Both the position numbers and the translations under genes were made by a program. From Hyphomonas sp. (GTDB lineage Bacteria; Pseudomonadota; Alphaproteobacteria; Caulobacterales; Hyphomonadaceae): a DNA stretch of 64,000 bases. Location of the stretch: NCBI RefSeq assembly GCF_013823385.1, contig NZ_PNMA01000022.1, positions 1 to 64,000 of the forward strand, in the 5' to 3' direction. Shown here in pieces: positions 1-64,000 of the stretch. Below the pieces are notes generated by a model. That model made no database searches. It was not told where the DNA came from and worked only from the letters and a program-made list of their open reading frames with translations. The first letter of the stretch is position 1. Every line of letters begins with the position of its first letter.

Positions 1-909
1 TTCGATCCGTGCAAAGAAGGCATCGGCATCCACCTTCGTGACCCAGCGATGGGGGCCTTTCTTCGACGGTTTGACACGCGTGCGGCCAAACTCCTTGCCG
101 GGTTTTACATTGACGCTGATGCGGGCGGGGACGGTTTCGAACATCTCCGGCGCGATCAGCCAGGCAATGGTGGAGGGATCATGCATCGGCACCTTGGTGC
201 CGGGGCGGGCGCGGGCCTCCAGATTGTTGGCGGCGTTGAGCAGGGAGACCATCATGGCGGCGCGCTGGCCGGGGATGGCGGCGAGGCGCGCGATGCGATC
301 CTCTGTGGCGCGGACCTGATGGGTGGCGTCGAGGCTGAGGATCGTGGCCGGGATGCCGGTGTCCAGCACGATGGCGGCGGCGTGGGGGTCTGCGAAGACA
401 TTGAATTCGGCAAAGCGCGTGATGTTGCCGCCTTCGGTATCGGCCCCGCCCATGATGACGATTTCGGCGATGGCGCGGGCGATCTCCGGCGCCATGACGA
501 GGGCGCAGGCGATGTTGGTCATCGGGCCGGTGACGACCAGCGTGAGGCTGGCGTCGGGCATGAATTTCAGCTGGCGGATGATCTCGTCAACGGCATGGTC
601 TGGTTTCAGCGGGACGTTTGGCTCGGTAATTTCGATGCCGTAGATGCCGCTTTCGCCGTGGAAGTCTTCGGCGGTGACGGGCGCGCGCAGCAGGGGGCGG
701 GGGCAGCCGGCGAAGACCGGGATGTCCGGCCGGCCGAGCCGCTCGCAGACGAGGCGCGCATTGCGGCTGGTGAGGCGCAGGGGGACATTGCCGGCGACGG
801 TGGTGATGGCGCGGACGTCTAGGCTGGGCGAGCCGAGGGCCATGATCAGCATGACGGCGTCGTCGATGCCGGGATCACAGTCGATCAGGAGGGGGCGGGG
901 GCTGGTCAC
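1..909 (-). CDS. Inosine/uridine-preferring nucleoside hydrolase (3' end outside window)
   Basis: The minus strand is open from a GTG at 909 to the window edge (303 codons), so the C-terminus is missing. The family hydrolyses the N-glycosidic bond of ribonucleosides for nucleoside salvage. The N-terminal calcium/ribose motif DCDPGIDDA is at residues 10-18, TGPMTNIA at about 128, FNVFADPHAA at about 169, and the late metal ligand pair H243-D244 in MHDP is present, so the active site looks complete. The GTG start overlaps the stop of the upstream thioesterase gene by four bases (GTGA), which implies translational coupling. Substrate preference cannot be read from the sequence. Confidence 0.88.
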   Translation of the reverse strand, partial: MTSPRPLLIDCDPGIDDAVMLIMALGSPSLDVRAITTVAGNVPLRLTSRNARLVCERLGRPDIPVFAGCPRPLLRAPVTAEDFHGESGIYGIEITEPNVPLKPDHAVDEIIRQLKFMPDASLTLVVTGPMTNIACALVMAPEIARAIAEIVIMGGADTEGGNITRFAEFNVFADPHAAAIVLDTGIPATILSLDATHQVRATEDRIARLAAIPGQRAAMMVSLLNAANNLEARARPGTKVPMHDPSTIAWLIAPEMFETVPARISVNVKPGKEFGRTRVKPSKKGPHRWVTKVDADAFFARIE

Positions 910-1433
910 GCGGCGCGAGCTTTCAGGTCTTCAAGAATGGCCTGGACCTGGGGGGAGAGCGGGGGGCTTTCCAGGCTGACGCCGAGGGCTTCCATCGCCA
1001 TGTCGGCGGTGACGCGGAGTTTCTTGCGGCCGGTGAGGCGGGCGACCATCGTGCTTTCGGCATGAACGCGGCCATCGGCGGCGATGAAGCTGTGCTGGAA
1101 GACGAGGCGGGTGCCCTCCCAGCCGGTGAGGCGGGTGTGGACCTCGAACTTCTGCGGATAGCGCAGCATGCGCAGATAGGCGAAGGATTCGTATTGGATC
1201 ACGGGCAGCCAGCCGCGCTTGCGGAAGGCCTTCAGGGCGCCGGTGCGGCCCATATAGTTCATGATCGCCAGGTCAGTGAAGGAAGAGTAGCGCGAATTGG
1301 TCATGTGGCCCATCGGGTCCTGATCGCCCAGCCAGACGGCCGAGCGGATGATGTGCAGGTCCATCAGGTGCGTGTGGGCGCGGCTGAAGAAAGCCGGCAG
1401 GAAAATCCGAAGGAACCGGAAAAAGAGGTTCAT
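906..1433 (-). CDS. Acyl-CoA thioesterase-like hotdog protein (4HBT/THEM6-like)
   Basis: This is a 175-residue single-domain protein. It carries the hotdog signature DQDPMGHMTNSRYSSFTDLA at about residues 38-57, where the Asp and the HMTN segment correspond to the catalytic region of 4-hydroxybenzoyl-CoA-type thioesterases. The N-terminus (about residues 1-20) is hydrophobic and aromatic, like the membrane-anchored THEM6 group. A later Met at residue 24 is an alternative start, giving a protein without that segment. It is expected to hydrolyse an acyl-CoA thioester, but the substrate is unknown. It lies four bases over the nucleoside hydrolase gene, and the two probably form one transcript although no functional link is obvious. 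Confidence 0.75.
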   Translation of the reverse strand: MNLFFRFLRIFLPAFFSRAHTHLMDLHIIRSAVWLGDQDPMGHMTNSRYSSFTDLAIMNYMGRTGALKAFRKRGWLPVIQYESFAYLRMLRYPQKFEVHTRLTGWEGTRLVFQHSFIAADGRVHAESTMVARLTGRKKLRVTADMAMEALGVSLESPPLSPQVQAILEDLKARAA

Positions 1434-1560
1434 GACCGAAGAACTCTACGCAAGACGATGTTCACAAGCCCCTAACAGCGCGCAAGGGGCGGGCATGTCT
1501 ATGCGAAGCCTGTGCCGGAAAGGCAAGGCGCAGCGCGGCAGGGCCGGCGGGGCGGGGTGT

Positions 1561-4500
1561 TTACTCTGCCGGATGCGGCGCTGGCGCGGGCGCGGCGAGT
1601 TCTTCCTCGAGCTTGCGGGTCACATCGCCCGGCGAGCCTGTGCGGCGGGCGAGCAGCGTGTACGCCGTTGGCACAACGATCAGGGCCACGGTGACGGCAG
1701 CGAGTGAGCCGAAGAGGATCACGATGCCGATGGCGATGCGCGTTTCGGCGCCCGCGCCGCTGGTGATGATCAGCGGGACGGCGCCGGCCGCCGTGGTGAG
1801 GCCGGTCATCAGGATGGGGCGCAGGCGCGCGAGGGCGGCTTCCTTCAGGGCGGTATCGAAATCCTTGCCCTCGTCGCGCAGCTGGTTGGCGAACTCGACG
1901 ATCAGAATGCCGTTCTTGGCCGCGATCCCAATCAGCATGATGAGGCCGATCTGGGTGTAGATGTTGAGGGTCTGCCCTGTCAGCCAGAGGCCGAAGAGGC
2001 CGCCGGCAAGGGTGGCGGGCACCGACAGCATGATCACCAGCGGATGGATCCAGCTTTCAAACTGGGCGGCGAGGACCAGGAAGACGATCAGGAGGCCAAT
2101 GACGAAGACGAAGGCGATGGAGGCGCCGGCTGAGCGGAACTCCAGTGACTGGCCTTTGAAATCGATCGTGGCTTCGGTGGGCAGAACCTCGCGGGCAATA
2201 CGCTCCATGCCGTCGAGCGCCGTGCCGAGGGTGACGCCGGGGGCGAGATCGGCATCGATGGTGATGGCGCGCACGCGGTTGTAGCGGTTAAGCGTCGGGC
2301 TGTCGGCAAAGGGCTGAAGCGTGATGACGCTGGAGAGGGGGATCAGCTCGCCGGAGCGGGCCGAGCGGACATAGATGTTCTGCACATCGGTGGGCGTGTT
2401 CTGCTCCGAGCGGATACCTTCGACGATGACATCATATTCCTCGCCATTGTCGAGATAGGTGGTCACGCGCCGCGAGCCGAGCATGGTTTCCAGCGTGGTG
2501 CCGATTTCGGCGACCGTGACGCCGAGGTCTGCGGCGCGCTCGTAATTGATCTGGATACGGTATTGCGGCTGGGTTTCCTTGTAATCCCAGTCGATGTCGA
2601 CGATGCCGGGATTATCCGCTTCGATGGCGGCGAGGAAGATATCGCGCCAGACGACGAGATCCTCATAAGAGGGGCCGCCGATGACGAACTGGACAGGCTT
2701 GCCGCCGCCCCCGGCGAGGCCCTGGCGCATCATGGCGAAGCCGCGGATGCCGGGAAGGTCGGACAGTTTGCCGTTGATCTCGTTGATGATCTCGTCAGCC
2801 GGGCGGCGCTCGTCCCAGTCTGCCAGAACGGCCACGACGTTGCCCTGGTTATAGGCGGCGGCGGAACCAAAGCCTGGGGCACGGATGAGAAGGCGGCTGA
2901 TTTCCCCCGATTCGGTGTAGGGCAGGAGCCGGCGCTCAATCTCGTCGAAATAGCGCTCCATATATTCGAAAGAGGCGCCTTCAGGACCACGGATCGACAT
3001 GAAGAAGCTGCCGCGGTCTTCGCGGGGGGCATATTCGCTGTCCAGATCCTGGAAGAGGAACCAGCTGCCAGCCATGATGGCGAGCGTGGCGAGCGCGATG
3101 GCAATCGGCCGGCGGACCAAAAAGTCAAAGATGCGGGAATAGACGCTGCGGACCTTGTCAACGAAGCGGTCGATGCCCTGGATGAAGCCGGAGAGGGGGC
3201 CGGAGCGGGACTCGGCGTGGGGCTTCAGGATCTTGGACGCCAGCATCGGCGACATGGTGAGCGCCACGAGACTCGAGAATGCGACAGCAGCGGCAATCGT
3301 GACGGCAAATTCCGTGAACAGACGGCCGGTATTGCCCTCCATCAGCGTGATGGGAATGAACACGGCCATCAGGACCATGGTGGTGGCAATGACCGCGAAG
3401 CCGACCTGGCGGGCCCCATTGAAGGCCGCGACGAGGGGAGATTCGTTTTCTTCCTGCATCCGCCGGTGGATGTTCTCGAGCACGACGATGGCATCATCCA
3501 CGAGCAGGCCGATGGCGAGCACGAGCGCGAGCAGGGTGAGCAGGTTCAACGTGAAGCCGAGACTGTAGAGCACGATGAAGGTGGCGATCACCGAAACCGG
3601 GACTGTGATGGCCGGAATGATTGTCGTGCGGAAGCTGCCGAGGAAGAGGAAGATGACGAGGGTGACAAGCACCACGGCGATGCCGAGCGTAGTCCATACC
3701 TCGCGGATGGAGGCCTCAATGAAGACAGAGCTGTCAAAGGCGCGGTAGAGTTGCATGCCATTTGGCAGGGTGGCGTTGAGTTCGTCGGCGAGCGCCTTGG
3801 CGCCGTTGGCAACTTCAACGGTGTTTGCAGTCGACTGTTTGACGATCCCGAGGCCGACCATCGGTTCGCCATTGCCCCGGAACATCGTGCGGTCGTCCAC
3901 GGTGCCGCGTTCCACCCGGGCAACATCCCCGAGGCGGACGAGATAGCCTTCGCCCTGGGCGATCACGAGGCTGGCAAAATCCTCAGCGGTCCGGAAGGAG
4001 CGGTCAATGCGGAGCGTGTAGCTGACGGCGCCCGATTCCAGCGTGCCGGCCGGGGCTTCGACATTTTCTGCGCGCAGGGCCCGCTCGACGTCTCCGGCGG
4101 TCAGGCCACGCGCAGCCAGGGCCCGCCGGTCAAGCCAGACGCGCATGGCATAGTCACGGGCGCCGCCGACCTGGATACGGGCAACGCCGTCAATTGCCGA
4201 GAAGCGGTCGATCAAAAACCGGTTGGCATAGTCGGTGAGTTCCGGCGTGCTCATCTGCTCACTGGCGAAGTTCAGCCAGAGAATGACATCATCGTCAGCG
4301 TCGGCCTTTTGGACGTCGGGCGCATCCGCTTCGGGGGGTAGCCGGTTGGCTATGCTGGAGACGCGGTCGCGGACATCATTGGCGGCAGCGTCAATGTCGC
4401 GGTTGACGTCAAACTCGATCGAGATGTTGGCGCGGCCATCGCGCGAGCGCGAATTGATGAAGCGGACGCCGCCGATACCCGCGATGCGCTCTTCGATGAC

Positions 4501-4695
4501 CTGGGTGATGCGGGTTTCAACAACCGAAGCCGAGGCGCCGGGATAATTGACACTGATCGAGACGACCGGCGGGTCGATGTCGGGAAACTCCCGCAGCGGC
4601 AGCCGCGAAAAGGACACGAGGCCAAAGACGATCAGGAGGATCGACAGGACAGAAGCGAAGACCGGCCGCTTTACCGAAGTGTCCGAAAGAATCAT
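1561..4695 (-). CDS. RND-family multidrug efflux permease (HAE1, AcrB/MexB type)
   Basis: The protein has 1044 residues, the usual size of an AcrB-type inner-membrane proton/drug antiporter. A first TM helix at about 10-30 is followed by a large periplasmic porter domain. TM4 carries the proton-relay pair D400-D401 in LLVDDAIVV, and a TM10-region Lys is present in GIAAKNGILIVEF near residue 930. Two homologous halves are evident. It is the third gene of an operon with its outer-membrane factor and adaptor; the adaptor stop is four bases upstream, and a TTAGGG ribosome site precedes the ATG. Substrates cannot be predicted. No TetR, MarR or two-component regulator gene is adjacent. Confidence 0.95.
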   Translation of the reverse strand: MILSDTSVKRPVFASVLSILLIVFGLVSFSRLPLREFPDIDPPVVSISVNYPGASASVVETRITQVIEERIAGIGGVRFINSRSRDGRANISIEFDVNRDIDAAANDVRDRVSSIANRLPPEADAPDVQKADADDDVILWLNFASEQMSTPELTDYANRFLIDRFSAIDGVARIQVGGARDYAMRVWLDRRALAARGLTAGDVERALRAENVEAPAGTLESGAVSYTLRIDRSFRTAEDFASLVIAQGEGYLVRLGDVARVERGTVDDRTMFRGNGEPMVGLGIVKQSTANTVEVANGAKALADELNATLPNGMQLYRAFDSSVFIEASIREVWTTLGIAVVLVTLVIFLFLGSFRTTIIPAITVPVSVIATFIVLYSLGFTLNLLTLLALVLAIGLLVDDAIVVLENIHRRMQEENESPLVAAFNGARQVGFAVIATTMVLMAVFIPITLMEGNTGRLFTEFAVTIAAAVAFSSLVALTMSPMLASKILKPHAESRSGPLSGFIQGIDRFVDKVRSVYSRIFDFLVRRPIAIALATLAIMAGSWFLFQDLDSEYAPREDRGSFFMSIRGPEGASFEYMERYFDEIERRLLPYTESGEISRLLIRAPGFGSAAAYNQGNVVAVLADWDERRPADEIINEINGKLSDLPGIRGFAMMRQGLAGGGGKPVQFVIGGPSYEDLVVWRDIFLAAIEADNPGIVDIDWDYKETQPQYRIQINYERAADLGVTVAEIGTTLETMLGSRRVTTYLDNGEEYDVIVEGIRSEQNTPTDVQNIYVRSARSGELIPLSSVITLQPFADSPTLNRYNRVRAITIDADLAPGVTLGTALDGMERIAREVLPTEATIDFKGQSLEFRSAGASIAFVFVIGLLIVFLVLAAQFESWIHPLVIMLSVPATLAGGLFGLWLTGQTLNIYTQIGLIMLIGIAAKNGILIVEFANQLRDEGKDFDTALKEAALARLRPILMTGLTTAAGAVPLIITSGAGAETRIAIGIVILFGSLAAVTVALIVVPTAYTLLARRTGSPGDVTRKLEEELAAPAPAPHPAE

Positions 4696-4699
4696 CGCC

Positions 4700-5845
4700 C
4701 TAATCCAGGTTTACGGCGGGGCCGTTCACGGCGCCGCTGCGGGCCGCAGGGGAGGGCTGAAGGATTTTTTCATCGAGGATGACAACCGGGGCGCCTTCCC
4801 GGACGCGGAGCGCGCCTTCGGTGATGACCATCTGGCCGGGGGTCAAGCCGGAGACGACCTCTACCCGGCCGTTATGGCGCAGGCCGGGTTCGATCTTCAC
4901 CCGGCGGGCAACGGTTTGCGGGCCGCTGGAATCGGCGACCCAGACGAAGGTATCGGGGCCGCGCGGCTGAAGGGCGACTTCGGGAACGGACATGGCGCGG
5001 CGCGGCTCGGTCTGCAGGCCGACGGACATGTACATGCCCGACTTCAGGATGCCTGAGGGATTGGGCACCTTGGCACGTACACGGACGGAACGGGTGACCG
5101 GGTCGATGGCGTTGTCGATGGAGTCGACGGTGCCGGCGAAGACCTGGCCGGGCAGGTCGCCGGTATAGGCTTCAATCTCGAGGCCGGGACGCAGGACGCG
5201 GATGAAGGTGGAGGGGACGGCGAATTCCAGCCGCATGACGCTGTCGTCGATCAGGGTGGCGACGACATCGCCGGGGCGGATGAGCGAGCCAACACTGACA
5301 CGGCGGAAGCCGAGCACGCCATCAAAGGGCGCCACCAGGACGCGGTCATTCTGGCGCGATTGCACGGCGCGCAGCTGGGAACTGGCGGTGCTGACATTGC
5401 GCCGGGCCATATCCAGCTCGGAGGAAGAAACAGCGCCCCGCTCGGCCAAAGGTTCGATGCGGGCAAGATCCTGACGGGCCTTGGCAAGGTCTGCCTCGGC
5501 CGTCTCGACAAGGGCAACCTGTTCGCGCTGGGCGAGCGAGAGGAGGGTCTTGCCCTTGGTCACGCGGTCGCCGTCCTCGAAATAGAGGGCCGTCACGCGG
5601 TCAGACGCGGTGAGGGTGAGGTCTACCCGCTCGTTGGGCTCGAGCGTGCCGATGGCTTCGACACGGTTGGTGAAGACCTGCTCGCGGGCCGGTTCGGCAA
5701 AGACGCTGCTCGGCGGGGGGCCGCCTTCCCGGCCGCCGGGGCCACCGCCGCGCTGCTGGGTGAGGGCGGGGGCCGCGATCAGCAGCACGGCCGCCAGGGC
5801 AGCGCCTGCGGTCTTGAACGGGTTCTTGCGGACGAGTTTCAGCAT
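4700..5845 (-). CDS. RND efflux periplasmic adaptor (membrane fusion protein)
   Basis: The protein has 381 residues with an N-terminal signal or anchor helix (about 12-28), then a Gly/Pro-rich linker. A biotinyl-lipoyl half-motif follows (GTLEPNERVDLTLTA at about 66-80), then an alpha-hairpin rich in Ala, Glu and Arg at about 105-165, the second lipoyl half (VLVAPFDGVLGFRRVSVGS), and beta-barrel and membrane-proximal domains. This is the MFP/HlyD order that bridges RND permease and outer-membrane channel. No lipobox Cys is seen, so anchoring is probably by the N-terminal helix. It starts five bases after the outer-membrane factor gene, with an AGGATA ribosome site, and leads directly into the permease gene. 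Confidence 0.93.
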   Translation of the reverse strand: MLKLVRKNPFKTAGAALAAVLLIAAPALTQQRGGGPGGREGGPPPSSVFAEPAREQVFTNRVEAIGTLEPNERVDLTLTASDRVTALYFEDGDRVTKGKTLLSLAQREQVALVETAEADLAKARQDLARIEPLAERGAVSSSELDMARRNVSTASSQLRAVQSRQNDRVLVAPFDGVLGFRRVSVGSLIRPGDVVATLIDDSVMRLEFAVPSTFIRVLRPGLEIEAYTGDLPGQVFAGTVDSIDNAIDPVTRSVRVRAKVPNPSGILKSGMYMSVGLQTEPRRAMSVPEVALQPRGPDTFVWVADSSGPQTVARRVKIEPGLRHNGRVEVVSGLTPGQMVITEGALRVREGAPVVILDEKILQPSPAARSGAVNGPAVNLD

Positions 5846-5849
5846 CGGG

Positions 5850-7295
5850 TTATCCTAATCCCGCCCGGAAGGCGGCGAGTTCTTCGTCGGTCCAGATGCC
5901 GCCCAGGCTTCGATAAGCGCGGACGGCGCGCCGGGCGGTTTCTGCCCGGTTGACCGCAAGGCGGTCTTCCGCGTCGAGCAGCGAGCGCTGCGCGTCGAGG
6001 ACATTGAGGTAGCTGTCGAGCCCTTCCTGATATCTCAGGCGGGCCAGGTCATGGGCGCGGCGGGCCGAGGCGAGCGCGGCTTCAAGATCGGCCGTGCGGC
6101 GGTTTTCGGCGGCAAGATTGGTGAGCGCGGTCTCGGCATCAGCCAGGGCATCGAGCACCGTAGACTGATAATTCGCAACCAGGCGGCCCGTGCGGGCGTC
6201 AGCGGCATCAATATTGGCATAGACGCCGCGCAGGTCCGGTCCGGCCCAGCTGATGGCAGGGCCGAAATCGAAGCCGATGCTTTCATCGCTGAGCGCAACG
6301 CCGGTATTGCGCACCAGGCCCAGGAGGTTTGCGTTGAGCGTGATGCGCGGGAAGAGGTTGGCGCGGGCGGCTTCCCCGAGCGCCAGGGCAGCGCCGATCT
6401 GCGCCTCAGCCACGCGGATGTCGGGGCGGCGGCGGAGCAGCTCTTCGGGGGTGCCGGCGGCCAGGGGCGTGCTGAGGGCTGGGATAAGGCCGGGCGTGGC
6501 GGCGAGCTGCTCTACCAGCGGGTCGGCTGCGCTGGCCGGCGCGGCCGTCAGCGCGGCCAGGCGGCTGATGGCGGCTTCGCGGTCTGCCTCATAGACGGGC
6601 AGGGATGCCAGCGTTGTGCGATATTGGGATTCGGCCTGTTCAAGGTCCAGCTGGGTGGCGCGGCCATTGTCAACGAGGGTGCGGACAAGGTCGAGACCTT
6701 CCTCCTGGGTCCGAGCATTGCGGCGGCCGACTTCCAGCCGGGCTTCGGCGCCGCGGAGGTTTATGTAGGCCAGCGCAGTTTCCGAGGCGAGGGTAACGGC
6801 GATGTCCCGGCGCAGCTCGCGGGAGGCGGCGGTGTCGAACCGGGCAGCTTCTACAAGGGCGGCGATGCGGCCGAACGCGTCAAATTCCCAGCTGGCGGCG
6901 AGGGTGCCGGTGGCGCTGACATTGATCCGGTCGGCGGCGCTGCCGGTGGGGCGGGCGGCGGTGACGCCGGCGCGGCTGGTGGCGGTCGGGCTGGTGCCAA
7001 GCAGGGCAAGGCGCAGGGCGGCTTCCGCCTCGGCGACGGAAAAATCAGCCGCGCGCAGAGCCGGGGAGGCCTCAAGGGCGGCGTCCACCAGACTGGCCAG
7101 GATGGGATCGTTAAAGCCTGTCCACCAATCGGCGCTGACCGCTTCGGCGCTGGCGCCGGCCCGGAAGGCGTCTCCGGCCGCCGGGAGCGCTTCGGCAATG
7201 GGCCGCTCCGGCACAGAGGCGCAGCCCGCCATAATGAGCGCGAGCGCCGCCGCGCCAGACAGGCGCGCGTACCGGGAAACCATTCTTTCAGCCAT
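5850..7295 (-). CDS. RND efflux outer-membrane lipoprotein (NodT/OprM-type TolC channel)
   Basis: From the ATG at 7295 the protein has 481 residues. A lipoprotein signal ends in LIMAGC, with the acylated Cys at residue 25. Two OEP repeats follow (about 60-260 and 280-470), recognisable by the segments ASWEFDAFGRIAALVEAA and LDSYLNVLDAQRSLLDAED, which are typical of the long helices of TolC-like channels. The reading frame stays open up to a TTG at 7331, and another ATG lies at 7283; I chose 7295 because it gives a normal lipoprotein signal. It is the first gene of the three-gene efflux operon and completes the pump. Confidence 0.92.
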   Translation of the reverse strand: MAERMVSRYARLSGAAALALIMAGCASVPERPIAEALPAAGDAFRAGASAEAVSADWWTGFNDPILASLVDAALEASPALRAADFSVAEAEAALRLALLGTSPTATSRAGVTAARPTGSAADRINVSATGTLAASWEFDAFGRIAALVEAARFDTAASRELRRDIAVTLASETALAYINLRGAEARLEVGRRNARTQEEGLDLVRTLVDNGRATQLDLEQAESQYRTTLASLPVYEADREAAISRLAALTAAPASAADPLVEQLAATPGLIPALSTPLAAGTPEELLRRRPDIRVAEAQIGAALALGEAARANLFPRITLNANLLGLVRNTGVALSDESIGFDFGPAISWAGPDLRGVYANIDAADARTGRLVANYQSTVLDALADAETALTNLAAENRRTADLEAALASARRAHDLARLRYQEGLDSYLNVLDAQRSLLDAEDRLAVNRAETARRAVRAYRSLGGIWTDEELAAFRAGLG

Positions 7296-7587
7296 CTTAT
7301 TCCGAACTAGACGAACAACATTACCAATCAAGCCAACGGCCTGCAGTTTGCAGTTAACCTGCTGCGCGCTTCCTTAAACGAAAGAAGCCAAAGATTCCGT
7401 CTAAGCAGCTCTCACGTTTTCGTGATGTTTTTGCATGGGCGAGCCGCGAAATACGCTCTGGCGCGCGGAAATTCCGCTTCGCCTCTAGCGTATTAGCTGC
7501 CCAAACCTTAGCTACGGGGCAGCCCGTCTACAATGAGATTTTGCCCGCCGTGACGCAGAAGAGGAGATCCGGACGCTGTTTGAGTCT
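7296..7587. promoter_or_regulatory. Divergent intergenic region between efflux operon and antiporter
   Basis: About 290 bases separate the start of the leftward efflux operon from the rightward antiporter gene, so promoters for both must lie here. I see no convincing coding frame. A clear dyad of the kind bound by TetR repressors was not found, and specific -35/-10 boxes cannot be assigned with confidence. Confidence 0.4.
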
Positions 7588-9432
7588 GTGAACATTGCCA
7601 TCCTGATCGGCGCAGCGCTGGTGTCGCTGGCCGCTCTGACGAGCCTGGTGTCGCAGCGCTTCGGCGCGCCCCTGCTGCTCGTCTTCCTCGGGATCGGCCT
7701 GCTTGCGGGCGAAGACGGACTTCTGGGCATCGAGTTCGACAGCGGATCGGTGGCCTATTTCATTGGCTCGCTGGCGCTGGCGATCATTCTCTTCGACAGC
7801 GGTTTCGAGACACCGATGCGCAGCTACCGGGTGGCGGCGGCGCCGGCGCTGAGCCTGGCGACGTTCGGGGTGCTCCTGACCGCCGGCGTAACCGGGGGGG
7901 CAGCGCATTTCCTGTTCGGGATCGGCTGGCTTGAAGCGTTCCTGCTGGGATCGATCGTGGCGTCCACGGATGCGGCGGCGGTGTTCTTCCTGCTCAGGGC
8001 AGGGGGCATACGCCTGCGCGAGAAGGTCGGCTCGACCCTCGAGATCGAATCCGGGGCCAACGACCCGATGGCGATCTTCCTCACCATCCTGCTGATCGAG
8101 CTGATCGCGGCCAATGCGGGCGCCGGCGCGCTGTTCGGCTTTGAAGTCCTGACCACCTTCATCCAGCAGATGGGCCTCGGCATCCTGTTCGGCATCGTCG
8201 GCGGCTTCGGGATTGCCTGGCTGCTCAACCAGCTGGTGAACCTGGATCCCGGCCTCTACCCGATTTCGGGGCTGGCTGCGGCGCTGGTCGTGTTTGCCGT
8301 CTGCGCCCTGTTTGGCGGCAGCGGATTTCTGGCGGCCTATGTGGCGGGGGTAGTGGCCGGAAATCGCAAGGTGCGGTTTGCCCAGAGGCTGCGGCGCTTT
8401 CAGGTGGGCATGACCTGGCTGGCGCAGATCGGCATGTTCCTGGCGCTTGGCCTCCTGGCCACCCCGTCGGAGTTCCCGCAGATCCTGATTCCGGCGCTGG
8501 TGCTTTCGGCGGTCCTGATCTTTGTGGCCCGGCCGGTGGCGGTATGGCTCTGCCTGCTGCCGTTTGAGTTCAAGTCGCGTGAGACCGCCTTTACCAGCTG
8601 GGTCGGCCTGCGGGGGGCTGTCTCCATCCTGCTGGCGATCCTGCCGGGGCTGGCGGGCCTCGAGAATGGCAGCTTCTATTTCAACGTCGTGTTCGTGATG
8701 GTGCTGGTCTCGCTGCTGGTACAGGGGTGGACCCTGCAGCCGGTGGCGAAGCTTCTGAAGATGAGCCTGCCGTCCGAGCAGGGGCTGGTAGACCGGGTGG
8801 AGCTGGAACTGCGCGGGGCGACCGAGATGGAACTCGTCGGCTACAAGATCCACCCCGACAGCGCCATCGCCAGAGGCGAACGCGTGCCCCGCTGGGCAAG
8901 GCCGGTGATGGTGATCCGGGACGGGCTTTCCTATTCGGTCCACACAATCGGGCCGCTTCAGGCCAATGACCAGGTCTATCTCTTTGCCTCGGCCCGCCGC
9001 ATCCGTCTGCTGGACCAGATCTATGCCAGCCCCTGGGATGAAATGACGACGGAGTCCGACATACAGTTTCGCGTCAAGGGCGCCACCCGGATGGCTGACC
9101 TTGTGCGCCAGTATGGGCTGGAGGACATTGATGCCAGCGAGGGCGTCACGGCCGGACAGTTTCTGGAACGGTCTTTCAGCGGCAATCCCGTGGTGGGCGA
9201 CCGGGTGTCGGCGGGGGCGGTGGATATTGTCGTCTGCGCGCTTGACGATGCCGGCGGGGTGGCCACGGTCGGCATCGTGATCGACGAGGAAGACCCCGGC
9301 GCGGCGGCGCTGGCCGCCGATTTGCTGCGGCGGGCAGGGGCACGGCTTGGCGCCTTTTTCCGCCGTCCGAAGATCGCGGCCCCCGGCTCCGGCGAGAGCC
9401 GTCCGTCAAAGGATGTTAGTGGCCATTCCTGA
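7588..9432 (+). CDS. nhaP2: Potassium/proton antiporter, NhaP2/CvrA type (CPA1 family)
   Basis: The protein has 614 residues with 11-12 hydrophobic segments in the first 390, in a Na+/H+-exchanger fold. Conserved pieces include ILFDSGFETP, STDAAAVFFLLR and the ESGANDP motif carrying the ion-binding Asp. A cytoplasmic tail follows, with a TrkA-C/RCK_C-like domain (about 395-475) and then a CorC_HlyC-like domain (about 490-580), the arrangement of NhaP2 K+/H+ antiporters used against alkalinity and excess K+. The GTG at 7588 gives a plausible N-terminus. A strong AGGAG at 7562-7566 sits 9 bases ahead of an in-frame CTG (7576), so translation might begin slightly earlier. Confidence 0.88.
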   Translation: MNIAILIGAALVSLAALTSLVSQRFGAPLLLVFLGIGLLAGEDGLLGIEFDSGSVAYFIGSLALAIILFDSGFETPMRSYRVAAAPALSLATFGVLLTAGVTGGAAHFLFGIGWLEAFLLGSIVASTDAAAVFFLLRAGGIRLREKVGSTLEIESGANDPMAIFLTILLIELIAANAGAGALFGFEVLTTFIQQMGLGILFGIVGGFGIAWLLNQLVNLDPGLYPISGLAAALVVFAVCALFGGSGFLAAYVAGVVAGNRKVRFAQRLRRFQVGMTWLAQIGMFLALGLLATPSEFPQILIPALVLSAVLIFVARPVAVWLCLLPFEFKSRETAFTSWVGLRGAVSILLAILPGLAGLENGSFYFNVVFVMVLVSLLVQGWTLQPVAKLLKMSLPSEQGLVDRVELELRGATEMELVGYKIHPDSAIARGERVPRWARPVMVIRDGLSYSVHTIGPLQANDQVYLFASARRIRLLDQIYASPWDEMTTESDIQFRVKGATRMADLVRQYGLEDIDASEGVTAGQFLERSFSGNPVVGDRVSAGAVDIVVCALDDAGGVATVGIVIDEEDPGAAALAADLLRRAGARLGAFFRRPKIAAPGSGESRPSKDVSGHS

Positions 9433-9854
9433 GGCTCCTTGAACGTGTAGCACGCCTTGGCGGAAGCCATATATTTTCGCCTCAAATCTACACAAAAATT
9501 AGTAGGTATACGGATGTTAACTCCTGAGTAAGAGTTCTGCCGATGCGCTCTTCGATCGCACTCTCTTTACTCCGAGCGGTTGAGTGCGGCGACGGATTGG
9601 GTCAAAAGTATATTATTTTCAGAGGATTGGCCTTCGCATAGGTAGGTTCCCTTAGGCAGCGGGAACAAAGGTGAGGCGGGCGCCCGCCCGGCGAGGCTGT
9701 TGCTGATCCATTATTCGGCGAGGGGTGTTGCAGCGGCGCTACGTCTCAAAACCCTGACAATAATGTAATAAAAGCGTCGCGCACCCTCACTAATCGGCGC
9801 CTCGTTAACTGGGGCAATTTCCCGCCCCAGGTTCATCGCCTTGAGGGGGCATTC
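9433..9854. other. Long intergenic region upstream of TonB receptor
   Basis: These 422 bases contain no reading frame that I would call a gene and no tRNA-like fold. The first 150 bases are AT-richer than the neighbours. The last 12 bases include GAGGGGGC, the ribosome site of the TonB receptor, so the receptor leader and promoter must lie here. I could not pick out a Fur- or PhoB-like box by eye. Confidence 0.5.
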
Positions 9855-12629
9855 ATGTCAGTGCGCAATTCGGTTTCGTTTCTAGCTTTGTCAGGTCTGC
9901 TGGCCGCAGGCGCAATTGCTCTGCCGGCTTCGGCGCAGGAAGTTCTTGGCGGCCGCGTCGTGGATGCCAATGGCGCGCCTCTGCCTGGGGCCCGCGTCAC
10001 CGTTGCCGAAACGGGAACGTCAACCTCCACCAATCGCCAGGGTGAATTCACCCTGCCGTCGGTTCCGGCAGGCCCGCTGACCGTGCGCGTCGAATACATG
10101 GGTTTTCCGAATGCGGACAAGGCCGTGGATGTCGTTGCCGGCACGCCGTCGATGATCATCGTGACGCTGGGCGATGACGCCCGCGAGCTGGAGCGCGTGG
10201 TTGTCCAGGGCGCCATTCTTGACGGTCAGGCGCGCGCGCTCAACCAGCAACGCACCGCTTCCAACACGACCTCCATCGTTTCTTCCGATGCCATCGGCCG
10301 CTTCCCCGACTACAACGTCGCCGAAGCGCTGCAGCGGGTTCCGGGTTTCGCAATTTCACGCGATCAGGGCGAGGGCCGCACGATCAACCTGCGCGGGGCC
10401 CCTTCCGATTTCACGGCCATCACGGTGGACGGGGTTGCCATCGCTTCCCCCAACGCGACGACCCGCGCTGTGGACCTCGACACGGTCCCGTCCGATATCG
10501 TCAGCGCAATCGAAGTTTCCAAGACGCTGCTGCCCAATCAGGACGCCGACTCCATCGCCGGATCGGTCAATCTCGTGACGCGGTCCGCCTTTGACCGCCG
10601 GGGCCCGCACGCCTCGCTCGATATCGGCGTGAGCCAGAACGAAATCGACAGCAAGGCAGACTATAAAGGCTCGGCCCGCGTTTCAAATACCTTCGGCCGT
10701 GACGAGCAGTTTGGCTTCCTCGCCTCTGCCAGCTACTCGGTTGCCGACCGCTCGCTTGACAATATCGAGAACGCATGGGTCCGCCTGGATGATGGCAGCT
10801 TTGCCGTCGAGCAGGTTCTGTTCAAGGATTATGATACCAAGCGCACCCGCCAGTCCTACACCGGTGCCTTCGATTTCCGCCCTTCCGATCTTGCGAAATA
10901 CTATGTGCGCGGATCATACTCCAAGTTTGAAGACGACGAGTACCGCAACCAGCTGCTGCTGCAGTTGAGCGAAGGCACGCTTCAGCCGGGCAATACTGAT
11001 CTGACCGGTACCTGGGTGAACCCGCGCATCGAGAAAGAGCTGCGTCACCGCACCGTTGAAAATGAAATTTCCACCGTCTCGGCGGGCGGGGAGAACATTT
11101 TCTCCGGCATGACGGTTGACTACCAGCTGAGCTTCAACACCTCGGAATCGTCCTATCCTCAGCGTGATCAGCTGCTTTTCCGCTCCAGCCAGCGGCCAAC
11201 GATCAGCTATGATTATACCGATGCGAAGAACCCGCAGATCTCCCTGTTCGACACCAACCAGCACCTGAATTTCGGCGCGTTCGCATTCCGCCAGCTGGAT
11301 ACTCGCGCAGAAGCTCAGAAGACGGATGAATGGGCCGCGCGTGTCAACTTCACCGTGCCGTCGGAACTGTTTGGCAACGCTGCCGAATACCGGTTTGGCG
11401 CTGCATATCGCGACCGGGAAGTGACCCGCGATGACAACCGCTGGCGGTCGCGCGACGCCGGCCTGGCTCCTACCCAGACACTGGCGCAGCTTCAGTCGGC
11501 CGAACAGTCGAAGAATTTTGACTACAACCTCGGTTTCAAACTGGATCGCCAGGCGGTTGACTCCTATCTCGCCAGCATCAAGGCGAGACTCCTGACGGAC
11601 GGCAACCGCCGCGTTTCCCAGTCTATCGAGACCGACTTTACTGCCGAGGAAACGATTACGGCCGTTTACGGCATGGCTGACTTTGCCTATGGCAACACGG
11701 ACATCATTGCCGGCCTGCGCGTTGAGCAGACCGACTTCTCCTCGACGGCCTTCCGCTTCAATACGGCCACGGAGACGGCCACGCCGCTGGAAAATTCCAA
11801 CGACTATACGACGGTCTTCCCGAACCTGACGCTTCGCCACGAATTCGGCGAAAACCTGGTCGGCCGCCTCGCTCTGACGCGCGGCATCAATCGTCCGTCC
11901 TACCCGGATGTGGTGGCGCGCATTTCGGCAGGCGACACGCCTCCGCTGACGGTCGACCGTGGCAATCCGGACCTGAAGCCGACGCTTTCGAACAATTTCG
12001 ATGCTGGCCTTGAATACTACCTGCCCAATCTCGGCATCATCGCCGTGAACGGCTTCTACAAGCAGCTGGAAGACTTTGCCTACACCAACCGGATCACCGG
12101 CGCCGTGTTCGAAGGGGCGCCTGCGACGATCATCGAAGTGCGCAACTCGGATGAGGGCTATATTGCCGGGGTCGAGTTCAACTGGGCACAGAACTTCAAT
12201 TTCTCCGGTGTTCCGGGTACGTTCGGTATCATTGCCAACGTCACACTGACCGATTCGGAAGTGAAGCTCGGTTCTGCGGCGACGAGCGGCCGGTCGAAGG
12301 CCCCGCTGGAAGGCCAGTCGGACTATGTCGGCAACCTTGCCGTCTTCTGGGAGAATGAGCGCGCCAACATCCGTCTCTCCTACAATGATCGCGGCGACTA
12401 TGTGGACGCGCTCAATCTGGACGACCCGGCGCTGGATCTCTACTGGCAGGGCCGCGATCAGCTCGACCTGTCGGCGTCCTATGAGTTCACGCCGCAATTC
12501 GAGATGTATCTTGAGGCGAAGAACCTGACGGATACCGAAGGTCTGCGCTATTTCGGTTCCACCAGCCGCGTATATGAGCGTGAACGGTTCGGCCGCACGG
12601 CCTTCCTGGGCGCCCGTCTCAAATACTGA
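9855..12629 (+). CDS. TonB-dependent receptor, Caulobacter/Xanthomonas type with N-terminal regulatory-like domain
   Basis: This is a 924-residue outer-membrane receptor. It has a signal peptide (about 1-28, cleaved after ASA), then a carboxypeptidase-regulatory-like beta domain (about 30-105, with LPGARVTVAETGTSTST). The plug follows (about 120-235; VAEALQRVPGF and INLRGAPSDFTAITVDG), then a barrel to the end. The plug wording DTVPSDIVSAIEVSKTL is typical of the large TonB receptors of Caulobacter and Xanthomonas. The ligand is unknown. The next gene on the same strand encodes a secreted metallophosphoesterase, which suggests uptake of phosphorylated compounds or their products. The ATG follows a strong GAGGGGG ribosome site. 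Confidence 0.92.
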   Translation: MSVRNSVSFLALSGLLAAGAIALPASAQEVLGGRVVDANGAPLPGARVTVAETGTSTSTNRQGEFTLPSVPAGPLTVRVEYMGFPNADKAVDVVAGTPSMIIVTLGDDARELERVVVQGAILDGQARALNQQRTASNTTSIVSSDAIGRFPDYNVAEALQRVPGFAISRDQGEGRTINLRGAPSDFTAITVDGVAIASPNATTRAVDLDTVPSDIVSAIEVSKTLLPNQDADSIAGSVNLVTRSAFDRRGPHASLDIGVSQNEIDSKADYKGSARVSNTFGRDEQFGFLASASYSVADRSLDNIENAWVRLDDGSFAVEQVLFKDYDTKRTRQSYTGAFDFRPSDLAKYYVRGSYSKFEDDEYRNQLLLQLSEGTLQPGNTDLTGTWVNPRIEKELRHRTVENEISTVSAGGENIFSGMTVDYQLSFNTSESSYPQRDQLLFRSSQRPTISYDYTDAKNPQISLFDTNQHLNFGAFAFRQLDTRAEAQKTDEWAARVNFTVPSELFGNAAEYRFGAAYRDREVTRDDNRWRSRDAGLAPTQTLAQLQSAEQSKNFDYNLGFKLDRQAVDSYLASIKARLLTDGNRRVSQSIETDFTAEETITAVYGMADFAYGNTDIIAGLRVEQTDFSSTAFRFNTATETATPLENSNDYTTVFPNLTLRHEFGENLVGRLALTRGINRPSYPDVVARISAGDTPPLTVDRGNPDLKPTLSNNFDAGLEYYLPNLGIIAVNGFYKQLEDFAYTNRITGAVFEGAPATIIEVRNSDEGYIAGVEFNWAQNFNFSGVPGTFGIIANVTLTDSEVKLGSAATSGRSKAPLEGQSDYVGNLAVFWENERANIRLSYNDRGDYVDALNLDDPALDLYWQGRDQLDLSASYEFTPQFEMYLEAKNLTDTEGLRYFGSTSRVYERERFGRTAFLGARLKY

Positions 12630-12636
12630 GACGTGA

Positions 12637-12658
12637 CATGGTCAGCCAGCTGACCATG
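12637..12658 (+). repeat. Perfect 10-bp inverted repeat after TonB receptor gene
   Basis: CATGGTCAGC and GCTGACCATG are separated by only two bases, beginning eight bases after the TonB receptor stop codon. No T-run follows. It could be an mRNA-stabilising hairpin or a protein-binding dyad between receptor and phosphoesterase genes. Confidence 0.6.
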
Positions 12659-12705
12659 ACCCAATGCAGGACGCCGCAGGAACGGCGCTCTTGATTCAGT
12701 GAGCT

Positions 12706-12728
12706 GGCCCCGGCAGAAAGCCGGGGCC
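12706..12728 (+). terminator. GC-rich hairpin between TonB receptor and phosphoesterase genes
   Basis: GGCCCCGGC, a five-base loop AGAAA and GCCGGGGCC form a perfect 9-bp stem. It is followed by AATTGCTTTC rather than a continuous T-run, so it is a weak terminator or a processing/attenuation hairpin that would reduce expression of the downstream phosphoesterase relative to the receptor. Confidence 0.45.
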
Positions 12729-12780
12729 AATTGCTTTCAAAGAGGGTGAAGCACCCGGACACTCAAACAGGATGAAACTC

Positions 12781-14046
12781 ATGTATAAACACCTTGTAAC
12801 GGCGCTTGGCGCGCTGAGCCTGGCAGCCTGCGCCCATTCGGGCCCGGCCAGTGCAGAGGGGCGCAGCGCCGGTTTCGCGGTGGTGGGGGATACGGGCTAT
12901 ATTCCGTCCTATGAGCGTCTTGACGAAGATGAGGCGCCGCATCGGACCTTGAGCGAATATCTCGCCGCGCAGGCGGAGGATTGGCTGAAGCGCAATCCCG
13001 ACATGACCGGCTTCCGGCCGACACCCTGGGTGTTTGAATCGGCGATTGGCGGCTATATTGATGCCAGCGGCATGTATCCGGTGGCCTATGCGGCCGATGA
13101 GGTCTGCCGCACGCTCGGCTGTGATTTTGCCGCGATGGTGGGCGACAACATCTATCCCGATGGCGCGACGCTCGGCGCCGACGGCATTTCCGATGAGCGG
13201 CGCTTCCAGGATATGCTCGACCGGCCTTATGGGAAGCTGGGGGAGGGCGTGGAGAATTTCACGATCTACGCCATGATGGGCAATCATGACTGGCGCGTCT
13301 CGCGCGAGGCGACCGTGGCGCAGATGGCGTATTTCCAGCAGCATCCGAATTTCACGATGCCGGATTTCTTCTACCGGGCCGTGCCGGCCGGGATGGAAGG
13401 CTTTGTCGAGATTTTCGTAATCGATACCGAGATGCTGCTGGCAAGCACGCAGGTGCACAAGAACAATCTGGATGCTGAGGGCCGTGAAGTCCGCACCGGC
13501 AAGATGGAAGCGTGGGATGATTTCGTAAAGCCCGCCACCGAGGGCGAGAAACGCATGGTCGAATGGCTGGAGGAGTCTCTGGCCGCGTCAAAGGCGCACT
13601 GGAAGATCGTGATCGGGCATCATGCGGTATGGTCGGGCGGGGGCACCAAGTTCGAAAAGGCCCATTCGCTGCGCGCGCTCTACATGAACTCTGTCTGCAA
13701 GTATGCTGACGCCTATATCTCGGGCGATGATCACATGATGGAAGTGTATACGGATGATTGCCGCAGCGAAGGGGTTTCGGGCGCTCCGGTGCTGCCGGCG
13801 CTGGTTTCAGGCGCAGGGTCCAAATACCGCCCGCTGCATCCCAAGTTTATGGCCAATCAGCTGGCCGCCAATCCGGGGCTTGCCAATCCCTTCTCGAAGG
13901 GCGCGCTGTGGGGCTTCATGCATATCGGTCTGGATGAAGAAGACATGACGGTGCGGGTCTATTCGACACCGGAGGATATGTCCGGGCGGCCGATTCAGGA
14001 GACGGCGCTGACGTTCAAACGCCGGTCTCATCTGGCAGGCAAATGA
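12781..14046 (+). CDS. Secreted lipoprotein metallophosphoesterase (purple acid phosphatase-like)
   Basis: The protein has about 421 residues with a lipoprotein signal ending LSLAAC. Calcineurin-type metal-site motifs appear in order: VVGDTGY, MVGDNIYPDG, MMGNHDW, IVIGHHAVW and the last block SGDDHMM, where GDDH replaces the more usual GHxH. The order fits tartrate-resistant/purple acid phosphatase relatives acting in the periplasm or at the cell surface. An ATG at 12772 is also in frame; the ATG at 12781 has the better-spaced AGGA. It lies downstream of the TonB receptor on the same strand and ends in a strong terminator, so the two genes form a likely unit for organic-phosphate scavenging. 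Confidence 0.82.
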   Translation: MYKHLVTALGALSLAACAHSGPASAEGRSAGFAVVGDTGYIPSYERLDEDEAPHRTLSEYLAAQAEDWLKRNPDMTGFRPTPWVFESAIGGYIDASGMYPVAYAADEVCRTLGCDFAAMVGDNIYPDGATLGADGISDERRFQDMLDRPYGKLGEGVENFTIYAMMGNHDWRVSREATVAQMAYFQQHPNFTMPDFFYRAVPAGMEGFVEIFVIDTEMLLASTQVHKNNLDAEGREVRTGKMEAWDDFVKPATEGEKRMVEWLEESLAASKAHWKIVIGHHAVWSGGGTKFEKAHSLRALYMNSVCKYADAYISGDDHMMEVYTDDCRSEGVSGAPVLPALVSGAGSKYRPLHPKFMANQLAANPGLANPFSKGALWGFMHIGLDEEDMTVRVYSTPEDMSGRPIQETALTFKRRSHLAGK

Positions 14047-14061
14047 GGCGGACATGAAATA

Positions 14062-14091
14062 AGCCCCCGGAGATCATCCGGGGGCTTTTTT
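14062..14091 (+). terminator. Rho-independent terminator of the phosphoesterase gene
   Basis: The arms AGCCCCCGGA and TCCGGGGGCT form a perfect 10-bp stem around GATCA, followed directly by a run of T residues. It overlaps the first base of the pirin stop codon on the other strand, where a shorter T-rich stretch also follows, so it may serve both convergent genes. Confidence 0.93.
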
Positions 14092-14960
14092 CAGGCCGGG
14101 AGACGTTCGAAGCGGCCATTGTTGAAATCGTCAATGGCCTGGTGGATTTCGGCCTCCGTGTTCATCACGAAGGGGCCATGGCCCACGATCGGTTCCCCCA
14201 GAGGCTCGCCTGTCAGGACAAGGAGCGTGGTGTCGCCATCGGCATGGATTTTGACGTCCGTGCCTTCCCGCCTGAGCAGCAGCACTTCGGCCTCTCCGGC
14301 CTGCTGACTGCCGTTCACCGTGATGTGGCCGTTCAGCACGACCAGCATCGATGTGTGGCTTTCGGGCAGGGGGAGGGAAAACTCCGCATCCCGGTCAAGA
14401 CGCACATCCCAGACATTCACGGGCGTGAAGGTTCTGGCCGGCCCCCTGGCGCCGTAGAGCTCTCCGGCAATGATCCGCGCCCTGGCCATATGGCCGGGAA
14501 GGTCCACAACCGGAATATCGGACGAGACGATACCCTGATAGCCAGCCGGCGCCATCTTGTCCCTGGACGGAAGATTGACCCAGAGCTGGACCATCTTGAA
14601 CGGGCCGCCTGTCTTGGCAAAGCTCGGCGAGTGATACTCCTCGTGAATGATCCCGCCTGCGGCCGTCATCCATTGGACATCGCCGGGCCCGATGACGCCG
14701 CCATTGCCGGCGGAGTCGCGGTGTTCCACTTCGCCGTCATAGACGATGGTGACGGTTTCAAAGCCGCGATGGGGGTGCTGGCCAACGCCGCGCCGCTGCA
14801 TGGTCGGAGCGAACACATAGGGGCCGCCATAGTCCAGCAGAAGGAACGGGCTCGCATGCTCGCCGAGCGAGTGATACGAAAAGAGCGAGCGGACGGGAAA
14901 ACCATCGCCGACCCAGTGGCCCTGATTGTTGCCGAAGCGGCCGAGAACTGTCTTGCTCAT
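14091..14960 (-). CDS. Pirin family protein (cupin, quercetinase-like)
   Basis: The protein has 289 residues with a bicupin fold. Metal-ligand motifs are intact: HPHRGFETVT (two His, about 62-71), HRDSAGN about twenty residues later, and GGIIHEEYH with His and Glu (about 103-111). Pirins include quercetin 2,3-dioxygenases and proteins of unresolved function, so the activity here is not assigned. The gene is convergent with the phosphoesterase gene and shares its terminator region. Upstream lies a 180-base gap without recognisable features. Confidence 0.88.
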   Translation of the reverse strand: MSKTVLGRFGNNQGHWVGDGFPVRSLFSYHSLGEHASPFLLLDYGGPYVFAPTMQRRGVGQHPHRGFETVTIVYDGEVEHRDSAGNGGVIGPGDVQWMTAAGGIIHEEYHSPSFAKTGGPFKMVQLWVNLPSRDKMAPAGYQGIVSSDIPVVDLPGHMARARIIAGELYGARGPARTFTPVNVWDVRLDRDAEFSLPLPESHTSMLVVLNGHITVNGSQQAGEAEVLLLRREGTDVKIHADGDTTLLVLTGEPLGEPIVGHGPFVMNTEAEIHQAIDDFNNGRFERLPA

Positions 14961-15138
14961 GAGCTGGCCTCCTTGTGATTGCGCCAGCCTGAAGGGTCAG
15001 GTTGGCCTGCGCAGCATGTTGGCCTGAAGATAGGGATGCAGGCGCCTCATGAAAGGGCTCTCAGGCCCGCAGAATAATGCGGTTCCTGCATAACACTTCT
15101 CTGAAGGTGCGCATTTTCCGGGACGTGGCGGCGGCAGA

Positions 15139-15909
15139 TCAGAAATTCACGCGATTGGAGACTGCTCCGTCCACGATCAGGTTGGCGCCGGTGGTGTAGG
15201 AGGAGGCCGGGCTGGCGAGAAAGACCGCAGCGTTGGCGATTTCCTGCGGGGTGGCGCAGCGGCCGGTGGGGTTGCGGGCGTTCGCCTGGGCAAAGAAATC
15301 CGGCGCATTGGTTTTCACCGTGTGCCAGACGCCGCCCTCGAAGAAGACCATGCCGGGCGAGACGACGTTGACCCGGATGCCGGCCTTTGCGTGTTGGCGG
15401 GCGAGGCCCTTGGCCATGTGGATCAGGGCGGCCTTGATCGGGCCGTAGGAGTCGCCCCGGTCGGCCATGGCGGCGGAGATCGACGAGATGATGACGAAGG
15501 CTGCGTCGCCAGAAGCTTTTGCGGACGCAGCAAGCAGGGGCTCAGCCGTCTCGAAGGCGTTGACGGCGGCGAGCACGTCCAGCTTGAAGTTGGATTCCCA
15601 GGCGGCGACATCATTGCCCTGTGCCATGGCGCCGGCGTTCGAGATGAGAATGTCGAGCCCGCCGAGCTCGCTGGCTGCTGCCGCAATCCAGGCCTTGAGG
15701 GCGGCCCCGTCAGTGACATCCACCGACGCGCCGGTGGCATTGACGCCGAGGGCCTTGAGCTCGGCTACGGCAGCGGTGACCTGATCGGCATTGCGCGCGC
15801 AGACGGCGACATTGGCGCCTTCCTTTGCCAGTGTATCGGCAATCGCCCGGCCAATGCCGCGCGTGCCGCCCAGAATGATGGCATTCTTCCCCTTGAGGCC
15901 GAGATCCAT
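15139..15909 (-). CDS. Short-chain dehydrogenase/reductase (SDR)
   Basis: The protein has 256 residues. A Rossmann NAD(P)-binding motif [11 protein letters not shown] is at about 12-22, NAG at about 86, and the catalytic set has a Ser in IISSIS and YGPIK as the YxxxK motif. The C-terminal part ([22 protein letters not shown]) matches the classical SDR family. The frame extends upstream to 15969, but the ATG at 15909 has an AAGGAAA ribosome site seven bases ahead. The substrate cannot be told from the sequence. It stands alone, with tRNA-Arg just upstream on the same strand. Confidence 0.9.
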
Positions 15910-16001
15910 GATATTTCCTTCCCTTGAGTGTCTGCAGGCGACCCTAGGAGGGAAACGCGCAGCGGCCAATGGGCGGGGTGGATCTGCAGAAGGGGGGAAA
16001 C

Positions 16002-16078
16002 TGGCGCACCCAAGAGGATTTGAACCTCTGACCTTTGCCTTCGGAGGGCAACGCTCTATCCAGCTGAGCTATGGGTGC
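16002..16078 (-). tRNA. tRNA-Arg (anticodon CCG)
   Basis: Read on the minus strand, a full cloverleaf is seen. The acceptor GCACCCA pairs with TGGGTGC, followed by discriminator G and an encoded CCA. The D arm contains AGCTCAGCTGGATAGAGC. The anticodon stem TTGCC/GGCAA holds the loop CTCCGAA with anticodon CCG, and the T arm has GGTTCAAATCC. Length is 77 bases including CCA. Confidence 0.96.
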
Positions 16079-16211
16079 AGGCCGAGGCCGGTGTTTAGGC
16101 GAAGCCGGGGGGCTGTGCAACCGGCTTTGCCTGATGCCGGGCATAGACGGGCAGGGCAGGGGCTCTCTATGGTGCCGGGAAATTATAGATGACCTCACTG
16201 GAAAGGTTTCC

Positions 16212-17240
16212 ATGGCCATGAAGCTGCCTTTTGCCCGATCCCTGCTTGCCGGCTGCGCCGCGCTTTTTCTGGTGGCCTGCCAGCCCGCCGACACTGAGGC
16301 CAAGGCAACAGTGGAAGGCGGCGCGCCGGGGGCGGAAGCCTGTGATGTGTCCAGGCGGGCCGAGCTGCGCCAGGTCCGGCCGGAGCTGGAAGCTGCCGCC
16401 CTGGAGGCTGCCAGGGCGAGCCGGGGCAGCGGGGCGCCTGCGCTCTGGACGCTGCGCGACGAAGACACGACCATCCATTTCCTGGGCACGGTTCACTTGC
16501 TGCGCCCGGAGCTCAACTGGATGTCGCCCGAGATAGAGGCGGCGGTCGCGAGTGCCGACACTATTGTGTTTGAGGCCGACACGACCAGCCCCGAGGCGCA
16601 GCGGGAGCTGATGAAGTTCTACACTACGCAGGGCTTTTTCACTGACGGGACACAGCTGACCCATTTTCTCTCGGAAAGCGAGACGGCCGACCTGAAGGCC
16701 GCGCTGGAAACGGTGGGCCTGCCGGTTGAAGCCCTGCTGCCTCACCGGCCCTGGATGGCGGCGGTCAATATCTCGGTGACCCAGATGCTGGATGAAGGAT
16801 TTGATCCGGAATCGGGGGTGGAGAAGGTGATCGAGCGGGCGGCGCTGGCGCATGGGGCCGGTTTTGCCTTCCTGGAGACAGTGGAGCAGCAACTCGGCGG
16901 CCTGGCAGGTCTTGGCTATTGCGAACAGGTCGACTTCCTGATGGCCACAGTCGATGGCATTGGGGAAGGCGCGGGCGCGCTGGACCTGCTGGTCGAGGAG
17001 TGGGCCGATGGCGATGTGCATGGCATCGGTGTGCTGATGGCCAATCCGGAGATGCTGGGCTCCCAGCCGATCTATGATGTGATGATGACCGACCGGAACG
17101 CCCGCTGGGTGCCCCAGATCACGGCGATGCTGGACGAGCCGGGAACGGTTCTGGTCGCCGTCGGCGCCGGGCACCTTGCCGGCAAGGACAGCGTGATCGA
17201 GATGCTCCGCGCCGAGGGGTATGAGGTGACTGGCCCCTGA
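16212..17240 (+). CDS. TraB/GumN family lipoprotein
   Basis: The protein has 342 residues with a lipoprotein signal ending FLVAC (Cys at about 22). The TraB/GumN domain is marked by the N-terminal block HFLGTVHLLRPE (about 94-105), the EAD acidic segment, and the C-terminal block VAVGAGHLAGKDSVIEMLR, which contains the conserved Gly-His. This family is thought to include metal-dependent proteases related to Tiki proteins, but bacterial members are largely uncharacterised. The frame is open further upstream across the tRNA gene; the ATG at 16212 is chosen because GGAAAGG lies just ahead and the signal starts there. Confidence 0.85.
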   Translation: MAMKLPFARSLLAGCAALFLVACQPADTEAKATVEGGAPGAEACDVSRRAELRQVRPELEAAALEAARASRGSGAPALWTLRDEDTTIHFLGTVHLLRPELNWMSPEIEAAVASADTIVFEADTTSPEAQRELMKFYTTQGFFTDGTQLTHFLSESETADLKAALETVGLPVEALLPHRPWMAAVNISVTQMLDEGFDPESGVEKVIERAALAHGAGFAFLETVEQQLGGLAGLGYCEQVDFLMATVDGIGEGAGALDLLVEEWADGDVHGIGVLMANPEMLGSQPIYDVMMTDRNARWVPQITAMLDEPGTVLVAVGAGHLAGKDSVIEMLRAEGYEVTGP

Positions 17241-17261
17241 GCAGCGGCGACCTGCGCCGTT

Positions 17262-17669
17262 TCACGCCTTGCGCATCAGCTTGCCGGTCTTTGACACGGT
17301 GCTACCGCATGCGCTGCATGTCCAACCGCCCCAGAGAGCCTGGCCGACTGTCTTTGGGGCGCGGATTGCGGGGAGCGGATGGGCGCAGACAGGGCAGGAC
17401 TGGGCGCTCAGATCGATGGCCCATGGGTCGGGCGCCGAAAGGCTGACCCCGATCGTTGCGCCGCCCTTGAAGCGCACGCCATGCCGGGTGAGGCCGTTAT
17501 AGATCTCTTCGCGGCTTGATCCGCTGATATCCTTGCCGCTTTCAAAATTGCGCAGGGTTGCGACGCCGATGTCGAGCACTTTGGCGAGTTCTTCGGCGGT
17601 AACGCCGAGCAGGGCGCGGGCGGCCTTTACATGGTTCGGTGTGAGCTGTTCGGATTTGAAGCGTGACAT
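17262..17669 (-). CDS. XRE-type HTH regulator with C-terminal zinc ribbon
   Basis: The protein has 135 residues. Residues about 8-65 form a lambda-repressor-like HTH (LTPNHVKAARALLGVTAEEL and VATLRNFESGK). The C-terminal third has two Cys pairs, CPVC and CSAC, spaced about 26 residues apart, which look like a zinc ribbon. The combination suggests a DNA-binding regulator with a metal-binding module. AGAGGTC lies ahead of the ATG. A long AT-rich inverted repeat sits just upstream (17685-17746) and is a likely operator, perhaps for autoregulation. The target genes are unknown. Confidence 0.75.
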   Translation of the reverse strand: MSRFKSEQLTPNHVKAARALLGVTAEELAKVLDIGVATLRNFESGKDISGSSREEIYNGLTRHGVRFKGGATIGVSLSAPDPWAIDLSAQSCPVCAHPLPAIRAPKTVGQALWGGWTCSACGSTVSKTGKLMRKA

Positions 17670-17684
17670 GCGGCGACCTCTTGT

Positions 17685-17746
17685 TTATATTTTTTATATG
17701 GACTCCGGCGGAGGGCGCACAAGGATTTCTGATATAAAAAATATAA
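17685..17746. promoter_or_regulatory. Paired AT-rich inverted repeat upstream of the XRE/zinc-ribbon gene
   Basis: TTATATTTTTTATAT (17685-17699) is exactly repeated in inverted form as ATATAAAAAATATAA (17732-17746), 32 bases apart. Each arm is itself nearly self-complementary. In otherwise very GC-rich DNA this is striking. It lies 16-77 bases upstream of the regulator's start codon, as expected for an autoregulatory operator overlapping the promoter. Confidence 0.65.
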
Positions 17747-17770
17747 GTTTGGGTCTCGGCTGCCGGCCAC

Positions 17771-18583
17771 TCAGTCGGCCGCGCGCCTCAGGGCGAGGAG
17801 CGCCTGCTCCAGAATCCCTTCGCTGGCGGCGCAGACGATCTGCCCGCCAAGGGCCGGAGCTTCGCCCCGCCAGTTGGTAGCGATGCCGCCAGCGCCGCGG
17901 ACGACCGGTATCAGGGCGGCCACATCCCACGCCTTGAGGCCCGACTCGGCGACAAGATCCAGCGTGCCGCCGGCGATGCGGGCATAGGCATAGGCATCGA
18001 GTCCATAGCGGGTGATGCGGGCGGTGGCGCGCAGATGGTTCCAGGCGCCCTGTTCCGGCGGCGTGAAAATGAAGGGGTCGGTGGTGGCGATGGTGGCCGT
18101 GCGCAGGTCGGGATTACCCGAGACGCGGATGGGCATGGCGCCCGTTGCGGTTTCCATCTCCGCCCCGCCCGGCCAGCCGATATAGCGCTCGCCCACGACG
18201 GGCTGATCAATGACGCCGATGACCGGAACGCCTTCGGGATCTACCAGGGCGATGAGGGTGGTCCAGACCGGCAGGCCGCCGACGAAGGCGCGGGTGCCGT
18301 CGATGGGGTCGAAATACCAGCGCCAGCCGCTTTGGGAAGCGGTGTCTGGAAATTCTTCCCCGGTGACGCCGTCTGCCGGGCGTTCCTGCGCAATGATGGC
18401 GCGCATCGCCAGTTCGGCGGCGCGGTCAGCCTCGGTAACGGGATCAAAGCCGGATTTCGCGGTGCCGGATTTATGGTCGACACCGTTCAGGTTCCGGAAA
18501 TGCGGGCGGATCGCAGCCCAGGCCGCATCGGCTAGCCGGCGGGCGAGGGCGATGTCGTCAGCGATATTGCGGGTATCGGTCAT
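17771..18583 (-). CDS. hisN: Inositol monophosphatase family enzyme, probable histidinol-phosphatase
   Basis: The protein has 270 residues. The metal-binding motifs of the IMPase superfamily are in order: GEEFP (about 70), DPIDGTRAF (about 86-94) and LKAWDVAALIP (about 209-219). The sequence style (KSGFDPVTEADRAAE, YFDPIDGTRAFVGGLPVW) resembles alphaproteobacterial HisN, which dephosphorylates histidinol phosphate, but inositol-phosphate or other sugar-phosphate activity cannot be excluded. The frame is open to a TTG at 18619 overlapping the upstream XRE gene; the ATG at 18583 gives a standard N-terminus. It is probably co-transcribed with that XRE gene. Confidence 0.8.
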   Translation of the reverse strand: MTDTRNIADDIALARRLADAAWAAIRPHFRNLNGVDHKSGTAKSGFDPVTEADRAAELAMRAIIAQERPADGVTGEEFPDTASQSGWRWYFDPIDGTRAFVGGLPVWTTLIALVDPEGVPVIGVIDQPVVGERYIGWPGGAEMETATGAMPIRVSGNPDLRTATIATTDPFIFTPPEQGAWNHLRATARITRYGLDAYAYARIAGGTLDLVAESGLKAWDVAALIPVVRGAGGIATNWRGEAPALGGQIVCAASEGILEQALLALRRAAD

Positions 18584-18615
18584 GGGCGAGGCGATGCCCC
18601 GCCCATGAGATGAGG

Positions 18616-19014
18616 TCAAGCGGCGCCGGTGCTGGAGGTGTCCTGCTCAAGGGCTTTGGCAAGCTCAAGCAGGCGGCGGCGGGGGCGTTCGCTGAGGCGG
18701 TAATAGGCCCGCACCAGTTCCAGGGTCTCTTTCTGGGAGAGAATGTCGCCTTCCATCTGTTCGGCATCATTGGCGGCGTTGGGCACAGCGCCCTGCACGG
18801 CCATACCGTCAAAGAAATACTGGACGGAGACGTTCATCGCCCGCGCCAGATCATAGAGCCGCGAGGCGGTGATGCGGTTTGCGCCGCATTCATATTTCTG
18901 GATTTGCTGGAAGCGCACGCCCACCTGGGACGCCAGTTCCTGCTGTGTCATGCCCAGCAGTCGGCGGCGGCGGCGCAGGCGTTTGCCAACGTGCAGGTCT
19001 GTTTCGTCAGCCAT
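18616..19014 (-). CDS. XRE family HTH transcriptional regulator
   Basis: The protein has 132 residues. The HTH lies at about 10-65 and includes LLGMTQQELASQVGVRFQQI and YECGANRITASRLYDLA, followed by VSVQYFFDG, a layout common in small alphaproteobacterial Cro/CI-type regulators. A short helical C-terminal region ends in Gly-Ala-Ala. The ATG at 19014 is chosen because GAGAGGGA sits ahead of it; the frame is open a little further upstream. Its regulon is unknown; it may control itself and the phosphatase gene downstream. Confidence 0.85.
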   Translation of the reverse strand: MADETDLHVGKRLRRRRRLLGMTQQELASQVGVRFQQIQKYECGANRITASRLYDLARAMNVSVQYFFDGMAVQGAVPNAANDAEQMEGDILSQKETLELVRAYYRLSERPRRRLLELAKALEQDTSSTGAA

Positions 19015-19195
19015 GATCCCTCTCCATATTGGTGCGGGACCGCCAATCAGTCCCAAAACAGGATATTCGCGCAGTTTCTACGCAAATGCCGTGCCGGAGC
19101 GGGGAAACTGCCCGAAGATTGGGCATATGCAGGGGGCGGGGCAGGGTGCGGCGAATAGGTTCTTGGCCGTTTGTGCATCGCAACATAGTTTGGTC

Positions 19196-19269
19196 TTGCA
19201 CTTCGGTGCAGACGCCTCTGGCGTTTCCTCCCTTTGACTTCGGCCGCGCCCTTTGGCGCGGCCTTTTTT
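19196..19269 (+). ncRNA. Candidate small RNA with anti-SD-like CCTCCC linker
   Basis: A strong terminator faces rightward here although no rightward gene precedes it for about 2 kb. Ahead of it lie two compact hairpins, TGCAC-TTCG-GTGCA (19197-19210, a UUCG tetraloop) and ACGCC-TCT-GGCGT (19212-19224), then a single-stranded linker with CCTCCC (19227-19232). A possible promoter has TTCTTG at 19160-19165 and CATAGT at 19184-19189 with an 18-base spacer, predicting a start near 19196. Size and layout resemble C-rich-loop regulatory RNAs of alphaproteobacteria. This is inferred from sequence alone. Confidence 0.45.
19242..19269 (+). terminator. Rho-independent terminator not preceded by a protein gene
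   Basis: GGCCGCGCC and GGCGCGGCC form a perfect 9-bp stem around CTTT, followed by six T residues. On the minus strand no T-run follows the stem, so it works for rightward transcription only. Confidence 0.88.
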
Positions 19270-19288
19270 CTTTCAAAACAGGGATTTG

Positions 19289-20191
19289 TCAGCGGCTGGG
19301 GAGCTGCCGGATGGCCTCGACCATCTCCATGATGGCTGCTTCCATGACTGGCCGGAGCCGGGCAAAGCCGCTGGACCGGGTGATTGCCTGCTCATCCATG
19401 TAGAGGCCGCGATTGATTTCGATCTGGATGGCGTGAATGCCGCGCTTCGGGCGGCCATAGCGGCGGGTGGTGTAGCCGCCGGCATAAGGGGCGTTGCGGG
19501 CCACGGTGAGGCCGTGATTGCGGAATACCCGCTCCAGCCGGTTCACCAGACGGGGATCGCTGCTCGATCCGAACCGGTCGCCCAGGACAATATCGGTCAG
19601 ATTGCGCCGCCCCGGTTGCACGGACGGCATGGAATGGCAGTCGACCAGCAGCGCCCGGCCATGCAGGGCGCGCTGCGCATCCAGCAGGGCGGCGAGCTGG
19701 CCGTGATAGACATCATGCACGCCGGCGAGGCGCTGTTCGCCCTCGGCCTTTGACAGAAGGCGGCCATAGATCGCCTCTCCCCTGGCGCCGACCTTGGGAA
19801 GACAGCCAAGACCTGCTTCGACGCGCGGTGTCGGCAGGGCGCAGGCGCGGGGCGGGCCGTCATGGAACATGGCGGGATCCAGCTCGTGCGGGTCGCGGTT
19901 GAGATCCACAACCGATCGCCCAAACCGGGCCGCAAGCAGGTGGGCGCCATGCCGGGGCGCGCTGGCAAACAGCTCGTCGACAAAGGCATCTTCGGTCCGG
20001 CGCACATCCATCAGGGGGACGCAGAGCGCTGAAACCATGGCCTCGGGATAGAAATTGCCCGAATGCGGGCTGGCAAAGACGATGGGCGCAGCCCCCGTTT
20101 CCGGCGCCGAGAGCAGGAAGGGCACATCAAGCCCATCCGGGCTGGCGGGCATTCCTTCATAGATCCTTAAGGCGGGCGACGTATCCGGCAT
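19289..20191 (-). CDS. N-formylglutamate amidohydrolase family protein
   Basis: The protein has 300 residues covering the whole N-formylglutamate amidohydrolase (HutG/FGase) domain. Seen are FASPHSGNFYPE (metal His), the VVDLNRDPHELD block, LLVDCHSMPS with the second metal His, and IQIEINRGLYMDE. The family removes formate from N-formylglutamate at the end of histidine breakdown, but many members lie outside hut operons and act on other N-formyl or N-acyl substrates. No other hut gene is near. The ATG at 20191 directly follows an in-frame TTG at 20194, which I did not use. Confidence 0.85.
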   Translation of the reverse strand: MPDTSPALRIYEGMPASPDGLDVPFLLSAPETGAAPIVFASPHSGNFYPEAMVSALCVPLMDVRRTEDAFVDELFASAPRHGAHLLAARFGRSVVDLNRDPHELDPAMFHDGPPRACALPTPRVEAGLGCLPKVGARGEAIYGRLLSKAEGEQRLAGVHDVYHGQLAALLDAQRALHGRALLVDCHSMPSVQPGRRNLTDIVLGDRFGSSSDPRLVNRLERVFRNHGLTVARNAPYAGGYTTRRYGRPKRGIHAIQIEINRGLYMDEQAITRSSGFARLRPVMEAAIMEMVEAIRQLPSR

Positions 20192-20341
20192 CAACGCAAT
20201 GGTTTGACAATCGTTCGCAAGGTCAAGGCCTTTCAGCGCTTGCGTGTGGCGTCAGTCTTGCAAGCCTTTGTGTTCATCGCCGATTTACCATCGGTGGGCT
20301 TAATGTCTTAATTATGTGAGTCGCATCACAGGGGACCCTGC

Positions 20342-20701
20342 GTGACAAAAATCCTGCTTGCTGAAGACGATGATTCGATGCGCACTTTCCTGGCTTCAGC
20401 GCTGCGCCGCGCCGGGCATGATGTGCAGGACTATGCGGACGGAGAAACGGCGCTTCAGGCGCTTGAGCGCGAAGTGTTCGATCTGCTGCTCACCGACATC
20501 GTGATGCCGGGGCTTGACGGGATCGAGCTTGCCCGCCGGGGCGCAGAACTCGATCCGGCCATGAAGATTGTCTTCATCACCGGCTTTGCCGCCGTGGCCC
20601 TCTCCTCGGGTTCGCCGACGCCGGCCGGCGCCAAGGTTCTTTCCAAGCCATTCCACCTGCGCGAAATCGTCGAAGAGGTGGACAAGGTGATGGCGGCCTG
20701 A
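20342..20701 (+). CDS. cpdR: Single-domain response regulator CpdR
   Basis: This is a 119-residue stand-alone receiver. The acidic pocket (ED8-D11), phospho-acceptor D52 in LLTDIVMPG, the Thr in FITGFAAVAL and K102 in LSKPFHLREIV are all present. The sequence is very close in style to Caulobacter CpdR, the ClpXP adaptor that, when unphosphorylated, primes degradation of PdeA and other cell-cycle proteins and is itself controlled by the CckA-ChpT phosphorelay. Like CpdR it ends in Ala-Ala, a tail known to matter for its own ClpXP turnover. The start codon is GTG. The gene has its own upstream region and is not in an operon. Confidence 0.9.
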   Translation: MTKILLAEDDDSMRTFLASALRRAGHDVQDYADGETALQALEREVFDLLLTDIVMPGLDGIELARRGAELDPAMKIVFITGFAAVALSSGSPTPAGAKVLSKPFHLREIVEEVDKVMAA

Positions 20702-20814
20702 GGCAGACCGTGCCTTCAGCTGTACATCTCGCATAAAGGCCGCTTGACGCGCCAGCGCGGATTGTTCATTACGCCTCTTCTTCAGGCTTGGCCCGGTCGG
20801 GTCATCGCCGTGAA

Positions 20815-20889
<75 letters not shown>

Positions 20890-20950
20890 TTCCTTCCCTT
20901 GTGAAGTTCTCACCCTGCGCTATCGTTTTCCCTGCAGGAGCTGCCGGGGG

Positions 20951-21679
20951 ATGGGCATGTCGAAGTTTGCAGTGAGATCATCAGCGGCGCTTATCGTCGG
21001 CATTTGCCTCACAGCCTGCATTACTCAGCGCGAGCAGGTCCTGGCCCCCGATGCCAGCGGCATAGTGATCTTTGCCGGAGATGATCAGCCGGTCGACGGC
21101 GCTCAGGTGCGCTATGTGGGTGCCGAGGGCCTTGCGTCGGCGGTAACCAGACCGGACGGAAGCTTCAAGCTGCAGGGGCTCACCGAAAAGCGCACGATCG
21201 TTGCCATGCCGATGGGAGGCGTTTTCCGGGATAGCACACTGGTGAAGGTGTCTGCGCCGGGGTTGGCGGATGCCTATGCCAGCGCGGCCTTCATAAATGG
21301 CGGACAAGCTGCGCAAGCCCTGTACCGGGTTGTCGTCCTGATGTTCCCTGCTGATGCGCCGGATACGCCCCTCCACAGCCTGATGAGGGACTGTATAGCG
21401 GTGCCCGAACAGGACCATGCTCTGCATCTTGCCGGCTATGTGGCTGCGATTGATCCGGAAAACCCGCCAGACTGGTTCGACGAAAACACTGCGGAGGCGA
21501 TTTCCGAGCATTTGCGGCTCGCATTGCCCTCGTCCGCTTTTCTGCCATGCGAGCAGATGAGCGAAGCCTATGAGATGTTCAGGGCCCAGACTGAACCCCT
21601 TAGGACGCTAGAGAACGCAGCCTTTTATCAGGCAATGCCGATAGAGTTCCGACCCTCGGCTGAAGCAGGCAGCCAATAG
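20951..21679 (+). CDS. Hypothetical lipoprotein with regulatory-like beta domain
   Basis: The protein has 242 residues with a lipoprotein signal ending ICLTAC (Cys at about 22). Residues about 35-105 look like a carboxypeptidase-regulatory or prealbumin-like beta sandwich (VDGAQVRYVGAEGLASAV and RPDGSFKLQG). The C-terminal half is without a recognisable family. A second in-frame ATG at 20957 is an equally possible start. It lies directly upstream of the DUF2946 and copper-receptor genes on the same strand with only short gaps, so it may belong with them, but no copper-binding motif is seen in it. Confidence 0.65.
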   Translation: MGMSKFAVRSSAALIVGICLTACITQREQVLAPDASGIVIFAGDDQPVDGAQVRYVGAEGLASAVTRPDGSFKLQGLTEKRTIVAMPMGGVFRDSTLVKVSAPGLADAYASAAFINGGQAAQALYRVVVLMFPADAPDTPLHSLMRDCIAVPEQDHALHLAGYVAAIDPENPPDWFDENTAEAISEHLRLALPSSAFLPCEQMSEAYEMFRAQTEPLRTLENAAFYQAMPIEFRPSAEAGSQ

Positions 21680-21752
21680 CGACGCCTCGTTGGGGGTATT
21701 GCGACAATCGCAACGCTTTCTGGCAGGCGGAGGCCATGCTAGCCGCGGCGGG

Positions 21753-22154
21753 ATGCTGCTCCAATTCAGATCTGGTGCCGCCTGCTTTCTGGCAGTGCTG
21801 GCGATCAGCCTGCAGATTTTTCTGCCGGGAGCTGTGTCTGTTGCCCAGGCGAATGGCGTCGATACCGGGCGTTTTCTCTGCACGACGCCCGGTTTTGAGC
21901 CGAGCGCGGAAGCGGTTGAAACAGCGCGCCAGCTTGCGGCCCTTCTCGGGGACGAGGCACCCGATGAAACGCCTATGGCGGATGATTGCCCGCTGTGCAT
22001 GCTGGGCCAGGCCGCGACGCTTCCTAGCCCGGTTCTGATTGTCGGGCCGGCGGGGTTTCCCGCTGCAGTGCCCGCCCCCCAATATGATCCGGGATTTGCG
22101 CACCCGCCCCGGGGGCCGCCGCTGGGGCCCAGAGCGCCGCCCGCACACATCTGA
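21753..22154 (+). CDS. DUF2946-like membrane/secreted protein, probable copper-associated
   Basis: The protein has 133 residues from the ATG at 21753. It has a hydrophobic signal or TM segment (about 7-28), a central acidic region ending in DDCPLCMLGQA, and a Pro-rich C-terminus. The CPLC motif in a small secreted protein directly upstream of a TonB receptor of the copper type is the usual setting of DUF2946 proteins, which are often linked with copper. The frame is open to a TTG at 21690, so the start is uncertain. Function is not established; a metal-binding role is inference. Confidence 0.65.
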   Translation: MLLQFRSGAACFLAVLAISLQIFLPGAVSVAQANGVDTGRFLCTTPGFEPSAEAVETARQLAALLGDEAPDETPMADDCPLCMLGQAATLPSPVLIVGPAGFPAAVPAPQYDPGFAHPPRGPPLGPRAPPAHI

Positions 22155-22237
22155 TCGCAGACTTTTCTCCGGCCCGGTCAGATCGGGCTTCCGGGGGCGC
22201 TTCAGGGCGCCCTGCTTTCAGTTATGAGATACTTCCT

Positions 22238-24334
22238 ATGCCTGCAAAATTATTCTCCCGCCTCCTGACGGGGGCGGCGCTTGCCGCGTTTGCCGCGCCC
22301 GCGATGGCTCAGGATTCCGAGCCCGCGCTTCAAGACGTGATCGTTGTCACCGGTTCGCGCCTTTATACGGCGACCCAGCAAAGCGTTACCCCGGATGTCG
22401 CGCCGCTGCAGGGCGGTGATATCACCTACCTCACGGCCCGCACGCCGGGCGGCGCCCGCATCGGGAACGGCGAACTCTCCGGTCAGATGCAGTATCGCGG
22501 CCTCTTCGGCGAGCGGCTGAACCTGCGGGTTGATGGCCAGCGGTTTGCTTCGGGCGGGCCCAACCTTATGGACCCGGTTTTCCACTATGCCCCGGCGCCC
22601 CTGATTGCCGCAGTTGTCATTGACCGGGGTGTGAGCCCTGTTTCCAAAGGCCCTGGCCTCGCCGGGGGCGCGGACGCTGTGTTCAAACGGATTGGTTTTG
22701 CAGACAGCCCGGACGTCAGCTTCGGCTATGACCTGACCTTCGGGGCAAGAAGCATCAATGAAAGCACCTCTGCGGGCGGCGTGGCCGGCGCCGCAAACGA
22801 CACCTGGCGGTTCAATCTTCTCGGCACCTGGGAAGAGGGCGGGGACACCGAGTTTGCCGTCGGCACGATCGGTGGGACTGGTTTGGAGCGCGAGGTATTC
22901 GGCGCGTCCGCCGGGGTGAGAACGGCCCTTGGCGAGTTCTCGATCGATATGCGGCGGCAGAATACCGGGCCTTCGGGCAATCCGCCTTTTCCAATGGATA
23001 TCGTGTATTTCGACACGGATTTTGCCCGGATCGGTTATTCCAAGGCGTTCGGCGGCGTGCGGGTAGCGGCAAATGTTCATTATACGGATGTCGCCCACCT
23101 TATGGACAATTTCTCGCTGCGGCCTGCGCCGGCGGCGATGATGCAACGCGCCACCTTTGCGGATGCAAGGACACAGGGCGGTGATCTTTCGCTCGCCTTT
23201 GCCGCATTTGGCGGTGAGCTGGAACTTGGCATAGATGGCGAGCGCGTCGAACATGACGTGACCATCACCAATCCGAACAATTCCGCCTTCTTTGTGACGC
23301 CGTTCCGCAAGGCTGAAGCAGAGCGCTTCGGCGGTTTTGCCGAATGGAGCGGCGCGGCCGGGATATTCCAGTCCCAGCTTGGCCTGCGCATTGATCAGAA
23401 CAGCTATGATGTGGGCGAGCCGGTGGTCGGCCCGGCGCTGGCCATGGGGCCGCGCATGCTGGCAGCGGCCTTCAGCGGCGCTGACCTTTCCGGCGAGGAG
23501 ACGACCGTCGATGCCGTCGCCCGCTTCTGGACGACAGTGCAGAATGGTCTTTCCTGGCGGGCGACGTTCGCGCGCAAGCAGCAGATGCCCGGCTATGTCC
23601 AGCGGTATGGCTGGCTGCCGCTGGATGCCAGTGGCGGGTTGGCCGATGGCAATATCTATGTCGGGGATCCCGGCCTTGAGCCGGAGACGGCCTGGATTGC
23701 CGAGTTTGGGGCCGATTATGCCAGCGCGCGCGCCTATCTGCGCCCGACGGTCTTCCTGCGCCAGGTGGACAACTACATCCAGGGGGTGCCCTACGACGCC
23801 ACAATCGGGGTGGCCGATACGCTGGTGGAGACGGTGGCCGCTTCGAGCGGCGACCCGACACCGCTGCGCTGGGATAATGTTGATGCGCGTCTTTACGGGT
23901 TTGACCTTGATGCGGGGTATGATTTCGGCGGCCCCCTGCGGGTCGATGGTGTGCTGAATTATGTCCGGGGCGAGCGGCGCGATGTGGACGACAATCTCTA
24001 CCGTGTTGCCCCGCCCAGCCTTACGGTGGGCCTGAGCTGGGAGGCGGCCAGCTGGTCGGCAACCTTCGAGACGCGGGCCGTCGCCGATCAGGAGAACGTT
24101 TCGGTGACCAACAGCGAAGCGGCGTCGAAGGGGTATGTCGTGCTCAGCGCCTATGGCCAATGGGCGATCCGCGAGGGCGTGAAGGTCTCTGCGGGTGTCG
24201 AGAACCTGCTTGATCAGGTCTATAAGGACCATCTGTCCGGATACAACCGCAACGGCTTCGGGGATGTCCCTGTCGGAGAACGTATTCCGGGGGCAGGCCG
24301 GGGGGTGTTCATCCGCCTCAGTGTGGCCGGCTGA
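22238..24334 (+). CDS. TonB-dependent receptor of the copper-receptor type (OprC/NosA-like)
   Basis: The protein has 698 residues with a signal peptide ending AMAQ (about 1-24). A TonB box-like DVIVVTGSR follows, then a plug domain in which LSGQMQYRGLFGERLNLRVD and GGPNLMDPVFHYAP match the hallmark of copper-type TonB receptors, then a beta-barrel. Pseudomonas OprC binds copper through Cys and Met in the corresponding plug loop; here the loop has Met but no Cys, so the metal is uncertain. It lies 83 bases after the DUF2946 gene on the same strand. Import of copper or another metal complex is the likely role. Confidence 0.85.
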   Translation: MPAKLFSRLLTGAALAAFAAPAMAQDSEPALQDVIVVTGSRLYTATQQSVTPDVAPLQGGDITYLTARTPGGARIGNGELSGQMQYRGLFGERLNLRVDGQRFASGGPNLMDPVFHYAPAPLIAAVVIDRGVSPVSKGPGLAGGADAVFKRIGFADSPDVSFGYDLTFGARSINESTSAGGVAGAANDTWRFNLLGTWEEGGDTEFAVGTIGGTGLEREVFGASAGVRTALGEFSIDMRRQNTGPSGNPPFPMDIVYFDTDFARIGYSKAFGGVRVAANVHYTDVAHLMDNFSLRPAPAAMMQRATFADARTQGGDLSLAFAAFGGELELGIDGERVEHDVTITNPNNSAFFVTPFRKAEAERFGGFAEWSGAAGIFQSQLGLRIDQNSYDVGEPVVGPALAMGPRMLAAAFSGADLSGEETTVDAVARFWTTVQNGLSWRATFARKQQMPGYVQRYGWLPLDASGGLADGNIYVGDPGLEPETAWIAEFGADYASARAYLRPTVFLRQVDNYIQGVPYDATIGVADTLVETVAASSGDPTPLRWDNVDARLYGFDLDAGYDFGGPLRVDGVLNYVRGERRDVDDNLYRVAPPSLTVGLSWEAASWSATFETRAVADQENVSVTNSEAASKGYVVLSAYGQWAIREGVKVSAGVENLLDQVYKDHLSGYNRNGFGDVPVGERIPGAGRGVFIRLSVAG

Positions 24335-24552
24335 TCCCGAGCGAAAGGCAAATGACAGCCGCTGGCAGGTTGCGCCTGGCAGCGTCTGTCATCCTGCCGC
24401 CGGCAGGCCGGCCCGCCAATGGGTATTCCGGCTGGCAATTCAATGGCCATTTGTTGCCGTTTTTCGATAAATACTTCTTGCGTGGCAAAACCGCTTTGCT
24501 ACCTTTCCGCCACGTCCGCAGTCCTGCGGGAAACATCGGAGGCGTGAGCAGA
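24335..24552 (+). promoter_or_regulatory. Leader region of the three-gene helical/DUF6384 operon
   Basis: These 218 bases separate the copper-type receptor from the next operon and must hold its promoter. The stretch around 24450-24500 is AT-richer than its surroundings. GGAGG at 24538-24542 is the ribosome site of the first gene. No clear terminator for the receptor gene is visible. Confidence 0.45.
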
Positions 24553-25743
24553 ATGGCGCAGACAACAAGCCCCTCGGCACTTCAGTATCTCGACAAGGCC
24601 ATGGGCGGGCTGAAACAGCTCGGGCTTGTGCCGGACAATTCCAGGAATGGGGCGGCGCCGATTGTGGCGCTGCTGGAACAGATTGCCCATCTGGAACCGG
24701 AGAAGGTGGCCGCCATTGCCCGCACGCTGGACCAGGCGAGCCTTTTCAATGATGTGGTGCGCGAGCAGGTGGCGGGCATCACCATCGGCGAGCGGTATCA
24801 GGCCATCACCACCGCCTTCAACACCATCCGGGACGACGCCAAGTCTCTCGTGGACCAGTATGCTGACGGCAAGATCTCCACCATGGAGCGCGTCTCGAAT
24901 GTCTGGATGAAGATGACGCGCGGCGACATCGCCGCTCGCTTCGGCAAGATCAAGGACATCTACCTCGAGGTTCAAAGCGAGTCGGCCAACCAGATCGACC
25001 GGGAACGGAAGATACTTGAGGCTTATCTCGATTTCCGCGGCGCGATGAAACAGTCCGAAGTGCTGGCGCTGGAGGTGCTGAAGGCAGCTGAGGCGGAGTT
25101 GGAAGCTGCAAGACTGAAAGTGGGTGAGGCGGTGGCCGCTGTCGCTGCCTATTCCGGTGAGGACGCGGCCGAGCGCGCGCGCCTCGAGCTTGCCCGTGAT
25201 GAGCAGCTGCGCCTGCTGCAGGCAGAGGAGAAGCGGTATCAGGTTTCCAAGGACCTCTCCGACAATATCACCATCGGCTATAATACCTCCGAAGTGATCA
25301 TGGCGCGGCTCGTTCAGACTACGAGCGCAAAGGAGCGGGTTTATGCTCAGTCTGTCAGCTTCTTCTCCACCAATGAGATCGTGCTGACGGCGCTGACAGC
25401 GAGCTTCACCGGCATGCACGGCCTGCACGAATCCACCCAGACGCTGGAAGCGATGAAGAAGGGGGTGGACCAGAGCCTGGAAGTGCTGGCCGATATTGGC
25501 GGGCAGATCCAGGAAGCGGCAGTGAAGGCGGGTTATGGCCCGACGGTTTCGGCGGCTTCGGTGAAAATGCTGGTGGAAAGCGTCGTCTCCTATCAGGAGC
25601 GTACACAGACGATCATCGCCGAGATGCGCAAGCTTGCCACCGTGAACTCTGAGGAAATCCGGGAAGCGGTGGAGGATGGCAAGCGCCGCCTGACGAAGCT
25701 GGTTGAGGAGGGCGCGACCCTCGCGCTGCTTCCCAAGCCGTGA
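24553..25743 (+). CDS. All-helical protein of unknown function, TelA-like C-terminal half
   Basis: The protein has 396 residues with no signal peptide and no TM segment, almost entirely predicted helix. An N-terminal helical region (about 1-140) includes ERVSNVWMKMTRGDIAARF. A long coiled coil follows (about 150-240, rich in Ala, Glu, Arg and Leu). The C-terminal 150 residues have alternating amphipathic helices that resemble in pattern, not in strict identity, the tail of TelA/toxic-anion-resistance proteins. The ATG at 24553 follows GGAGG with a 10-base gap; a GTG at 24544 is also possible. Its stop overlaps the start of the DUF6384 gene (GTGA). A cytosolic scaffold or membrane-stress role is speculation. 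Confidence 0.6.
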   Translation: MAQTTSPSALQYLDKAMGGLKQLGLVPDNSRNGAAPIVALLEQIAHLEPEKVAAIARTLDQASLFNDVVREQVAGITIGERYQAITTAFNTIRDDAKSLVDQYADGKISTMERVSNVWMKMTRGDIAARFGKIKDIYLEVQSESANQIDRERKILEAYLDFRGAMKQSEVLALEVLKAAEAELEAARLKVGEAVAAVAAYSGEDAAERARLELARDEQLRLLQAEEKRYQVSKDLSDNITIGYNTSEVIMARLVQTTSAKERVYAQSVSFFSTNEIVLTALTASFTGMHGLHESTQTLEAMKKGVDQSLEVLADIGGQIQEAAVKAGYGPTVSAASVKMLVESVVSYQERTQTIIAEMRKLATVNSEEIREAVEDGKRRLTKLVEEGATLALLPKP

Positions 25744-26690
25744 GCACGCCCGCCGTCCCGCAGGCAAAAGATACGAGCAAGCTCGACGATGTCCTTCTTG
25801 CGATGGATGTCGTCGACACGCTGCGCCACCGGGAACAGCTTGTCCTCAGCGAGCTGGATGCCGGGGCGCGGGAAGCGGCGCTGCTTGTGCGGCTGAAGGA
25901 AATCTATGCGGCCCAGGGCATCGATGTGCCCGAACATATCCTGAAGGAAGGCGTCAAGGCGCTGGAGGAACGCCGGTTTCAATATGAGCCGCCCAAGCCA
26001 TCCCTCTCCGTGACACTGGCGAAAATCTATATCGCGCGCAGCCGGTGGATGATGCCTGCTGCGCTGGCGGTGATTGCGGCGGGCTCGCTGGGCGCGGCCT
26101 GGCATCTGGGCGTGGCAGTGCCCGAGCGGCAGAGGGCAGAAGCAGCGCGGATCGAGATTGCCGATACGCTTCCCTCCGAGATCGGACGATTGCACGCGGC
26201 GGTGACGGGCGCGGCGCTGGAAGATGCTGCGCGGCTCAAGGCCGATGCCCTTAAGGCAGAGGGCGAGCGGGCGATTGCCGCGGGAGAGGTAAAGGCTGCC
26301 CGCGCAGCGCGGGACGCTCTGGCGGTGCTGCAGAAAGACGTGTTGGCGGTCTATGAGGTGCGGGTGGTCTATGGGCCGGGTGAGGCGCGGTCCGGCGTTT
26401 TCCGTATTCCCGAAGATGTGCCCGGCGGGCGCAATTATTATCTCATCGTGGAGGCCGTCGATCCGAATGGCGTGCTGGTTCAGGTGCCGGTGACGAGTGA
26501 GGAGGATCGCCGGTCGGCCCGGGTGACACGCTGGGGCCAGCGTGTTTCGGAGGCCGTGTTCCAGTCGGTGGCGGATGACAAAGGCGATGACCAGATCATC
26601 CAGAATTCCGTCATCGGACGGAAAACGGCCGGGTATCTCTCGCCGGAGTTCACCGTAGAGACGCCTGGCGGGGCCATTCTGAAATGGTGA
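25740..26690 (+). CDS. DUF6384-type single-pass membrane protein
   Basis: The protein has 316 residues. A cytoplasmic N-domain (1-100) contains LRHREQLVLSELDAG and two helices. One TM helix lies at about 103-122. A coiled-coil stalk follows (about 130-195, Ala/Glu/Arg-rich), then a beta-rich C-terminal domain with RNYYLIVEAVDPNG, DKGDDQIIQNSVIG and the ending PGGAILKW. I recognise this C-terminal pattern as DUF6384; no function is known to me. The GTG start overlaps the previous stop by four bases, so translation is coupled. The third gene starts four bases after its stop. It likely links a cytosolic partner with the periplasm. Confidence 0.65.
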   Translation: MSTPAVPQAKDTSKLDDVLLAMDVVDTLRHREQLVLSELDAGAREAALLVRLKEIYAAQGIDVPEHILKEGVKALEERRFQYEPPKPSLSVTLAKIYIARSRWMMPAALAVIAAGSLGAAWHLGVAVPERQRAEAARIEIADTLPSEIGRLHAAVTGAALEDAARLKADALKAEGERAIAAGEVKAARAARDALAVLQKDVLAVYEVRVVYGPGEARSGVFRIPEDVPGGRNYYLIVEAVDPNGVLVQVPVTSEEDRRSARVTRWGQRVSEAVFQSVADDKGDDQIIQNSVIGRKTAGYLSPEFTVETPGGAILKW

Positions 26691-26694
26691 CGGA

Positions 26695-28263
26695 ATGAGC
26701 AATACCTTTAATGGCCGCGACGCGCTCGCCGCAATCGATACGCTGGTCGCCCGCACGCGCCAGTCGCTGGCAGAGGCCTTGTCAGCTGCCGATGCTGCAG
26801 AGGCGCGCCGGGCGGCGATTCAGAAGGAACAGGCGGGCGCCTATGCCGCCCTGGCGCAGCTGAGGCTGAGCTATGCGCAGGCCGGGAATGGGGGCGTCTC
26901 CTCCCTTCAGAAGATAGCCGCGTCCACGAGCGACATTGCCGAGCGCCATGCCGCGTTCGTGGCGCGGGAGCGTGTCATGCTGGAAGCGGCAGCGGCGGCG
27001 CTGAATGCAAAAGAAACTGCGCGCGCCCAACTGGCAGCGGCGTATGACGAGGCCATCGCGGCCTTTGAGGCGCGGGTGGCCGAGGCTGAGGCGCAACTGA
27101 AACAGAGCAACGAATATGCCGTACTGACAGGCGCTGCCGAAGAGGCGCGCGCAATGACGGGGCGCGCGGCCGAGAAGCTGGAAATCGCGCGGGCAGACCG
27201 GGAAGAGAAGGGACGCTCCTACCGGGAAGACAAGCTGTTCAGCTATCTCTGGACACGGAAGTTCCGCTCGCCAGAGTACGAGGCCTCGCCGCTGATCCGG
27301 ATGCTGGATGGCTGGGTGGCAAGGCTCTGCCGGTATGATCAGGCCTTTCTCAATTATCAGCGCCTGACGGAGTTGCCCGAGCGCATTGCAGAACATGCCG
27401 CCTATATGGCCCGGCTCGCGGAAGAGGCCGAGGCAAAGCTGGTTGAGGCGGAAGCGGCCGCGATGGCTGCAGCAGGCACGGGCGCGCTGAAGGCAGAGGC
27501 GGAGACTGTTCGCGCCGCCATCGAGGCCTGCGACGCAGAGATCGCCGAGGCCGAAGCACGCTACCGGGAGACGGCAGAGCGACACGAAGCGGCCTTGCGG
27601 CAGGAGGTTGGTCCTGCGGTGGAAGCACGTCAGATGCTGGAAGCGGAGTTGCGCAAGGCGAGCTTTCCGGATCTGCGCGTGCTGGCGGCGGAAACGGCTG
27701 AGCTGGATGATGACCGGCTGGTGGATAAGCTCGTGCGGTTGCGGGCCGAAGAGATGAACCTGGAGCTGGAGGCGGGCCGGGTAGCGGCCCGGCCGGGCGC
27801 CCTGCGGGATGAGCTGGGGCGGGTGGAGGCGCTGCGCCGGCAGTTCAAGCAGGCGCGGTTTGACAGTCCTTATGCCGTTGTTTCCAAAGCCGCTTTTGAC
27901 GAAGTGATGGCCGATCTGATGCGGGACAAGGTTGATGTGCGCGGCGCATTGCAGCGGCTGAGCCGGGCGGTGCGGCGGGCGGAGGCGCCGGCCCAGGCCC
28001 ACCCCGATTTCGGGGGACAGGGCCGCAGCCAGACGATTGGCCTGCCCGATGTGCTGGGGGGTATGATCGGCGGCGTCCTGGGCGAAGTGCTGGAGGAAGT
28101 GATCCGCGAGACGACGCGTGGCGGGGGTGGATACGGGTCGGGCCCGATCTTTCCGGGGCCGCCGAAGCGCCCCTCGCGGCCGTCCCGCAGCGGCGGGCGA
28201 TCCTTCCCCTCAGGCGGGGGAAGGAAGGGCGGTGGCGGGTTCAAGACCGGCGGGGGTTTCTGA
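26695..28263 (+). CDS. Long coiled-coil protein with Gly-rich tail, unknown function
   Basis: The protein has 522 residues with no signal peptide. Residues about 1-400 are nearly continuous Ala/Glu/Arg-rich coiled coil, interrupted by a conserved-looking globular piece with KLFSYLWTRKFRSPEY (about 180-195) and RYDQAFLNYQRL. Residues about 445-465 form a Gly-containing amphipathic helix (GGMIGGVLGEVLEEVI). The last 50 residues are Gly/Ser/Arg/Pro-rich and end in FKTGGGF. This suggests a filamentous scaffold with a flexible adhesive or condensate-forming tail. It is the last gene of the operon and meets the convergent acyl-CoA dehydrogenase gene with only six bases between them. Confidence 0.6.
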   Translation: MSNTFNGRDALAAIDTLVARTRQSLAEALSAADAAEARRAAIQKEQAGAYAALAQLRLSYAQAGNGGVSSLQKIAASTSDIAERHAAFVARERVMLEAAAAALNAKETARAQLAAAYDEAIAAFEARVAEAEAQLKQSNEYAVLTGAAEEARAMTGRAAEKLEIARADREEKGRSYREDKLFSYLWTRKFRSPEYEASPLIRMLDGWVARLCRYDQAFLNYQRLTELPERIAEHAAYMARLAEEAEAKLVEAEAAAMAAAGTGALKAEAETVRAAIEACDAEIAEAEARYRETAERHEAALRQEVGPAVEARQMLEAELRKASFPDLRVLAAETAELDDDRLVDKLVRLRAEEMNLELEAGRVAARPGALRDELGRVEALRRQFKQARFDSPYAVVSKAAFDEVMADLMRDKVDVRGALQRLSRAVRRAEAPAQAHPDFGGQGRSQTIGLPDVLGGMIGGVLGEVLEEVIRETTRGGGGYGSGPIFPGPPKRPSRPSRSGGRSFPSGGGRKGGGGFKTGGGF

Positions 28264-28269
28264 ATTAAA

Positions 28270-29490
28270 TCAGAGCCCCAGCTGCCCCTTGGCGAGGATG
28301 CCGCGTTGGATTTCGTTGGAGCCGGCATAGATGGAACCGGCCCGGTCATTGAGGTATTTTGCCGGGACAGTGACGGCACTTTCCGGACCCACAACCGGGA
28401 CATTTCCGGACAGATCCGGACAATTCGGGACAAGAACCGGACCGCCGGGGGACGTATGCTGCGGCTGGAAGGGCGCGGCATAGACCCCGGCAAGCTCGAT
28501 CGCGAGCTCGGTGAGATGCTGGCTGAGCTCGGTGCCGCGGATCTTCATCATCGAGGCCTTGAGGCCCGGTGTGCCGCCCCCGGCGAGGTCTGACATCTGC
28601 TGGAGTTCGGCGGCCTCAAGCGCGAGGATCTCTGCTTCGGCCAGCGACAGCTTGCGGGCAAAGCCAGGCTCGAGCAGACCCTCTGCGGCGGCGGTGGCGC
28701 GCAGCGCCCGGAGGCGGGCGAGGAGGCGGGGCCCGTAGGAAGAGCCGCCCCGCTCAAACTCCAGCAGGTATTTGGCGACGGTCCAGCCATGGTTCACCTG
28801 GCCGACGACATTCGCCCTGGGCACGCGCACATCAGAGAAGAAGACCGCGTTCTGGATATGCTCGCCCGAGAGCATGAGGATCGGATCGACGCGCACGCCG
28901 GGGGCGTTCATGTCTATCAGCAGGAAGGTGATGCCCTGCTGCAGCTTTCCGGAGCTGTCCGTCCGGACCAGGCAGAACATCATGTTCGCCTCATGGGCGT
29001 GGGTGGTCCAGATCTTGGAGCCGTTGCAGATGAAATCATCGCCCTCTTCGACGGCCGACATGGTGAGGGCGGCGAGGTCTGAGCCGGCATGGGGCTCTGA
29101 ATAGCCCTGGCACCAGAAATCCTCGCCCGAAAGGATGCGGGGCAGATAGTAATCCTTCTGCGCCTTCGAGCCATGGCCGATGAGGGCGGGGCCGCACATG
29201 CCGATGCCCATGGGCGAAAGCGGCGGGGCGCCGGCGCGGGCCATCTCGACGTCGTAGATGTAGCGCTGGGCGGGCGTCCAGTCCGTGCCGCCATACTCGA
29301 CCGGCCAGGAGGGCGCCGCCCAGCCCTGCTTGACCAGGATCGCCTGCCATTCCAGCGCGACCTCCTTCGTCGCATACACGCTGGTCATCCGCTGGGCATA
29401 GGCGCGCAGCGAGGGGGTCAGATGATCGGCGAGGAAATCACGCACTTCCTCACGGAAGGCTTCTTCTTCAGGGGTGAAGGACAGGTTCAT
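28270..29490 (-). CDS. Acyl-CoA dehydrogenase family protein
   Basis: The protein has 406 residues with the three-domain acyl-CoA dehydrogenase fold. The N-terminal helical domain is at about 1-120. The middle beta domain has GYSEPHAGSDLAAL (FAD/substrate signature, about 130-143) and WTTHAHEANMMF. The C-terminal helical domain ends in YAGSNEIQRGILAK, the second ACAD signature. It should oxidise an acyl-CoA at the alpha-beta position with FAD; chain-type specificity is unknown. The ATG overlaps the stop of the upstream MpaB-like gene (ATGA), so the pair is co-translated. Its 3' end is six bases from the convergent coiled-coil gene, with no room for a normal terminator. Confidence 0.9.
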   Translation of the reverse strand: MNLSFTPEEEAFREEVRDFLADHLTPSLRAYAQRMTSVYATKEVALEWQAILVKQGWAAPSWPVEYGGTDWTPAQRYIYDVEMARAGAPPLSPMGIGMCGPALIGHGSKAQKDYYLPRILSGEDFWCQGYSEPHAGSDLAALTMSAVEEGDDFICNGSKIWTTHAHEANMMFCLVRTDSSGKLQQGITFLLIDMNAPGVRVDPILMLSGEHIQNAVFFSDVRVPRANVVGQVNHGWTVAKYLLEFERGGSSYGPRLLARLRALRATAAAEGLLEPGFARKLSLAEAEILALEAAELQQMSDLAGGGTPGLKASMMKIRGTELSQHLTELAIELAGVYAAPFQPQHTSPGGPVLVPNCPDLSGNVPVVGPESAVTVPAKYLNDRAGSIYAGSNEIQRGILAKGQLGL

Positions 29491-30410
29491 GGGATGGCTT
29501 CCCTGGGTGTTGAGGAGATGCGGGCGGCCTCGACGAGACGGCGGCGTTCAGGTTCGGATTTCCAGACAAAGCTGCGGGGCAGGCCCAGGCGTTCGGCGGC
29601 CTGAGCGGCGGGGCCATTGAGATCAGGCGTGCGTTCGGCGATCGCCGCCATGCCTTTGACAGTGAGCCGTCCGGGGACGGAGAGATCATACTCCTTGCCG
29701 AGTTCCAGCTTCTGGCGGACCGGGCGCGGCAGGATATCGACAGCGGCATGCACCAGCGCGCTCTGCAGGCCTCTGGGCACGCCGGGTGCGGCGCGGCCCG
29801 ACTTCATGATGGCGAGAAATTCGGTATTGATCGGGTGAGGCTCGAAGCGGGGGAGGAGGTGGGCCATCATGCAGTTGAAATGTTCCACCGAGCGCAGGGG
29901 GTGTTGCGCGCCGTAAAGGCGGGCCACAGCGGCGCCTTCGGCAAAGAAGCGGTTCATCTCGTCATCCGTCAGGGGCCGGACAAAGCGGTGATAGGCGATC
30001 AGGAAGCCATAGGAGGCTGTGGCGCTGACCCAGTCCAGCAGCTCCGGATCGAGCGCGAGGTACGCCTCTCCCGAAGGCGTTTCGCCCCTGACGCGGGCGT
30101 GCATGTTGGTAACGCCCTGAATCACACGCCGGGCCGCGCTGGCGGGCCCATACGTGCCGACCATGGCGGCAATGCCGGTGCGTTTGGAGCGGCCGATGGG
30201 ATCTGTCTTGAAGACCGAATGATCCCAGACCCCTGAGCGGATCCGGGCGTCGGCAAATTCCAGCAGCACGGCGCAGACGCCGCCAATGGCCAGGGCCACG
30301 GGATTCTTGAACACCTGCCAGGTGACCGAATCAGGCGGGACAAGACCGGCTTCGCCGGGCGGCGCCGTATAATCGACTTTCCAGCCGAGATAGGATTTTG
30401 CGTCGCTCAT
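29487..30410 (-). CDS. Oxygenase MpaB/rubber-oxygenase-like family protein (DUF2236)
   Basis: The protein has 307 residues. The pattern of the MpaB/Lcp catalytic domain is visible: an N-terminal FADARIRSGVWDHSVFKTDP, THxxH-like context replaced by NMHARVRG (about 99-106), and ATASYGFLIAYHRFVRPLTD with a His that would bind haem or metal. Family members include the fungal MpaB oxygenase and rubber-cleaving Lcp; most bacterial ones are uncharacterised. The frame is open to 30491, but GGAGGAGA directly ahead of the ATG at 30410 fixes the start. It overlaps the acyl-CoA dehydrogenase gene by four bases, suggesting a shared lipid-type substrate. Confidence 0.75.
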   Translation of the reverse strand: MSDAKSYLGWKVDYTAPPGEAGLVPPDSVTWQVFKNPVALAIGGVCAVLLEFADARIRSGVWDHSVFKTDPIGRSKRTGIAAMVGTYGPASAARRVIQGVTNMHARVRGETPSGEAYLALDPELLDWVSATASYGFLIAYHRFVRPLTDDEMNRFFAEGAAVARLYGAQHPLRSVEHFNCMMAHLLPRFEPHPINTEFLAIMKSGRAAPGVPRGLQSALVHAAVDILPRPVRQKLELGKEYDLSVPGRLTVKGMAAIAERTPDLNGPAAQAAERLGLPRSFVWKSEPERRRLVEAARISSTPREAIP

Positions 30411-30562
30411 GGTCTCCTCCCCAGGAGTTGGCCATGAAACATATCGCAGGGCGTATGGCCTCAACAGACGCGACGTGGCGTCACCCGGCAAGTCAGATGG
30501 TGCGGGCGCCGGGGTTCCGCGTCATCGACGCCAGGCGGGCAAGCGCCCGATCTGCGTCAGGC

Positions 30563-31207
30563 TCAGGGCCGTTCGAGCGCGCGGACATCGTTGTTCATCG
30601 TCGCAAGCTTGATGCTGACGAGATAGGCCTTCTCGGCTTCCATATTGGCCAGCACAAGCCCCGCCTGGTCGGGCACCATGAGGCGCAGGAAGCCGGCGGC
30701 AAAGCCAGCGTCCATCTTGTTGAAGATCTGGGCGGCCTGATCGGCCTTCATCGCGCCATACATGCGGGAGAGGTGTTCGATGTCCTGGTCGGAGCTTGCC
30801 TGCATCTGCTCCCAGCGCGCTTCCAGGGTCTGCTGCAGGAGTTTGAGCTCGGCCGTCTGCTGAGCCAGCTGGTTTTCCCAGGCCTGGAGTTCCAGCTGCT
30901 GCTTTTTGAGCTCCGCGCGTTCAGAATCGAAGAGCCACTGGTCTTCCTGCAGCAGGGACGCGGATTCTGAGGAGAAGCAGACCTGCGCCAGGCCATCGGT
31001 GCGGGCGGCGGCCGGGACCGGGCCGGGCGTAGCCGGGGGCGCGCCTACGGTGCTGGTGGCTGCCGCAGGGGTTGCTGCGGCATTTGCCGCTGTGTCTGCA
31101 GGGGCTTCGGCAAAGGCCAGCGCGTCCGGCAGGAAGCGGGTTGCGCCCCCGATCGTGAACAGGACACCGAGGGTCAGGAGGACGTTTGAGCGGTTGTGCA
31201 TGGGCAT
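30563..31207 (-). CDS. motE: MotE family flagellar periplasmic protein
   Basis: The protein has 214 residues: an N-terminal signal or TM helix (about 8-31), an Ala/Pro-rich linker (32-75), a long coiled coil rich in Gln/Glu/Leu (about 90-150), and a C-terminal MgtE-N-like helical unit with YGAMKADQAAQIFNKMDAGF and MVPDQAGLVLANME. This is the MotE arrangement, a chaperone-like protein for stator or motor assembly in alphaproteobacteria. It is the last gene of the leftward fliL-DUF6468-motE group, 12 bases after DUF6468. A second ATG at 31201 is possible. Confidence 0.82.
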   Translation of the reverse strand: MPMHNRSNVLLTLGVLFTIGGATRFLPDALAFAEAPADTAANAAATPAAATSTVGAPPATPGPVPAAARTDGLAQVCFSSESASLLQEDQWLFDSERAELKKQQLELQAWENQLAQQTAELKLLQQTLEARWEQMQASSDQDIEHLSRMYGAMKADQAAQIFNKMDAGFAAGFLRLMVPDQAGLVLANMEAEKAYLVSIKLATMNNDVRALERP

Positions 31208-31219
31208 AACTCTTTTCGA

Positions 31220-31708
31220 TCAGGCCGATTTTGCACGGGAAGGGGGGGCGGTGATGTCTGCCTGGCTGGCTTCGGAGACGGCTCGCATCTGGCGCATCAG
31301 GGCGGTCATCTCAACGATGCGGGCGCGGGACTGGTCGAGCACATCGCGCATCATGACGTTGAGTTCTGTCTGGGCGGCATGAACCTGGTTGGTTACGCCC
31401 GTTTGCGAGCGTTCCATGGTCATGATGGTGTCTTCGAGGCGTTTGCACATCTTCTCCCCATCATTGATCAGATGGGCGAGACGGGTGGCCATGCTTTCAA
31501 CGCGGGTGCGGGTGTCATGGGTGGCCTGCGACATGGCGGAGACCGAATTGGTCATCGCGGTGATGGTCGCGCCGAGGCCATCCTTCGTGTCCTGAAGGGC
31601 CCGCAGGCGCTTGGACAGGACGAAGCAGTACACACAGGCGGCGGAGGACACGAGGAAAATCGCGACGTCGGTGGGCTGTATGGTGTTGATGAGGTTTGAG
31701 ATGTCCAT
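31220..31708 (-). CDS. DUF6468 flagellar-associated membrane protein
   Basis: The protein has 162 residues with one N-terminal TM helix (about 13-31, DVAIFLVSSAACVYCFVLS) followed by a cytosolic helical or coiled-coil region to about residue 150, with LQDTKDGLGATITAMTNSVS near the start. It matches in size and context the DUF6468 proteins found between fliL and motE in alphaproteobacteria. The function is not established; position suggests a role in stator or basal-body assembly. It is separated from fliL by four bases and from motE by twelve. Confidence 0.75.
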   Translation of the reverse strand: MDISNLINTIQPTDVAIFLVSSAACVYCFVLSKRLRALQDTKDGLGATITAMTNSVSAMSQATHDTRTRVESMATRLAHLINDGEKMCKRLEDTIMTMERSQTGVTNQVHAAQTELNVMMRDVLDQSRARIVEMTALMRQMRAVSEASQADITAPPSRAKSA

Positions 31709-31712
31709 GGCG

Positions 31713-32228
31713 CTACCTCAGCAAGAATTCTGTGATCAGGACGCCGTTTGAAGCTGCGCTGCCGACCACCAGTTCGGAGCGGCGCGCCAGCTGTTCGCGC
31801 AGGTGCGGATAAAAGCCGGGATCTTCGAGATCCTTGAGCTCGATCGAGCGGAGATAATTGTTGAACGCATCGACCAGCATCGGCTCGGCCTCTTTGACCT
31901 TGGCGGCGTTGTCCTTGCTGGTGACGATGGACAGGTTGAGCTTCAGATAGCGGTCGGCCGGCGCGCTGCCGATGGTGATGATGATTTCCTTGATCTCGAC
32001 ATAGGCCTGATCCTGCGCAAGCGGCTTGAGGGCCGGCGCAGCCGATTCCGTACCCGCCGGCGGGCACGCCGCAGCAGGAGGTTGGGCAGGCGGAGTCAGG
32101 AAGTAGAACAAGCCGAAGGAGCTCGCCAGGGAGGCGGCAGCAACTATCAGCAGCCCGGCGATCCCGCCGCCGGACTTCTTCCCGGATTCTGTCTGCCCCG
32201 ATTCGTTCTTGTCGGGTTTCTTCGCCAT
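31713..32228 (-). CDS. fliL: Flagellar basal body-associated protein FliL (copy 1)
   Basis: The protein has 171 residues. A short charged Lys/Glu/Ser cytoplasmic tail (1-21) is followed by one TM helix (about 22-44), a Pro-rich linker, and the periplasmic FliL domain (about 85-171) with RYLKLNLSIVT, AEPMLVDAFNNYLRSI and the ending GVLITEFLLR. FliL supports the stator-rotor interface. It is the first gene of a leftward operon, transcribed divergently from fliF; the shared 105-base region holds a CtrA-like site and a palindrome. A second FliL-family gene lies at 49087-49647. Confidence 0.9.
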   Translation of the reverse strand: MAKKPDKNESGQTESGKKSGGGIAGLLIVAAASLASSFGLFYFLTPPAQPPAAACPPAGTESAAPALKPLAQDQAYVEIKEIIITIGSAPADRYLKLNLSIVTSKDNAAKVKEAEPMLVDAFNNYLRSIELKDLEDPGFYPHLREQLARRSELVVGSAASNGVLITEFLLR

Positions 32229-32279
32229 CTAGCCCCTCATTCAATCTCGTGAGGCACCTTCCTAATGACTGATCCGGGG

Positions 32280-32295
32280 TAAAGATAACCTTAAC
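32280..32295 (+). promoter_or_regulatory. CtrA-like binding site upstream of fliF
   Basis: TAAA-GATAACC-TTAAC matches the Caulobacter CtrA consensus TTAA-N7-TTAAC with one mismatch. It lies in the divergent fliL/fliF region, about 60 bases ahead of the fliF start. In Caulobacter, fliF-type class II flagellar promoters are CtrA-activated; the assignment here is by motif and context only. Confidence 0.5.
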
Positions 32296-32296
32296 G

Positions 32297-32310
32297 ATTT
32301 GGCGCCAAAT
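32297..32310. promoter_or_regulatory. Perfect 14-bp palindrome between fliL and fliF
   Basis: ATTTGGCGCCAAAT reads identically on both strands and begins two bases after the CtrA-like site. It may be a second regulator site in the shared promoter region; no known factor is assigned. Confidence 0.5.
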
Positions 32311-32357
32311 ATTAATCATTACAGCTGACTCGTATGCAGCCTGGGGCGACCGCATTT

Positions 32358-33917
32358 ATGAAATTCATCGATACTCTGAAGGCTCTGCCGGTTTCACGGC
32401 AGCTTATGCTGGCCGCGGCCGTGGCCGGGATCATCGCCGCAATGAGCTTCCTGGTTCAGGGGGTGACGCGCGAGCCAATGACTTTGCTCTATTCGGGCCT
32501 TGAGCCCGCCCATGCCGGCGACATCATCAAGGAACTGGAACAGTCCGGAACCCCTTATGAAATCAAGGGCGAAGCGATTTTCGTGCCGCAGGGAAAGCGG
32601 GACGCGATCCGCTTTACGCTGGCCCAGCAGGGCCTGCCGCGCCCCTCGGTACAGGGCTATGAATTGCTGGACGAGGTGAACGGCTTTTCGGTCACTTCGG
32701 AGATGTATAACGCCGCCTACTGGCGCGCCAAGGAAGGCGAGCTGACGCGGACGATCCTGGCGATTCCCGGTGTCACGGCGGCGCGGGTTCATATCGGCGC
32801 GAATCTGCGGTCTGGTTTCTCGCGCTCGCAGCCTACTCAGACCGCTTCGGTAACCCTGACGACGGTGCGCCCCATGACGTCCGGCCAGGCAGAAGCCATT
32901 CAATACATGGTGGCGCTTGCCGTGGCCGGCCTCAATGCCGAGGATGTTGCGGTGATCGATCCGGCCAAGGGCATCCTTGCCGGGCCAAAGGCCAACCGGA
33001 CAGAAGAACCGGCCATCGCGGCGGCCACCCAGGCGAGCCTGCTGGAGCAGAAGATCCTCAGCCTGCTGGAGCCTCGCGTGGGGGCGGGCAATGCGCGGGT
33101 GTCGGCCACCGTCGATGTGAGCCGGCATCGCCAGCTGACGTCAGCGGTCACGTATGACCCCAATTCCCGGGTCATCCGTAACCGGACGACCAATGATTCC
33201 AGCGGCGCAAGCGCCGGGGCAGGCGGCGGGATGACCGTTGCGAGCAATCTGCCGCAGGGCGCGGAGGGCGGCGGCAACACGGCCACCAACAAGAATTCGG
33301 TTGAAACGGTCTCCTACGAGATCAACGAAACCCGCACCGAAGTCGAAACCCTGCCGGGTGAGATACAGCGGATTACCATTGCCGTGCTGCTGAACGAGCA
33401 GGCGCTGGGGATTGATCCGGCCGCCGCGGATGCCGCTGAGCGCGCAAAGCAGATGGCGGCGGGCTTTGAACAGTTGATTGCGTCGGCAGCCGGGATCGAT
33501 GTTGCCCGGGGTGATACGATTTCGATTGAGCTGATGCCGTTTCAAGCCTTGCCGGTGGAAGACCTCGTCGAGGCGCCTGGCCTGTTTGCACAGCTGATGG
33601 AGCGGTATTTCTGGTCTGGCCTGCAGGCCTTGCTGCTGGGGCTTGTGGTGATCGTGCTGGGGGTCGGCGTGGTGCGCCCGATGCTTGTCCAGAAGCCGAA
33701 GAAGGCTCTGTCTCCGGATGGAGCGGCTGGCCTGGGCGCGCTCGGCGGGGAAGACGCAGAAAACGATCCGTTTGCCTATCTCAAGAATTATGCAAGCGAG
33801 CGGCAGGATGAAACGGCTGCCCTGTTGCAGCGCTGGCTTGCCGAAGACCAGCAGCCAGCTCAGGCCGATCCCATGGCGTCTGCCTTCGAGAACCGGAAGG
33901 TGGCCGTAAATGAGTGA
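32358..33917 (+). CDS. fliF: Flagellar MS-ring protein FliF
   Basis: The protein has 519 residues from the ATG at 32358 (an in-frame ATG at 32334 adds eight). TM1 lies at about 15-34. YscJ/FliF ring domains follow, with LYSGLEPAHAGDIIKEL and QGLPRPSVQGYELLD, then YNAAYWRAKEGELTRTI and the periplasmic beta-collar region with SVETVSYEINETRTEVE. TM2 is at about 427-446 and the C-terminal tail ends near residue 519, where FliG binds. It forms the MS ring that houses the export gate. It is the first gene of the fliF-fliH-fliN-fliP-fliG operon. Confidence 0.95.
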   Translation: MKFIDTLKALPVSRQLMLAAAVAGIIAAMSFLVQGVTREPMTLLYSGLEPAHAGDIIKELEQSGTPYEIKGEAIFVPQGKRDAIRFTLAQQGLPRPSVQGYELLDEVNGFSVTSEMYNAAYWRAKEGELTRTILAIPGVTAARVHIGANLRSGFSRSQPTQTASVTLTTVRPMTSGQAEAIQYMVALAVAGLNAEDVAVIDPAKGILAGPKANRTEEPAIAAATQASLLEQKILSLLEPRVGAGNARVSATVDVSRHRQLTSAVTYDPNSRVIRNRTTNDSSGASAGAGGGMTVASNLPQGAEGGGNTATNKNSVETVSYEINETRTEVETLPGEIQRITIAVLLNEQALGIDPAAADAAERAKQMAAGFEQLIASAAGIDVARGDTISIELMPFQALPVEDLVEAPGLFAQLMERYFWSGLQALLLGLVVIVLGVGVVRPMLVQKPKKALSPDGAAGLGALGGEDAENDPFAYLKNYASERQDETAALLQRWLAEDQQPAQADPMASAFENRKVAVNE

Positions 33918-34530
33918 GGCCATCTTTTCCAATCTGCCGCGGTTTGATGTCGTGGCAGGGCCGCGCCCGGCCGAGTGGCTGCGCGCCATGATCGCCGGCG
34001 AGGAGACGCACGCCCCCGCCCAGCTTCCGGAGATGGAGGAGCCCGAGCCGCTGTTTGCAGACGAGCCAATGCCGGCTCAGCCTGCTGTTGTGCATCCGGT
34101 GCCGCGGGAAACGGTCGCGCTGCAGGCAGCTGTTTCCGGCCTTGCGGGCCTTATGGAACGGATCGATCAGGAATCCCGTCAGTATGCTGTGGAAACCGCG
34201 CAGGCCGTTGCCGCTCAGCTTTTTCCCGAACTCTCCCGGCGATTTCTGGCGGAAGAGATCGGCCGTAACCTGCCGGGACTTCTTCCGTCGGCTGCGCCTG
34301 TGGTGGACATATACGCCGAACCCGAGCTTGCGGCGCAGATGGTGGAGATGGTCAGCCGCCATCCTTCTCTGGAAGGGCGCTGCAACATCATCCCGAGCGA
34401 AGATCAGGGCTTCGGGCGCGCCGAAGTATCCTGGCGCACGGGCGGCGTGACATTTGACTTCGAAGGCCTGCTGACGGCCTGCCTCAACGACATTGGATCA
34501 ACATATAAAACGACTACGGAGCACAAGTGA
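33910..34530 (+). CDS. fliH: Flagellar export apparatus protein FliH-like (FlbE type)
   Basis: The protein has 206 residues. An N-terminal Pro/Glu-rich region (about 25-65) is followed by helices with LAGLMERIDQESRQYAVETA and AAQLFPELSRRFLAEEIG, then a compact C-terminal domain (about 120-195) with IYAEPELAAQMVE and FGRAEVSWRTGGVTFDFEG. The last block matches the FliH/V-ATPase-E-like fold that regulates the FliI ATPase. Sequence similarity to FliH is weak, but the place between fliF and fliN is that of flbE in Caulobacter. It overlaps fliF by eight bases and fliN by one. Confidence 0.8.
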   Translation: MSEAIFSNLPRFDVVAGPRPAEWLRAMIAGEETHAPAQLPEMEEPEPLFADEPMPAQPAVVHPVPRETVALQAAVSGLAGLMERIDQESRQYAVETAQAVAAQLFPELSRRFLAEEIGRNLPGLLPSAAPVVDIYAEPELAAQMVEMVSRHPSLEGRCNIIPSEDQGFGRAEVSWRTGGVTFDFEGLLTACLNDIGSTYKTTTEHK

Positions 34531-34850
34531 TGGCAAATCCTGAAATGTCCCTGCCGGAGTTCGACGGTCAGGATCGCCGTGATCCCTCCGGGCGCAACTC
34601 CTACCGCCGGCTGATTTACAGCGTACCGGTCACGGTCTCGGTCTCGATTGGCCAGAAGCGGCTCAGCGTTCAGGAGATCCTTGAGCTGCAGCCTGATTCG
34701 GTAATCGCGCTGAATTCCAAAATAGACGATCCGGTTGACCTCTTCATTGATGATAAGCTGATCGCCAAGGGCGAGCTGGTCGAGACAGAAGATGGCCAGA
34801 TCGCCGTCAAGATCGTTGAGATCATTGAAAAACCTGTGGAACCGGAATGA
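34530..34850 (+). CDS. fliN: Flagellar C-ring protein FliN
   Basis: The protein has 106 residues. The SpoA domain occupies about 25-100, with VPVTVSVSIGQKRLSVQEIL, LQPDSVIALNSKIDDPVDLF and DDKLIAKGELVE, all typical of FliN. It forms the lower C-ring with FliM. The ATG at 34530 shares its A with the fliH stop codon (TGATG), indicating coupled translation. The stop overlaps the fliP start (ATGA). Confidence 0.93.
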   Translation: MANPEMSLPEFDGQDRRDPSGRNSYRRLIYSVPVTVSVSIGQKRLSVQEILELQPDSVIALNSKIDDPVDLFIDDKLIAKGELVETEDGQIAVKIVEIIEKPVEPE

Positions 34851-35605
34851 TCCGAACACCGGCCATTTTCCGCATCCTGCTTCTCGCCGCGTTCGCGGCG
34901 TGCCTTGCCTTTTCCGGGCATGCGCAGGAAGCGCCTGCAGCGCTGGAAGGGTTGCTGAACCCGTCCGGTGACGGACAGCTTTCCAGTTCCGTTGTCCAGC
35001 TGGTCCTGCTGGTTACAGTGTTGAGCCTTGTGCCCGGCATTGCGATGATGGTGACCTGCCTGCCTTTCATGGTCATCGTTTTCTCCTTCATGCGCCAGGC
35101 GATTGGCGTTCAGCAGGCGCCGCCGAACATGATGATCATGGCGCTTGCCATGTTTCTCACATTTTTCATCATGGAACCGGTTTTCATGTCGGCCTGGGCG
35201 AACGGTATCTCGCCCTATATGGACGGCACTTTGAACGAGCAGCAGGCTTGGGCGCAGTCGACCGAACCCTTCCGGGCCTTCATGACCCAGCGGACCGATC
35301 CGGAAGCGCTGCTGACCCTTGCCGATGCGGTCAACCGCCCGGTTGTGGAGGGCCAGCCGCCGCCTTTCTCATTGCTGGCCACGGCCTTCATGCTCAGCGA
35401 GATAAAGCACGCATTCCAGATCGGATTTGTGATCTTCCTGCCGTTCATGGTGATCGATCTTGTCGTTGCCTCCGTTCTCATGGCGGTGGGCATGATGATG
35501 GTGCCGCCTACGGTTGTGTCCTTGCCGTTCAAGCTCGGATTCTTCGTGCTTGCAGACGGATGGCTTAAGATAACGGAAGCAATTCTTAGGGGTTATGCGG
35601 CATGA
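34847..35605 (+). CDS. fliP: Flagellar export gate protein FliP
   Basis: The protein has 252 residues. A cleavable signal peptide (about 1-25, ending SGHA) is followed by TM helices with VLSLVPGIAMMVTCLPFMVI, NMMIMALAMFLTFFIMEPVF, the conserved FMLSEIKHAFQIGFVIFLPF and MAVGMMMVPPTVVSLPFKLG. These are the FliP/SctR signatures. FliP, FliQ and FliR make the core of the export gate. It overlaps fliN by four bases. No fliO is present between fliN and fliP, where many bacteria have it. Confidence 0.95.
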   Translation: MIRTPAIFRILLLAAFAACLAFSGHAQEAPAALEGLLNPSGDGQLSSSVVQLVLLVTVLSLVPGIAMMVTCLPFMVIVFSFMRQAIGVQQAPPNMMIMALAMFLTFFIMEPVFMSAWANGISPYMDGTLNEQQAWAQSTEPFRAFMTQRTDPEALLTLADAVNRPVVEGQPPPFSLLATAFMLSEIKHAFQIGFVIFLPFMVIDLVVASVLMAVGMMMVPPTVVSLPFKLGFFVLADGWLKITEAILRGYAA

Positions 35606-35636
35606 GTCGTCGCAGAAATTGCGCGCGGGTACCCTT

Positions 35637-36743
35637 ATGAGCAGACGGCCAGAACTAGTATCCGCCAATGAGCGCAGGACAAAAAACATTACCTCGGCCC
35701 AGCGGGCGGCGGTCATCGTTGCGTTGCTTGGAGAGGGCGCTGCCCGTCCGATTGCCAGCAAGATGGATGACGCTGCGCTTTCAAAGGTCGCGGCGGCACT
35801 GGAAAGCATCAGCTATCTTTCCCGCGATGATGTGATCGAGATTGTGATCGATTTCCTGCAGCAGCTGCGCGGGGCGAAGGGGTCTCTGATGGGCGGTCCG
35901 GCCCGCGCAAGAGAGGTTCTCTCGAGCATCGTTGATTCGGGCCGGTTAGGCGCCTTGTTTGGCGACGACGCAGGCGGCTTTGGCGACGCTGGCGGTTTCA
36001 TGGAAATGGACTGGCAATCCATCGCCCAAGGAGACGACAATGCGGGCGACGGCGATACTTGGCTGCGCCTGAGCCAGCGCGAACCGCAAAAGATTGCAGA
36101 ATATCTCAATCGCCTGTCGCCCAATCTCATTGCCATGATCCTGAGCAAGCTCGATGCGGCCGTGGCCTCCAGCGTGCTTTGCTTCATCAATGAAGAAAAG
36201 CTCAGCCCGATTCTCAGCAAGATGATTGAGCCGCCGAAGGCCGACCCTGAAATCGACGCAGTGATCAGCCGGATGGTCGACATGGAGTTCCTGAACCTGC
36301 CGCAGGCTGTCGCCGGTGGCGATGACGGGCATCTGGAAACCATCGGAGAGATGCTGAGCCTTATCCCGAACGAAAAACGGGAAAACCTCCTGAGTGTGCT
36401 GCAGACGAAGTATGAGAGCAAAATGCCGATCATACAGAGGGGGCTGTTCACCATTGTCAGCCTGCCAGACATTCTGCCGCGCGTGGCTGTGCCGGTCGTG
36501 ATGAAGGAAGTCGACCCCGATCTCATGATGAAGGTGCTGACTACCTTCAAGAACGATTATCCAGCCGTGCTGGAATATATCCTCGGCAACATATCCTCCC
36601 GTATGGCAGATCAGATCCGGGAAGATCTGAAAGGGGCGCCCTCGATCCCGGACACTGAGGCAGAGGTTCTGCACCGCGATTTCCTGACGCAACTCATGGA
36701 CATGCGCCGCAAGGGCCTGATCACCATCACAAAGCCCAGCTGA
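35637..36743 (+). CDS. fliG: Flagellar motor switch protein FliG (divergent)
   Basis: From the ATG at 35637 the protein has 368 residues; an in-frame ATG at 35595, overlapping fliP, would add 14. The N-domain begins NITSAQRAAVIVALLGEG. The middle part has EPQKIAEYLNRLSPNLIAMI, in which the usual EHPQ is changed to EPQ. The C-terminal torque domain has LHRDFLTQLMDMRRKGLITI. The order matches FliG, but the armadillo and torque helices are divergent from enteric FliG. It sits at the end of the fliF operon, after fliP, rather than directly after fliF. Confidence 0.85.
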   Translation: MSRRPELVSANERRTKNITSAQRAAVIVALLGEGAARPIASKMDDAALSKVAAALESISYLSRDDVIEIVIDFLQQLRGAKGSLMGGPARAREVLSSIVDSGRLGALFGDDAGGFGDAGGFMEMDWQSIAQGDDNAGDGDTWLRLSQREPQKIAEYLNRLSPNLIAMILSKLDAAVASSVLCFINEEKLSPILSKMIEPPKADPEIDAVISRMVDMEFLNLPQAVAGGDDGHLETIGEMLSLIPNEKRENLLSVLQTKYESKMPIIQRGLFTIVSLPDILPRVAVPVVMKEVDPDLMMKVLTTFKNDYPAVLEYILGNISSRMADQIREDLKGAPSIPDTEAEVLHRDFLTQLMDMRRKGLITITKPS

Positions 36744-36861
36744 AAACAGAGCGCATCGGTTCTGTCAGGCAAATGAGGGCTGCGCGGCTAAGGGTTCCTG
36801 AGCCCATGCCTGCCTGGGCGCAATTCCCAAAGACTGTGTATGGACTGGTATCAGACCAGTG

Positions 36862-37971
36862 TCAGCGGATCACAAGATCTGCATGGATCGCGCCGGCAGC
36901 CTTCATGGCACGGATGATATCTGCCATTTCCTGAGGCGACACGCCCAGCGTATTGAGACCGGCGATCAACTGCGACAGTGTCACATTGGGATCGAGCATG
37001 GCGATATTGTTGCTGCCGGTCTGGCCGATGATGATTTCCGAACGGGGCAGGACCATCGTTTCGCCGCGCGCAAACGGGTTTGGCTGGGAGGCCACCGGCG
37101 TTTCGCGCACTTTGATGGAGATATTGCCCTGGGCAATGGCCACGCGGGAGATGGTGACGTCCTCTCCCAGAACAATTGTTCCGGATTTCTCGTCGATGAC
37201 GATACGGGCAGGGGAGGCGACCTTGATGGGCAGGTTCTCGATGCTGGCCAGAAGGCGCGACGGCGAGTCGGAAATGCCGCGCAGGTCCAGTTCAATTGTG
37301 CCAGGGTCACGCATGGTGGCGAGCGGGAAACCAAAGGAGGCATTGATGGTGTCTTCGATCCGCGCCGCGGTCGTAAAATCAGGTGAGCGCAGGGCGAGCG
37401 ATATTTGCTGATTGCGATTGAAATCGTAATTCACTTCGCGCTCGATCTTGGCGCCATTCGGGATGGCACCGGTCGTGGGGGAGCCACGGGTCTCGCGGGC
37501 GCCCTGGGCTTGCACATCGATGCCGCTGACAATGATAGACCCTTGCGCGACGGCGTAGATTTCGTTGTCGCCGGCCTTCAGAGGCGTGAGGATCAGCGTA
37601 CCGCCTTTGAGGTTAGTTGCATCTCCGATCGAGGCGACGTTAACGTCAATGCTCGACCCGTTGCGGGCAAAGGGGGGAAGGGTGGCAGTAACCAGAACGG
37701 CCGCGACGTTCTTCGGTTTGATCTGCTCGCCCTGTACGTTGACGCCGAGGCGTTCCAACATGTGCGTGAGGGAATCTTCCGTGAACGGCGAGTTACGGAC
37801 TGTGTCTCCTGTCCCGTTGAGGCCGACCACGATGCCATACCCGACAAGATCGTTTTCGCGCACGCCCTGAACGTCCACCACATCCCGGATGCGTGCCTGC
37901 GCATCGGCAGGGAAGGGGAGGAGCAGGGGCGCGAGTGCGAAGACGGCGATCAGCCAGGAAGACAGTTTCAT
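36862..37971 (-). CDS. flgI: Flagellar P-ring protein FlgI
   Basis: The protein has 369 residues. A signal peptide (about 1-24, ending ADA) is followed by RIRDVVDVQGVRENDLVGYG at about 27-46, LVGYGIVVGLNGTGD, and the well-conserved VAAVLVTATLPPFARNGSSI. The C-terminus MADIIRAMKAAGAIHADLVI is the standard FlgI ending. It builds the periplasmic P-ring around the rod. It is the last gene of the leftward flgE-flgK-flgL-flgI operon, four bases after flgL, and converges with fliG across a 118-base gap. Confidence 0.95.
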   Translation of the reverse strand: MKLSSWLIAVFALAPLLLPFPADAQARIRDVVDVQGVRENDLVGYGIVVGLNGTGDTVRNSPFTEDSLTHMLERLGVNVQGEQIKPKNVAAVLVTATLPPFARNGSSIDVNVASIGDATNLKGGTLILTPLKAGDNEIYAVAQGSIIVSGIDVQAQGARETRGSPTTGAIPNGAKIEREVNYDFNRNQQISLALRSPDFTTAARIEDTINASFGFPLATMRDPGTIELDLRGISDSPSRLLASIENLPIKVASPARIVIDEKSGTIVLGEDVTISRVAIAQGNISIKVRETPVASQPNPFARGETMVLPRSEIIIGQTGSNNIAMLDPNVTLSQLIAGLNTLGVSPQEMADIIRAMKAAGAIHADLVIR

Positions 37972-37975
37972 CAGG

Positions 37976-38953
37976 CTACCTCAGAAAATTCAGGAGGGTA
38001 AGGTTCGAGAGGCGGGAGGTCAGCAGATAGGCCGCCTCCAGACCTGCCTCAAGCTGTTTGAGTTCAGAAGCGGCGTCATACTGATCGCGCCCGACCATGC
38101 TGTTGAAAACGGTGTTGAGGATGGCCTCCTCGGTGTCGAGGGACTCCCTGGATTTGGCGATGCGCTCCTGAGAGATGCCGATATCTGCCCGCAGGTTCAC
38201 GAGCGCGGTGGAGCCTGTTCCGATGCGCTCTGCGCTGGCCGCTACGATGTCCGGGTTCTGATCGAACAGGGCTATGTTGTTGGACGTGGTGCTGATGGCC
38301 ATTACGGCAAGCGCGGAAATCACTTCGACGATGGCGGGGTCTGTCGCGGTGACGGCGTCCGGATCGCTGGAGGTTGCGCTGCCGGCATAGATCGAGGTGA
38401 GCCATCCGCCCGTTGGCGATTGAAAGTATTCGTCGAGCTGGAGCTCGAAATCTGCTGCGCTGGTGGCCGTATTGGCGATCTGGCGAATATCGGCGAGCAG
38501 CTGGTCAGGGCTGGTGAGGGGCTGGGTCGCTGTCTGGTCGCCAGCGAACAGAAACCGGTCGCCATGCCGGCTGTTGAGCGCATTGAATGTGTCTCTGAGG
38601 GCCGCCTCAGCGTCGCGGGCGACAAGATCCTGGCCGGGCCGGTCGCCCATGCTCAGCGCGCTGAGCATCCGGACTTCCAGGCCGGCGATGCGTTCCTGAA
38701 CGCCGCCAAGGCTCTGTTGGGCAAGGTCGAGACGGCCGGCGCGGATGCTGAGCAGGCCGCGCTGATTTGCGATATCAGCAAGTGCCTTGTGGCTGGTCAT
38801 CGCGGAGCCGATGCGGCCGCCAAGATGTTTTGTCAGGTCGGTATGCTGGCCGGTGACCGACTCCTGGGCGGCGCTCGTGGCACGGGCTTTCATGTCCGCG
38901 ATGCTCTGGGAGAAGGAGGCTGAAATGATGCTGTTGGGAGGGATGACGCGCAT
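37976..38953 (-). CDS. flgL: Flagellar hook-filament junction protein FlgL
   Basis: The protein has 325 residues with flagellin-like ends. The N-terminal helix is SQSIADMKARATSAAQESVT and the C-terminal helix ELKQLEAGLEAAYLLTSRLS is followed by LTLLNFLR, close to flagellin but with a middle domain holding NALNSRHGDRFLFAGDQTAT, the phrase typical of FlgL. It connects FlgK to the filament. It lies five bases after flgK and four before flgI. Confidence 0.9.
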   Translation of the reverse strand: MRVIPPNSIISASFSQSIADMKARATSAAQESVTGQHTDLTKHLGGRIGSAMTSHKALADIANQRGLLSIRAGRLDLAQQSLGGVQERIAGLEVRMLSALSMGDRPGQDLVARDAEAALRDTFNALNSRHGDRFLFAGDQTATQPLTSPDQLLADIRQIANTATSAADFELQLDEYFQSPTGGWLTSIYAGSATSSDPDAVTATDPAIVEVISALAVMAISTTSNNIALFDQNPDIVAASAERIGTGSTALVNLRADIGISQERIAKSRESLDTEEAILNTVFNSMVGRDQYDAASELKQLEAGLEAAYLLTSRLSNLTLLNFLR

Positions 38954-38958
38954 GGGGA

Positions 38959-40410
38959 TCAGAGCTCCATCAGAATGTCGAGCATGTCGCGGGCAACCTG
39001 GATCACGCGTGCATTGGCAGCATACGCCTGTTCGATCAGCATGAGTGTTTCCATTTCCAGATCGACATCAACGCCGGTCAGGGCCTGCTCCGCCTCAACA
39101 AGTGACAGATGCTGAGCCTGTGTGGAGGCGAGCACGGAGTCCTGAAAGACCCGCTTCTGTCCGACGACTGAAGATAGTTGTGCAGCCAGATCGCTGGCAG
39201 AGAATGCCCCCTGGAAGCCGTTCGAGTTGAGTGACTTTATTTGCGTAAAGGCATTGAACATGGCGGACAGGGTGGCCGAGTTGCCGGGCGGTCCGGAGAT
39301 GGTTGCGCCCAAGCCGTCGCGCAGGCGCCAGATTTCACCGCCCTGGGCCGGGTCAACCGCAGCATTGACGGAAATGCGTGATGCGAGGCCAAGCGTGCCC
39401 GCGCCGGCGGGATCAACGAACAGGCCTTGCTCGCCCGGTGTCTTGGTTGGATCGATCGCATCGTCTGACAGGCGGGTAATGATGTCATTGGCCACCATGT
39501 CCAGCTGGGCCATGAAGGCGGGCATGTCCTGATCGCGGAGCGTGAACAACGCCCCGAACAGACCCCCTGAAACGGCACCGAAGGAGGAGGAGCCCGGGGT
39601 CAGATTGATGCCATCGATGGAAATTCCCGAGAGCTGCCCACCCGCCAGAGTTTGGGTAGATGCGAAGCTGGCAGCAGGGGTAAACTCGATCTGGCGCAGG
39701 GTGCTGCCATTGATCAGATAGACCCCTTGCGTGGTGAGGACGTCAATTGTGCCCCCCTCGCGCTGCACGGTCTGGATAGGGAGGTGTTCGGCGATCGTAT
39801 CGAGAACGCGCTGGCGTTCGTCCATCAGCGACGCGGCCTGAGCGGAATAGGTGTCGATAGCGGAGATCCGCTTGTTCAGGTCTCTAATCTGTTCCAGGGC
39901 CTGGTTGACCGTCTTTACGCCTTGCAGGATTTCACTGTCGGCCTCTCCGCGCGCCTGCGCGGCGTATGCGGACAGACTGTTAAGTTCCTGGGCAACGGAT
40001 TTGGCCGCATTGAGCAGGGAAGAGGCGGTAGCGGAAGACTCCGGGGAGGTGATCGCAGCGGAAAGGGCTGCTTCAAACTTCGCGAAAGTGCTGAACAATC
40101 CGCTTCCTGAAGCCGTGTCACCCACGCGCTTTGAAATCGACTGCCAGGTCGATGCGAGCACAGTTGCCTGCGCGACATCGCTCGTCAGTTCCCGTCTCTG
40201 CGCTTTTATCGCTTCGTCGGGAGCCCGCGCGACGCCGTAAGACGTGACGCCAGTAGTCTGCTCGCCCTTGACCAGCTCGCCAATTACCAGCGACCGCCGG
40301 ACATAGCCCGGCGTGCTGGCATTGGCTACGTTGTTGGCAACGACTTCGGCCTTCTGGCTAACTACCTGAAGGCCGGATCGTGCGGCAATGATGGCGGCTG
40401 AGATGCTCAC
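38959..40410 (-). CDS. flgK: Flagellar hook-associated protein FlgK
   Basis: The protein has 483 residues starting at a GTG with AGGAGG about ten bases ahead. The N-terminal rod signature NNVANASTPGYVRR (about 27-40), the coiled segments with LNSLSAYAAQARGEADSEI and VNQALEQIRDLNKRISAIDT, and the C-terminal EQALTGVDVDLEMETLMLIE followed by YAANARVIQVARDMLDILME are all FlgK marks. It is the first hook-filament junction protein, exported through the flagellar channel. It follows flgE by 25 bases and precedes flgL by five. Confidence 0.93.
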   Translation of the reverse strand: MSISAAIIAARSGLQVVSQKAEVVANNVANASTPGYVRRSLVIGELVKGEQTTGVTSYGVARAPDEAIKAQRRELTSDVAQATVLASTWQSISKRVGDTASGSGLFSTFAKFEAALSAAITSPESSATASSLLNAAKSVAQELNSLSAYAAQARGEADSEILQGVKTVNQALEQIRDLNKRISAIDTYSAQAASLMDERQRVLDTIAEHLPIQTVQREGGTIDVLTTQGVYLINGSTLRQIEFTPAASFASTQTLAGGQLSGISIDGINLTPGSSSFGAVSGGLFGALFTLRDQDMPAFMAQLDMVANDIITRLSDDAIDPTKTPGEQGLFVDPAGAGTLGLASRISVNAAVDPAQGGEIWRLRDGLGATISGPPGNSATLSAMFNAFTQIKSLNSNGFQGAFSASDLAAQLSSVVGQKRVFQDSVLASTQAQHLSLVEAEQALTGVDVDLEMETLMLIEQAYAANARVIQVARDMLDILMEL

Positions 40411-40435
40411 TTAAGCAGGCCTCCTAACGGCGCCG

Positions 40436-41740
40436 TCAGCGTTTCAGGTTCGTCGTTTCCTGGAGCATCTCGTCCACCGTCTGCACGATCTTCGCATTGG
40501 ATGTGTAAGCTCTCTGGGTCTCGATCAGATCAGTAAGTTCGGCCGCGACATCCGTAGTGGACTCCATCAGCGAATAGCCTGAAACGCTGCCGACTGGACC
40601 ACTGCCAGCATCCCAGAGGTACAAGTTTCCGCTTGAGTTGGAAGACGTGTAAGCTTGGGAGTCGAGTGCCCGGAGACCGTTCATGTTGGGAACGTCAGCA
40701 ATCGGGATCTGGAACAGGGTCCTGCGGAAGCCCTTGTCATAGATCGCCTGGAGGTATCCTTTGGCGTCAATCTCCACAGACTGAAGATCGCCGATGGGTG
40801 AACCGTTCTTGGTCACTGCCGTTGGTGCAAAGGAGCCAGCGAGCTGGGTGATCCCGGTGCTGTCATTCAGCCGGCCGATGAAGGTTTCTACGGGTCCATG
40901 GGCGAGATTGAGAGAGACGCGGCCTGTTGCCGGGTCATAGACGGCACCATTGCTCGCTGTTGCGCTTGCAATCCGGCCACCCGAAGCGGGCGTATCGCTG
41001 AATGTGATTGCGAGATCACCAATCGATACGGCAGGATCACCGGCACTGTCGAATATCTGGACGGTCCAGGAGTTACTTGAGCCGGTCGCGGGAACGACGG
41101 GGGTGAATACGTAGGTCACGTTCTGAGCGCGCCCGAGATTGTCGAAGTATTCAACGGGCAGGCTGTAAGGCTCACCTGTTCCACCAGCGCGGGTCGCGTC
41201 TGCTGGCACGTTGATGCCCAGATCGATGCTGGATGTCGGGGTTGCGTTGAAGACCGAGGTCGAAATGTTCACCGGCACGAGGTTGGCGCCGCTGTTGCGG
41301 CTGACATTGCCCACTTCACCCTGAGCATTGGCAGCCCAGCCGAGCAGGAACAATCCGCTCTGCGTGCGCAGGAAGCCATTCTCGTCCGCGAAGAATGAGC
41401 CTGTCGGAGTCAGCATCAGATCGCGGTTTGCTGCGAGATCTGTGATGCCATCCAGGTTGGTTACGGGGAGAAGGCCGCGCCCGGCAACAGCCACGTCCGT
41501 CGCTCGCCCGGTGCTGATCAATGAGCCCGTCTCGGCAATGTTCTTGTAGGTATCAACGCGCACGCCGCCTGCGGCATAGGCCGCAGAGGACTGCTGCAAG
41601 ACCATGCTGGAAAAATCGACGGCGCTACGTTTGTAGCCGTACGTTCCGGAGTTTGCGATGTTGTCGGAAATGGTGGCGAGACGAGTGGCGTTTACACTCA
41701 GCCCCATAACCCCCGCGTTCAGGGAGGATGAGATGCTCAT
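40436..41740 (-). CDS. flgE: Flagellar hook protein FlgE
   Basis: The protein has 434 residues. The N-terminal signature DNIANSGTYGYKRSAVDF is at about 25-42, the hook core has NLGRAQNVTYVFTPV, and the C-terminal motif includes ELTDLIETQRAYTSNAKIVQ, followed by VDEMLQETTNLKR. The size is normal for an alphaproteobacterial hook. The ATG at 41740 has AGGAGC ahead; the frame is open a further 33 bases. It is the first gene of the leftward flgE-flgK-flgL-flgI operon; motB, also leftward, ends 116 bases upstream. Confidence 0.93.
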   Translation of the reverse strand: MSISSSLNAGVMGLSVNATRLATISDNIANSGTYGYKRSAVDFSSMVLQQSSAAYAAGGVRVDTYKNIAETGSLISTGRATDVAVAGRGLLPVTNLDGITDLAANRDLMLTPTGSFFADENGFLRTQSGLFLLGWAANAQGEVGNVSRNSGANLVPVNISTSVFNATPTSSIDLGINVPADATRAGGTGEPYSLPVEYFDNLGRAQNVTYVFTPVVPATGSSNSWTVQIFDSAGDPAVSIGDLAITFSDTPASGGRIASATASNGAVYDPATGRVSLNLAHGPVETFIGRLNDSTGITQLAGSFAPTAVTKNGSPIGDLQSVEIDAKGYLQAIYDKGFRRTLFQIPIADVPNMNGLRALDSQAYTSSNSSGNLYLWDAGSGPVGSVSGYSLMESTTDVAAELTDLIETQRAYTSNAKIVQTVDEMLQETTNLKR

Positions 41741-41856
41741 ATCTGGTTGCTCCTGCGTCAGATAATCACGCAAATTGGAGGCAACTGGTAAATAACCTGA
41801 TAACTCTACAATCGAACTGATTTACCTGCTGGAGGCCGGTTTTGCCAATACACGGA

Positions 41857-42702
41857 TCAGTTCGTCAGTATCGTGATCGATATGCGGCGGTTCTGAGCGG
41901 CTTCAGGGTCGTTGGGGATGAGGGGATCAGCATCCGCCTTGCCTGAAACTTCGCGAATACGGTGAGCTGGAACACCCGCCGCGGCCAGGAGGCGGCGCGC
42001 GGTATTGGCGCGGTCGGCCGACAGGTTCCAGTTGTCGTAGACAGCGTCATTCCGGTACCGGCGGCTGTCGGTATGGCCTACGATCTTGATTTCATTGTCA
42101 AACTCACCAAACACCTCGGCCACAATACCCATGATCTGGGTCATTGTTTCAGACGGCGCGCTCTGGCCGATAGGGAAGAGGGGGGTGCTTTCGGAGTCGG
42201 TGATCTCCAGAACGATGCCTTCGGGGGACATCTTGATCATAAGATGCTCCGAGAGCTTGCGGCTCTCGCCACTGAGGGATTGCTTGAGGCTCTGCAGGTC
42301 GTCCGCGATCTTCTGTTCTTCTGCCTTCGTGGTTTGATCATCCTTCGCCTTGTGCCCGTGGGCCTGCATCTCCTGCTGGGCTCGGCGGTTCGCGCCCGTT
42401 CCCGTATTGGCGTAGGTTTCCTCGGCAAATACTGAGGAGCCTTGCAGGGCATCGGCGCCACCTCCGGAAATCCGGCTGATGGGGATCGAGGGATTGAAAT
42501 AGTCGGCGAGGCCCTTGCGCTGCTCTTCGGTGGTGGCGTTGAGCAGCCACATGAGAAGGAAGAAAGCCATCATGGCGGTCACGAAATCCGCGTAAGCGAC
42601 CTTCCAGGCGCCGCCGTGATGGCCGCCACCCTTGTAGACCTTCTTACGCTTTATAATGGTCGGTCCTTGTGCTGAGGAGTCCGTAGCCATTTTTGCCACC
42701 AT
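41857..42702 (-). CDS. motB: Flagellar stator protein MotB
   Basis: The protein has 281 residues. A Lys/His/Gly-rich cytoplasmic tail (KKVYKGGGHHGGAWK) is followed by one TM helix with the proton-carrying Asp in AYADFVTAMMAFFLL (about 36-50). A plug/linker region comes next, then the OmpA-like peptidoglycan domain (about 165-275) with KIVGHTDSRRYRND, LSADRANTARRLLAAAG and AAQNRRISITI. It anchors the stator to the cell wall. It is separated from motA by the rightward fliM-like gene. An ATG at 42690 is an alternative start. Confidence 0.93.
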   Translation of the reverse strand: MVAKMATDSSAQGPTIIKRKKVYKGGGHHGGAWKVAYADFVTAMMAFFLLMWLLNATTEEQRKGLADYFNPSIPISRISGGGADALQGSSVFAEETYANTGTGANRRAQQEMQAHGHKAKDDQTTKAEEQKIADDLQSLKQSLSGESRKLSEHLMIKMSPEGIVLEITDSESTPLFPIGQSAPSETMTQIMGIVAEVFGEFDNEIKIVGHTDSRRYRNDAVYDNWNLSADRANTARRLLAAAGVPAHRIREVSGKADADPLIPNDPEAAQNRRISITILTN

Positions 42703-42781
42703 TTTTGCTTCTGCTTGGGTGGTAGTATCATTGTACAGTCAATTAAGAGCGTAAGGCGGGGCCGAGGATCTGCCCATCTTG

Positions 42782-42797
42782 ATAACCTTTCCTCAAC
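42782..42797 (+). promoter_or_regulatory. Weak CtrA-like site upstream of fliM-like gene
   Basis: ATAA-CCTTTCC-TCAAC fits the TTAA-N7-TTAAC pattern with two mismatches and lies about 56 bases before the fliM start. The block GATAACCTT (42781-42789) followed by TTGGGCGCCA (42801-42810) also echoes the fliF promoter region, where GATAACCTT precedes TTGGCGCCA. Confidence 0.3.
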
Positions 42798-42852
42798 CAA
42801 TTGGGCGCCACAAAGAATCGCTGGATTCGCTTGCATCCAGAAGGGGTGGGGT

Positions 42853-43743
42853 ATGTCATCGGTTCTCAGGAAGAAGTTGGAGTCCAGGTCGGGATTGCCC
42901 CCGACGATCCTTGGCTATCATGAGTTCTGGGAAACTCTCCATCAAGCAGTCTGTGCTTGGGCGGATGAGGCGATGGATGGCACCGTCCCGGAAGAACCCG
43001 ACGTCCGCCGGATGTACAATGGCGGTGGGCTTCTCGAAATCCTGGAGCATCAGACAGCCTTCTTCTTCCATTCCATGCATTCGCCGGGAATCTGCGCCAT
43101 TGCGACCAACGAAGCCGGGGCTGCGCGGGTCGTAGCCAAGCGGCTCGGTCAGGATTTCGAAAGCGCGCAGGAAACGTCCGCTCTTTTCATGAAGTTGATG
43201 TTCGAGGCGCCCGCCGTGTCATTATGGCGCGGGGCTGCGCGTTTGCTTGAAGGGCATGATGCCGACACAGCAGCATCACCGATCTCCGATCCGGCTCAGG
43301 CCGCCGGGCATGTCAACGCTGACAGCCGCTATCTTGCCGTTGCCTACCGGGTTATGCCGGCAGCCCTGCAATCCCAGATATGGATTATTTTCGACCTTGA
43401 ATTTATAATGAGCTGTGCGCACGGCGCTCAGAGGCGCGCCGCCGAGCATCGCAGCCTGTCGCCGTCCAAGGTGCTGCGCGAGAGTGCACTGCGATCTTCT
43501 ATAAATGTTGAAGCGGTTCTTGACAAAATATCAATGACAATCGGCGAATGTTCGCGGTTGGAGGTGGGCGATCTCATTCCGCTGCCAGACACCGATCCGG
43601 GATCGGTCCGTCTGAATGCTGAGACCGTCAACGGACAAATTGAGATCGGGCAATGTGAAATGGGAGTGTGGAAGCGCCAGCGAGCGCTGAAGCTGAAACA
43701 GCCCGTGCTCGAACCCTTCACGCAGGAAGTCGCGAAGATGTAG
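42853..43743 (+). CDS. fliM: Divergent flagellar motor switch protein, FliM-like
   Basis: The protein has 296 residues. Residues about 215-285 form a SpoA-type domain (SINVEAVLDKISMTIGECSR, VGDLIPLP and NAETVNGQIEIGQCEMGVWK) as in FliM C-termini. The middle region (about 50-205) is compatible with the FliM CheC-like domain by length, with LAVAYRVMPAALQSQIWIIF near its end. The usual N-terminal CheY-binding EIDALL-type helix is not seen. Flagellar context and absence of another FliM in the window support the call. The frame is open 138 bases further upstream, but GGGGTGGGG precedes the ATG at 42853. Confidence 0.7.
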   Translation: MSSVLRKKLESRSGLPPTILGYHEFWETLHQAVCAWADEAMDGTVPEEPDVRRMYNGGGLLEILEHQTAFFFHSMHSPGICAIATNEAGAARVVAKRLGQDFESAQETSALFMKLMFEAPAVSLWRGAARLLEGHDADTAASPISDPAQAAGHVNADSRYLAVAYRVMPAALQSQIWIIFDLEFIMSCAHGAQRRAAEHRSLSPSKVLRESALRSSINVEAVLDKISMTIGECSRLEVGDLIPLPDTDPGSVRLNAETVNGQIEIGQCEMGVWKRQRALKLKQPVLEPFTQEVAKM

Positions 43744-43813
43744 CAAGGAAAGGTCACCCGCAGCCGCCGGTATAAAAGAGTGGCGCGGTTTATAGGTACA
43801 CGGAGATAGGCAG

Positions 43814-44680
43814 TTGAACGCGATACTCGGCCTGGCAATTACCATGGTGATGGTCTTCGGTGGCTATATGCTCGCCGGGGGCAAATTAGGTATTATCCTA
43901 CACTCACTTCCTTTTGAGATGATGATGATCGGCGGCGCCGCCACGGGCGCATTCCTGGCCTCCAACGATTTCACGACGGTCAAGCATACTGGCGGGGATG
44001 TCGTTGCTGCGTTCACAGGCCCGAAGTGGAAGAAGACCGACTATCAGGATATTCTGCTGCTGATGCACGAACTGCTTCACATCATGAAGCAGAATCCGGT
44101 CGATATCGAACCCCACATCGAAGCGCCCAATGACTCGGCGATCTTCACCAAATATCCCCGTATCCTGAAGGATCACGAGGCGATTGAGATGATCTGCGAC
44201 ACGATCCGCTCAATGATCATGAACTTCGACAATGTGCACCAGGTCGAAGAGCTGCTCGACAAGCACCTGGAAGGCCTTCTGGAAGAGAAGCTGCACGGCT
44301 CGCACGCGCTGCAGCAGACGGCTGACGCGCTGCCGGCGCTCGGGATCGTCGCGGCTGTTCTGGGCGTCATCAAGACAATGGCTTCCATCGACAAACCACC
44401 CGAAGTGCTGGGCGGCATGATTGGCGGCGCGCTGGTGGGTACGTTCCTGGGTGTGTTTCTTGCCTATGGCATGGTGGGCCCTTTTGCGGCGCGCGTGAAA
44501 TCGATCCGGACTGAAGAGCACCTTTTCTATTCGATGATTGGCCAAGTGCTCGTGTCGAGCCTGTACAAGAACCCAGTTAACATCTGCGTTGAAGTGGCTC
44601 GCCGCCAGGCGCCCGCGCGGGTTCGCCCGACTTTTGATGAGGTCGAGCAGGCGGTAAGGGGGCTCAAGCAGGCAGCATGA
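43814..44680 (+). CDS. motA: Flagellar stator protein MotA
   Basis: The protein has 288 residues starting at TTG (GGAGATAGG lies about seven bases upstream). The N-terminal MVMVFGGYMLAGGKLG fits the usual MotA beginning, which supports the TTG. Four TM segments are visible, with the conserved PPEVLGGMIGGALVGTFLGV and AYGMVGPFAARV containing the functional Pro and Gly residues. The cytoplasmic loop has HELLHIMKQNPVDIEPHIE. It forms the proton-driven stator with MotB. It is the first gene of a rightward operon; the next start overlaps its stop (ATGA). Confidence 0.93.
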   Translation: MNAILGLAITMVMVFGGYMLAGGKLGIILHSLPFEMMMIGGAATGAFLASNDFTTVKHTGGDVVAAFTGPKWKKTDYQDILLLMHELLHIMKQNPVDIEPHIEAPNDSAIFTKYPRILKDHEAIEMICDTIRSMIMNFDNVHQVEELLDKHLEGLLEEKLHGSHALQQTADALPALGIVAAVLGVIKTMASIDKPPEVLGGMIGGALVGTFLGVFLAYGMVGPFAARVKSIRTEEHLFYSMIGQVLVSSLYKNPVNICVEVARRQAPARVRPTFDEVEQAVRGLKQAA

Positions 44681-46437
44681 GGCGATACCTCTGGCTTCTC
44701 CTTTGCGGCGTCCTTCTGGCTCCGCCCGTCCTTGCTGCCAAACCGGCAGAAACGGCGGCGGGGCCAGACGCGCGTAAGCAGGCCCTGTCCACAGAGCTCA
44801 ACCAGTTTGTCCGGGATGCGATTGACGAAGGTCTGCTGGCCCCCTCCGGATCTGGCGGGGATGCTGGGGCCGCGCAGCCGCAGGCCGGGGAAACGGCCGC
44901 AGGTTCGGGTGAGCGCTTCATTTCTGCGCCGTCTGATGTCTGGGCACTGGCCGGCCGGATGGATTGCAGCGCGCCTTATCCGCTGGATTTCTCTGAATTC
45001 GCAACCGCCTCAAGCTATTCTGATATACTGAACTATCGCTCCCAATTGATGGCCGGGGGCGCTTCGCATACTGACGATCACCGGCTGGCAAAGGCATACA
45101 TCGCGCTCGATATGGGCTCAGAAGCGCTGATGAACCTCAATGATCCTCGCGACCCGAATCAGCAGGCCCTGCGCCAGGTTGCCTTGATGCTGGACGGCCG
45201 GGTTCGTCCGGATATTGCATATTTTCAAGAACTTGCACGCTGCCACGAGCAGGCGGGGTTCTGGCTGGGGATGGCCTTGCTGAGCGATGGCCAGGGTGTT
45301 GGCGCGGCGCATGTCGAGAAGAGTTTCAGCGAGTTCCGCAATCTGCCGCTGCAGCTGCGCACGAGTGTGACTGCGATTGCTGTGCCCGAACTCGACCGCA
45401 CAGACGGGCGGTTCCTGTCCCAGAAAATGATGGCTGCCTTTGCAGAGGCAGAGCTGCGCGATTCGGCCCAGCTGCAGTTTGCCAATGCGATCCTCCAGAT
45501 GGGGCAGGGCAGCACTGAGGCGGAGATCATTATCCGGACTTTCCTTCTGCAGGGTCGCTTTCAGGACGAGGCCCTCTCGGCCCTCCTGAGGCATAAACGC
45601 GTGATCGATGCGCCGCTAAAAGCGCTGCTGCTCGATGGGATGCTGGTCAAGATCGCCCAGTCTCAGCGAGATGATGACATCCGTGCCAGCATGAAATTTG
45701 TACTCGAGGAACTCAGCGCCGAGTCCCGCTATCTGACGATGATGGAGATGGCCGGGCGGGAGAACATGCAGAGCGCGGCGGTGCAGAGCGAGATCCGCAG
45801 TCATTTCTTCAGCGCCCTTGAGCGGGATCTGGCAAGCGATGACCCCCTGCACAATCTGGCCGCTATCGAGGCCCTTTCTATTGAAACAGGCCTGCTCGAT
45901 CATCACGAGCAGCGCACGGCGCTGTATGAAGCTGCGACCCTCAAAGCGGTGCGCCTCGGCTTTGCGTCGCTGGCAGACAAGCTATCGCAGAAGACGCAGG
46001 CCGGAGAATCAGTTGCCGAACAACGCGCAAACCTTGCTTATCGGCTGAAGGACTATGCGTCTGTATTCAAACTGGCTGAGGCAAATCCGTCCAACGCACA
46101 AATCGGTCTGATCGCGGCATTGAGCGCCATCGATGCCAATGATGCGTCCCAGGCTCAGTTGTTTACTTCCCGCCTCAAGCTTGATGACACAACGGTCCTG
46201 ATACTGATTGAACAGGATGCCGCCATGCGGCGCTGGATTGTGCCCGCCAAGGTCTATCAGGCGGCGGAGACGATCTCCGATGCAGCGCTCAAGGCGCGTG
46301 TCGACCGTGTGCTGAGCCTGAGGCAGGCCGCCACCAGCGGGCCTGCCCAACCTGCGCCGGCCAGTATCGCTGTCATTCCGGACCGGCTGATGTCGACTAG
46401 AATGGCGTTGGAAACACTCGAAGGAGGCGGTAACTGA
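44677..46437 (+). CDS. Periplasmic helical-repeat protein in flagellar operon, unknown function
   Basis: The protein has 586 residues with a signal peptide (about 1-20, LLLCGVLLAPPVLA). The rest is mostly helical, with repeated Ala/Leu-rich pairs reminiscent of TPR or Sel1-like solenoids from about 120 to 560 (DHRLAKAYIALDMGSEAL and YRLKDYASVFKLAEANPS). I do not recognise a named family. It is locked between motA (ATGA overlap) and flgF (TGATG overlap), so it is very probably made with stator and rod proteins and may act in the periplasm on motor or rod assembly. Confidence 0.7.
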   Translation: MRRYLWLLLCGVLLAPPVLAAKPAETAAGPDARKQALSTELNQFVRDAIDEGLLAPSGSGGDAGAAQPQAGETAAGSGERFISAPSDVWALAGRMDCSAPYPLDFSEFATASSYSDILNYRSQLMAGGASHTDDHRLAKAYIALDMGSEALMNLNDPRDPNQQALRQVALMLDGRVRPDIAYFQELARCHEQAGFWLGMALLSDGQGVGAAHVEKSFSEFRNLPLQLRTSVTAIAVPELDRTDGRFLSQKMMAAFAEAELRDSAQLQFANAILQMGQGSTEAEIIIRTFLLQGRFQDEALSALLRHKRVIDAPLKALLLDGMLVKIAQSQRDDDIRASMKFVLEELSAESRYLTMMEMAGRENMQSAAVQSEIRSHFFSALERDLASDDPLHNLAAIEALSIETGLLDHHEQRTALYEAATLKAVRLGFASLADKLSQKTQAGESVAEQRANLAYRLKDYASVFKLAEANPSNAQIGLIAALSAIDANDASQAQLFTSRLKLDDTTVLILIEQDAAMRRWIVPAKVYQAAETISDAALKARVDRVLSLRQAATSGPAQPAPASIAVIPDRLMSTRMALETLEGGGN

Positions 46438-47153
46438 TGTCGAGCGCAGTTTATAGCACGCTGGCCCGCCAGCAGGGCCTGATGCACGAGATGCAGGTCG
46501 TGGCCAACAATCTCGCCAATTCCAGCACCACGGGGTACAAGTCAGACCGCGCGATCTTCACGGAGTTCCTGGTATCAACTGGGAATGGCGCCGATCAGTC
46601 GCTCTCGATGGGCGCTCTTGGCGGTCACGCTTTTCAGATGGAGCAGGGGGGGCTGAATTTCACCGGCGGCCGGTTCGATCTGGCGATCCAGGGGGAAGGC
46701 TTCTTCATGGTGGATACTCCGCAGGGGGAGCGCCTCACGCGCGCGGGACATTTCCAGCTATCGGCGGAGGGCCAACTTGTCGATATGCAGGGTAACCCCG
46801 TACTTAATGCGGGTGGTAATCCCATCAATATACCGCAGGACGCGCTGGACGTTACGATCGGTGCAGACGGCACGATTTCGGGCAACGGACAGATCATCGA
46901 TCAGGTCGGGATCATGGTTGCAGACGGAGAGCTCCAGCGGGATTCCAATACCTATTTCTCGACCGACGGCGAGGTCGCGCCAACTCAGGACGCAAAACTG
47001 CTCCAGGGCGCGCTGGAACAATCGAATGTTTCAACAGTGCTGGAAGTGTCGCGTATGATTGAAGTGCACCGCGCCTATGAGGCGGGGCAGGCACTTCTTG
47101 AAAAAGAGGACCAACGCATCAGTCAGCTGATCACAGCTGTTCGGGAGCGCTGA
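46437..47153 (+). CDS. flgF: Flagellar proximal rod protein FlgF
   Basis: The protein has 238 residues. The N-terminal rod signature NNLANSSTTGYKSDRAIF is at about 23-40, IQGEGFFMVDTPQGERLTRA at about 84-103, and the C-terminus has LEVSRMIEVHRAYEAGQALL. This fits FlgF rather than FlgG by length and by its place immediately upstream of flgG. The ATG shares a base with the previous stop (TGATG). Confidence 0.92.
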   Translation: MSSAVYSTLARQQGLMHEMQVVANNLANSSTTGYKSDRAIFTEFLVSTGNGADQSLSMGALGGHAFQMEQGGLNFTGGRFDLAIQGEGFFMVDTPQGERLTRAGHFQLSAEGQLVDMQGNPVLNAGGNPINIPQDALDVTIGADGTISGNGQIIDQVGIMVADGELQRDSNTYFSTDGEVAPTQDAKLLQGALEQSNVSTVLEVSRMIEVHRAYEAGQALLEKEDQRISQLITAVRER

Positions 47154-47180
47154 ACTGTTTAGCAGGTGTAGGAGACGCCT

Positions 47181-47966
47181 ATGAAGTCATTGCAGATTGC
47201 CGCGTCCGGGATGGCCGCCCAACAGTTACGGGTGGAAGTGATCTCGAACAACATCGCCAACATGAGCACCACGGCCTATCGTCCGAGGACGGCAGAGTTT
47301 TCAGACCTCATGTACCAGCAATACCTGACCCCGGGCACGATTACCTCGCAGGTCGGCACGGTTGTGCCCTCCGGTATCCAGCTCGGTACAGGTGTCCGCC
47401 CCTCTACTGTTTCAATGGCGCTTACTCAGGGTTCTCTGCGCGAAACGCAGGCTGAACTCGATATCGCCATCGACGGAAACGGGTATTTCGAGGTGACGCT
47501 TCCCTCCGGCGAACCTGCTTTCACGCGCGATGGCAAGCTCAGCCGCAGCCCGGACGGCGAGATCGTGACATCGGATGGTTATCCGCTGGCAGACGGGATC
47601 GTGATCCCGGCTGATGCGCGGCGCATATCGATCAGCCGGGACGGCGAAGTGGTCGCTTATTTCGCCAATGAAACGGATGGTCAGGCCATCGGGAACATCT
47701 CTCTCGTCCGGTTTGTGAACGAGAAGGGGCTTGAAGCCATGGGCGACAACATGTTCCGGGAAACGCAGGCCTCCGGCCCTGCCAACCGGCTCATTCCGGG
47801 AACGGAAGGCATGGGTTTCCTGCGCCAGGGCTATATCGAAGATTCGGCTGTGGATGTCGTTAAAGAGATTTCCGACCTGATCGAAGCCCAGCGCGGGTAT
47901 GAACTGAACTCCAAGGTGATCACGGCATCTGATGAGATGCTGTCGGCCACAACGCGGTTGAGGTAG
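47181..47966 (+). CDS. flgG: Flagellar distal rod protein FlgG
   Basis: The protein has 261 residues, the standard FlgG length. The N-terminus MKSLQIAASGMAAQQLRVEV, the signature NNIANMSTTAYRPRTAEF, the 18-residue FlgG-specific segment starting YQQYLTPGT, and the C-terminal EISDLIEAQRGYELNSKVI are all present. It makes the distal rod inside the L and P rings. GTAGGAG precedes the start; flgA follows after five bases. Confidence 0.95.
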   Translation: MKSLQIAASGMAAQQLRVEVISNNIANMSTTAYRPRTAEFSDLMYQQYLTPGTITSQVGTVVPSGIQLGTGVRPSTVSMALTQGSLRETQAELDIAIDGNGYFEVTLPSGEPAFTRDGKLSRSPDGEIVTSDGYPLADGIVIPADARRISISRDGEVVAYFANETDGQAIGNISLVRFVNEKGLEAMGDNMFRETQASGPANRLIPGTEGMGFLRQGYIEDSAVDVVKEISDLIEAQRGYELNSKVITASDEMLSATTRLR

Positions 47967-47971
47967 CGCCG

Positions 47972-48379
47972 ATGAGCACTCTGTTTGCCCTCAGTTTCAG
48001 CGCGTATGTCGCTCTGACCGGTGCGTCTTCGGTTGTCGCATCAGAAGTGATCCGGGCAGGGGATCTCGTAACGCCGGTCAACGCCGCATGGGAGACGGGC
48101 GACGCACCGTCCATGGAAGAGCCGATCATCGGGCGCGAAGCCAAGCGCACGATCTATGCCGGCCAGCCTGTTACGATGGACAATACGCGTCCTGCGCGGC
48201 TCGTCACCCGCAATCAGATTGTCACCGTGAAGTACATTCAGGGCGGCCTCGAAATCTCCACCACTGGCCGCGCGCTGGGAGAAGCCTCCCTGAATGAGCC
48301 GGTTACCGTTCTGAACCTGCAGTCTCGCCAGATGGTTCAGGGAATTGTTCAGGAAAGCGGATGGGTCCTCGCACAATGA
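47972..48379 (+). CDS. flgA: Flagellar P-ring chaperone FlgA (short form)
   Basis: The protein has 135 residues with a signal peptide (about 1-23). It contains only the C-terminal SAF-type domain of FlgA: VIRAGDLVTPVNAAWE, REAKRTIYAGQPVTMDNTRP, VTVKYIQGGLEISTTGRALG and NLQSRQMVQGIVQESGWV. Many FlgA proteins are about 220 residues with an extra N-terminal domain, so this one is minimal. It assists P-ring (FlgI) assembly in the periplasm. Its stop overlaps the flgH start (ATGA). Confidence 0.88.
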   Translation: MSTLFALSFSAYVALTGASSVVASEVIRAGDLVTPVNAAWETGDAPSMEEPIIGREAKRTIYAGQPVTMDNTRPARLVTRNQIVTVKYIQGGLEISTTGRALGEASLNEPVTVLNLQSRQMVQGIVQESGWVLAQ

Positions 48380-49080
48380 AAATCTTGTTCTCAATGCCTC
48401 TCGCCGCGCTCGCAGCCGCTGCCTGCGCCAGCTCCGCCCAGCCAGCGCCGGAGTTCACGCCGCCTTCGCCGTACGCAGGGTATCCCGGGGCGGTTCCGGA
48501 ACCGGCAGATCCCAATATTCAGAACGCGTCGCTTTGGGAAACCGCGCCAACAGCACTGCTCAGTATGCGGCGCGCCAAGGAAGTCGGCGACCTGCTTACA
48601 GTGGTCGTTGAGATGAACGACCAGGCAAGCCTTCAGAGCTCGCTGACGCGCAAGCGGGCTTCCAGTGATGACATGAGTGTCGAGGCCATGTTCGGCCTTC
48701 CCGAATGGGCAAATGGCGTGTTGCCGGGCGGGGCGAGCCTGTCGCCCGGTCTCGATGTTTCCCGCAACTCCAGCCAGAACGGATCTGGCGCCGTGAACCG
48801 CGCCGAGAAGGTGACATTCACGCTCGCCGCGCGTGTGGTCGGCGTGGAGCCCAACGGCAATCTGATCATTCAAGGATATCAGCAGACGCGCGTCAGCAAT
48901 GAAGTTCGTTATCTGACGGTCTCGGGTGTCGTGCGTGCGCAGGATATTACGCGGATGAACGCTGTTACCTATGACAAGATTGCCGATGCAAAGCTGGCCT
49001 ATGTCAGCAATGGTGACGCGTCTTCCGCCACTGACCGAAAAGTTGGTACCAAGATTATTGACCGCATTGTTCCGTTTTAG
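48376..49080 (+). CDS. flgH: Flagellar L-ring lipoprotein FlgH
   Basis: The protein has 234 residues with a lipoprotein signal ending AAAACA (Cys at about 17). FlgH features follow: SLWETAPTALLSMRRAKEVG, DLLTVVVEMNDQASLQSS, VNRAEKVTFTLAARVVGVEP, NGNLIIQGYQQTRVSNEVR and YLTVSGVVRAQDITRMNAV. It forms the outer-membrane L ring. The ATG at 48376 overlaps the flgA stop. The second fliL gene follows six bases later. Confidence 0.94.
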   Translation: MKILFSMPLAALAAAACASSAQPAPEFTPPSPYAGYPGAVPEPADPNIQNASLWETAPTALLSMRRAKEVGDLLTVVVEMNDQASLQSSLTRKRASSDDMSVEAMFGLPEWANGVLPGGASLSPGLDVSRNSSQNGSGAVNRAEKVTFTLAARVVGVEPNGNLIIQGYQQTRVSNEVRYLTVSGVVRAQDITRMNAVTYDKIADAKLAYVSNGDASSATDRKVGTKIIDRIVPF

Positions 49081-49086
49081 AGCCCC

Positions 49087-49647
49087 ATGATGAAAAACCT
49101 TGTCACCGCCCTCGTTGCTGTTGTCTGCGTCATTATTGGCGGAGTGATCGGGCATATGCTGCGCGGCGGTGCTGGGGACGCGTCTGCGGCCACCCATGCG
49201 GAGGGCGAGGAGCATGGGAAGAAGGAAGAGAGCGGCGACCACGCGCCGAAAGAAAAAGACTCTCACGGCAGTGAAAAGAAAGCCAAAAAGGACGATCACG
49301 GAAAGGCCAGTGCCAGTTCTGGGTCGTCCTATTTCAGGTTCACCCGGGAATTCGTGGTGCCGATTATTCAGAATGAACGGGTCGCAAGCCTCGTCATTCT
49401 CAATATCAATATTGAGGCGGACGCCTCCGCTTCCGACAGGATGCTGACACAGGAGCCAATGCTCCGCGATGTCGTGATGACAACACTTGTCGAAATCAGC
49501 GGAGACGGCAGGACGTTCCAATCGATGACCACGATCGAGAATTACGAAACCCTGCGCTCCCTGCTTCTCGGGGCACTGCAGAAAAAGTTTCCCGATATGG
49601 GGATCAAGAATGTTCTGATCCTCGACATCGCCCGGCAGGACCTCTGA
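49087..49647 (+). CDS. FliL family protein (copy 2) with His/Lys/Glu-rich linker
   Basis: The protein has 186 residues: a TM helix (about 5-24), then an unusual highly charged linker (about 33-76) rich in His, Lys, Glu and Asp (HGKKEESGDHAPKEKDSHG), then a periplasmic FliL-type domain (about 80-186) with YFRFTREFVVPIIQNERVAS, LTQEPMLRDVVMTTLVEIS and the ending GIKNVLILDIARQDL. It is clearly different from FliL copy 1 at 31713-32228. It ends the motA-flgH operon and converges with flgD. It may act with the L/P rings or as a second stator partner. Confidence 0.82.
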   Translation: MMKNLVTALVAVVCVIIGGVIGHMLRGGAGDASAATHAEGEEHGKKEESGDHAPKEKDSHGSEKKAKKDDHGKASASSGSSYFRFTREFVVPIIQNERVASLVILNINIEADASASDRMLTQEPMLRDVVMTTLVEISGDGRTFQSMTTIENYETLRSLLLGALQKKFPDMGIKNVLILDIARQDL

Positions 49648-49689
49648 CGCGGGCAGGGCAGTCCGAGGCAAGCGCGCGAGAGCCGGATA

Positions 49690-50340
49690 TCAGAGCTTAC
49701 GTATCTTTGCCAGGTCAACAGTCAGACCCGCAGCCGTGCCGAGTTGCAGTGTGCCGCCCGTGCTGAGAATATCCGTGACTTTGGAGATCACCTCCGGAAT
49801 GGCGGTTCCCATGAACGTATTGTCTTGGTAATAGTCGATCACGAACTCGTACATCTTGTCCTTGGCAGCCGTTCCGCCATCCGTGAGCTGACCATTCCAC
49901 TTGAAGACGGTTTCGTTCGGGTCAAGCGTTTCGGTCCATACCGCCTTGCCATCTGCATCCTTGACGGTCAGCGTGCTCCTGGTCGTGCCCGCAGGCGCTT
50001 CATAAGAGAAGGTTGCGGGGTTGCCGGTATAAGGCATATAGGCAGAAGGGAAGGCCACATCCTGGCCCAGCCATTGGCTGGCCATCAGCCCGTTCAGGTC
50101 ACTGAGCATTGAAGCAATATTGCTGAGGGCAGTATTTGAGTTCACCAGCTGCTCAAGGCTGGAGAAGGTTGCCAGCTGCTCGACAAACTGGGTGGAGTCC
50201 ATGGGAGCCAGGGGGTCCTGGTTTTTCACCTGAGCTGTCAACAGTTTGATGAAGCTGTAGTACTCCTTGCCGATATTGCCGCTGCTCGAAGATGCTGATG
50301 TCTGAGCGGAGGTAGCCACGTTGCTGGTTATTGTGGTCAT
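49690..50340 (-). CDS. flgD: Flagellar hook scaffold protein FlgD
   Basis: The protein has 216 residues. The N-terminal region has YYSFIKLLTAQVKNQDPLAP and MDSTQFVEQLATFSSLEQLV, the hallmark of FlgD (about 28-68), followed by the FLN/tudor-like C-terminal part with WNGQLTDGGTAAKDKMYEF. It caps the growing hook. It starts 11 bases after the fliK stop in a leftward fliK-flgD operon. Confidence 0.93.
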   Translation of the reverse strand: MTTITSNVATSAQTSASSSSGNIGKEYYSFIKLLTAQVKNQDPLAPMDSTQFVEQLATFSSLEQLVNSNTALSNIASMLSDLNGLMASQWLGQDVAFPSAYMPYTGNPATFSYEAPAGTTRSTLTVKDADGKAVWTETLDPNETVFKWNGQLTDGGTAAKDKMYEFVIDYYQDNTFMGTAIPEVISKVTDILSTGGTLQLGTAAGLTVDLAKIRKL

Positions 50341-50351
50341 GGTAGGGGCTC

Positions 50352-51986
50352 CTAAAGGCGGATATCAAGCCGGCCGCTCGAAGCGCTCTGGCGACTGGGT
50401 GTATTGTCGGCGGCCATGATCAGACCACTGCCGGTCAGGGCAGGGGTATCGGGACGGGCGCCGGCAAGCTTTGCGGCTTGGCCCCACCCCTCATTCTGCT
50501 GCGGGTTCTGATGCTGGAAACTCATGTCCTGGCCGGACAGTCCGTTGCGCTCAAGCGCCTGCACAAGCTCAAAATGCATCTGGCGCAGCTGCCGCATGGC
50601 TTCCGGGGTTTCCGCCGTGATCGTTACATGCTGCAATCCCTGCCCATCAAACTTGAAATCAATCGAGATGCGGCCGAGTTCGGGGGGATCCAGCTGGACG
50701 GTGATGCGGTCGTCCTGTCCACCATCGCGTGTGGCGCGGGCAACAATATCAGGCAGTTGGGAGGGGGCGGCGATCAGTACGGCGTGGGTAGGGGTCAATG
50801 GCGTAGAGGCGGGCAAAGAAGCAATTTGGCCAGCAGGCTGCCCTGGGAGAAAGCCGCCAGTAGACAGAGGCGCGACCGGAGGGCCTGAAGCGGCATCGCC
50901 GACAGTCCCGCCTTGAGGCTGAGCTGCGAAATCAGAAACGCCTGCGGGGGGCGCTACAGTTTCAATTACGTCAACGAATGAGCCGTCCGCCGGGGTGGGC
51001 TGCATTTCGGGTTCGGTGGAAACCGGGCGGCTTTGCCGGGTGTCTGCTGCCGGTGCGGCCGTAGCAGGGACCGGTGGTGTGATGGGGGGTGGGCTGACAA
51101 TCGTGTCCGGTGTGGCGGCAGGTGTGACCATCATCACTTCGGCGGGCCGCTCAGCAGCGCGCGCGCTGGCTTCTGTGGGCGCGGCTACGTCAGATAAAGC
51201 TGCGGGGCTCTGAGATTGGATGGGGTGAGCGGTGGCTGCCCCTTCAGTGCCGGATGGTGTAACAATCTCCACCGGAGCGGGCAGGGGAGCGGCGGCAGGT
51301 ATGGCCGGAGCCGCTTGGGGTAAGGCAGAGGTATCGTGCAGCGGATCGGTGTCTGCTTCCGCCGCTGGTTCCGGTGCCGGCGGCGTGCGCTCGGGCAGCA
51401 TGGCGGGTCTAGCATCTGATGCTTCGGGGGAAGCCTCGCTGAGGGTCACGATTGCGGTTAGCTCAGCTGCCGGCAGAGCAAGGGGAGGCGGGTCTGCAGG
51501 TATTGTTTCCGCCGGGGGGGCGTCTACGGGCACATCAGTATCGGCAAAAAAGAGGGCTTCGGCGGACATATTGCCATCGAGGAGAGCACTCTGCGAAAGC
51601 ATTGACGTAGTCCAGCCGTCGGCTGGTTGCGCCTCAGCCGGATGGCTGGCCTTGAGATCCACCACTTCAGGCGGCACAGTTAGAACTTGGCCCAGAGGGA
51701 AATCTGTGTCTGGTAGCGGCGCCTCAGACGGGGGAGGGACTTGCTCCAAGCTATCGTCACCGCTGGCCGGGACGATAGAGGCCCGCGCCAGATTCAGTGA
51801 GGCGAGCATGAGCCCATCGCCTTCCGCGCGCGGATCGATGCCGGGCGCTTCCGGATTTTCTGAAACGCCAAAAAGGCTGCTGGCAAATGCCTTGCCGCGC
51901 CCCTCGCTCGCCTCAGCGCGAGTCAGTCCATCTTGCCGAGGACCTGACTGAAAAAGCCAGAAATCCGGGTCTACGGAGAAAGTCAT
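50352..51986 (-). CDS. fliK: Flagellar hook-length control protein FliK
   Basis: The protein has 544 residues. Residues about 30-410 are low-complexity, rich in Ala, Pro, Glu and Thr, as in the disordered ruler region of FliK. The C-terminal domain (about 420-510) contains ITVQLDPPELGRISIDFKFD and TPEAMRQLRQMHFELVQALE, the FliK substrate-switch core. It is secreted to measure hook length and switch FlhB specificity. The ATG at 51986 follows GGAAGGCAGG. It is transcribed away from the flgJ-like gene across a 112-base region with a CtrA-like site. Confidence 0.88.
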   Translation of the reverse strand: MTFSVDPDFWLFQSGPRQDGLTRAEASEGRGKAFASSLFGVSENPEAPGIDPRAEGDGLMLASLNLARASIVPASGDDSLEQVPPPSEAPLPDTDFPLGQVLTVPPEVVDLKASHPAEAQPADGWTTSMLSQSALLDGNMSAEALFFADTDVPVDAPPAETIPADPPPLALPAAELTAIVTLSEASPEASDARPAMLPERTPPAPEPAAEADTDPLHDTSALPQAAPAIPAAAPLPAPVEIVTPSGTEGAATAHPIQSQSPAALSDVAAPTEASARAAERPAEVMMVTPAATPDTIVSPPPITPPVPATAAPAADTRQSRPVSTEPEMQPTPADGSFVDVIETVAPPAGVSDFAAQPQGGTVGDAASGPPVAPLSTGGFLPGQPAGQIASLPASTPLTPTHAVLIAAPSQLPDIVARATRDGGQDDRITVQLDPPELGRISIDFKFDGQGLQHVTITAETPEAMRQLRQMHFELVQALERNGLSGQDMSFQHQNPQQNEGWGQAAKLAGARPDTPALTGSGLIMAADNTPSRQSASSGRLDIRL

Positions 51987-52033
51987 CCTGCCTTCCACCT
52001 ATGTATTGTTAACCTTACTACAACCAACTGCCG

Positions 52034-52049
52034 TAAAATATGCGTTAAC
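52034..52049 (+). promoter_or_regulatory. CtrA-like binding site upstream of flgJ-like gene
   Basis: TAAA-ATATGCG-TTAAC matches TTAA-N7-TTAAC with a single mismatch at the same place as the site before fliF. It lies 50 bases before the flgJ-like start and between it and the divergent fliK gene. A separate GTTAAC is at 52008-52013. Confidence 0.5.
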
Positions 52050-52098
52050 TGCCGGGCTATTGATGTTCCCTGGGCGGAATAAATTTTCGGAGTTGTTC

Positions 52099-52428
52099 AT
52101 GGTCTCATCCATAATGCCGAGCGCCACGCCCCCTTCCATGGGGCCAGCGGGCGAAGGGAAGGGGGGGGCTGCGGCCAGCCCGGAGCGTTCCGAGATCGGA
52201 AAAAGATTCGAACAGATGTTGTGGGCTGAGATGCTCAGCCATGCGGGCCTGGAGAAATCTCTCACCCTGGGCGGCGGTGAGGCGGCGTCTGCGTTCTCCA
52301 GATATGTGGTGGAATCCATTGCCGCAGATCTCGCAGAAACCCATCCGCTCGGTCTCGCCCGCCGGGTGGACGACCTGACAGCGGGCCAGGGGGCGGCACA
52401 AGTTAGTCAGAAAGGCGCGCCAGAATGA
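52099..52428 (+). CDS. flgJ: Rod-binding protein, FlgJ N-terminal type
   Basis: The protein has 109 residues from the ATG at 52099. The rod-binding domain is marked by FEQMLWAEMLSHAGLEKSLT and SAFSRYVVESIAADLAETHP. There is no muramidase domain, as is usual in alphaproteobacteria, where a separate enzyme is used. It is expected to cap or guide the growing rod. The frame is open to 52006, but CGGAG before 52099 and the absence of homologous residues upstream support this start. Its stop overlaps the next start (ATGA). Confidence 0.85.
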   Translation: MVSSIMPSATPPSMGPAGEGKGGAAASPERSEIGKRFEQMLWAEMLSHAGLEKSLTLGGGEAASAFSRYVVESIAADLAETHPLGLARRVDDLTAGQGAAQVSQKGAPE

Positions 52429-52805
52429 CTGAAGAAAAAATCCAGACGGCAGCCCTGGATCTGGAAGACATTCTGATCACCGAGAGAGAGCTCCTCCTGG
52501 CTGGCCGGGCAAGGGATGCGGCGGAGCTGAGTGGCGAGAAGCTGGTTGCGCTGGAAGCTTTCGAGAATGCGTTTGGCGGGCGCACCCCGGTCGCCGTATC
52601 TCCGCAGACGCGCCAGCTCATTCTGGATGTCATTCAGCTCTCGGAAGAAAATGCGCTTCTGCTGAACGCGGTCCGGAACGGTGTACGCAGCCTGATCGGG
52701 AGATTTGAAGGTCCGGCAGACGACGCTTTCGTCGGTTCCTATCGGATGGGGGGACGCCAGGTCGCCTTTTCGCACGCCACGGGACAATATTTCAAAAGGG
52801 TGTGA
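52425..52805 (+). CDS. Probable flagellar export chaperone, FlgN-like
   Basis: The protein has 126 residues, all-helical, with LDLEDILITERELLLAGRAR (about 11-30), SGEKLVALEAFENAFGG and VIQLSEENALLLNAVRNGVR (about 69-88), followed by a short YRMGGRQ and the ending YFKRV. Size, helical layout and location after the flgJ-like gene fit FlgN-type chaperones for FlgK/FlgL, but the identity is weak. It overlaps the flgJ-like gene by four bases. The flagellin gene follows after 147 bases. Confidence 0.6.
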   Translation: MTEEKIQTAALDLEDILITERELLLAGRARDAAELSGEKLVALEAFENAFGGRTPVAVSPQTRQLILDVIQLSEENALLLNAVRNGVRSLIGRFEGPADDAFVGSYRMGGRQVAFSHATGQYFKRV

Positions 52806-52952
52806 ACCGATTAACTGTACATTTATCGCTCGGCCTTATGAGTGGCATTGTGGAACTACGAAAGTTCGGGGCTTCAGCTCCAACGTCAGGACGACGCGTT
52901 TCAACAAACAGCCGCAGATACAAAAAGCGGCACTCAAGAATGGATAAGATAG
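52806..52952 (+). promoter_or_regulatory. Flagellin promoter and 5' leader
   Basis: This 147-base gap must hold the flagellin promoter and untranslated leader. In Caulobacter the flagellin leader is the target of FlbT, which lies just downstream here. TTAA-CTGTACA-TTTAT (52811-52826) is a poor CtrA-like match. I could not find a convincing sigma-54 GG-N10-GC element by eye. AAGATAGATG precedes the start. Confidence 0.45.
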
Positions 52953-54200
52953 ATGTCTAGCATCCTGACCAATAACGCTTCGATGGTTGCGTTGGAAACC
53001 CTCCGCAACATCAACCGTAACCTCGAAACCGTCCAGAACGAGATCGCCACGGGCAAGAAAATCTCGAGCGCAAAAGACAACGCTGCTGTCTGGGCCGTCG
53101 CGACTGTCATGTCGAGCGACGTTGAAAGCTTCAAGGCAATTTCCGACTCGCTGAGCCTCGGCTCCTCTACCGTCGGCGTGGCTCGTTCGGCTTCGGAAAA
53201 AGTCGTCGAAACCCTCAAAGAGATCAAGACGCTGATCGTCGGCGCTCAGGGCGAAAACGTTGATCGCGCCAAGTACCAGACGGACATTGAAGAGAAAATG
53301 GGTCTGATCGAGGGCTACGTGGCTGCGGCCCAGTTCAACGGCCTGAACCTGCTCAACGGTTCGGCAAGCGGAGACGTCAACGTCCTGGCTTCGCTCGACC
53401 GCTCTTCTTCGGGCTCTGTCTCGGCCTCCTACATCGCCGTTGCACGCCAGGATCTCTCCATCGCCAACACGGGCTCGGCAGCAACCTTCGGCGGTACGGC
53501 TGTTACCAACACCACGATCATGGACAACGCCGGCACGGCCGCTGGCACTGCCGCTACGGTTGCAGGCTCCGCGACCCGCACCGTCTCGATCGCATCGGTT
53601 GCCGACGGCAACAGCTATCGCATCACCCTGAGCGACACGACCACGAACAATTCGCTCGGTACACGCAGCTTTGAATATGTTGCATCTGCCGCTGACAGCC
53701 TCGAATCGGTTGCTGCAAACCTGACGACCCAGATGTCGAACTTCTTCGCTGCCACCGGTGAGACGAACTACTCGGTAACCCGGAACGGAGAAGACATTGT
53801 TATCGCGAACGCTTCGGCTCAGGCTCTGTCTGTTACGACGGTCACGGCAACCGGTGGTACGGCTGGCGTCTCGTCGGGCGGCCTGGGTAACCTCGCCAAT
53901 ATCGATGTGACCTCGACAACGGGCGCAGCGGCTGCTCTCACCACGATTGAAGGCCTGCTCAACACGGCCATCGACGCGACTGCCGCCTTCGGTTCTTCGC
54001 AGAACCGCATCTCCGGCCAGTCGGAATTTGTCCGCACCATCGTCGACTCGATGACGGCTGGTATCGGCGGCCTCACCGACACCGACATGGAAGCTGCTTC
54101 GGCAAAACTGCAGGCCCTGCAGGTTCAGCAACAGCTCGGCGTCCAGGCGCTGTCGATTGCGAATCAGGCGCCGCAGGCCCTGCTGTCGCTCTTCCGCTAA
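52953..54200 (+). CDS. Flagellin
   Basis: The protein has 415 residues. The conserved N-terminal D0/D1 region (about 1-135) has NINRNLETVQNEIATGKKIS and AAQFNGLNLLNG. The conserved C-terminal region (about 330-415) ends in LGVQALSIANQAPQALLSLF. Between them lies a long Thr/Ala/Ser-rich insert (about 140-325) that forms the exposed outer domains. Caulobacter flagellins are about 275 residues, so this insert adds roughly 140. Codon use is strongly biased toward C-ending codons, as expected for a highly made protein. flaF and flbT follow. Other flagellin copies may exist outside the window. Confidence 0.95.
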   Translation: MSSILTNNASMVALETLRNINRNLETVQNEIATGKKISSAKDNAAVWAVATVMSSDVESFKAISDSLSLGSSTVGVARSASEKVVETLKEIKTLIVGAQGENVDRAKYQTDIEEKMGLIEGYVAAAQFNGLNLLNGSASGDVNVLASLDRSSSGSVSASYIAVARQDLSIANTGSAATFGGTAVTNTTIMDNAGTAAGTAATVAGSATRTVSIASVADGNSYRITLSDTTTNNSLGTRSFEYVASAADSLESVAANLTTQMSNFFAATGETNYSVTRNGEDIVIANASAQALSVTTVTATGGTAGVSSGGLGNLANIDVTSTTGAAAALTTIEGLLNTAIDATAAFGSSQNRISGQSEFVRTIVDSMTAGIGGLTDTDMEAASAKLQALQVQQQLGVQALSIANQAPQALLSLFR

Positions 54201-54212
54201 CGGACCTTTTAA

Positions 54213-54280
54213 TCCCGGGCGCTAAAGTGCCCGGGATACCCAATTAAACCGATTGTCCCGGGTGTTTCGGCGCCCGGGGC
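54213..54280 (+). repeat. Tandem CCCGGG hairpins between flagellin and flaF
   Basis: Two similar stem-loops follow the flagellin stop: TCCCGGGCGC-TAAA-GTGCCCGGGA (54213-54236) and GTCCCGGGTG-TTTCGG-CGCCCGGGGC (54255-54280), the second with G-T pairs. Neither is followed by a T-run. They probably protect or process the flagellin mRNA 3' end and separate its level from flaF-flbT. Confidence 0.65.
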
Positions 54281-54308
54281 AACTCATAGGATGCCCAGGA
54301 GGGGAATC

Positions 54309-54695
54309 GTGCAGGCTTTGGCATATAAGGCCTATGGCCAGGTGATGCAGCGGACTGCGACCGGCCGAGCGCTTGAATACGCGGTGTTCGAACAGATCAC
54401 GCGGGATCTACAAAGCGCACTTGACGATGGCGGGATAAATTTTGGCGCTTGGGGCGACGCAATTTACCGCAACTTGCAGCTATGGACCATCATTGCGACG
54501 GATCTTCTGGGTCCGGATAACGCGCTTCCTGATGAGACCAAGGCAGGCCTGATATCCCTTTCCGAATTTGTACGGCGCACCAGCATGAAAGTTCTCTCCG
54601 GATCGGAGGGGCTTGCTGACATCATCGAGGTGAACCGCACAATCATGGCCGGCCTGGATGGCTCGGCCTCATCAGTAGAGCAGGAGGTTATCTGA
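54309..54695 (+). CDS. flaF: Flagellin biosynthesis regulator FlaF
   Basis: The protein has 128 residues. Typical FlaF features are AYKAYGQVMQRTATGRALEY (about 4-23), AVFEQITRDLQSAL and YRNLQLWTIIATDLLGPDNA, with LPDETKAGLISLSEFVRRTS. FlaF is needed for flagellin synthesis and works with FlbT. The GTG at 54309 is taken as the start because AGGAGGGGAA lies immediately ahead; an upstream ATG at 54291 would be inside that ribosome site. The stop overlaps the flbT start by one base. Confidence 0.9.
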   Translation: MQALAYKAYGQVMQRTATGRALEYAVFEQITRDLQSALDDGGINFGAWGDAIYRNLQLWTIIATDLLGPDNALPDETKAGLISLSEFVRRTSMKVLSGSEGLADIIEVNRTIMAGLDGSASSVEQEVI

Positions 54696-55120
54696 TGTCT
54701 GGACTGGTTCTGAAAATTGCACCTGGCGAGCGTTTCATCATCAATGGCGCAACACTGGAAAATGGCGACAAGCCCGCCCGTATCCGCGTGGTCGAGGGGG
54801 ATGCCCGTGTGCTGCGGCTGCGCGATGCCATGCATCCCACAGAGGTCAACACGCCGGTAAAGCGTGTCTATTATGCGATACAGCTTCTGATCACCGGCGA
54901 CCTGAAGGAAGCCGATACGCTGCCAGCGCTGGATGAAGCCTGCATCCAGCTGCTTGATATCTTCAAGCCAGTTGACGCCGAACTTATCCCGACGCTGCGA
55001 TCGATGGTCAGCCGCGGGAATTATTACTCCGCCCTCTGCCATCTTCGCCAGATACTTGCTGTGGAAGAAGAGCTTCTGGCCATGCGTGGCGCAACTCCGC
55101 CCGAAAGCAAGGTTGCCTGA
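54695..55120 (+). CDS. flbT: Flagellin mRNA regulator FlbT
   Basis: The protein has 141 residues. FlbT blocks are clear: LVLKIAPGERFIINGATLEN (about 4-23), VVEGDARVLRLRDAM, RVYYAIQLLITGDLKEADTL and YYSALCHLRQILAVEEELLA. In Caulobacter FlbT binds the flagellin leader and promotes its decay until the hook is finished. ATG shares a base with the flaF stop (TGATG). Confidence 0.93.
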   Translation: MSGLVLKIAPGERFIINGATLENGDKPARIRVVEGDARVLRLRDAMHPTEVNTPVKRVYYAIQLLITGDLKEADTLPALDEACIQLLDIFKPVDAELIPTLRSMVSRGNYYSALCHLRQILAVEEELLAMRGATPPESKVA

Positions 55121-55121
55121 C

Positions 55122-55964
55122 ATGGCTTTCCAGCCGGTCATTCCTTTGTCGGGGATCGGGGGATGGAAGTACCTCCAGGCGACCTATGACAAACAGCTGC
55201 AGACTCACGCGAACTCGCCGCAGATCCGGAGAGACCGGGACTATATGATTGAGAAGTTCTCCCAGCCGATCGCTGTGGAGGACTTTCTCAAAGACGCCCG
55301 TCTCGTGCGCGTGACCATGACTGCCTTCGACCTTTCGGGCGAGGAATGGAAAAAAGGCTTTATCAATAAGGTCTTGACGGAAGTCTCTAATCCCGAGAGC
55401 ACGTTTCTCAAACGTCTGAACAATTCCAAATACACAGCTTTCGCCGAGGCCCTGAAGCCGCAGAATGGCAAGATTACTCTGTCTGAGGATGATCTGGCCG
55501 CGATTGCGGTTCGTTTCGAAGCGAGTTCTTTCGAACTGGCTGTCGGCAACGTTGACGACAACATGCGTCTCGCCCTGAACTATAAGGATGAGATCAAATC
55601 TCTTGCAGCAGAAGGGGTAAGCGATATGGCAATCGCTTACAGGATACTGGGGGATGTTCCGGTTTCCACACTTCTGAAAACCGCCCTCAACCTGCCCTCG
55701 GACATGAAGGGCCTTTCAATTGAGCGGCAGGCTGAAATTCTGCAAAACAGCTTGAAGAAGACGCTTGGGGTGTCCAAGCTGAGCGACATGGCGTCGCCTG
55801 AGATCGTGGACAAGGCGATCGTGCGCTATCATGCCATGAAGTCGATCACGGAAGGCTCCTCGATGTATACTCCGGCATCGGCGGCGCTGACACTTCTTGG
55901 GGGTAGCAGCTATGGGTATGGCAATAATGCCAGCCAGAATCTCTTTCTATCCATCTTTCTCTGA
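55122..55964 (+). CDS. DUF1217 flagellar-cluster protein
   Basis: The protein has 280 residues. It starts MAFQPVIPLSGIGGWKYLQA and contains DYMIEKFSQPIAVEDFLKDA, FETSSFE-like repeats (VRFEASSFELAVGNVDDNMR) and KTALNLPSDMKGLSIERQAE. This is the pattern of DUF1217, a family found in alphaproteobacterial flagellar clusters with unknown function. It starts one base after the flbT stop. Its last 18 bases overlap the 3' end of the convergent fliI gene. A secreted or hook/filament-associated role is possible because no signal peptide is present. Confidence 0.8.
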   Translation: MAFQPVIPLSGIGGWKYLQATYDKQLQTHANSPQIRRDRDYMIEKFSQPIAVEDFLKDARLVRVTMTAFDLSGEEWKKGFINKVLTEVSNPESTFLKRLNNSKYTAFAEALKPQNGKITLSEDDLAAIAVRFEASSFELAVGNVDDNMRLALNYKDEIKSLAAEGVSDMAIAYRILGDVPVSTLLKTALNLPSDMKGLSIERQAEILQNSLKKTLGVSKLSDMASPEIVDKAIVRYHAMKSITEGSSMYTPASAALTLLGGSSYGYGNNASQNLFLSIFL

Positions 55965-57341
55965 AGCCGCTTGACTCCTGGGGCGTGGCGGCGGTCTGAG
56001 ACCGGTTTGCGGTTCCGATGGCAGCGAGCCTTCTGTGGACTGAGCGCTGCTTCCCAGAAGGCCTGACAGCGCCGCAAAGGCTGCGTCTATTCCCATAGTG
56101 TTCCTTGTAGAGACGAAGGCATCGAGTGCCGGGTAAAGCCTGATGGCCCGGTCCGCATCGGCGTCACGGCCGAACTCGAACAGGCTTGCGCGAAGCATTG
56201 GCGCAACCTCGTCGTAAAGCGCGATCATGCGGCGATAGTCCCGCAGAAGATCGTTCTCCCAGTCCGTCGCCGCGCCGGGCAGGGCCCGGGACACACTCCT
56301 CAGGACGTCAATCGCCGGATATCGTCCGCGCTCGGCAATGTTCCGGGAAAGGATGATGTGGCCATCAAGAATTCCGCGGATCATGTCCGCCACGGGTTCT
56401 TCAAGGTCGGAGCCCGCTACAAGAACCGAGAAGATGCCCGTGATATCGCCCTTGGTGCCGGTGCCCGGGCCGGCACGCTCGGCCAACTCGGCAATCACGC
56501 GGACGGTGGACGGCGGGAAGGCATTAAGAGCGGGGGTTTCACCGGCAAGGAGGGCCACTTCGCGGTGAGCCTCGGCAAACCGCGTAATTGAATCAAACAG
56601 GAAGAGAACGCTGTGGCCCTGGTCGCGGAAATGCTCGGCCGCTGCCATGGCGCAATAGGCGGCACGCTTTTTTGCCCCGGGCGATTCGCTCGCCGTGGCT
56701 GAAACAACAACCGTCTTGGGGCGGACGGCCTGAGGCAGGTTCACTTCGACAAACTCGCCCACTTCGCGGGATCGTTCGCCGATCAGGGCGATGACGACCC
56801 GGTCGGCTTCAAGCCCGCCGGCGAGGGAGCCGAGAAAGGTTGATTTACCCACTCCCGAGCCGGCAAAGAGACCCAGCCGCTGCCCCCGGCAGATTGGCAG
56901 CAGCGTATCCGTAACCATCCAGCCGGTCGACAGACGGGGCCCTAACCGGTGGCGCAGATGGGCGGGAAGGGCAGGGGCCCGCAGCGCACGGCTCACACCC
57001 TTCTGAGTGAGCCCCGACCCGGCCGGGAGGCCGCTGGCAACCTCGCCGCGATAGTTAATGATCTGGCCGAGCCAGTGATCGCCCGGCTCGATCCTGGCTT
57101 CCTGCTCGATATGCACGACATCGCCAATTCGGATGATGTCGCTGGCCGAATAGAGGACTGCGGTAACGCTGTCGCCGGAGACGCTAAGAATCTCTCCGTG
57201 GATCTTTTGTCCTTGTTTTTCAATGACTATTTCATTTCCGACACCCGCAAGCTCACTGACGCCAGCGATGCCGAGCATGCCAGCGGCCACGTCCGTGACG
57301 GTGCCCCAGAGCCGATAGAGCCGGTGTGACGGCGATGCCAT
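55947..57341 (-). CDS. fliI: Flagellar export ATPase FliI
   Basis: The protein has 464 residues. The P-loop LFAGSGVGKSTFLGSLAGG is at about 161-179, Walker B in SVLFLFDSITRFAEAHREVA, and DITGIFSVLVAGSDLEEPVA are all typical of FliI/SctN. It energises export with FliH and FliJ. The ATG at 57341 is used; the frame is open to a TTG at 57353. It is a single leftward gene: its 3' end overlaps DUF1217 and its 5' side is divergent from flgB, with several GTTAAC/TTAA elements in the 95-base gap. Confidence 0.95.
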   Translation of the reverse strand: MASPSHRLYRLWGTVTDVAAGMLGIAGVSELAGVGNEIVIEKQGQKIHGEILSVSGDSVTAVLYSASDIIRIGDVVHIEQEARIEPGDHWLGQIINYRGEVASGLPAGSGLTQKGVSRALRAPALPAHLRHRLGPRLSTGWMVTDTLLPICRGQRLGLFAGSGVGKSTFLGSLAGGLEADRVVIALIGERSREVGEFVEVNLPQAVRPKTVVVSATASESPGAKKRAAYCAMAAAEHFRDQGHSVLFLFDSITRFAEAHREVALLAGETPALNAFPPSTVRVIAELAERAGPGTGTKGDITGIFSVLVAGSDLEEPVADMIRGILDGHIILSRNIAERGRYPAIDVLRSVSRALPGAATDWENDLLRDYRRMIALYDEVAPMLRASLFEFGRDADADRAIRLYPALDAFVSTRNTMGIDAAFAALSGLLGSSAQSTEGSLPSEPQTGLRPPPRPRSQAASEKDG

Positions 57342-57436
57342 GGATGCCTGCAAGTAAATAAATCCCGCATTTCTGTTAACCTATTCTTCAGTTAATGCGA
57401 ACATTTTCCCAAAGGGTTAACCTTGGCGAATTTCCC
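57342..57436. promoter_or_regulatory. fliI/flgB divergent promoter region with TTAA half-sites
   Basis: Three TTAA-containing elements occur in this 95-base gap: GTTAAC at about 57377-57382, GTTAAT at about 57391 and GTTAACC at about 57416. They resemble CtrA half-sites, but none has a partner at the usual seven-base spacing, so regulation by CtrA is uncertain. Confidence 0.3.
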
Positions 57437-57796
57437 ATGATTTCTGATCTCAAACTTTTTCAGGTCTACAGCGCGATGGCGCGGCATGCCGCCGAGAGCC
57501 AGAAGGTCAGCGCAACCAATGTGGCCAATGCAGACGCGCCGGGCTTCAAGGCTGGCGAGATTGAAAGTTTCGAGGCTTTCCTGGCCCGCACAATGCAGTC
57601 TGGCGGCGCGCAGAGCATGAAATCTGATTTCAAGGTCGGCATATCTGCGGCGCCCGCTGATCCTAACGGGAACAATGTCAGCCTTGAGCGTGAAGTATTC
57701 AATTCCGCCGAAGCGATGGGGCAGCACAATATGGCGCTCACCGTCTATTCCAAATCCCTTGATCTCCTGCGCACAGCGCTGGGCAAGCCACGCTGA
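57437..57796 (+). CDS. flgB: Flagellar proximal rod protein FlgB
   Basis: The protein has 119 residues. The rod signature ATNVANADAPGFKAGEI is at about 25-41 and the C-terminus has AMGQHNMALTVYSKSLDLLR. Position before flgC and fliE identifies it as FlgB. The frame is open a further 42 bases upstream; the ATG at 57437 gives the standard N-terminus MISDLKLFQVYSAMARHAAE. It begins the flgB-flgC-fliE-fliQ-flhA-fliR-flhB-fliJ-like operon. Confidence 0.9.
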   Translation: MISDLKLFQVYSAMARHAAESQKVSATNVANADAPGFKAGEIESFEAFLARTMQSGGAQSMKSDFKVGISAAPADPNGNNVSLEREVFNSAEAMGQHNMALTVYSKSLDLLRTALGKPR

Positions 57797-57810
57797 AGGA
57801 GGGCTGAGAC

Positions 57811-58197
57811 ATGAATCCCCTGAAAGCGACCCTGCAACAGGCAGTCTCGGGAATGGAGCTCCAGTCCCGCCGGATGGGTCTGACGGCTGAGAATATCTCG
57901 AATGCCGACACGCCCGGTTACAAGCGCAAGATACTGATGGTTGAGCAGACCCAGCAGACCAGCGGCGAGCAGTTCCTGGCCTCCCGGGTCAAGCTTGATG
58001 AAGCTGAAGGCCAGCGTGAATTCAATCCGGCTCATCCGATGGCGGACGGGGACGGCTATGTGACCATGTCGAATGTCTCTCTCGTGACCGAACTTGCCGA
58101 TATGCGGGAAGCCAACCGGTCCTATGAGGCCAATCTCAATTCCTTCCAGCAGGCGCGGTCGATGTACCGCTCGCTGCTGGATATTCTGCGCCGATAA
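57811..58197 (+). CDS. flgC: Flagellar proximal rod protein FlgC
   Basis: The protein has 128 residues. N-terminal MELQSRRMGLTAENISNADT with the motif NADTPGYKRK (about 31-40), YVTMSNVSLVTELADMREAN and the C-terminal YEANLNSFQQARSMYRSLLD are characteristic. AAGGAGGG precedes the start. It lies 14 bases after flgB and 12 before fliE. Confidence 0.94.
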   Translation: MNPLKATLQQAVSGMELQSRRMGLTAENISNADTPGYKRKILMVEQTQQTSGEQFLASRVKLDEAEGQREFNPAHPMADGDGYVTMSNVSLVTELADMREANRSYEANLNSFQQARSMYRSLLDILRR

Positions 58198-58209
58198 GGA
58201 GGGGAGCAG

Positions 58210-58509
58210 ATGTCAACTCTGGGGTTCAATCCGTATACCGCTCTGAGTACGCCGCGTCCGACGGATACGGTCAAAACGACCGGTCAGGCGCCGGAAGCGG
58301 CCGGCAGCAAGTTTGCCGAGAGCATTTCCGATTTTCGCGCAACAATGCAGGAGGCTGAAAAGACAGCCATGCAGAGCGCTGTTTCAGGCGCTGACCCCCA
58401 TGCGATGGTCGAGGCCCTGACGAATGCCGAGCTGATGCTAGATGCCGTGGTCACCATTCGGGACAAGGTTGTGGAAGCCTATCAGGAACTCCTGAGGATG
58501 CCGGTCTGA
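58210..58509 (+). CDS. fliE: Flagellar MS-ring/rod adaptor FliE
   Basis: The protein has 99 residues, the normal FliE size. The C-terminal half DPHAMVEALTNAELMLDAVV (about 59-78) followed by TIRDKVVEAYQELLRMPV is the FliE signature. It joins the MS ring and export gate to the FlgB rod. AAGGAGGGGA precedes the ATG. Confidence 0.93.
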   Translation: MSTLGFNPYTALSTPRPTDTVKTTGQAPEAAGSKFAESISDFRATMQEAEKTAMQSAVSGADPHAMVEALTNAELMLDAVVTIRDKVVEAYQELLRMPV

Positions 58510-58528
58510 TCGCTGGCGGGGGCACACA

Positions 58529-58792
58529 ATGTCTGAGGGGGAAATTTTCGAGGTCTTGCGCGCCCACATCTGGGGCGCCGCGATGATGGGACTACCGATC
58601 CTGGCGGTGACGCTGGTGGTCGGCTTCGTCATCGGTCTCATCCAGGCCCTCACCTCCATCCAGGAAATGACACTTACGTTCATTCCGAAGGTGCTGGCAG
58701 TCATCATCGTTTTCTTTCTTTCACTCGGTTACATGACCAAGGTCGTCCTTGATCTGTTCAATAACTGGGTTTTGCCGATCATAGCCGGGTAG
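58529..58792 (+). CDS. fliQ: Flagellar export gate protein FliQ
   Basis: The protein has 87 residues with two TM helices (about 17-40 and 52-76) and the family motif GLIQALTSIQEMTLTFIPKV. It completes the export gate with FliP and FliR. The flhA start is ten bases downstream. Confidence 0.94.
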   Translation: MSEGEIFEVLRAHIWGAAMMGLPILAVTLVVGFVIGLIQALTSIQEMTLTFIPKVLAVIIVFFLSLGYMTKVVLDLFNNWVLPIIAG

Positions 58793-58802
58793 CGACCCTT
58801 TC

Positions 58803-60881
58803 ATGCCGATGCAGAGTCTTCTGAACTTCACCAAGCCGACAGCGCTTCTTGCCATTGGTCTCATGGCCATCATCCTGGTGATGGTGCTGCCCATGCCCGC
58901 CTGGGTTCTGGATGTCGGGCTGACGCTTTCCTTCGCCCTGTCGATCCTGATCTTCACGACCGTGATCTTTGTCGAAAAGCCGCTCGACTTCTCGTCCTTT
59001 CCTTCGATCCTCCTGGCGTCGCTGGTCTTGCGGCTGGCGCTCAACGTCTCCTCTACAAAGCTGATCATCGGGGAAGGGCATACCGGCACCAATGCCGCCG
59101 GCGGGGTGATCGAGGGGTTCGCCATGTTCATCATGGGAGGCAACCTTTTTGTAGGGCTGGTCGTGTTTGGCGTTTTGGTGATCGTCAACTTCATGGTCAT
59201 CACCAAGGGCGCTGGCCGGATGGCCGAGGTCGGCGCGCGCTTTGCCCTTGATGCGATGCCAGGCAAACAGCTGGCCATCGACTCCGACCTCGCCGTCGGA
59301 GCGATCACACATGAAGAAGCAAAGATGCGCCGGCAGAGGGAGCAGGAAGAAGCCGGTTTCCTCGGCTCGCTGGATGGTGCCTCCAAATTTGTGAAGGGCG
59401 ATGCCATTGCGGGCCTGCTGATCACCGCGCTGAACCTTGTGGCCGGTATCGGGTTCGGCGTTGTGGCCCATCAGTTGAGCATTGTTGAAGCGCTGAGCAA
59501 CTATTCCATTCTGACGGTGGGCGATGGCCTTGTCTCCCAGATCCCGGCCGTGATCGTCTCGGTTGCTGCCGCGCTCCTGCTCTCCAAGGGCCGTGAGGAG
59601 GGCGCCATTGACCGTGCCCTGGGGCTTCAACTCGCCGGGAATGCCACGGCGCTTTACATCGTAGCCGGTATTCTGGCGGCTTTCGCGCTTCTGCCGGGCC
59701 TGCCTTTTATCCCGTTCATGGCAGGTGCTGCCGGCTTTGCGGCGGTGGCCTATTTCACCAAGAAGGCGGCCGACCAAAAGGCCGCGACCGAAACGGCCAA
59801 GCCGGAAGACACTGCGCCCAAGGCGGCCAAGATCGGCGATTCGATCTATGCGGACGAAATCCATCTCGAAGTTGCGCCCGATCTCGTCAATATGGTGCTG
59901 ATCGGCGATAACGGCTTTGAAAGCCGGATCGACAAGATCCGCCGCTACATTGCCGAAGAGTACGGCTTTGTTCTGCCGCCGATCCGGATGACGGACAATC
60001 CGACCCTGAAGAAGAACGAATACCGTATCCGTATTCAGGGCGTGCGGGTGGATTCAGGTTTCCTGCGGCCGGGCCAGGTGTTGGCTCTGATTGAAGACAA
60101 CCAGCTGCCACACCTTGCGGGTGAAAAGGTCCGTGAGCCTGTGTACAAAGCTGCCGCACGTTGGCTGCCGTCCTCCAAGAAGCAGGAGCTGGCCGCCGCC
60201 GCCGTTCCGGTGGTCGAGCCGATCGAGGTTCTGGCGACCCATATGCTGGAAGTGATTCAATCGAACTTCTCGCTCGTCTTCACACGGATGGTAATGCTGG
60301 ACACGCTCGACGCACTGACGGCCATTTCGGATGTGGATCGCGCTGGTGCCAACAAGCGCTTCCTGGATGAATACATTCCGGGCAAGGTGACACCGGAGAT
60401 TCTGCTGTCGGTGCTGCGTATGCTGCTGACTGAGCGCGTCGCGATCCGCAATCTCTTCCTGATTATCGAGACGGTTGCTGAAGCCAAGCCCCAAGGCCTT
60501 CCCCTCCCGCGAGTCATCGAGCTGGTACGTCAGCGCCTGGCGTTCCAGATCGTTGACCGGTTGCAGGATGACCAGGGCCGCCTGCCGCTGATCCAGCTGT
60601 CGACGAGTTGGGAGCAGAAGTTTGCCGAATATGAAGTGACCAATGAGAGCGGTGGATCCGACATTGCGCTGCCTCCGGAAATATTTGGGGAGCTGATCAA
60701 TGCCGTTCAGTCAAAGCTCAACGAGACGGCTCAGAAAGGCATCATCGCTGCGGTGGCGACATCCTCGCGCCGGCGCCGGTTCCTGCAGACGGTGCTCGCC
60801 AGCAAAGGCATCCGCAATGCGGTGATTGCTTACGAAGAGATCAACTCCAAGAGCAAGCCTTACATCATCGGCGTGGCCTGA
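58803..60881 (+). CDS. flhA: Flagellar export protein FlhA
   Basis: The protein has 692 residues. Eight TM segments occupy about 18-325, with the conserved LRLALNVSSTKLIIGEGHTG, the FHIPEP-type cytoplasmic loop region GRMAEVGARFALDAMPGKQL and AIDSDLAVGAITHEEAKMRR. A linker rich in Ala/Lys/Glu is followed by the C-terminal cytoplasmic domain (about 350-692) that docks chaperones, with RTVIPEILLSVLRMLL-like VTPEILLSVLRMLLTERVAI. All export-apparatus features look intact. Confidence 0.96.
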   Translation: MPMQSLLNFTKPTALLAIGLMAIILVMVLPMPAWVLDVGLTLSFALSILIFTTVIFVEKPLDFSSFPSILLASLVLRLALNVSSTKLIIGEGHTGTNAAGGVIEGFAMFIMGGNLFVGLVVFGVLVIVNFMVITKGAGRMAEVGARFALDAMPGKQLAIDSDLAVGAITHEEAKMRRQREQEEAGFLGSLDGASKFVKGDAIAGLLITALNLVAGIGFGVVAHQLSIVEALSNYSILTVGDGLVSQIPAVIVSVAAALLLSKGREEGAIDRALGLQLAGNATALYIVAGILAAFALLPGLPFIPFMAGAAGFAAVAYFTKKAADQKAATETAKPEDTAPKAAKIGDSIYADEIHLEVAPDLVNMVLIGDNGFESRIDKIRRYIAEEYGFVLPPIRMTDNPTLKKNEYRIRIQGVRVDSGFLRPGQVLALIEDNQLPHLAGEKVREPVYKAAARWLPSSKKQELAAAAVPVVEPIEVLATHMLEVIQSNFSLVFTRMVMLDTLDALTAISDVDRAGANKRFLDEYIPGKVTPEILLSVLRMLLTERVAIRNLFLIIETVAEAKPQGLPLPRVIELVRQRLAFQIVDRLQDDQGRLPLIQLSTSWEQKFAEYEVTNESGGSDIALPPEIFGELINAVQSKLNETAQKGIIAAVATSSRRRRFLQTVLASKGIRNAVIAYEEINSKSKPYIIGVA

Positions 60882-61636
60882 TGGACTTGATCGCCCCTTA
60901 TCTGGGGCAGGCGAGCCCGTGGATGGTTCTGTTCATGACCGTCATCGCACGCCTCTCCTTTGTCGTGTTCATGATGCCGGGCATCGGGGACCAGGTGATT
61001 TCAGCGCGGGTTCGTCTGTTCGTTCTTCTGGGCATAGCTGCGGCGATCGCCTCGACGGGCGTGGTGCCTGTGCCATCGGCGGACAAGCCTGCTGAACTTC
61101 TTCTGCTGCTGGGCAGTGAGGTCGTGATCGGGTTCGGGCTCGGCGCGCTTCTGCGGCTTTCGGTCTGGATGCTGACCATTGCCGGCTCGGTGATTGCCCA
61201 GTCCATCGGTCTCGCGCAATTTCTCGGCGTCGCGCTTGAGCATGAAGCTCAGACGGTTACCTCCAACATGCTGTCGCTGGCCGGAACAACAGTGCTATTG
61301 ACGGCGAACTATCATGTGGCGGTCGTAGATGGGCTGATGCGGCTGTACACCGAGATTCCGCTTGGACAACTGGCGCAGGTGAGTTGGCCAATGATCTTTA
61401 GCAGCTTTTATTCAGCCCTAAGTTTTGCATTGATGCTGGCCTGGCCATTTGTAGCGGCAAACCTTCTTTACAATATCTGCCTCGGCTTCATCAACAAGGC
61501 GCTGCCGTCGCTGATGGTGGCGTTTGTCGGCGCGCCCTTCATGGTTGGGGCAGGGGTGATGCTGCTGGCGATCTCGATTGCGGGGATGCTGATCATCTGG
61601 AAAGATCGCGCGCTTCAGGTTATCGGTTGGCTGTGA
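60881..61636 (+). CDS. fliR: Flagellar export gate protein FliR
   Basis: The protein has 251 residues with about six hydrophobic segments. Family marks are FMTVIARLSFVVFMMPGIGD, EVVIGFGLGALLRLSVWMLT and GSVIAQSIGLAQFLGVALEH. The ATG shares a base with the flhA stop (TGATG). flhB follows after nine bases. Confidence 0.94.
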   Translation: MDLIAPYLGQASPWMVLFMTVIARLSFVVFMMPGIGDQVISARVRLFVLLGIAAAIASTGVVPVPSADKPAELLLLLGSEVVIGFGLGALLRLSVWMLTIAGSVIAQSIGLAQFLGVALEHEAQTVTSNMLSLAGTTVLLTANYHVAVVDGLMRLYTEIPLGQLAQVSWPMIFSSFYSALSFALMLAWPFVAANLLYNICLGFINKALPSLMVAFVGAPFMVGAGVMLLAISIAGMLIIWKDRALQVIGWL

Positions 61637-61645
61637 GGAAAATCC

Positions 61646-62719
61646 ATGGCCGAGCAAGATCAGGACAGCGGCGAAAAGGAATTTGAAGCCACCGAGCAGC
61701 GCCTCAGTGAGGCACGCAAAGAAGGCAATGTGGCCCAGTCGAAGGAGGCGAACGCCTTTGCCCTGGTCCTAGGCATCCTGCTCGCCGCGCTGTTGTTGAA
61801 TGCGGTGGTCGGCCCCCGCCTTTTCGATGACTTCTCCCGGATGCTGTATCATGGCGACTCATTTGCCGCAGACATCTTCAACGGTGATGGTGGCGCGACC
61901 TGGATGTGGCTTGCGACGGTTCTGCTGGCCCTTTCGCCGATACTGTTGGTGATGGCGGCCCTGGTTCTGCTGGCGCTGATCATTCAGCGGGCGATTGCCT
62001 TCTCGGCAAAGAAGATCATGCCGGACATGAAGAAAATCAATCCGGTCGAAAATATCAAAAACAAATATGGCACCAAGGGGCTCACCGACTTCCTGAAAGA
62101 TACGGCAAAGATGCTGTTTGCGGCTGGGCTGGGCGCGCTGTTTCTTGTTCAGTTCACGCGCGATTATTATGGCGCCGCGTCGGTGGAAACGGCTGATTTT
62201 TATCAGTTCACGTTCAATCAAGCGCTCCGGCTGATCCTCTATTTCTTTGCCTTTCAGTTTGTGCTGGCCGTGCTCGACCTGCCGCTTCAGCAGCGCATTC
62301 ATGCCCAGAAACTGCGGATGACGCGCGAGGACATGAAGAAAGAGATGAAGCAGAGCGAGGGCGATCCGCAAATGAAACAGCAGCGCCGCGAGAAGGCCAC
62401 GAAAGTCTCCCGCGGGCAGATGTTACAGAATGTGAAGACGGCAACTGTCGTTATGGTGAACCCGACCCATTATGCGGTAGCGCTGAAATGGGACCCGGCC
62501 AGCAAGCTTGCCCCCGTCTGTGTTGCCAAGGGTACAGACCATCTGGCGCTTAGGATTCGTGAGCTGGCGATCCAGAACAATGTGCCGATCTATAGCGATC
62601 CGCCGGCTACACGGTCGATCTATGCAATGGTCGACATTGACGAGGAAATTCAGGCCGAGCATTTTGCCGCTGTGGCCGCCGCGATCCAGTTCGTTGACCG
62701 GTTGAGGAACAGCGCATGA
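61646..62719 (+). CDS. flhB: Flagellar export switch protein FlhB
   Basis: The protein has 357 residues. The N-terminal DKEFEATEQRLSEARKEGNV-type segment (about 8-27) and four TM helices precede the cytoplasmic domain with the autocleavage site N272-P273 in NPTHYAVALKW. The hinge region has RMTREDMKKEMKQSEGDPQM. It switches substrates after hook completion with FliK. Its stop overlaps the next start (ATGA). Confidence 0.95.
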   Translation: MAEQDQDSGEKEFEATEQRLSEARKEGNVAQSKEANAFALVLGILLAALLLNAVVGPRLFDDFSRMLYHGDSFAADIFNGDGGATWMWLATVLLALSPILLVMAALVLLALIIQRAIAFSAKKIMPDMKKINPVENIKNKYGTKGLTDFLKDTAKMLFAAGLGALFLVQFTRDYYGAASVETADFYQFTFNQALRLILYFFAFQFVLAVLDLPLQQRIHAQKLRMTREDMKKEMKQSEGDPQMKQQRREKATKVSRGQMLQNVKTATVVMVNPTHYAVALKWDPASKLAPVCVAKGTDHLALRIRELAIQNNVPIYSDPPATRSIYAMVDIDEEIQAEHFAAVAAAIQFVDRLRNSA

Positions 62720-63051
62720 GCCTTATGCCCCGGAAGCAGGCAGCGCAACTTCAGACCCTTGTTGGCATCAAGCGGCAGAAAGCCGAGCAGGACATGCTGA
62801 TCCTGCAGCAGGATGTGCGCCGTATCGAAGCCGAGATTGCGCAGATTGGCGAGAACCTCAAAGCGCTCGACTGCACGGCTGAGGAGTTTGATGGATCAAG
62901 CCTGGCGCGCCGGCATGGGACGGTGGAGCGGATGATTGCCGAACTCGGCGCCCGGAAGGCGGCCCTGGCGACGCGCAGACTGGAACTTGAAGCAGCGCGC
63001 GACGCGCTGAAGCGCGTGATGCATTCGGAAGACCGCACCAGCGATCTTTAG
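62716..63051 (+). CDS. Small coiled-coil protein, candidate FliJ
   Basis: The protein has 111 residues with no TM or signal. It is almost entirely one helical hairpin: about 5-50 (LQTLVGIKRQKAEQDMLILQ) and about 62-105 (TVERMIAELGARKAALATRR). Size and antiparallel coiled-coil layout match FliJ, the central stalk of the export ATPase, and no other FliJ candidate lies near fliI. The ATG overlaps the flhB stop by four bases. Identity to known FliJ is low, so the call rests on shape and context. Confidence 0.55.
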   Translation: MSLMPRKQAAQLQTLVGIKRQKAEQDMLILQQDVRRIEAEIAQIGENLKALDCTAEEFDGSSLARRHGTVERMIAELGARKAALATRRLELEAARDALKRVMHSEDRTSDL

Positions 63052-63725
63052 ACCCCGCGGCGTTCGCGCGGCCCAAATGCCCGCCTTTTCCAGAACGCGG
63101 ACTTCCATAGCTGAGAAATACTCAGATAACAGACTATATTGCGCGGTATGGATGTGCTTGGGGCGATCGCCTGCAACGCATAGCTGTGACCGTGAGTGTG
63201 AAGTTGCGTCAATGTTCGCAGCGCGGCCATCAGTATCAGAGTTTTCTTACGCGCGGGCCTTGGGCAGGGGAGGGGGCGCCTGAGGAATGGTCACCGGCAC
63301 TGAGCGTGTCCGTGGGTGCCGGTATACCACCCCGGGAATGGCGGCGCATCCTGAGTTTGCCGGGTGCGGGGGCTGGAGGTTGTAGAAGGCGGCCATCAGC
63401 ACAAGGAAGATATGGCGTTATCCTTCATTCGCCGCGCGGCGCCTTTGACTTTGCGAGTGAGATGCAACTTTGACCATACTACCAAGGATGGGGCGATTAA
63501 CGCCTAGGCGGATTGGAATGCTCGCATTTGCTACAGTCCCAGAGTTGAGTTCGTAGAAAAGGCACATTCTTCTCATCAATCTATCCGCGACAGTAGTGCT
63601 CAGTGGTGGTGCTCGGCGGTGAACAGTTTGGATGTCGTCTTCCGTATACTGTGTAACGAACTGCAGGCCATTACGCAGAATCAACGAATTATTAGGGTAA
63701 TTATAAGAGTAGTTCAGTGGGACGC
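63052..63725. other. Gene-poor gap between flagellar operon and STAS gene
   Basis: These 674 bases hold no convincing gene. The right half is AT-richer than the rest of the window (for example GAATTATTAGGGTAATTATA near 63686). On the minus strand a 49-codon frame (63396-63247) encodes a Pro-rich peptide MAAFYNLQPPHPANSG with no ribosome site; it may be a relic or chance. No strong terminator was seen after the flagellar operon. The region probably contains the promoter for the STAS gene. Confidence 0.5.
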
Positions 63726-64000
63726 ATGACATTCTCAAGGGAACGCAGGGGGGTCGATTTGGAAAATATATCTGCACAGGCACAACCTGAAGAAGGCGAA
63801 CCTGTCATTTTTCTTCCGTCAAAATTGACCAGCGACGCAGCGCGCAACCTGCATGCTCAGGTTTCTGCAGCAACCGGTCCAGTGCTGCAGTTGGACGCTT
63901 CGAAGGTCGATTTTCTGGGCGCGGCCGCTCTTCAAGTCTTAATTTCCATCAAGAAATCTTCAACGCAGGACTACCGCACCATAGTCCTCCAGCATCCTTC
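63726..64000 (+). CDS. STAS-domain protein, 5' part only (probable chemotaxis cluster start)
   Basis: The frame is open from the ATG at 63726 to the window end (91 full codons). It contains the STAS/anti-anti-sigma core: VIFLPSKLTSDAARNLHAQV, VLQLDASKVDFLGAAALQVL and ISIKKSS, with the Asp-Ala-Ser-x-Val pattern before the switch region FLGAAAL, in which the usual phospho-Ser position is Gly-Ala. STAS proteins of this size often open che operons in alphaproteobacteria. AGGGGGG at 63747-63753 sits just before an in-frame TTG at 63759, which may be the true start. Confidence 0.75.
   Translation, partial: MTFSRERRGVDLENISAQAQPEEGEPVIFLPSKLTSDAARNLHAQVSAATGPVLQLDASKVDFLGAAALQVLISIKKSSTQDYRTIVLQHP

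What the first reader, a model, noticed from the sequence alone, without database searches (positions are those of the whole stretch)
24553..28263. Uncharacterised three-gene operon: TelA-like helical protein, DUF6384 membrane protein, coiled-coil protein with Gly-rich tail
The three genes are packed without gaps (GTGA overlap, then four bases) and none has a function I know. The first is a soluble helical protein with a TelA-like tail. The second spans the membrane once and carries a distinctive beta domain ending PGGAILKW. The third is a 400-residue coiled coil with a glycine-zipper-like helix and a disordered FKTGGGF tail. Together they look like a cytosolic scaffold tied to the envelope through one transmembrane partner, possibly for envelope stress, membrane remodelling or defence. 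The composition and fixed order suggest a conserved module.
Basis: partly seen in the sequence, partly recalled or inferred. Interest (0 to 1): 0.82.

Follow-up and report, generated by a model that had tools for sequence, protein, structure and literature searches.

The report
Conserved three-gene membrane scaffold module
Three neighbouring genes of unknown function form one unit that is inherited together, found in Hyphomonas, many other bacteria, some large plasmids and one giant phage, and they probably build a membrane-anchored helical scaffold that protects the cell envelope.

Summary
Three tightly packed genes lie at 24553-28263. Gene 2 is a full DUF6384 protein. Genes 1 and 3 reach no curated cut-off in Pfam or NCBIfam and have no convincing PHROGs or PADLOC match. 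The trio is a true module: of the 80 loci nearest to gene 2, 78 hold all three in one order and strand, and the other 2 are cut by contig ends. No other neighbour recurs beyond a few related genera. In Hyphomonas one genome has an empty site (tRNA-Val followed directly by acyl-CoA dehydrogenase) and another has exactly these three genes there. The module is also on plasmids and, in the same order, in jumbo phage phiR1-37.

Gene 1 is predicted as an all-helical bundle. TelA kinship is hinted at by fold but not established by sequence. Gene 3's glycine-rich helix is not universal; its C-terminal F-x-T-G-x-x-F tail nearly is.

Best guess: a membrane-anchored cytoplasmic scaffold for envelope protection, working like TelA-XpaC or Psp. 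Function is unproven (0.4).

The parts
20815..20889 (+). tRNA-Val (GAC): left border of the variable site in Hyphomonas; not part of the module itself
   Evidence: comparison with empty and occupied sites
24459..24471 (+). GTTTTTCGATAAA, conserved element upstream of gene 1 (imperfect palindrome around T5); candidate regulator binding site
   Evidence: aligned upstream regions; 8 of 85 upstream regions, all Hyphomonas; two exact copies in the genome, 0 for the reversed control; 84 sites against 2 for the reversed control in 41 genomes for the 12-mer
24477..24505 (+). putative promoter CTTGCG-17-TACCTT (inference)
   Evidence: read from the sequence and the alignment; the generic sigma-70 scan did not list it
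24553..25743 (+). gene 1 (P1, 396 aa): soluble, predicted all-helical, the most conserved of the three
25740..26690 (+). gene 2 (P2, 316 aa, GTG start): DUF6384; N-terminal helices, one TM span, long helix, C-terminal beta domain ending in Trp
26049..26120 (+). transmembrane span of gene 2 (about residues 104-127)
   Evidence: hydropathy peak residues 109-127; helix 100-158 in the model
26695..28263 (+). gene 3 (P3, 522 aa): reads as a long helical/coiled-coil protein with a Gly/Ser-rich tail; structure not predicted here
28240..28260 (+). conserved C-terminal motif FKTGGGF of gene 3

Best explanation
The three genes encode one membrane-anchored cytoplasmic scaffold. Gene 2 is the anchor: its helical N domain is in the cytoplasm, it crosses the inner membrane once, and it places a long helix and a beta domain in the periplasm. 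Gene 1, a helical bundle, assembles on the cytoplasmic side, probably against the N domain of gene 2. Gene 3 is a helical rod whose flexible tail presents the fixed F-x-T-G-x-x-F end as a docking motif that links the parts. In Hyphomonas a regulator that binds the upstream element controls it. The assembly protects or reshapes the inner membrane under envelope stress. In this it works like the TelA-XpaC pair or PspA with its membrane partners, without being shown to be a member of either. Shown here: the module, its order, its co-inheritance, the single span of gene 2 and the conserved ends. Predicted: the structures of genes 1 and 2 and the N-in topology. Inferred: the shape of gene 3, the complex, the oligomerisation, the docking, the regulator and the envelope-stress role.
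For: Fixed order in 78 of 80 loci, the other 2 cut by contig ends, and in all 5 plasmid regions read of 11 records with gene 1. Genes 1 and 2 occur in the same 2 of 398 genomes. A site with exactly the three genes against an empty site. Gene 1: no TM span in 86 of 86, model all-helical. Gene 2: one span in 70 of 86 at the threshold used (16 fall below it), N side more positive in 69 of those 70; confident model with a C-terminal beta domain. Gene 3: terminal motif in 77 of 84; of the other seven, five are cut by contig ends and two end FRTRDKF. The only other exact copy of the upstream 13-mer in the genome lies before a TM2 membrane-protein gene. TelA or tellurite proteins are at ranks 8, 22 and 26 of the BFVD search with gene 1. 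XpaC-like and telA1 genes are listed side by side, both raised, in a Lactococcus membrane-protein overproduction table of a paper on the envelope-stress regulator CesSR (PMC3139573, passage). A Listeria TelA mutant is reported as more nisin- and tellurite-sensitive (PMC12791056, passage).
Against: No direct functional evidence. No clear sequence link to TelA: hhalign probability 1.8%, and gene 3's coiled coil scores as high against gene 1. No fold match reached E 0.001 for gene 1 or gene 2; TM-scores of the TelA hits are 0.27-0.30, and the same lists hold many other long helical proteins. Residues 288-330 of the gene 1 model are unreliable. Interaction was not modelled and gene 3 was not folded. 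The upstream element was found in 8 of 85 upstream regions, Hyphomonas only, and the 12-mer has a third site in the genome with no clear gene. Flanking genes give no envelope-stress context.
Confidence: 0.4

Rival explanations
1. A portable phage-defence or superinfection-exclusion module: a membrane-anchored sensor (gene 2) with helical effectors that change the membrane on infection; the jumbo phage and the plasmids carry it to shut out competitors.
For: Patchy distribution: 13 of 61 relatives, 2 of 398 in the phylum sample. Carried by plasmids and by phage phiR1-37. Present or absent as a unit beside a tRNA gene in Hyphomonas. One Hyphomonas copy is broken beside what reads as an integrase fragment. 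A few flanking proteins match PADLOC families: 65 families, none in more than one protein, mostly UvrD-type helicase (GajB) models, also RTasHel and mads_3 among the 25 shown.
Against: The only PADLOC match in the three proteins is BrxC at E 0.37. No PADLOC family recurs in the 146 flanking proteins. No enzyme or toxin family recognised. Gene 1 is 60-80% identical to the window protein in 32 of 33 other rows, slower than arms-race proteins usually evolve (general knowledge).
Confidence: 0.2
2. Cytoskeleton-like organiser: gene 1 and gene 3 form filaments or a mesh anchored by gene 2 that positions DNA, large replicons or other cell structures.
For: Long helices in gene 1 and a coiled-coil-like gene 3. 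Present on five plasmids of 335-972 kb and in a 262-kb phage.
Against: No DNA- or nucleotide-binding family above a cut-off. Also in many chromosomes. No recurrent neighbour of any kind.
Confidence: 0.12
3. Oxyanion or metal tolerance module of the Tel/Ter type: gene 1 is a very distant TelA and the module lowers tellurite or cell-wall antibiotic damage.
For: Three TelA or tellurite-resistance proteins among the first 26 BFVD matches to gene 1, each aligned over nearly the full length. hhalign score to TelA reached by only 1 of 60 block-shuffled TelA profiles. A telA gene next to a membrane-protein gene is a parallel.
Against: No PF05816 match in gene 1 or in the own genome. Gene 3's coiled coil scores as high as TelA against gene 1.
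Confidence: 0.13
4. Three-part helical pore-forming toxin of the HBL/AHL/Smh type.
For: Foldseek PDB hits to AhlB, SmhB and the HBL binding component with probability 0.69-0.96, TM up to 0.48; three genes in a row.
Against: E-values of these hits are 0.089 or worse, and TolC-type and other helical proteins rank beside them. Gene 1 has no hydrophobic segment in 86 of 86 members, and I see no signal peptide in the sequence. Gene 2 is a membrane anchor with another predicted fold.
Confidence: 0.03

Closest known systems
DUF6384 (PF19911)
   Same: Gene 2 matches the full profile at 371.5 bits.
   Different: Nothing: it is a member. The family's Pfam title is 'unknown function', and no paper of the held library names it.
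TelA (PF05816) with XpaC
   Same: Soluble helical protein beside a membrane protein in one operon-like pair; TelA proteins among the better viral fold matches of gene 1.
   Different: No Pfam match, sequence-profile signal inconclusive. Here a third gene with a Gly-rich tail is present in 78 of 80 loci, and DUF6384 stands where XpaC would.
PspA/IM30 with PspB/PspC (recalled as the classic envelope-stress scaffold)
   Same: Helical cytosolic proteins and a small membrane partner, by inference only.
   Different: No PspA or PspB/C family in the reported Pfam matches of genes 1-3.
Yersinia phage phiR1-37 gp190-gp192
   Same: Same three families in the same order: gp190 40% identical to gene 1 over 97%, gp191 DUF6384 (E 7.6e-35), gp192 with the same kind of tail.
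   Different: gp191 is longer (440 residues); gp192 matches the gene 3 profile only weakly (E 0.0057).
AhlB/SmhB/HBL-B helical pore-forming proteins
   Same: Long helical bundle; Foldseek probability up to 0.96.
   Different: TM below 0.5, no hydrophobic segment, no secretion signal seen, different partners.

Membership tests
DUF6384 (PF19911) | profile match over the curated cut-off (25 bits) | tested here: met
   371.5 bits, positions 2-308 of 308
TelA (PF05816) | profile match over the curated cut-off (30 bits) | tested here: not met
   no match in gene 1 at E 1; no match to PF05816 in the own genome
TelA (PF05816) | profile-profile similarity above background | tested here: inconclusive
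   score 24.2, reached by 1 of 60 block-shuffled TelA profiles, but gene 3's coiled coil scores 25.6 against gene 1
TelA (PF05816) | same fold | tested here: inconclusive
   TelA at BFVD ranks 8, 22, 26: probability 0.92, 0.72, 0.77, TM 0.27-0.30, E 0.03-0.13
PspA/IM30 | Pfam profile match in gene 1 or gene 3 | tested here: not met
   not among reported families for genes 1 and 3 or the 16 + 42 family members scanned (one search shows 25 of its 30 families)
PspA/IM30 or TelA-XpaC system | induction by envelope stress and a stress phenotype | not testable with these tools
   needs experiments
Known anti-phage defence systems (PADLOC) | profile match to a system component | tested here: not met
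   only BrxC at E 0.37 in gene 3
HBL/AHL-type pore-forming proteins | hydrophobic head segment | tested here: not met
   no segment over the hydropathy threshold in 86 of 86 gene 1 homologues

The most novel reading that the evidence does not exclude
An undescribed, self-contained membrane-guarding scaffold that is traded between chromosomes, large plasmids and a giant phage. In the phage and the plasmids it would keep the host envelope intact or closed to rivals. Its assembly would depend on a short C-terminal F-x-T-G-x-x-F docking tail.
Probability: 0.2. Interest if true: 0.8.

Novelty: new variant of a known kind. Interest (0 to 1): 0.57.

Why it matters
The trio is a clear case of an obligate module whose parts have no known function: fixed order in distant bacteria, plasmids and a jumbo phage, and clean presence or absence within one genus. 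The empty site and the three-gene-only site make a deletion or transplant test direct. A conserved C-terminal motif and a confident DUF6384 model give testable interfaces. If it protects the envelope it would add a system beside Psp and TelA-XpaC in Proteobacteria; if it excludes phages it would explain why a phage carries it.

Tried and rejected
TelA homology by sequence: profile comparison at full length, N and C halves, local and global, all under 4% probability. Calibration: 1 of 60 block-shuffled TelA profiles reached the real score (24.2), the reversed TelA gave 17.8, the gene 2 family 15.3, but the gene 3 family 25.6. Left as inconclusive.

Solved-structure sequence searches gave only weak matches: best E 0.25 for gene 1 alone, 0.19 and 0.054 for the gene 1 and gene 2 profiles, and 0.00066 (a designed helical protein), then coiled coils, for gene 3. 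Pfam hits below cut-off for gene 1 (TetR_C_24, E 0.00087, 5 of 16 members) were taken as helical resemblance. Foldseek of gene 2 against PDB: best E 0.27.

I considered phiR1-37 as a nucleus-forming phage. A passage in PMC10299810 uses it as a phage with multisubunit RNA polymerases but no chimallin homologue, so this was dropped.

Viral contigs (L123-L126, L205-L208): L205 is phiR1-37 itself (100%, 262,391 bases). In L123-L125 a tRNA-Leu lies upstream of the module, and in L123 an integrase-like ORF lies beyond it, so these are read as probable chromosomal flank of a prophage (not proven).

tRNA integration: no second copy of the tRNA-Val 3' end in the window, so no attachment repeat seen. 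Outside Hyphomonas few of the scanned loci have a tRNA.

Empty-site survey: 15 stretches from 14 genomes. Three hold the module (L160-L162), one is a clean empty site (L158). In L167 the response regulator and dehydrogenase lie about 4 kb apart without the module. The others do not show both flanks and say nothing.

Flank scan: 216 neighbours were called in 40 loci by my own gene caller. The first and second on each side are 149; I left out 3 at contig edges and scanned 146. No Pfam family is in more than 3 (LysM and BON, 3 each; 25 of 183 families shown). No background set was run.

phiR1-37 papers PMC4848604 and PMC13030884: the terms g190-g192 and Gp190-Gp192 do not occur in the main text.
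Full report
WHAT IS THERE. The three genes are as described: gene 1 24553-25743, gene 2 25740-26690 (GTG start overlapping the stop of gene 1) and gene 3 26695-28263, all on +. Gene 2 is a full DUF6384 protein. Genes 1 and 3 reach no curated cut-off in Pfam or NCBIfam, have no PHROGs match at E 0.1, and the only PADLOC match is BrxC at E 0.37. The genome has one DUF6384 gene, this one. The closest named relatives are Hyphomonas.

A MODULE. An alignment of 13 DUF6384 proteins (A1) was used to scan the collection of 84,980 species genomes. Of these 80 loci, 78 hold all three genes in order on one strand; the other two, L046 and L079, end just after gene 2. In L093 genes 1 and 3 are broken into several frames. 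The hosts are mainly Alphaproteobacteria, with Gammaproteobacteria, a Desulfofustis, a Pirellulales and a Trueperaceae bin. Many are metagenome bins; one labelled Acidobacteria (L022) has 70% identity and the Hyphomonas flank genes, so odd hosts may be mislabelled. Searching with gene 1 gave the same two genomes of 398 as DUF6384 did. Gene 3 gave 5 of 240: two strong (one with two copies) and three weak partial coiled-coil matches (E 3e-5 to 6e-4) that I take as chance. Beside the module no other gene recurs beyond related genera.

GAIN AND LOSS. Among 61 relatives 13 have DUF6384, one of them (G023) only its C-terminal third beside what reads as an integrase fragment. In Hyphomonas the site lies between a response-regulator gene with tRNA-Val(GAC) and an acyl-CoA dehydrogenase gene. 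Genome G022, which lacks DUF6384, has the tRNA followed directly by the dehydrogenase. Genome G664 has the tRNA, then the three genes only, then the dehydrogenase. This rests on one empty and one three-gene-only site out of 15 stretches fetched. The window has extra genes, including what reads as a TonB-type receptor, between tRNA and module. No repeat of the tRNA end marks an integration.

PLASMIDS AND PHAGE. Gene 1 relatives occur in 11 of 72,556 plasmid records and gene 2 relatives in 8. I read 5 regions, and in all 5 the three genes are adjacent in order. Among 50,697 phage records gene 1 relatives occur in one phage, Yersinia phage phiR1-37, held under two accessions. gp190, gp191 and gp192 are the three genes in order: gp190 E 3.7e-133, gp191 E 7.6e-35, gp192 only E 0.0057 but in the same place and with a tail ending SSSDSF. 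None of the three carries the 'phage structural protein' note that several neighbours carry. A second viral scan found the same phage and four contigs that look like chromosome beside a prophage. In the gene 1 tree the phage groups with two Pseudomonas megaplasmid copies (support 99/93), but the program warns that long branches make such joins unsure. The Pseudomonas plasmid, viral-contig and phage forms have a longer gene 2 product, about 395-492 residues; the Bradyrhizobium plasmid copy has the chromosomal length.

THE PROTEINS. Gene 1 is the most conserved: 60-80% identity to the window protein in 32 of 33 other rows, 45% in the last (plasmid and phage copies, 37-41%, are). It has no hydrophobic span in 86 of 86. 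Its model is all-helical with helices of 74 and 82 residues and a long C-terminal helix; mean pLDDT 78, pTM 0.67, residues 288-330 below 50. Gene 2 has one span in 70 of 86 at a strict threshold, and in 69 of those 70 the N side is more positive, so N-in is likely. Its model has mean pLDDT 89.8, pTM 0.67: N-terminal helices, a 59-residue helix that includes the span, two more helices and a C-terminal beta domain; the first 20 residues are uncertain. 84 of 86 end in Trp. Gene 3 reads as helical and was not folded. 76 of 84 end in Phe and 77 of 84 carry the terminal motif; of the seven without it five are cut by contig ends and two end FRTRDKF. A glycine-rich hydrophobic helix before the tail occurs in the window and 8 Hyphomonas-type loci and, at another position, in 13 Microvirga-type rows. 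It may touch the membrane in those lineages but is not universal.

FOLD COMPARISON. No match below E 0.001 for gene 1 (PDB, BFVD) or gene 2 (PDB). For gene 1 the BFVD list holds three named TelA or tellurite proteins in the first 26 (probability 0.72-0.92, TM 0.27-0.30), among tail-fibre, tape-measure and other long helical proteins. The PDB list holds AhlB, SmhB and HBL-B (probability 0.69-0.96, TM up to 0.48) beside TolC-type and other helical proteins. Both are helical-bundle resemblances, too weak for membership. TelA by sequence is inconclusive.

REGULATION. In 8 of 85 upstream regions, all Hyphomonas, GTTTTTCGATAA lies about 114-118 bases before the gene 1 profile start, followed by a promoter-like CTTG-17-TAC by my reading. 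The 13-mer with a final A occurs twice in the 4.18-Mb genome, 0 times for the reversed control. The second copy precedes a TM2-domain membrane-protein gene. G022, which lacks the module, also has a copy before what reads as the same promoter. In 41 genomes the 12-mer gives 84 sites against 2 for the control, before several kinds of gene, and some with no clear gene, including a third site in the own genome. So a shared regulator is likely, but its identity and signal are unknown.

HOW IT MAY WORK. The topology (cytosolic helical protein, single-span anchor with periplasmic domain, coiled-coil protein with a conserved tail) and the obligate trio point to one assembly on the inner membrane. The best analogy I found is envelope protection. 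XpaC-like and telA1 genes stand side by side, both raised, in a transcriptome table of Lactococcus overproducing membrane proteins, in a paper on the envelope-stress regulator CesSR (PMC3139573, passage seen). A Listeria TelA mutant is reported as more nisin- and tellurite-sensitive (PMC12791056, passage seen). This is analogy, not demonstration.

IN PRINT. No paper in the held library has DUF6384 or PF19911; FRTGGGF occurs in one paper, on crustacean peptides (seen in the listing only), and FKTGGGF in none.

Noticed in passing
L173 (G000:C5:20745-20757) and window 24459-24471: The 13-mer GTTTTTCGATAAA occurs exactly twice in the genome, before the module and before a TM2-domain gene; the 12-mer looks like a small genus-wide regulon in Hyphomonas, with a tandem pair 21 bp apart in two genomes (G007, G018).
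   Followed up: partly
L013 (G023:C2:240399-243689): A Hyphomonas genome keeps gene 3 (as far as the stretch reaches) and only the last third of DUF6384, next to what reads as an integrase C-terminus: a decayed copy of the module.
   Followed up: no
L028 and L044: Two copies of the module in one alphaproteobacterial bin (IP29b_bin.177), gene 2 about 48% and 51% identical to the window.
   Followed up: no
L177, L182, L184, L187, L191, L192, L201, L202, L203: A conserved protein of about 142 residues, with no Pfam match at E 0.01 (only L184 tested), starts 26-39 bases after the same upstream element in these Hyphomonas genomes.
   Followed up: partly
L099 (pMPPla107) 8582-10471: The module on this plasmid is preceded by genes annotated as StiP-domain cysteine protease and metallophosphoesterase, which I recall as neighbours in Ter-type stress clusters.
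   Followed up: no
L040, L050, L054, L056, L061, L062, L063, L069, L072, L076, L085, L092, L095 (gene 3): Gene 3 of Microvirga-type copies has a strongly hydrophobic glycine-rich helix such as VLGGVLTGAIGGAILGQVL before the tail, at a different alignment position from the window's.
   Followed up: partly
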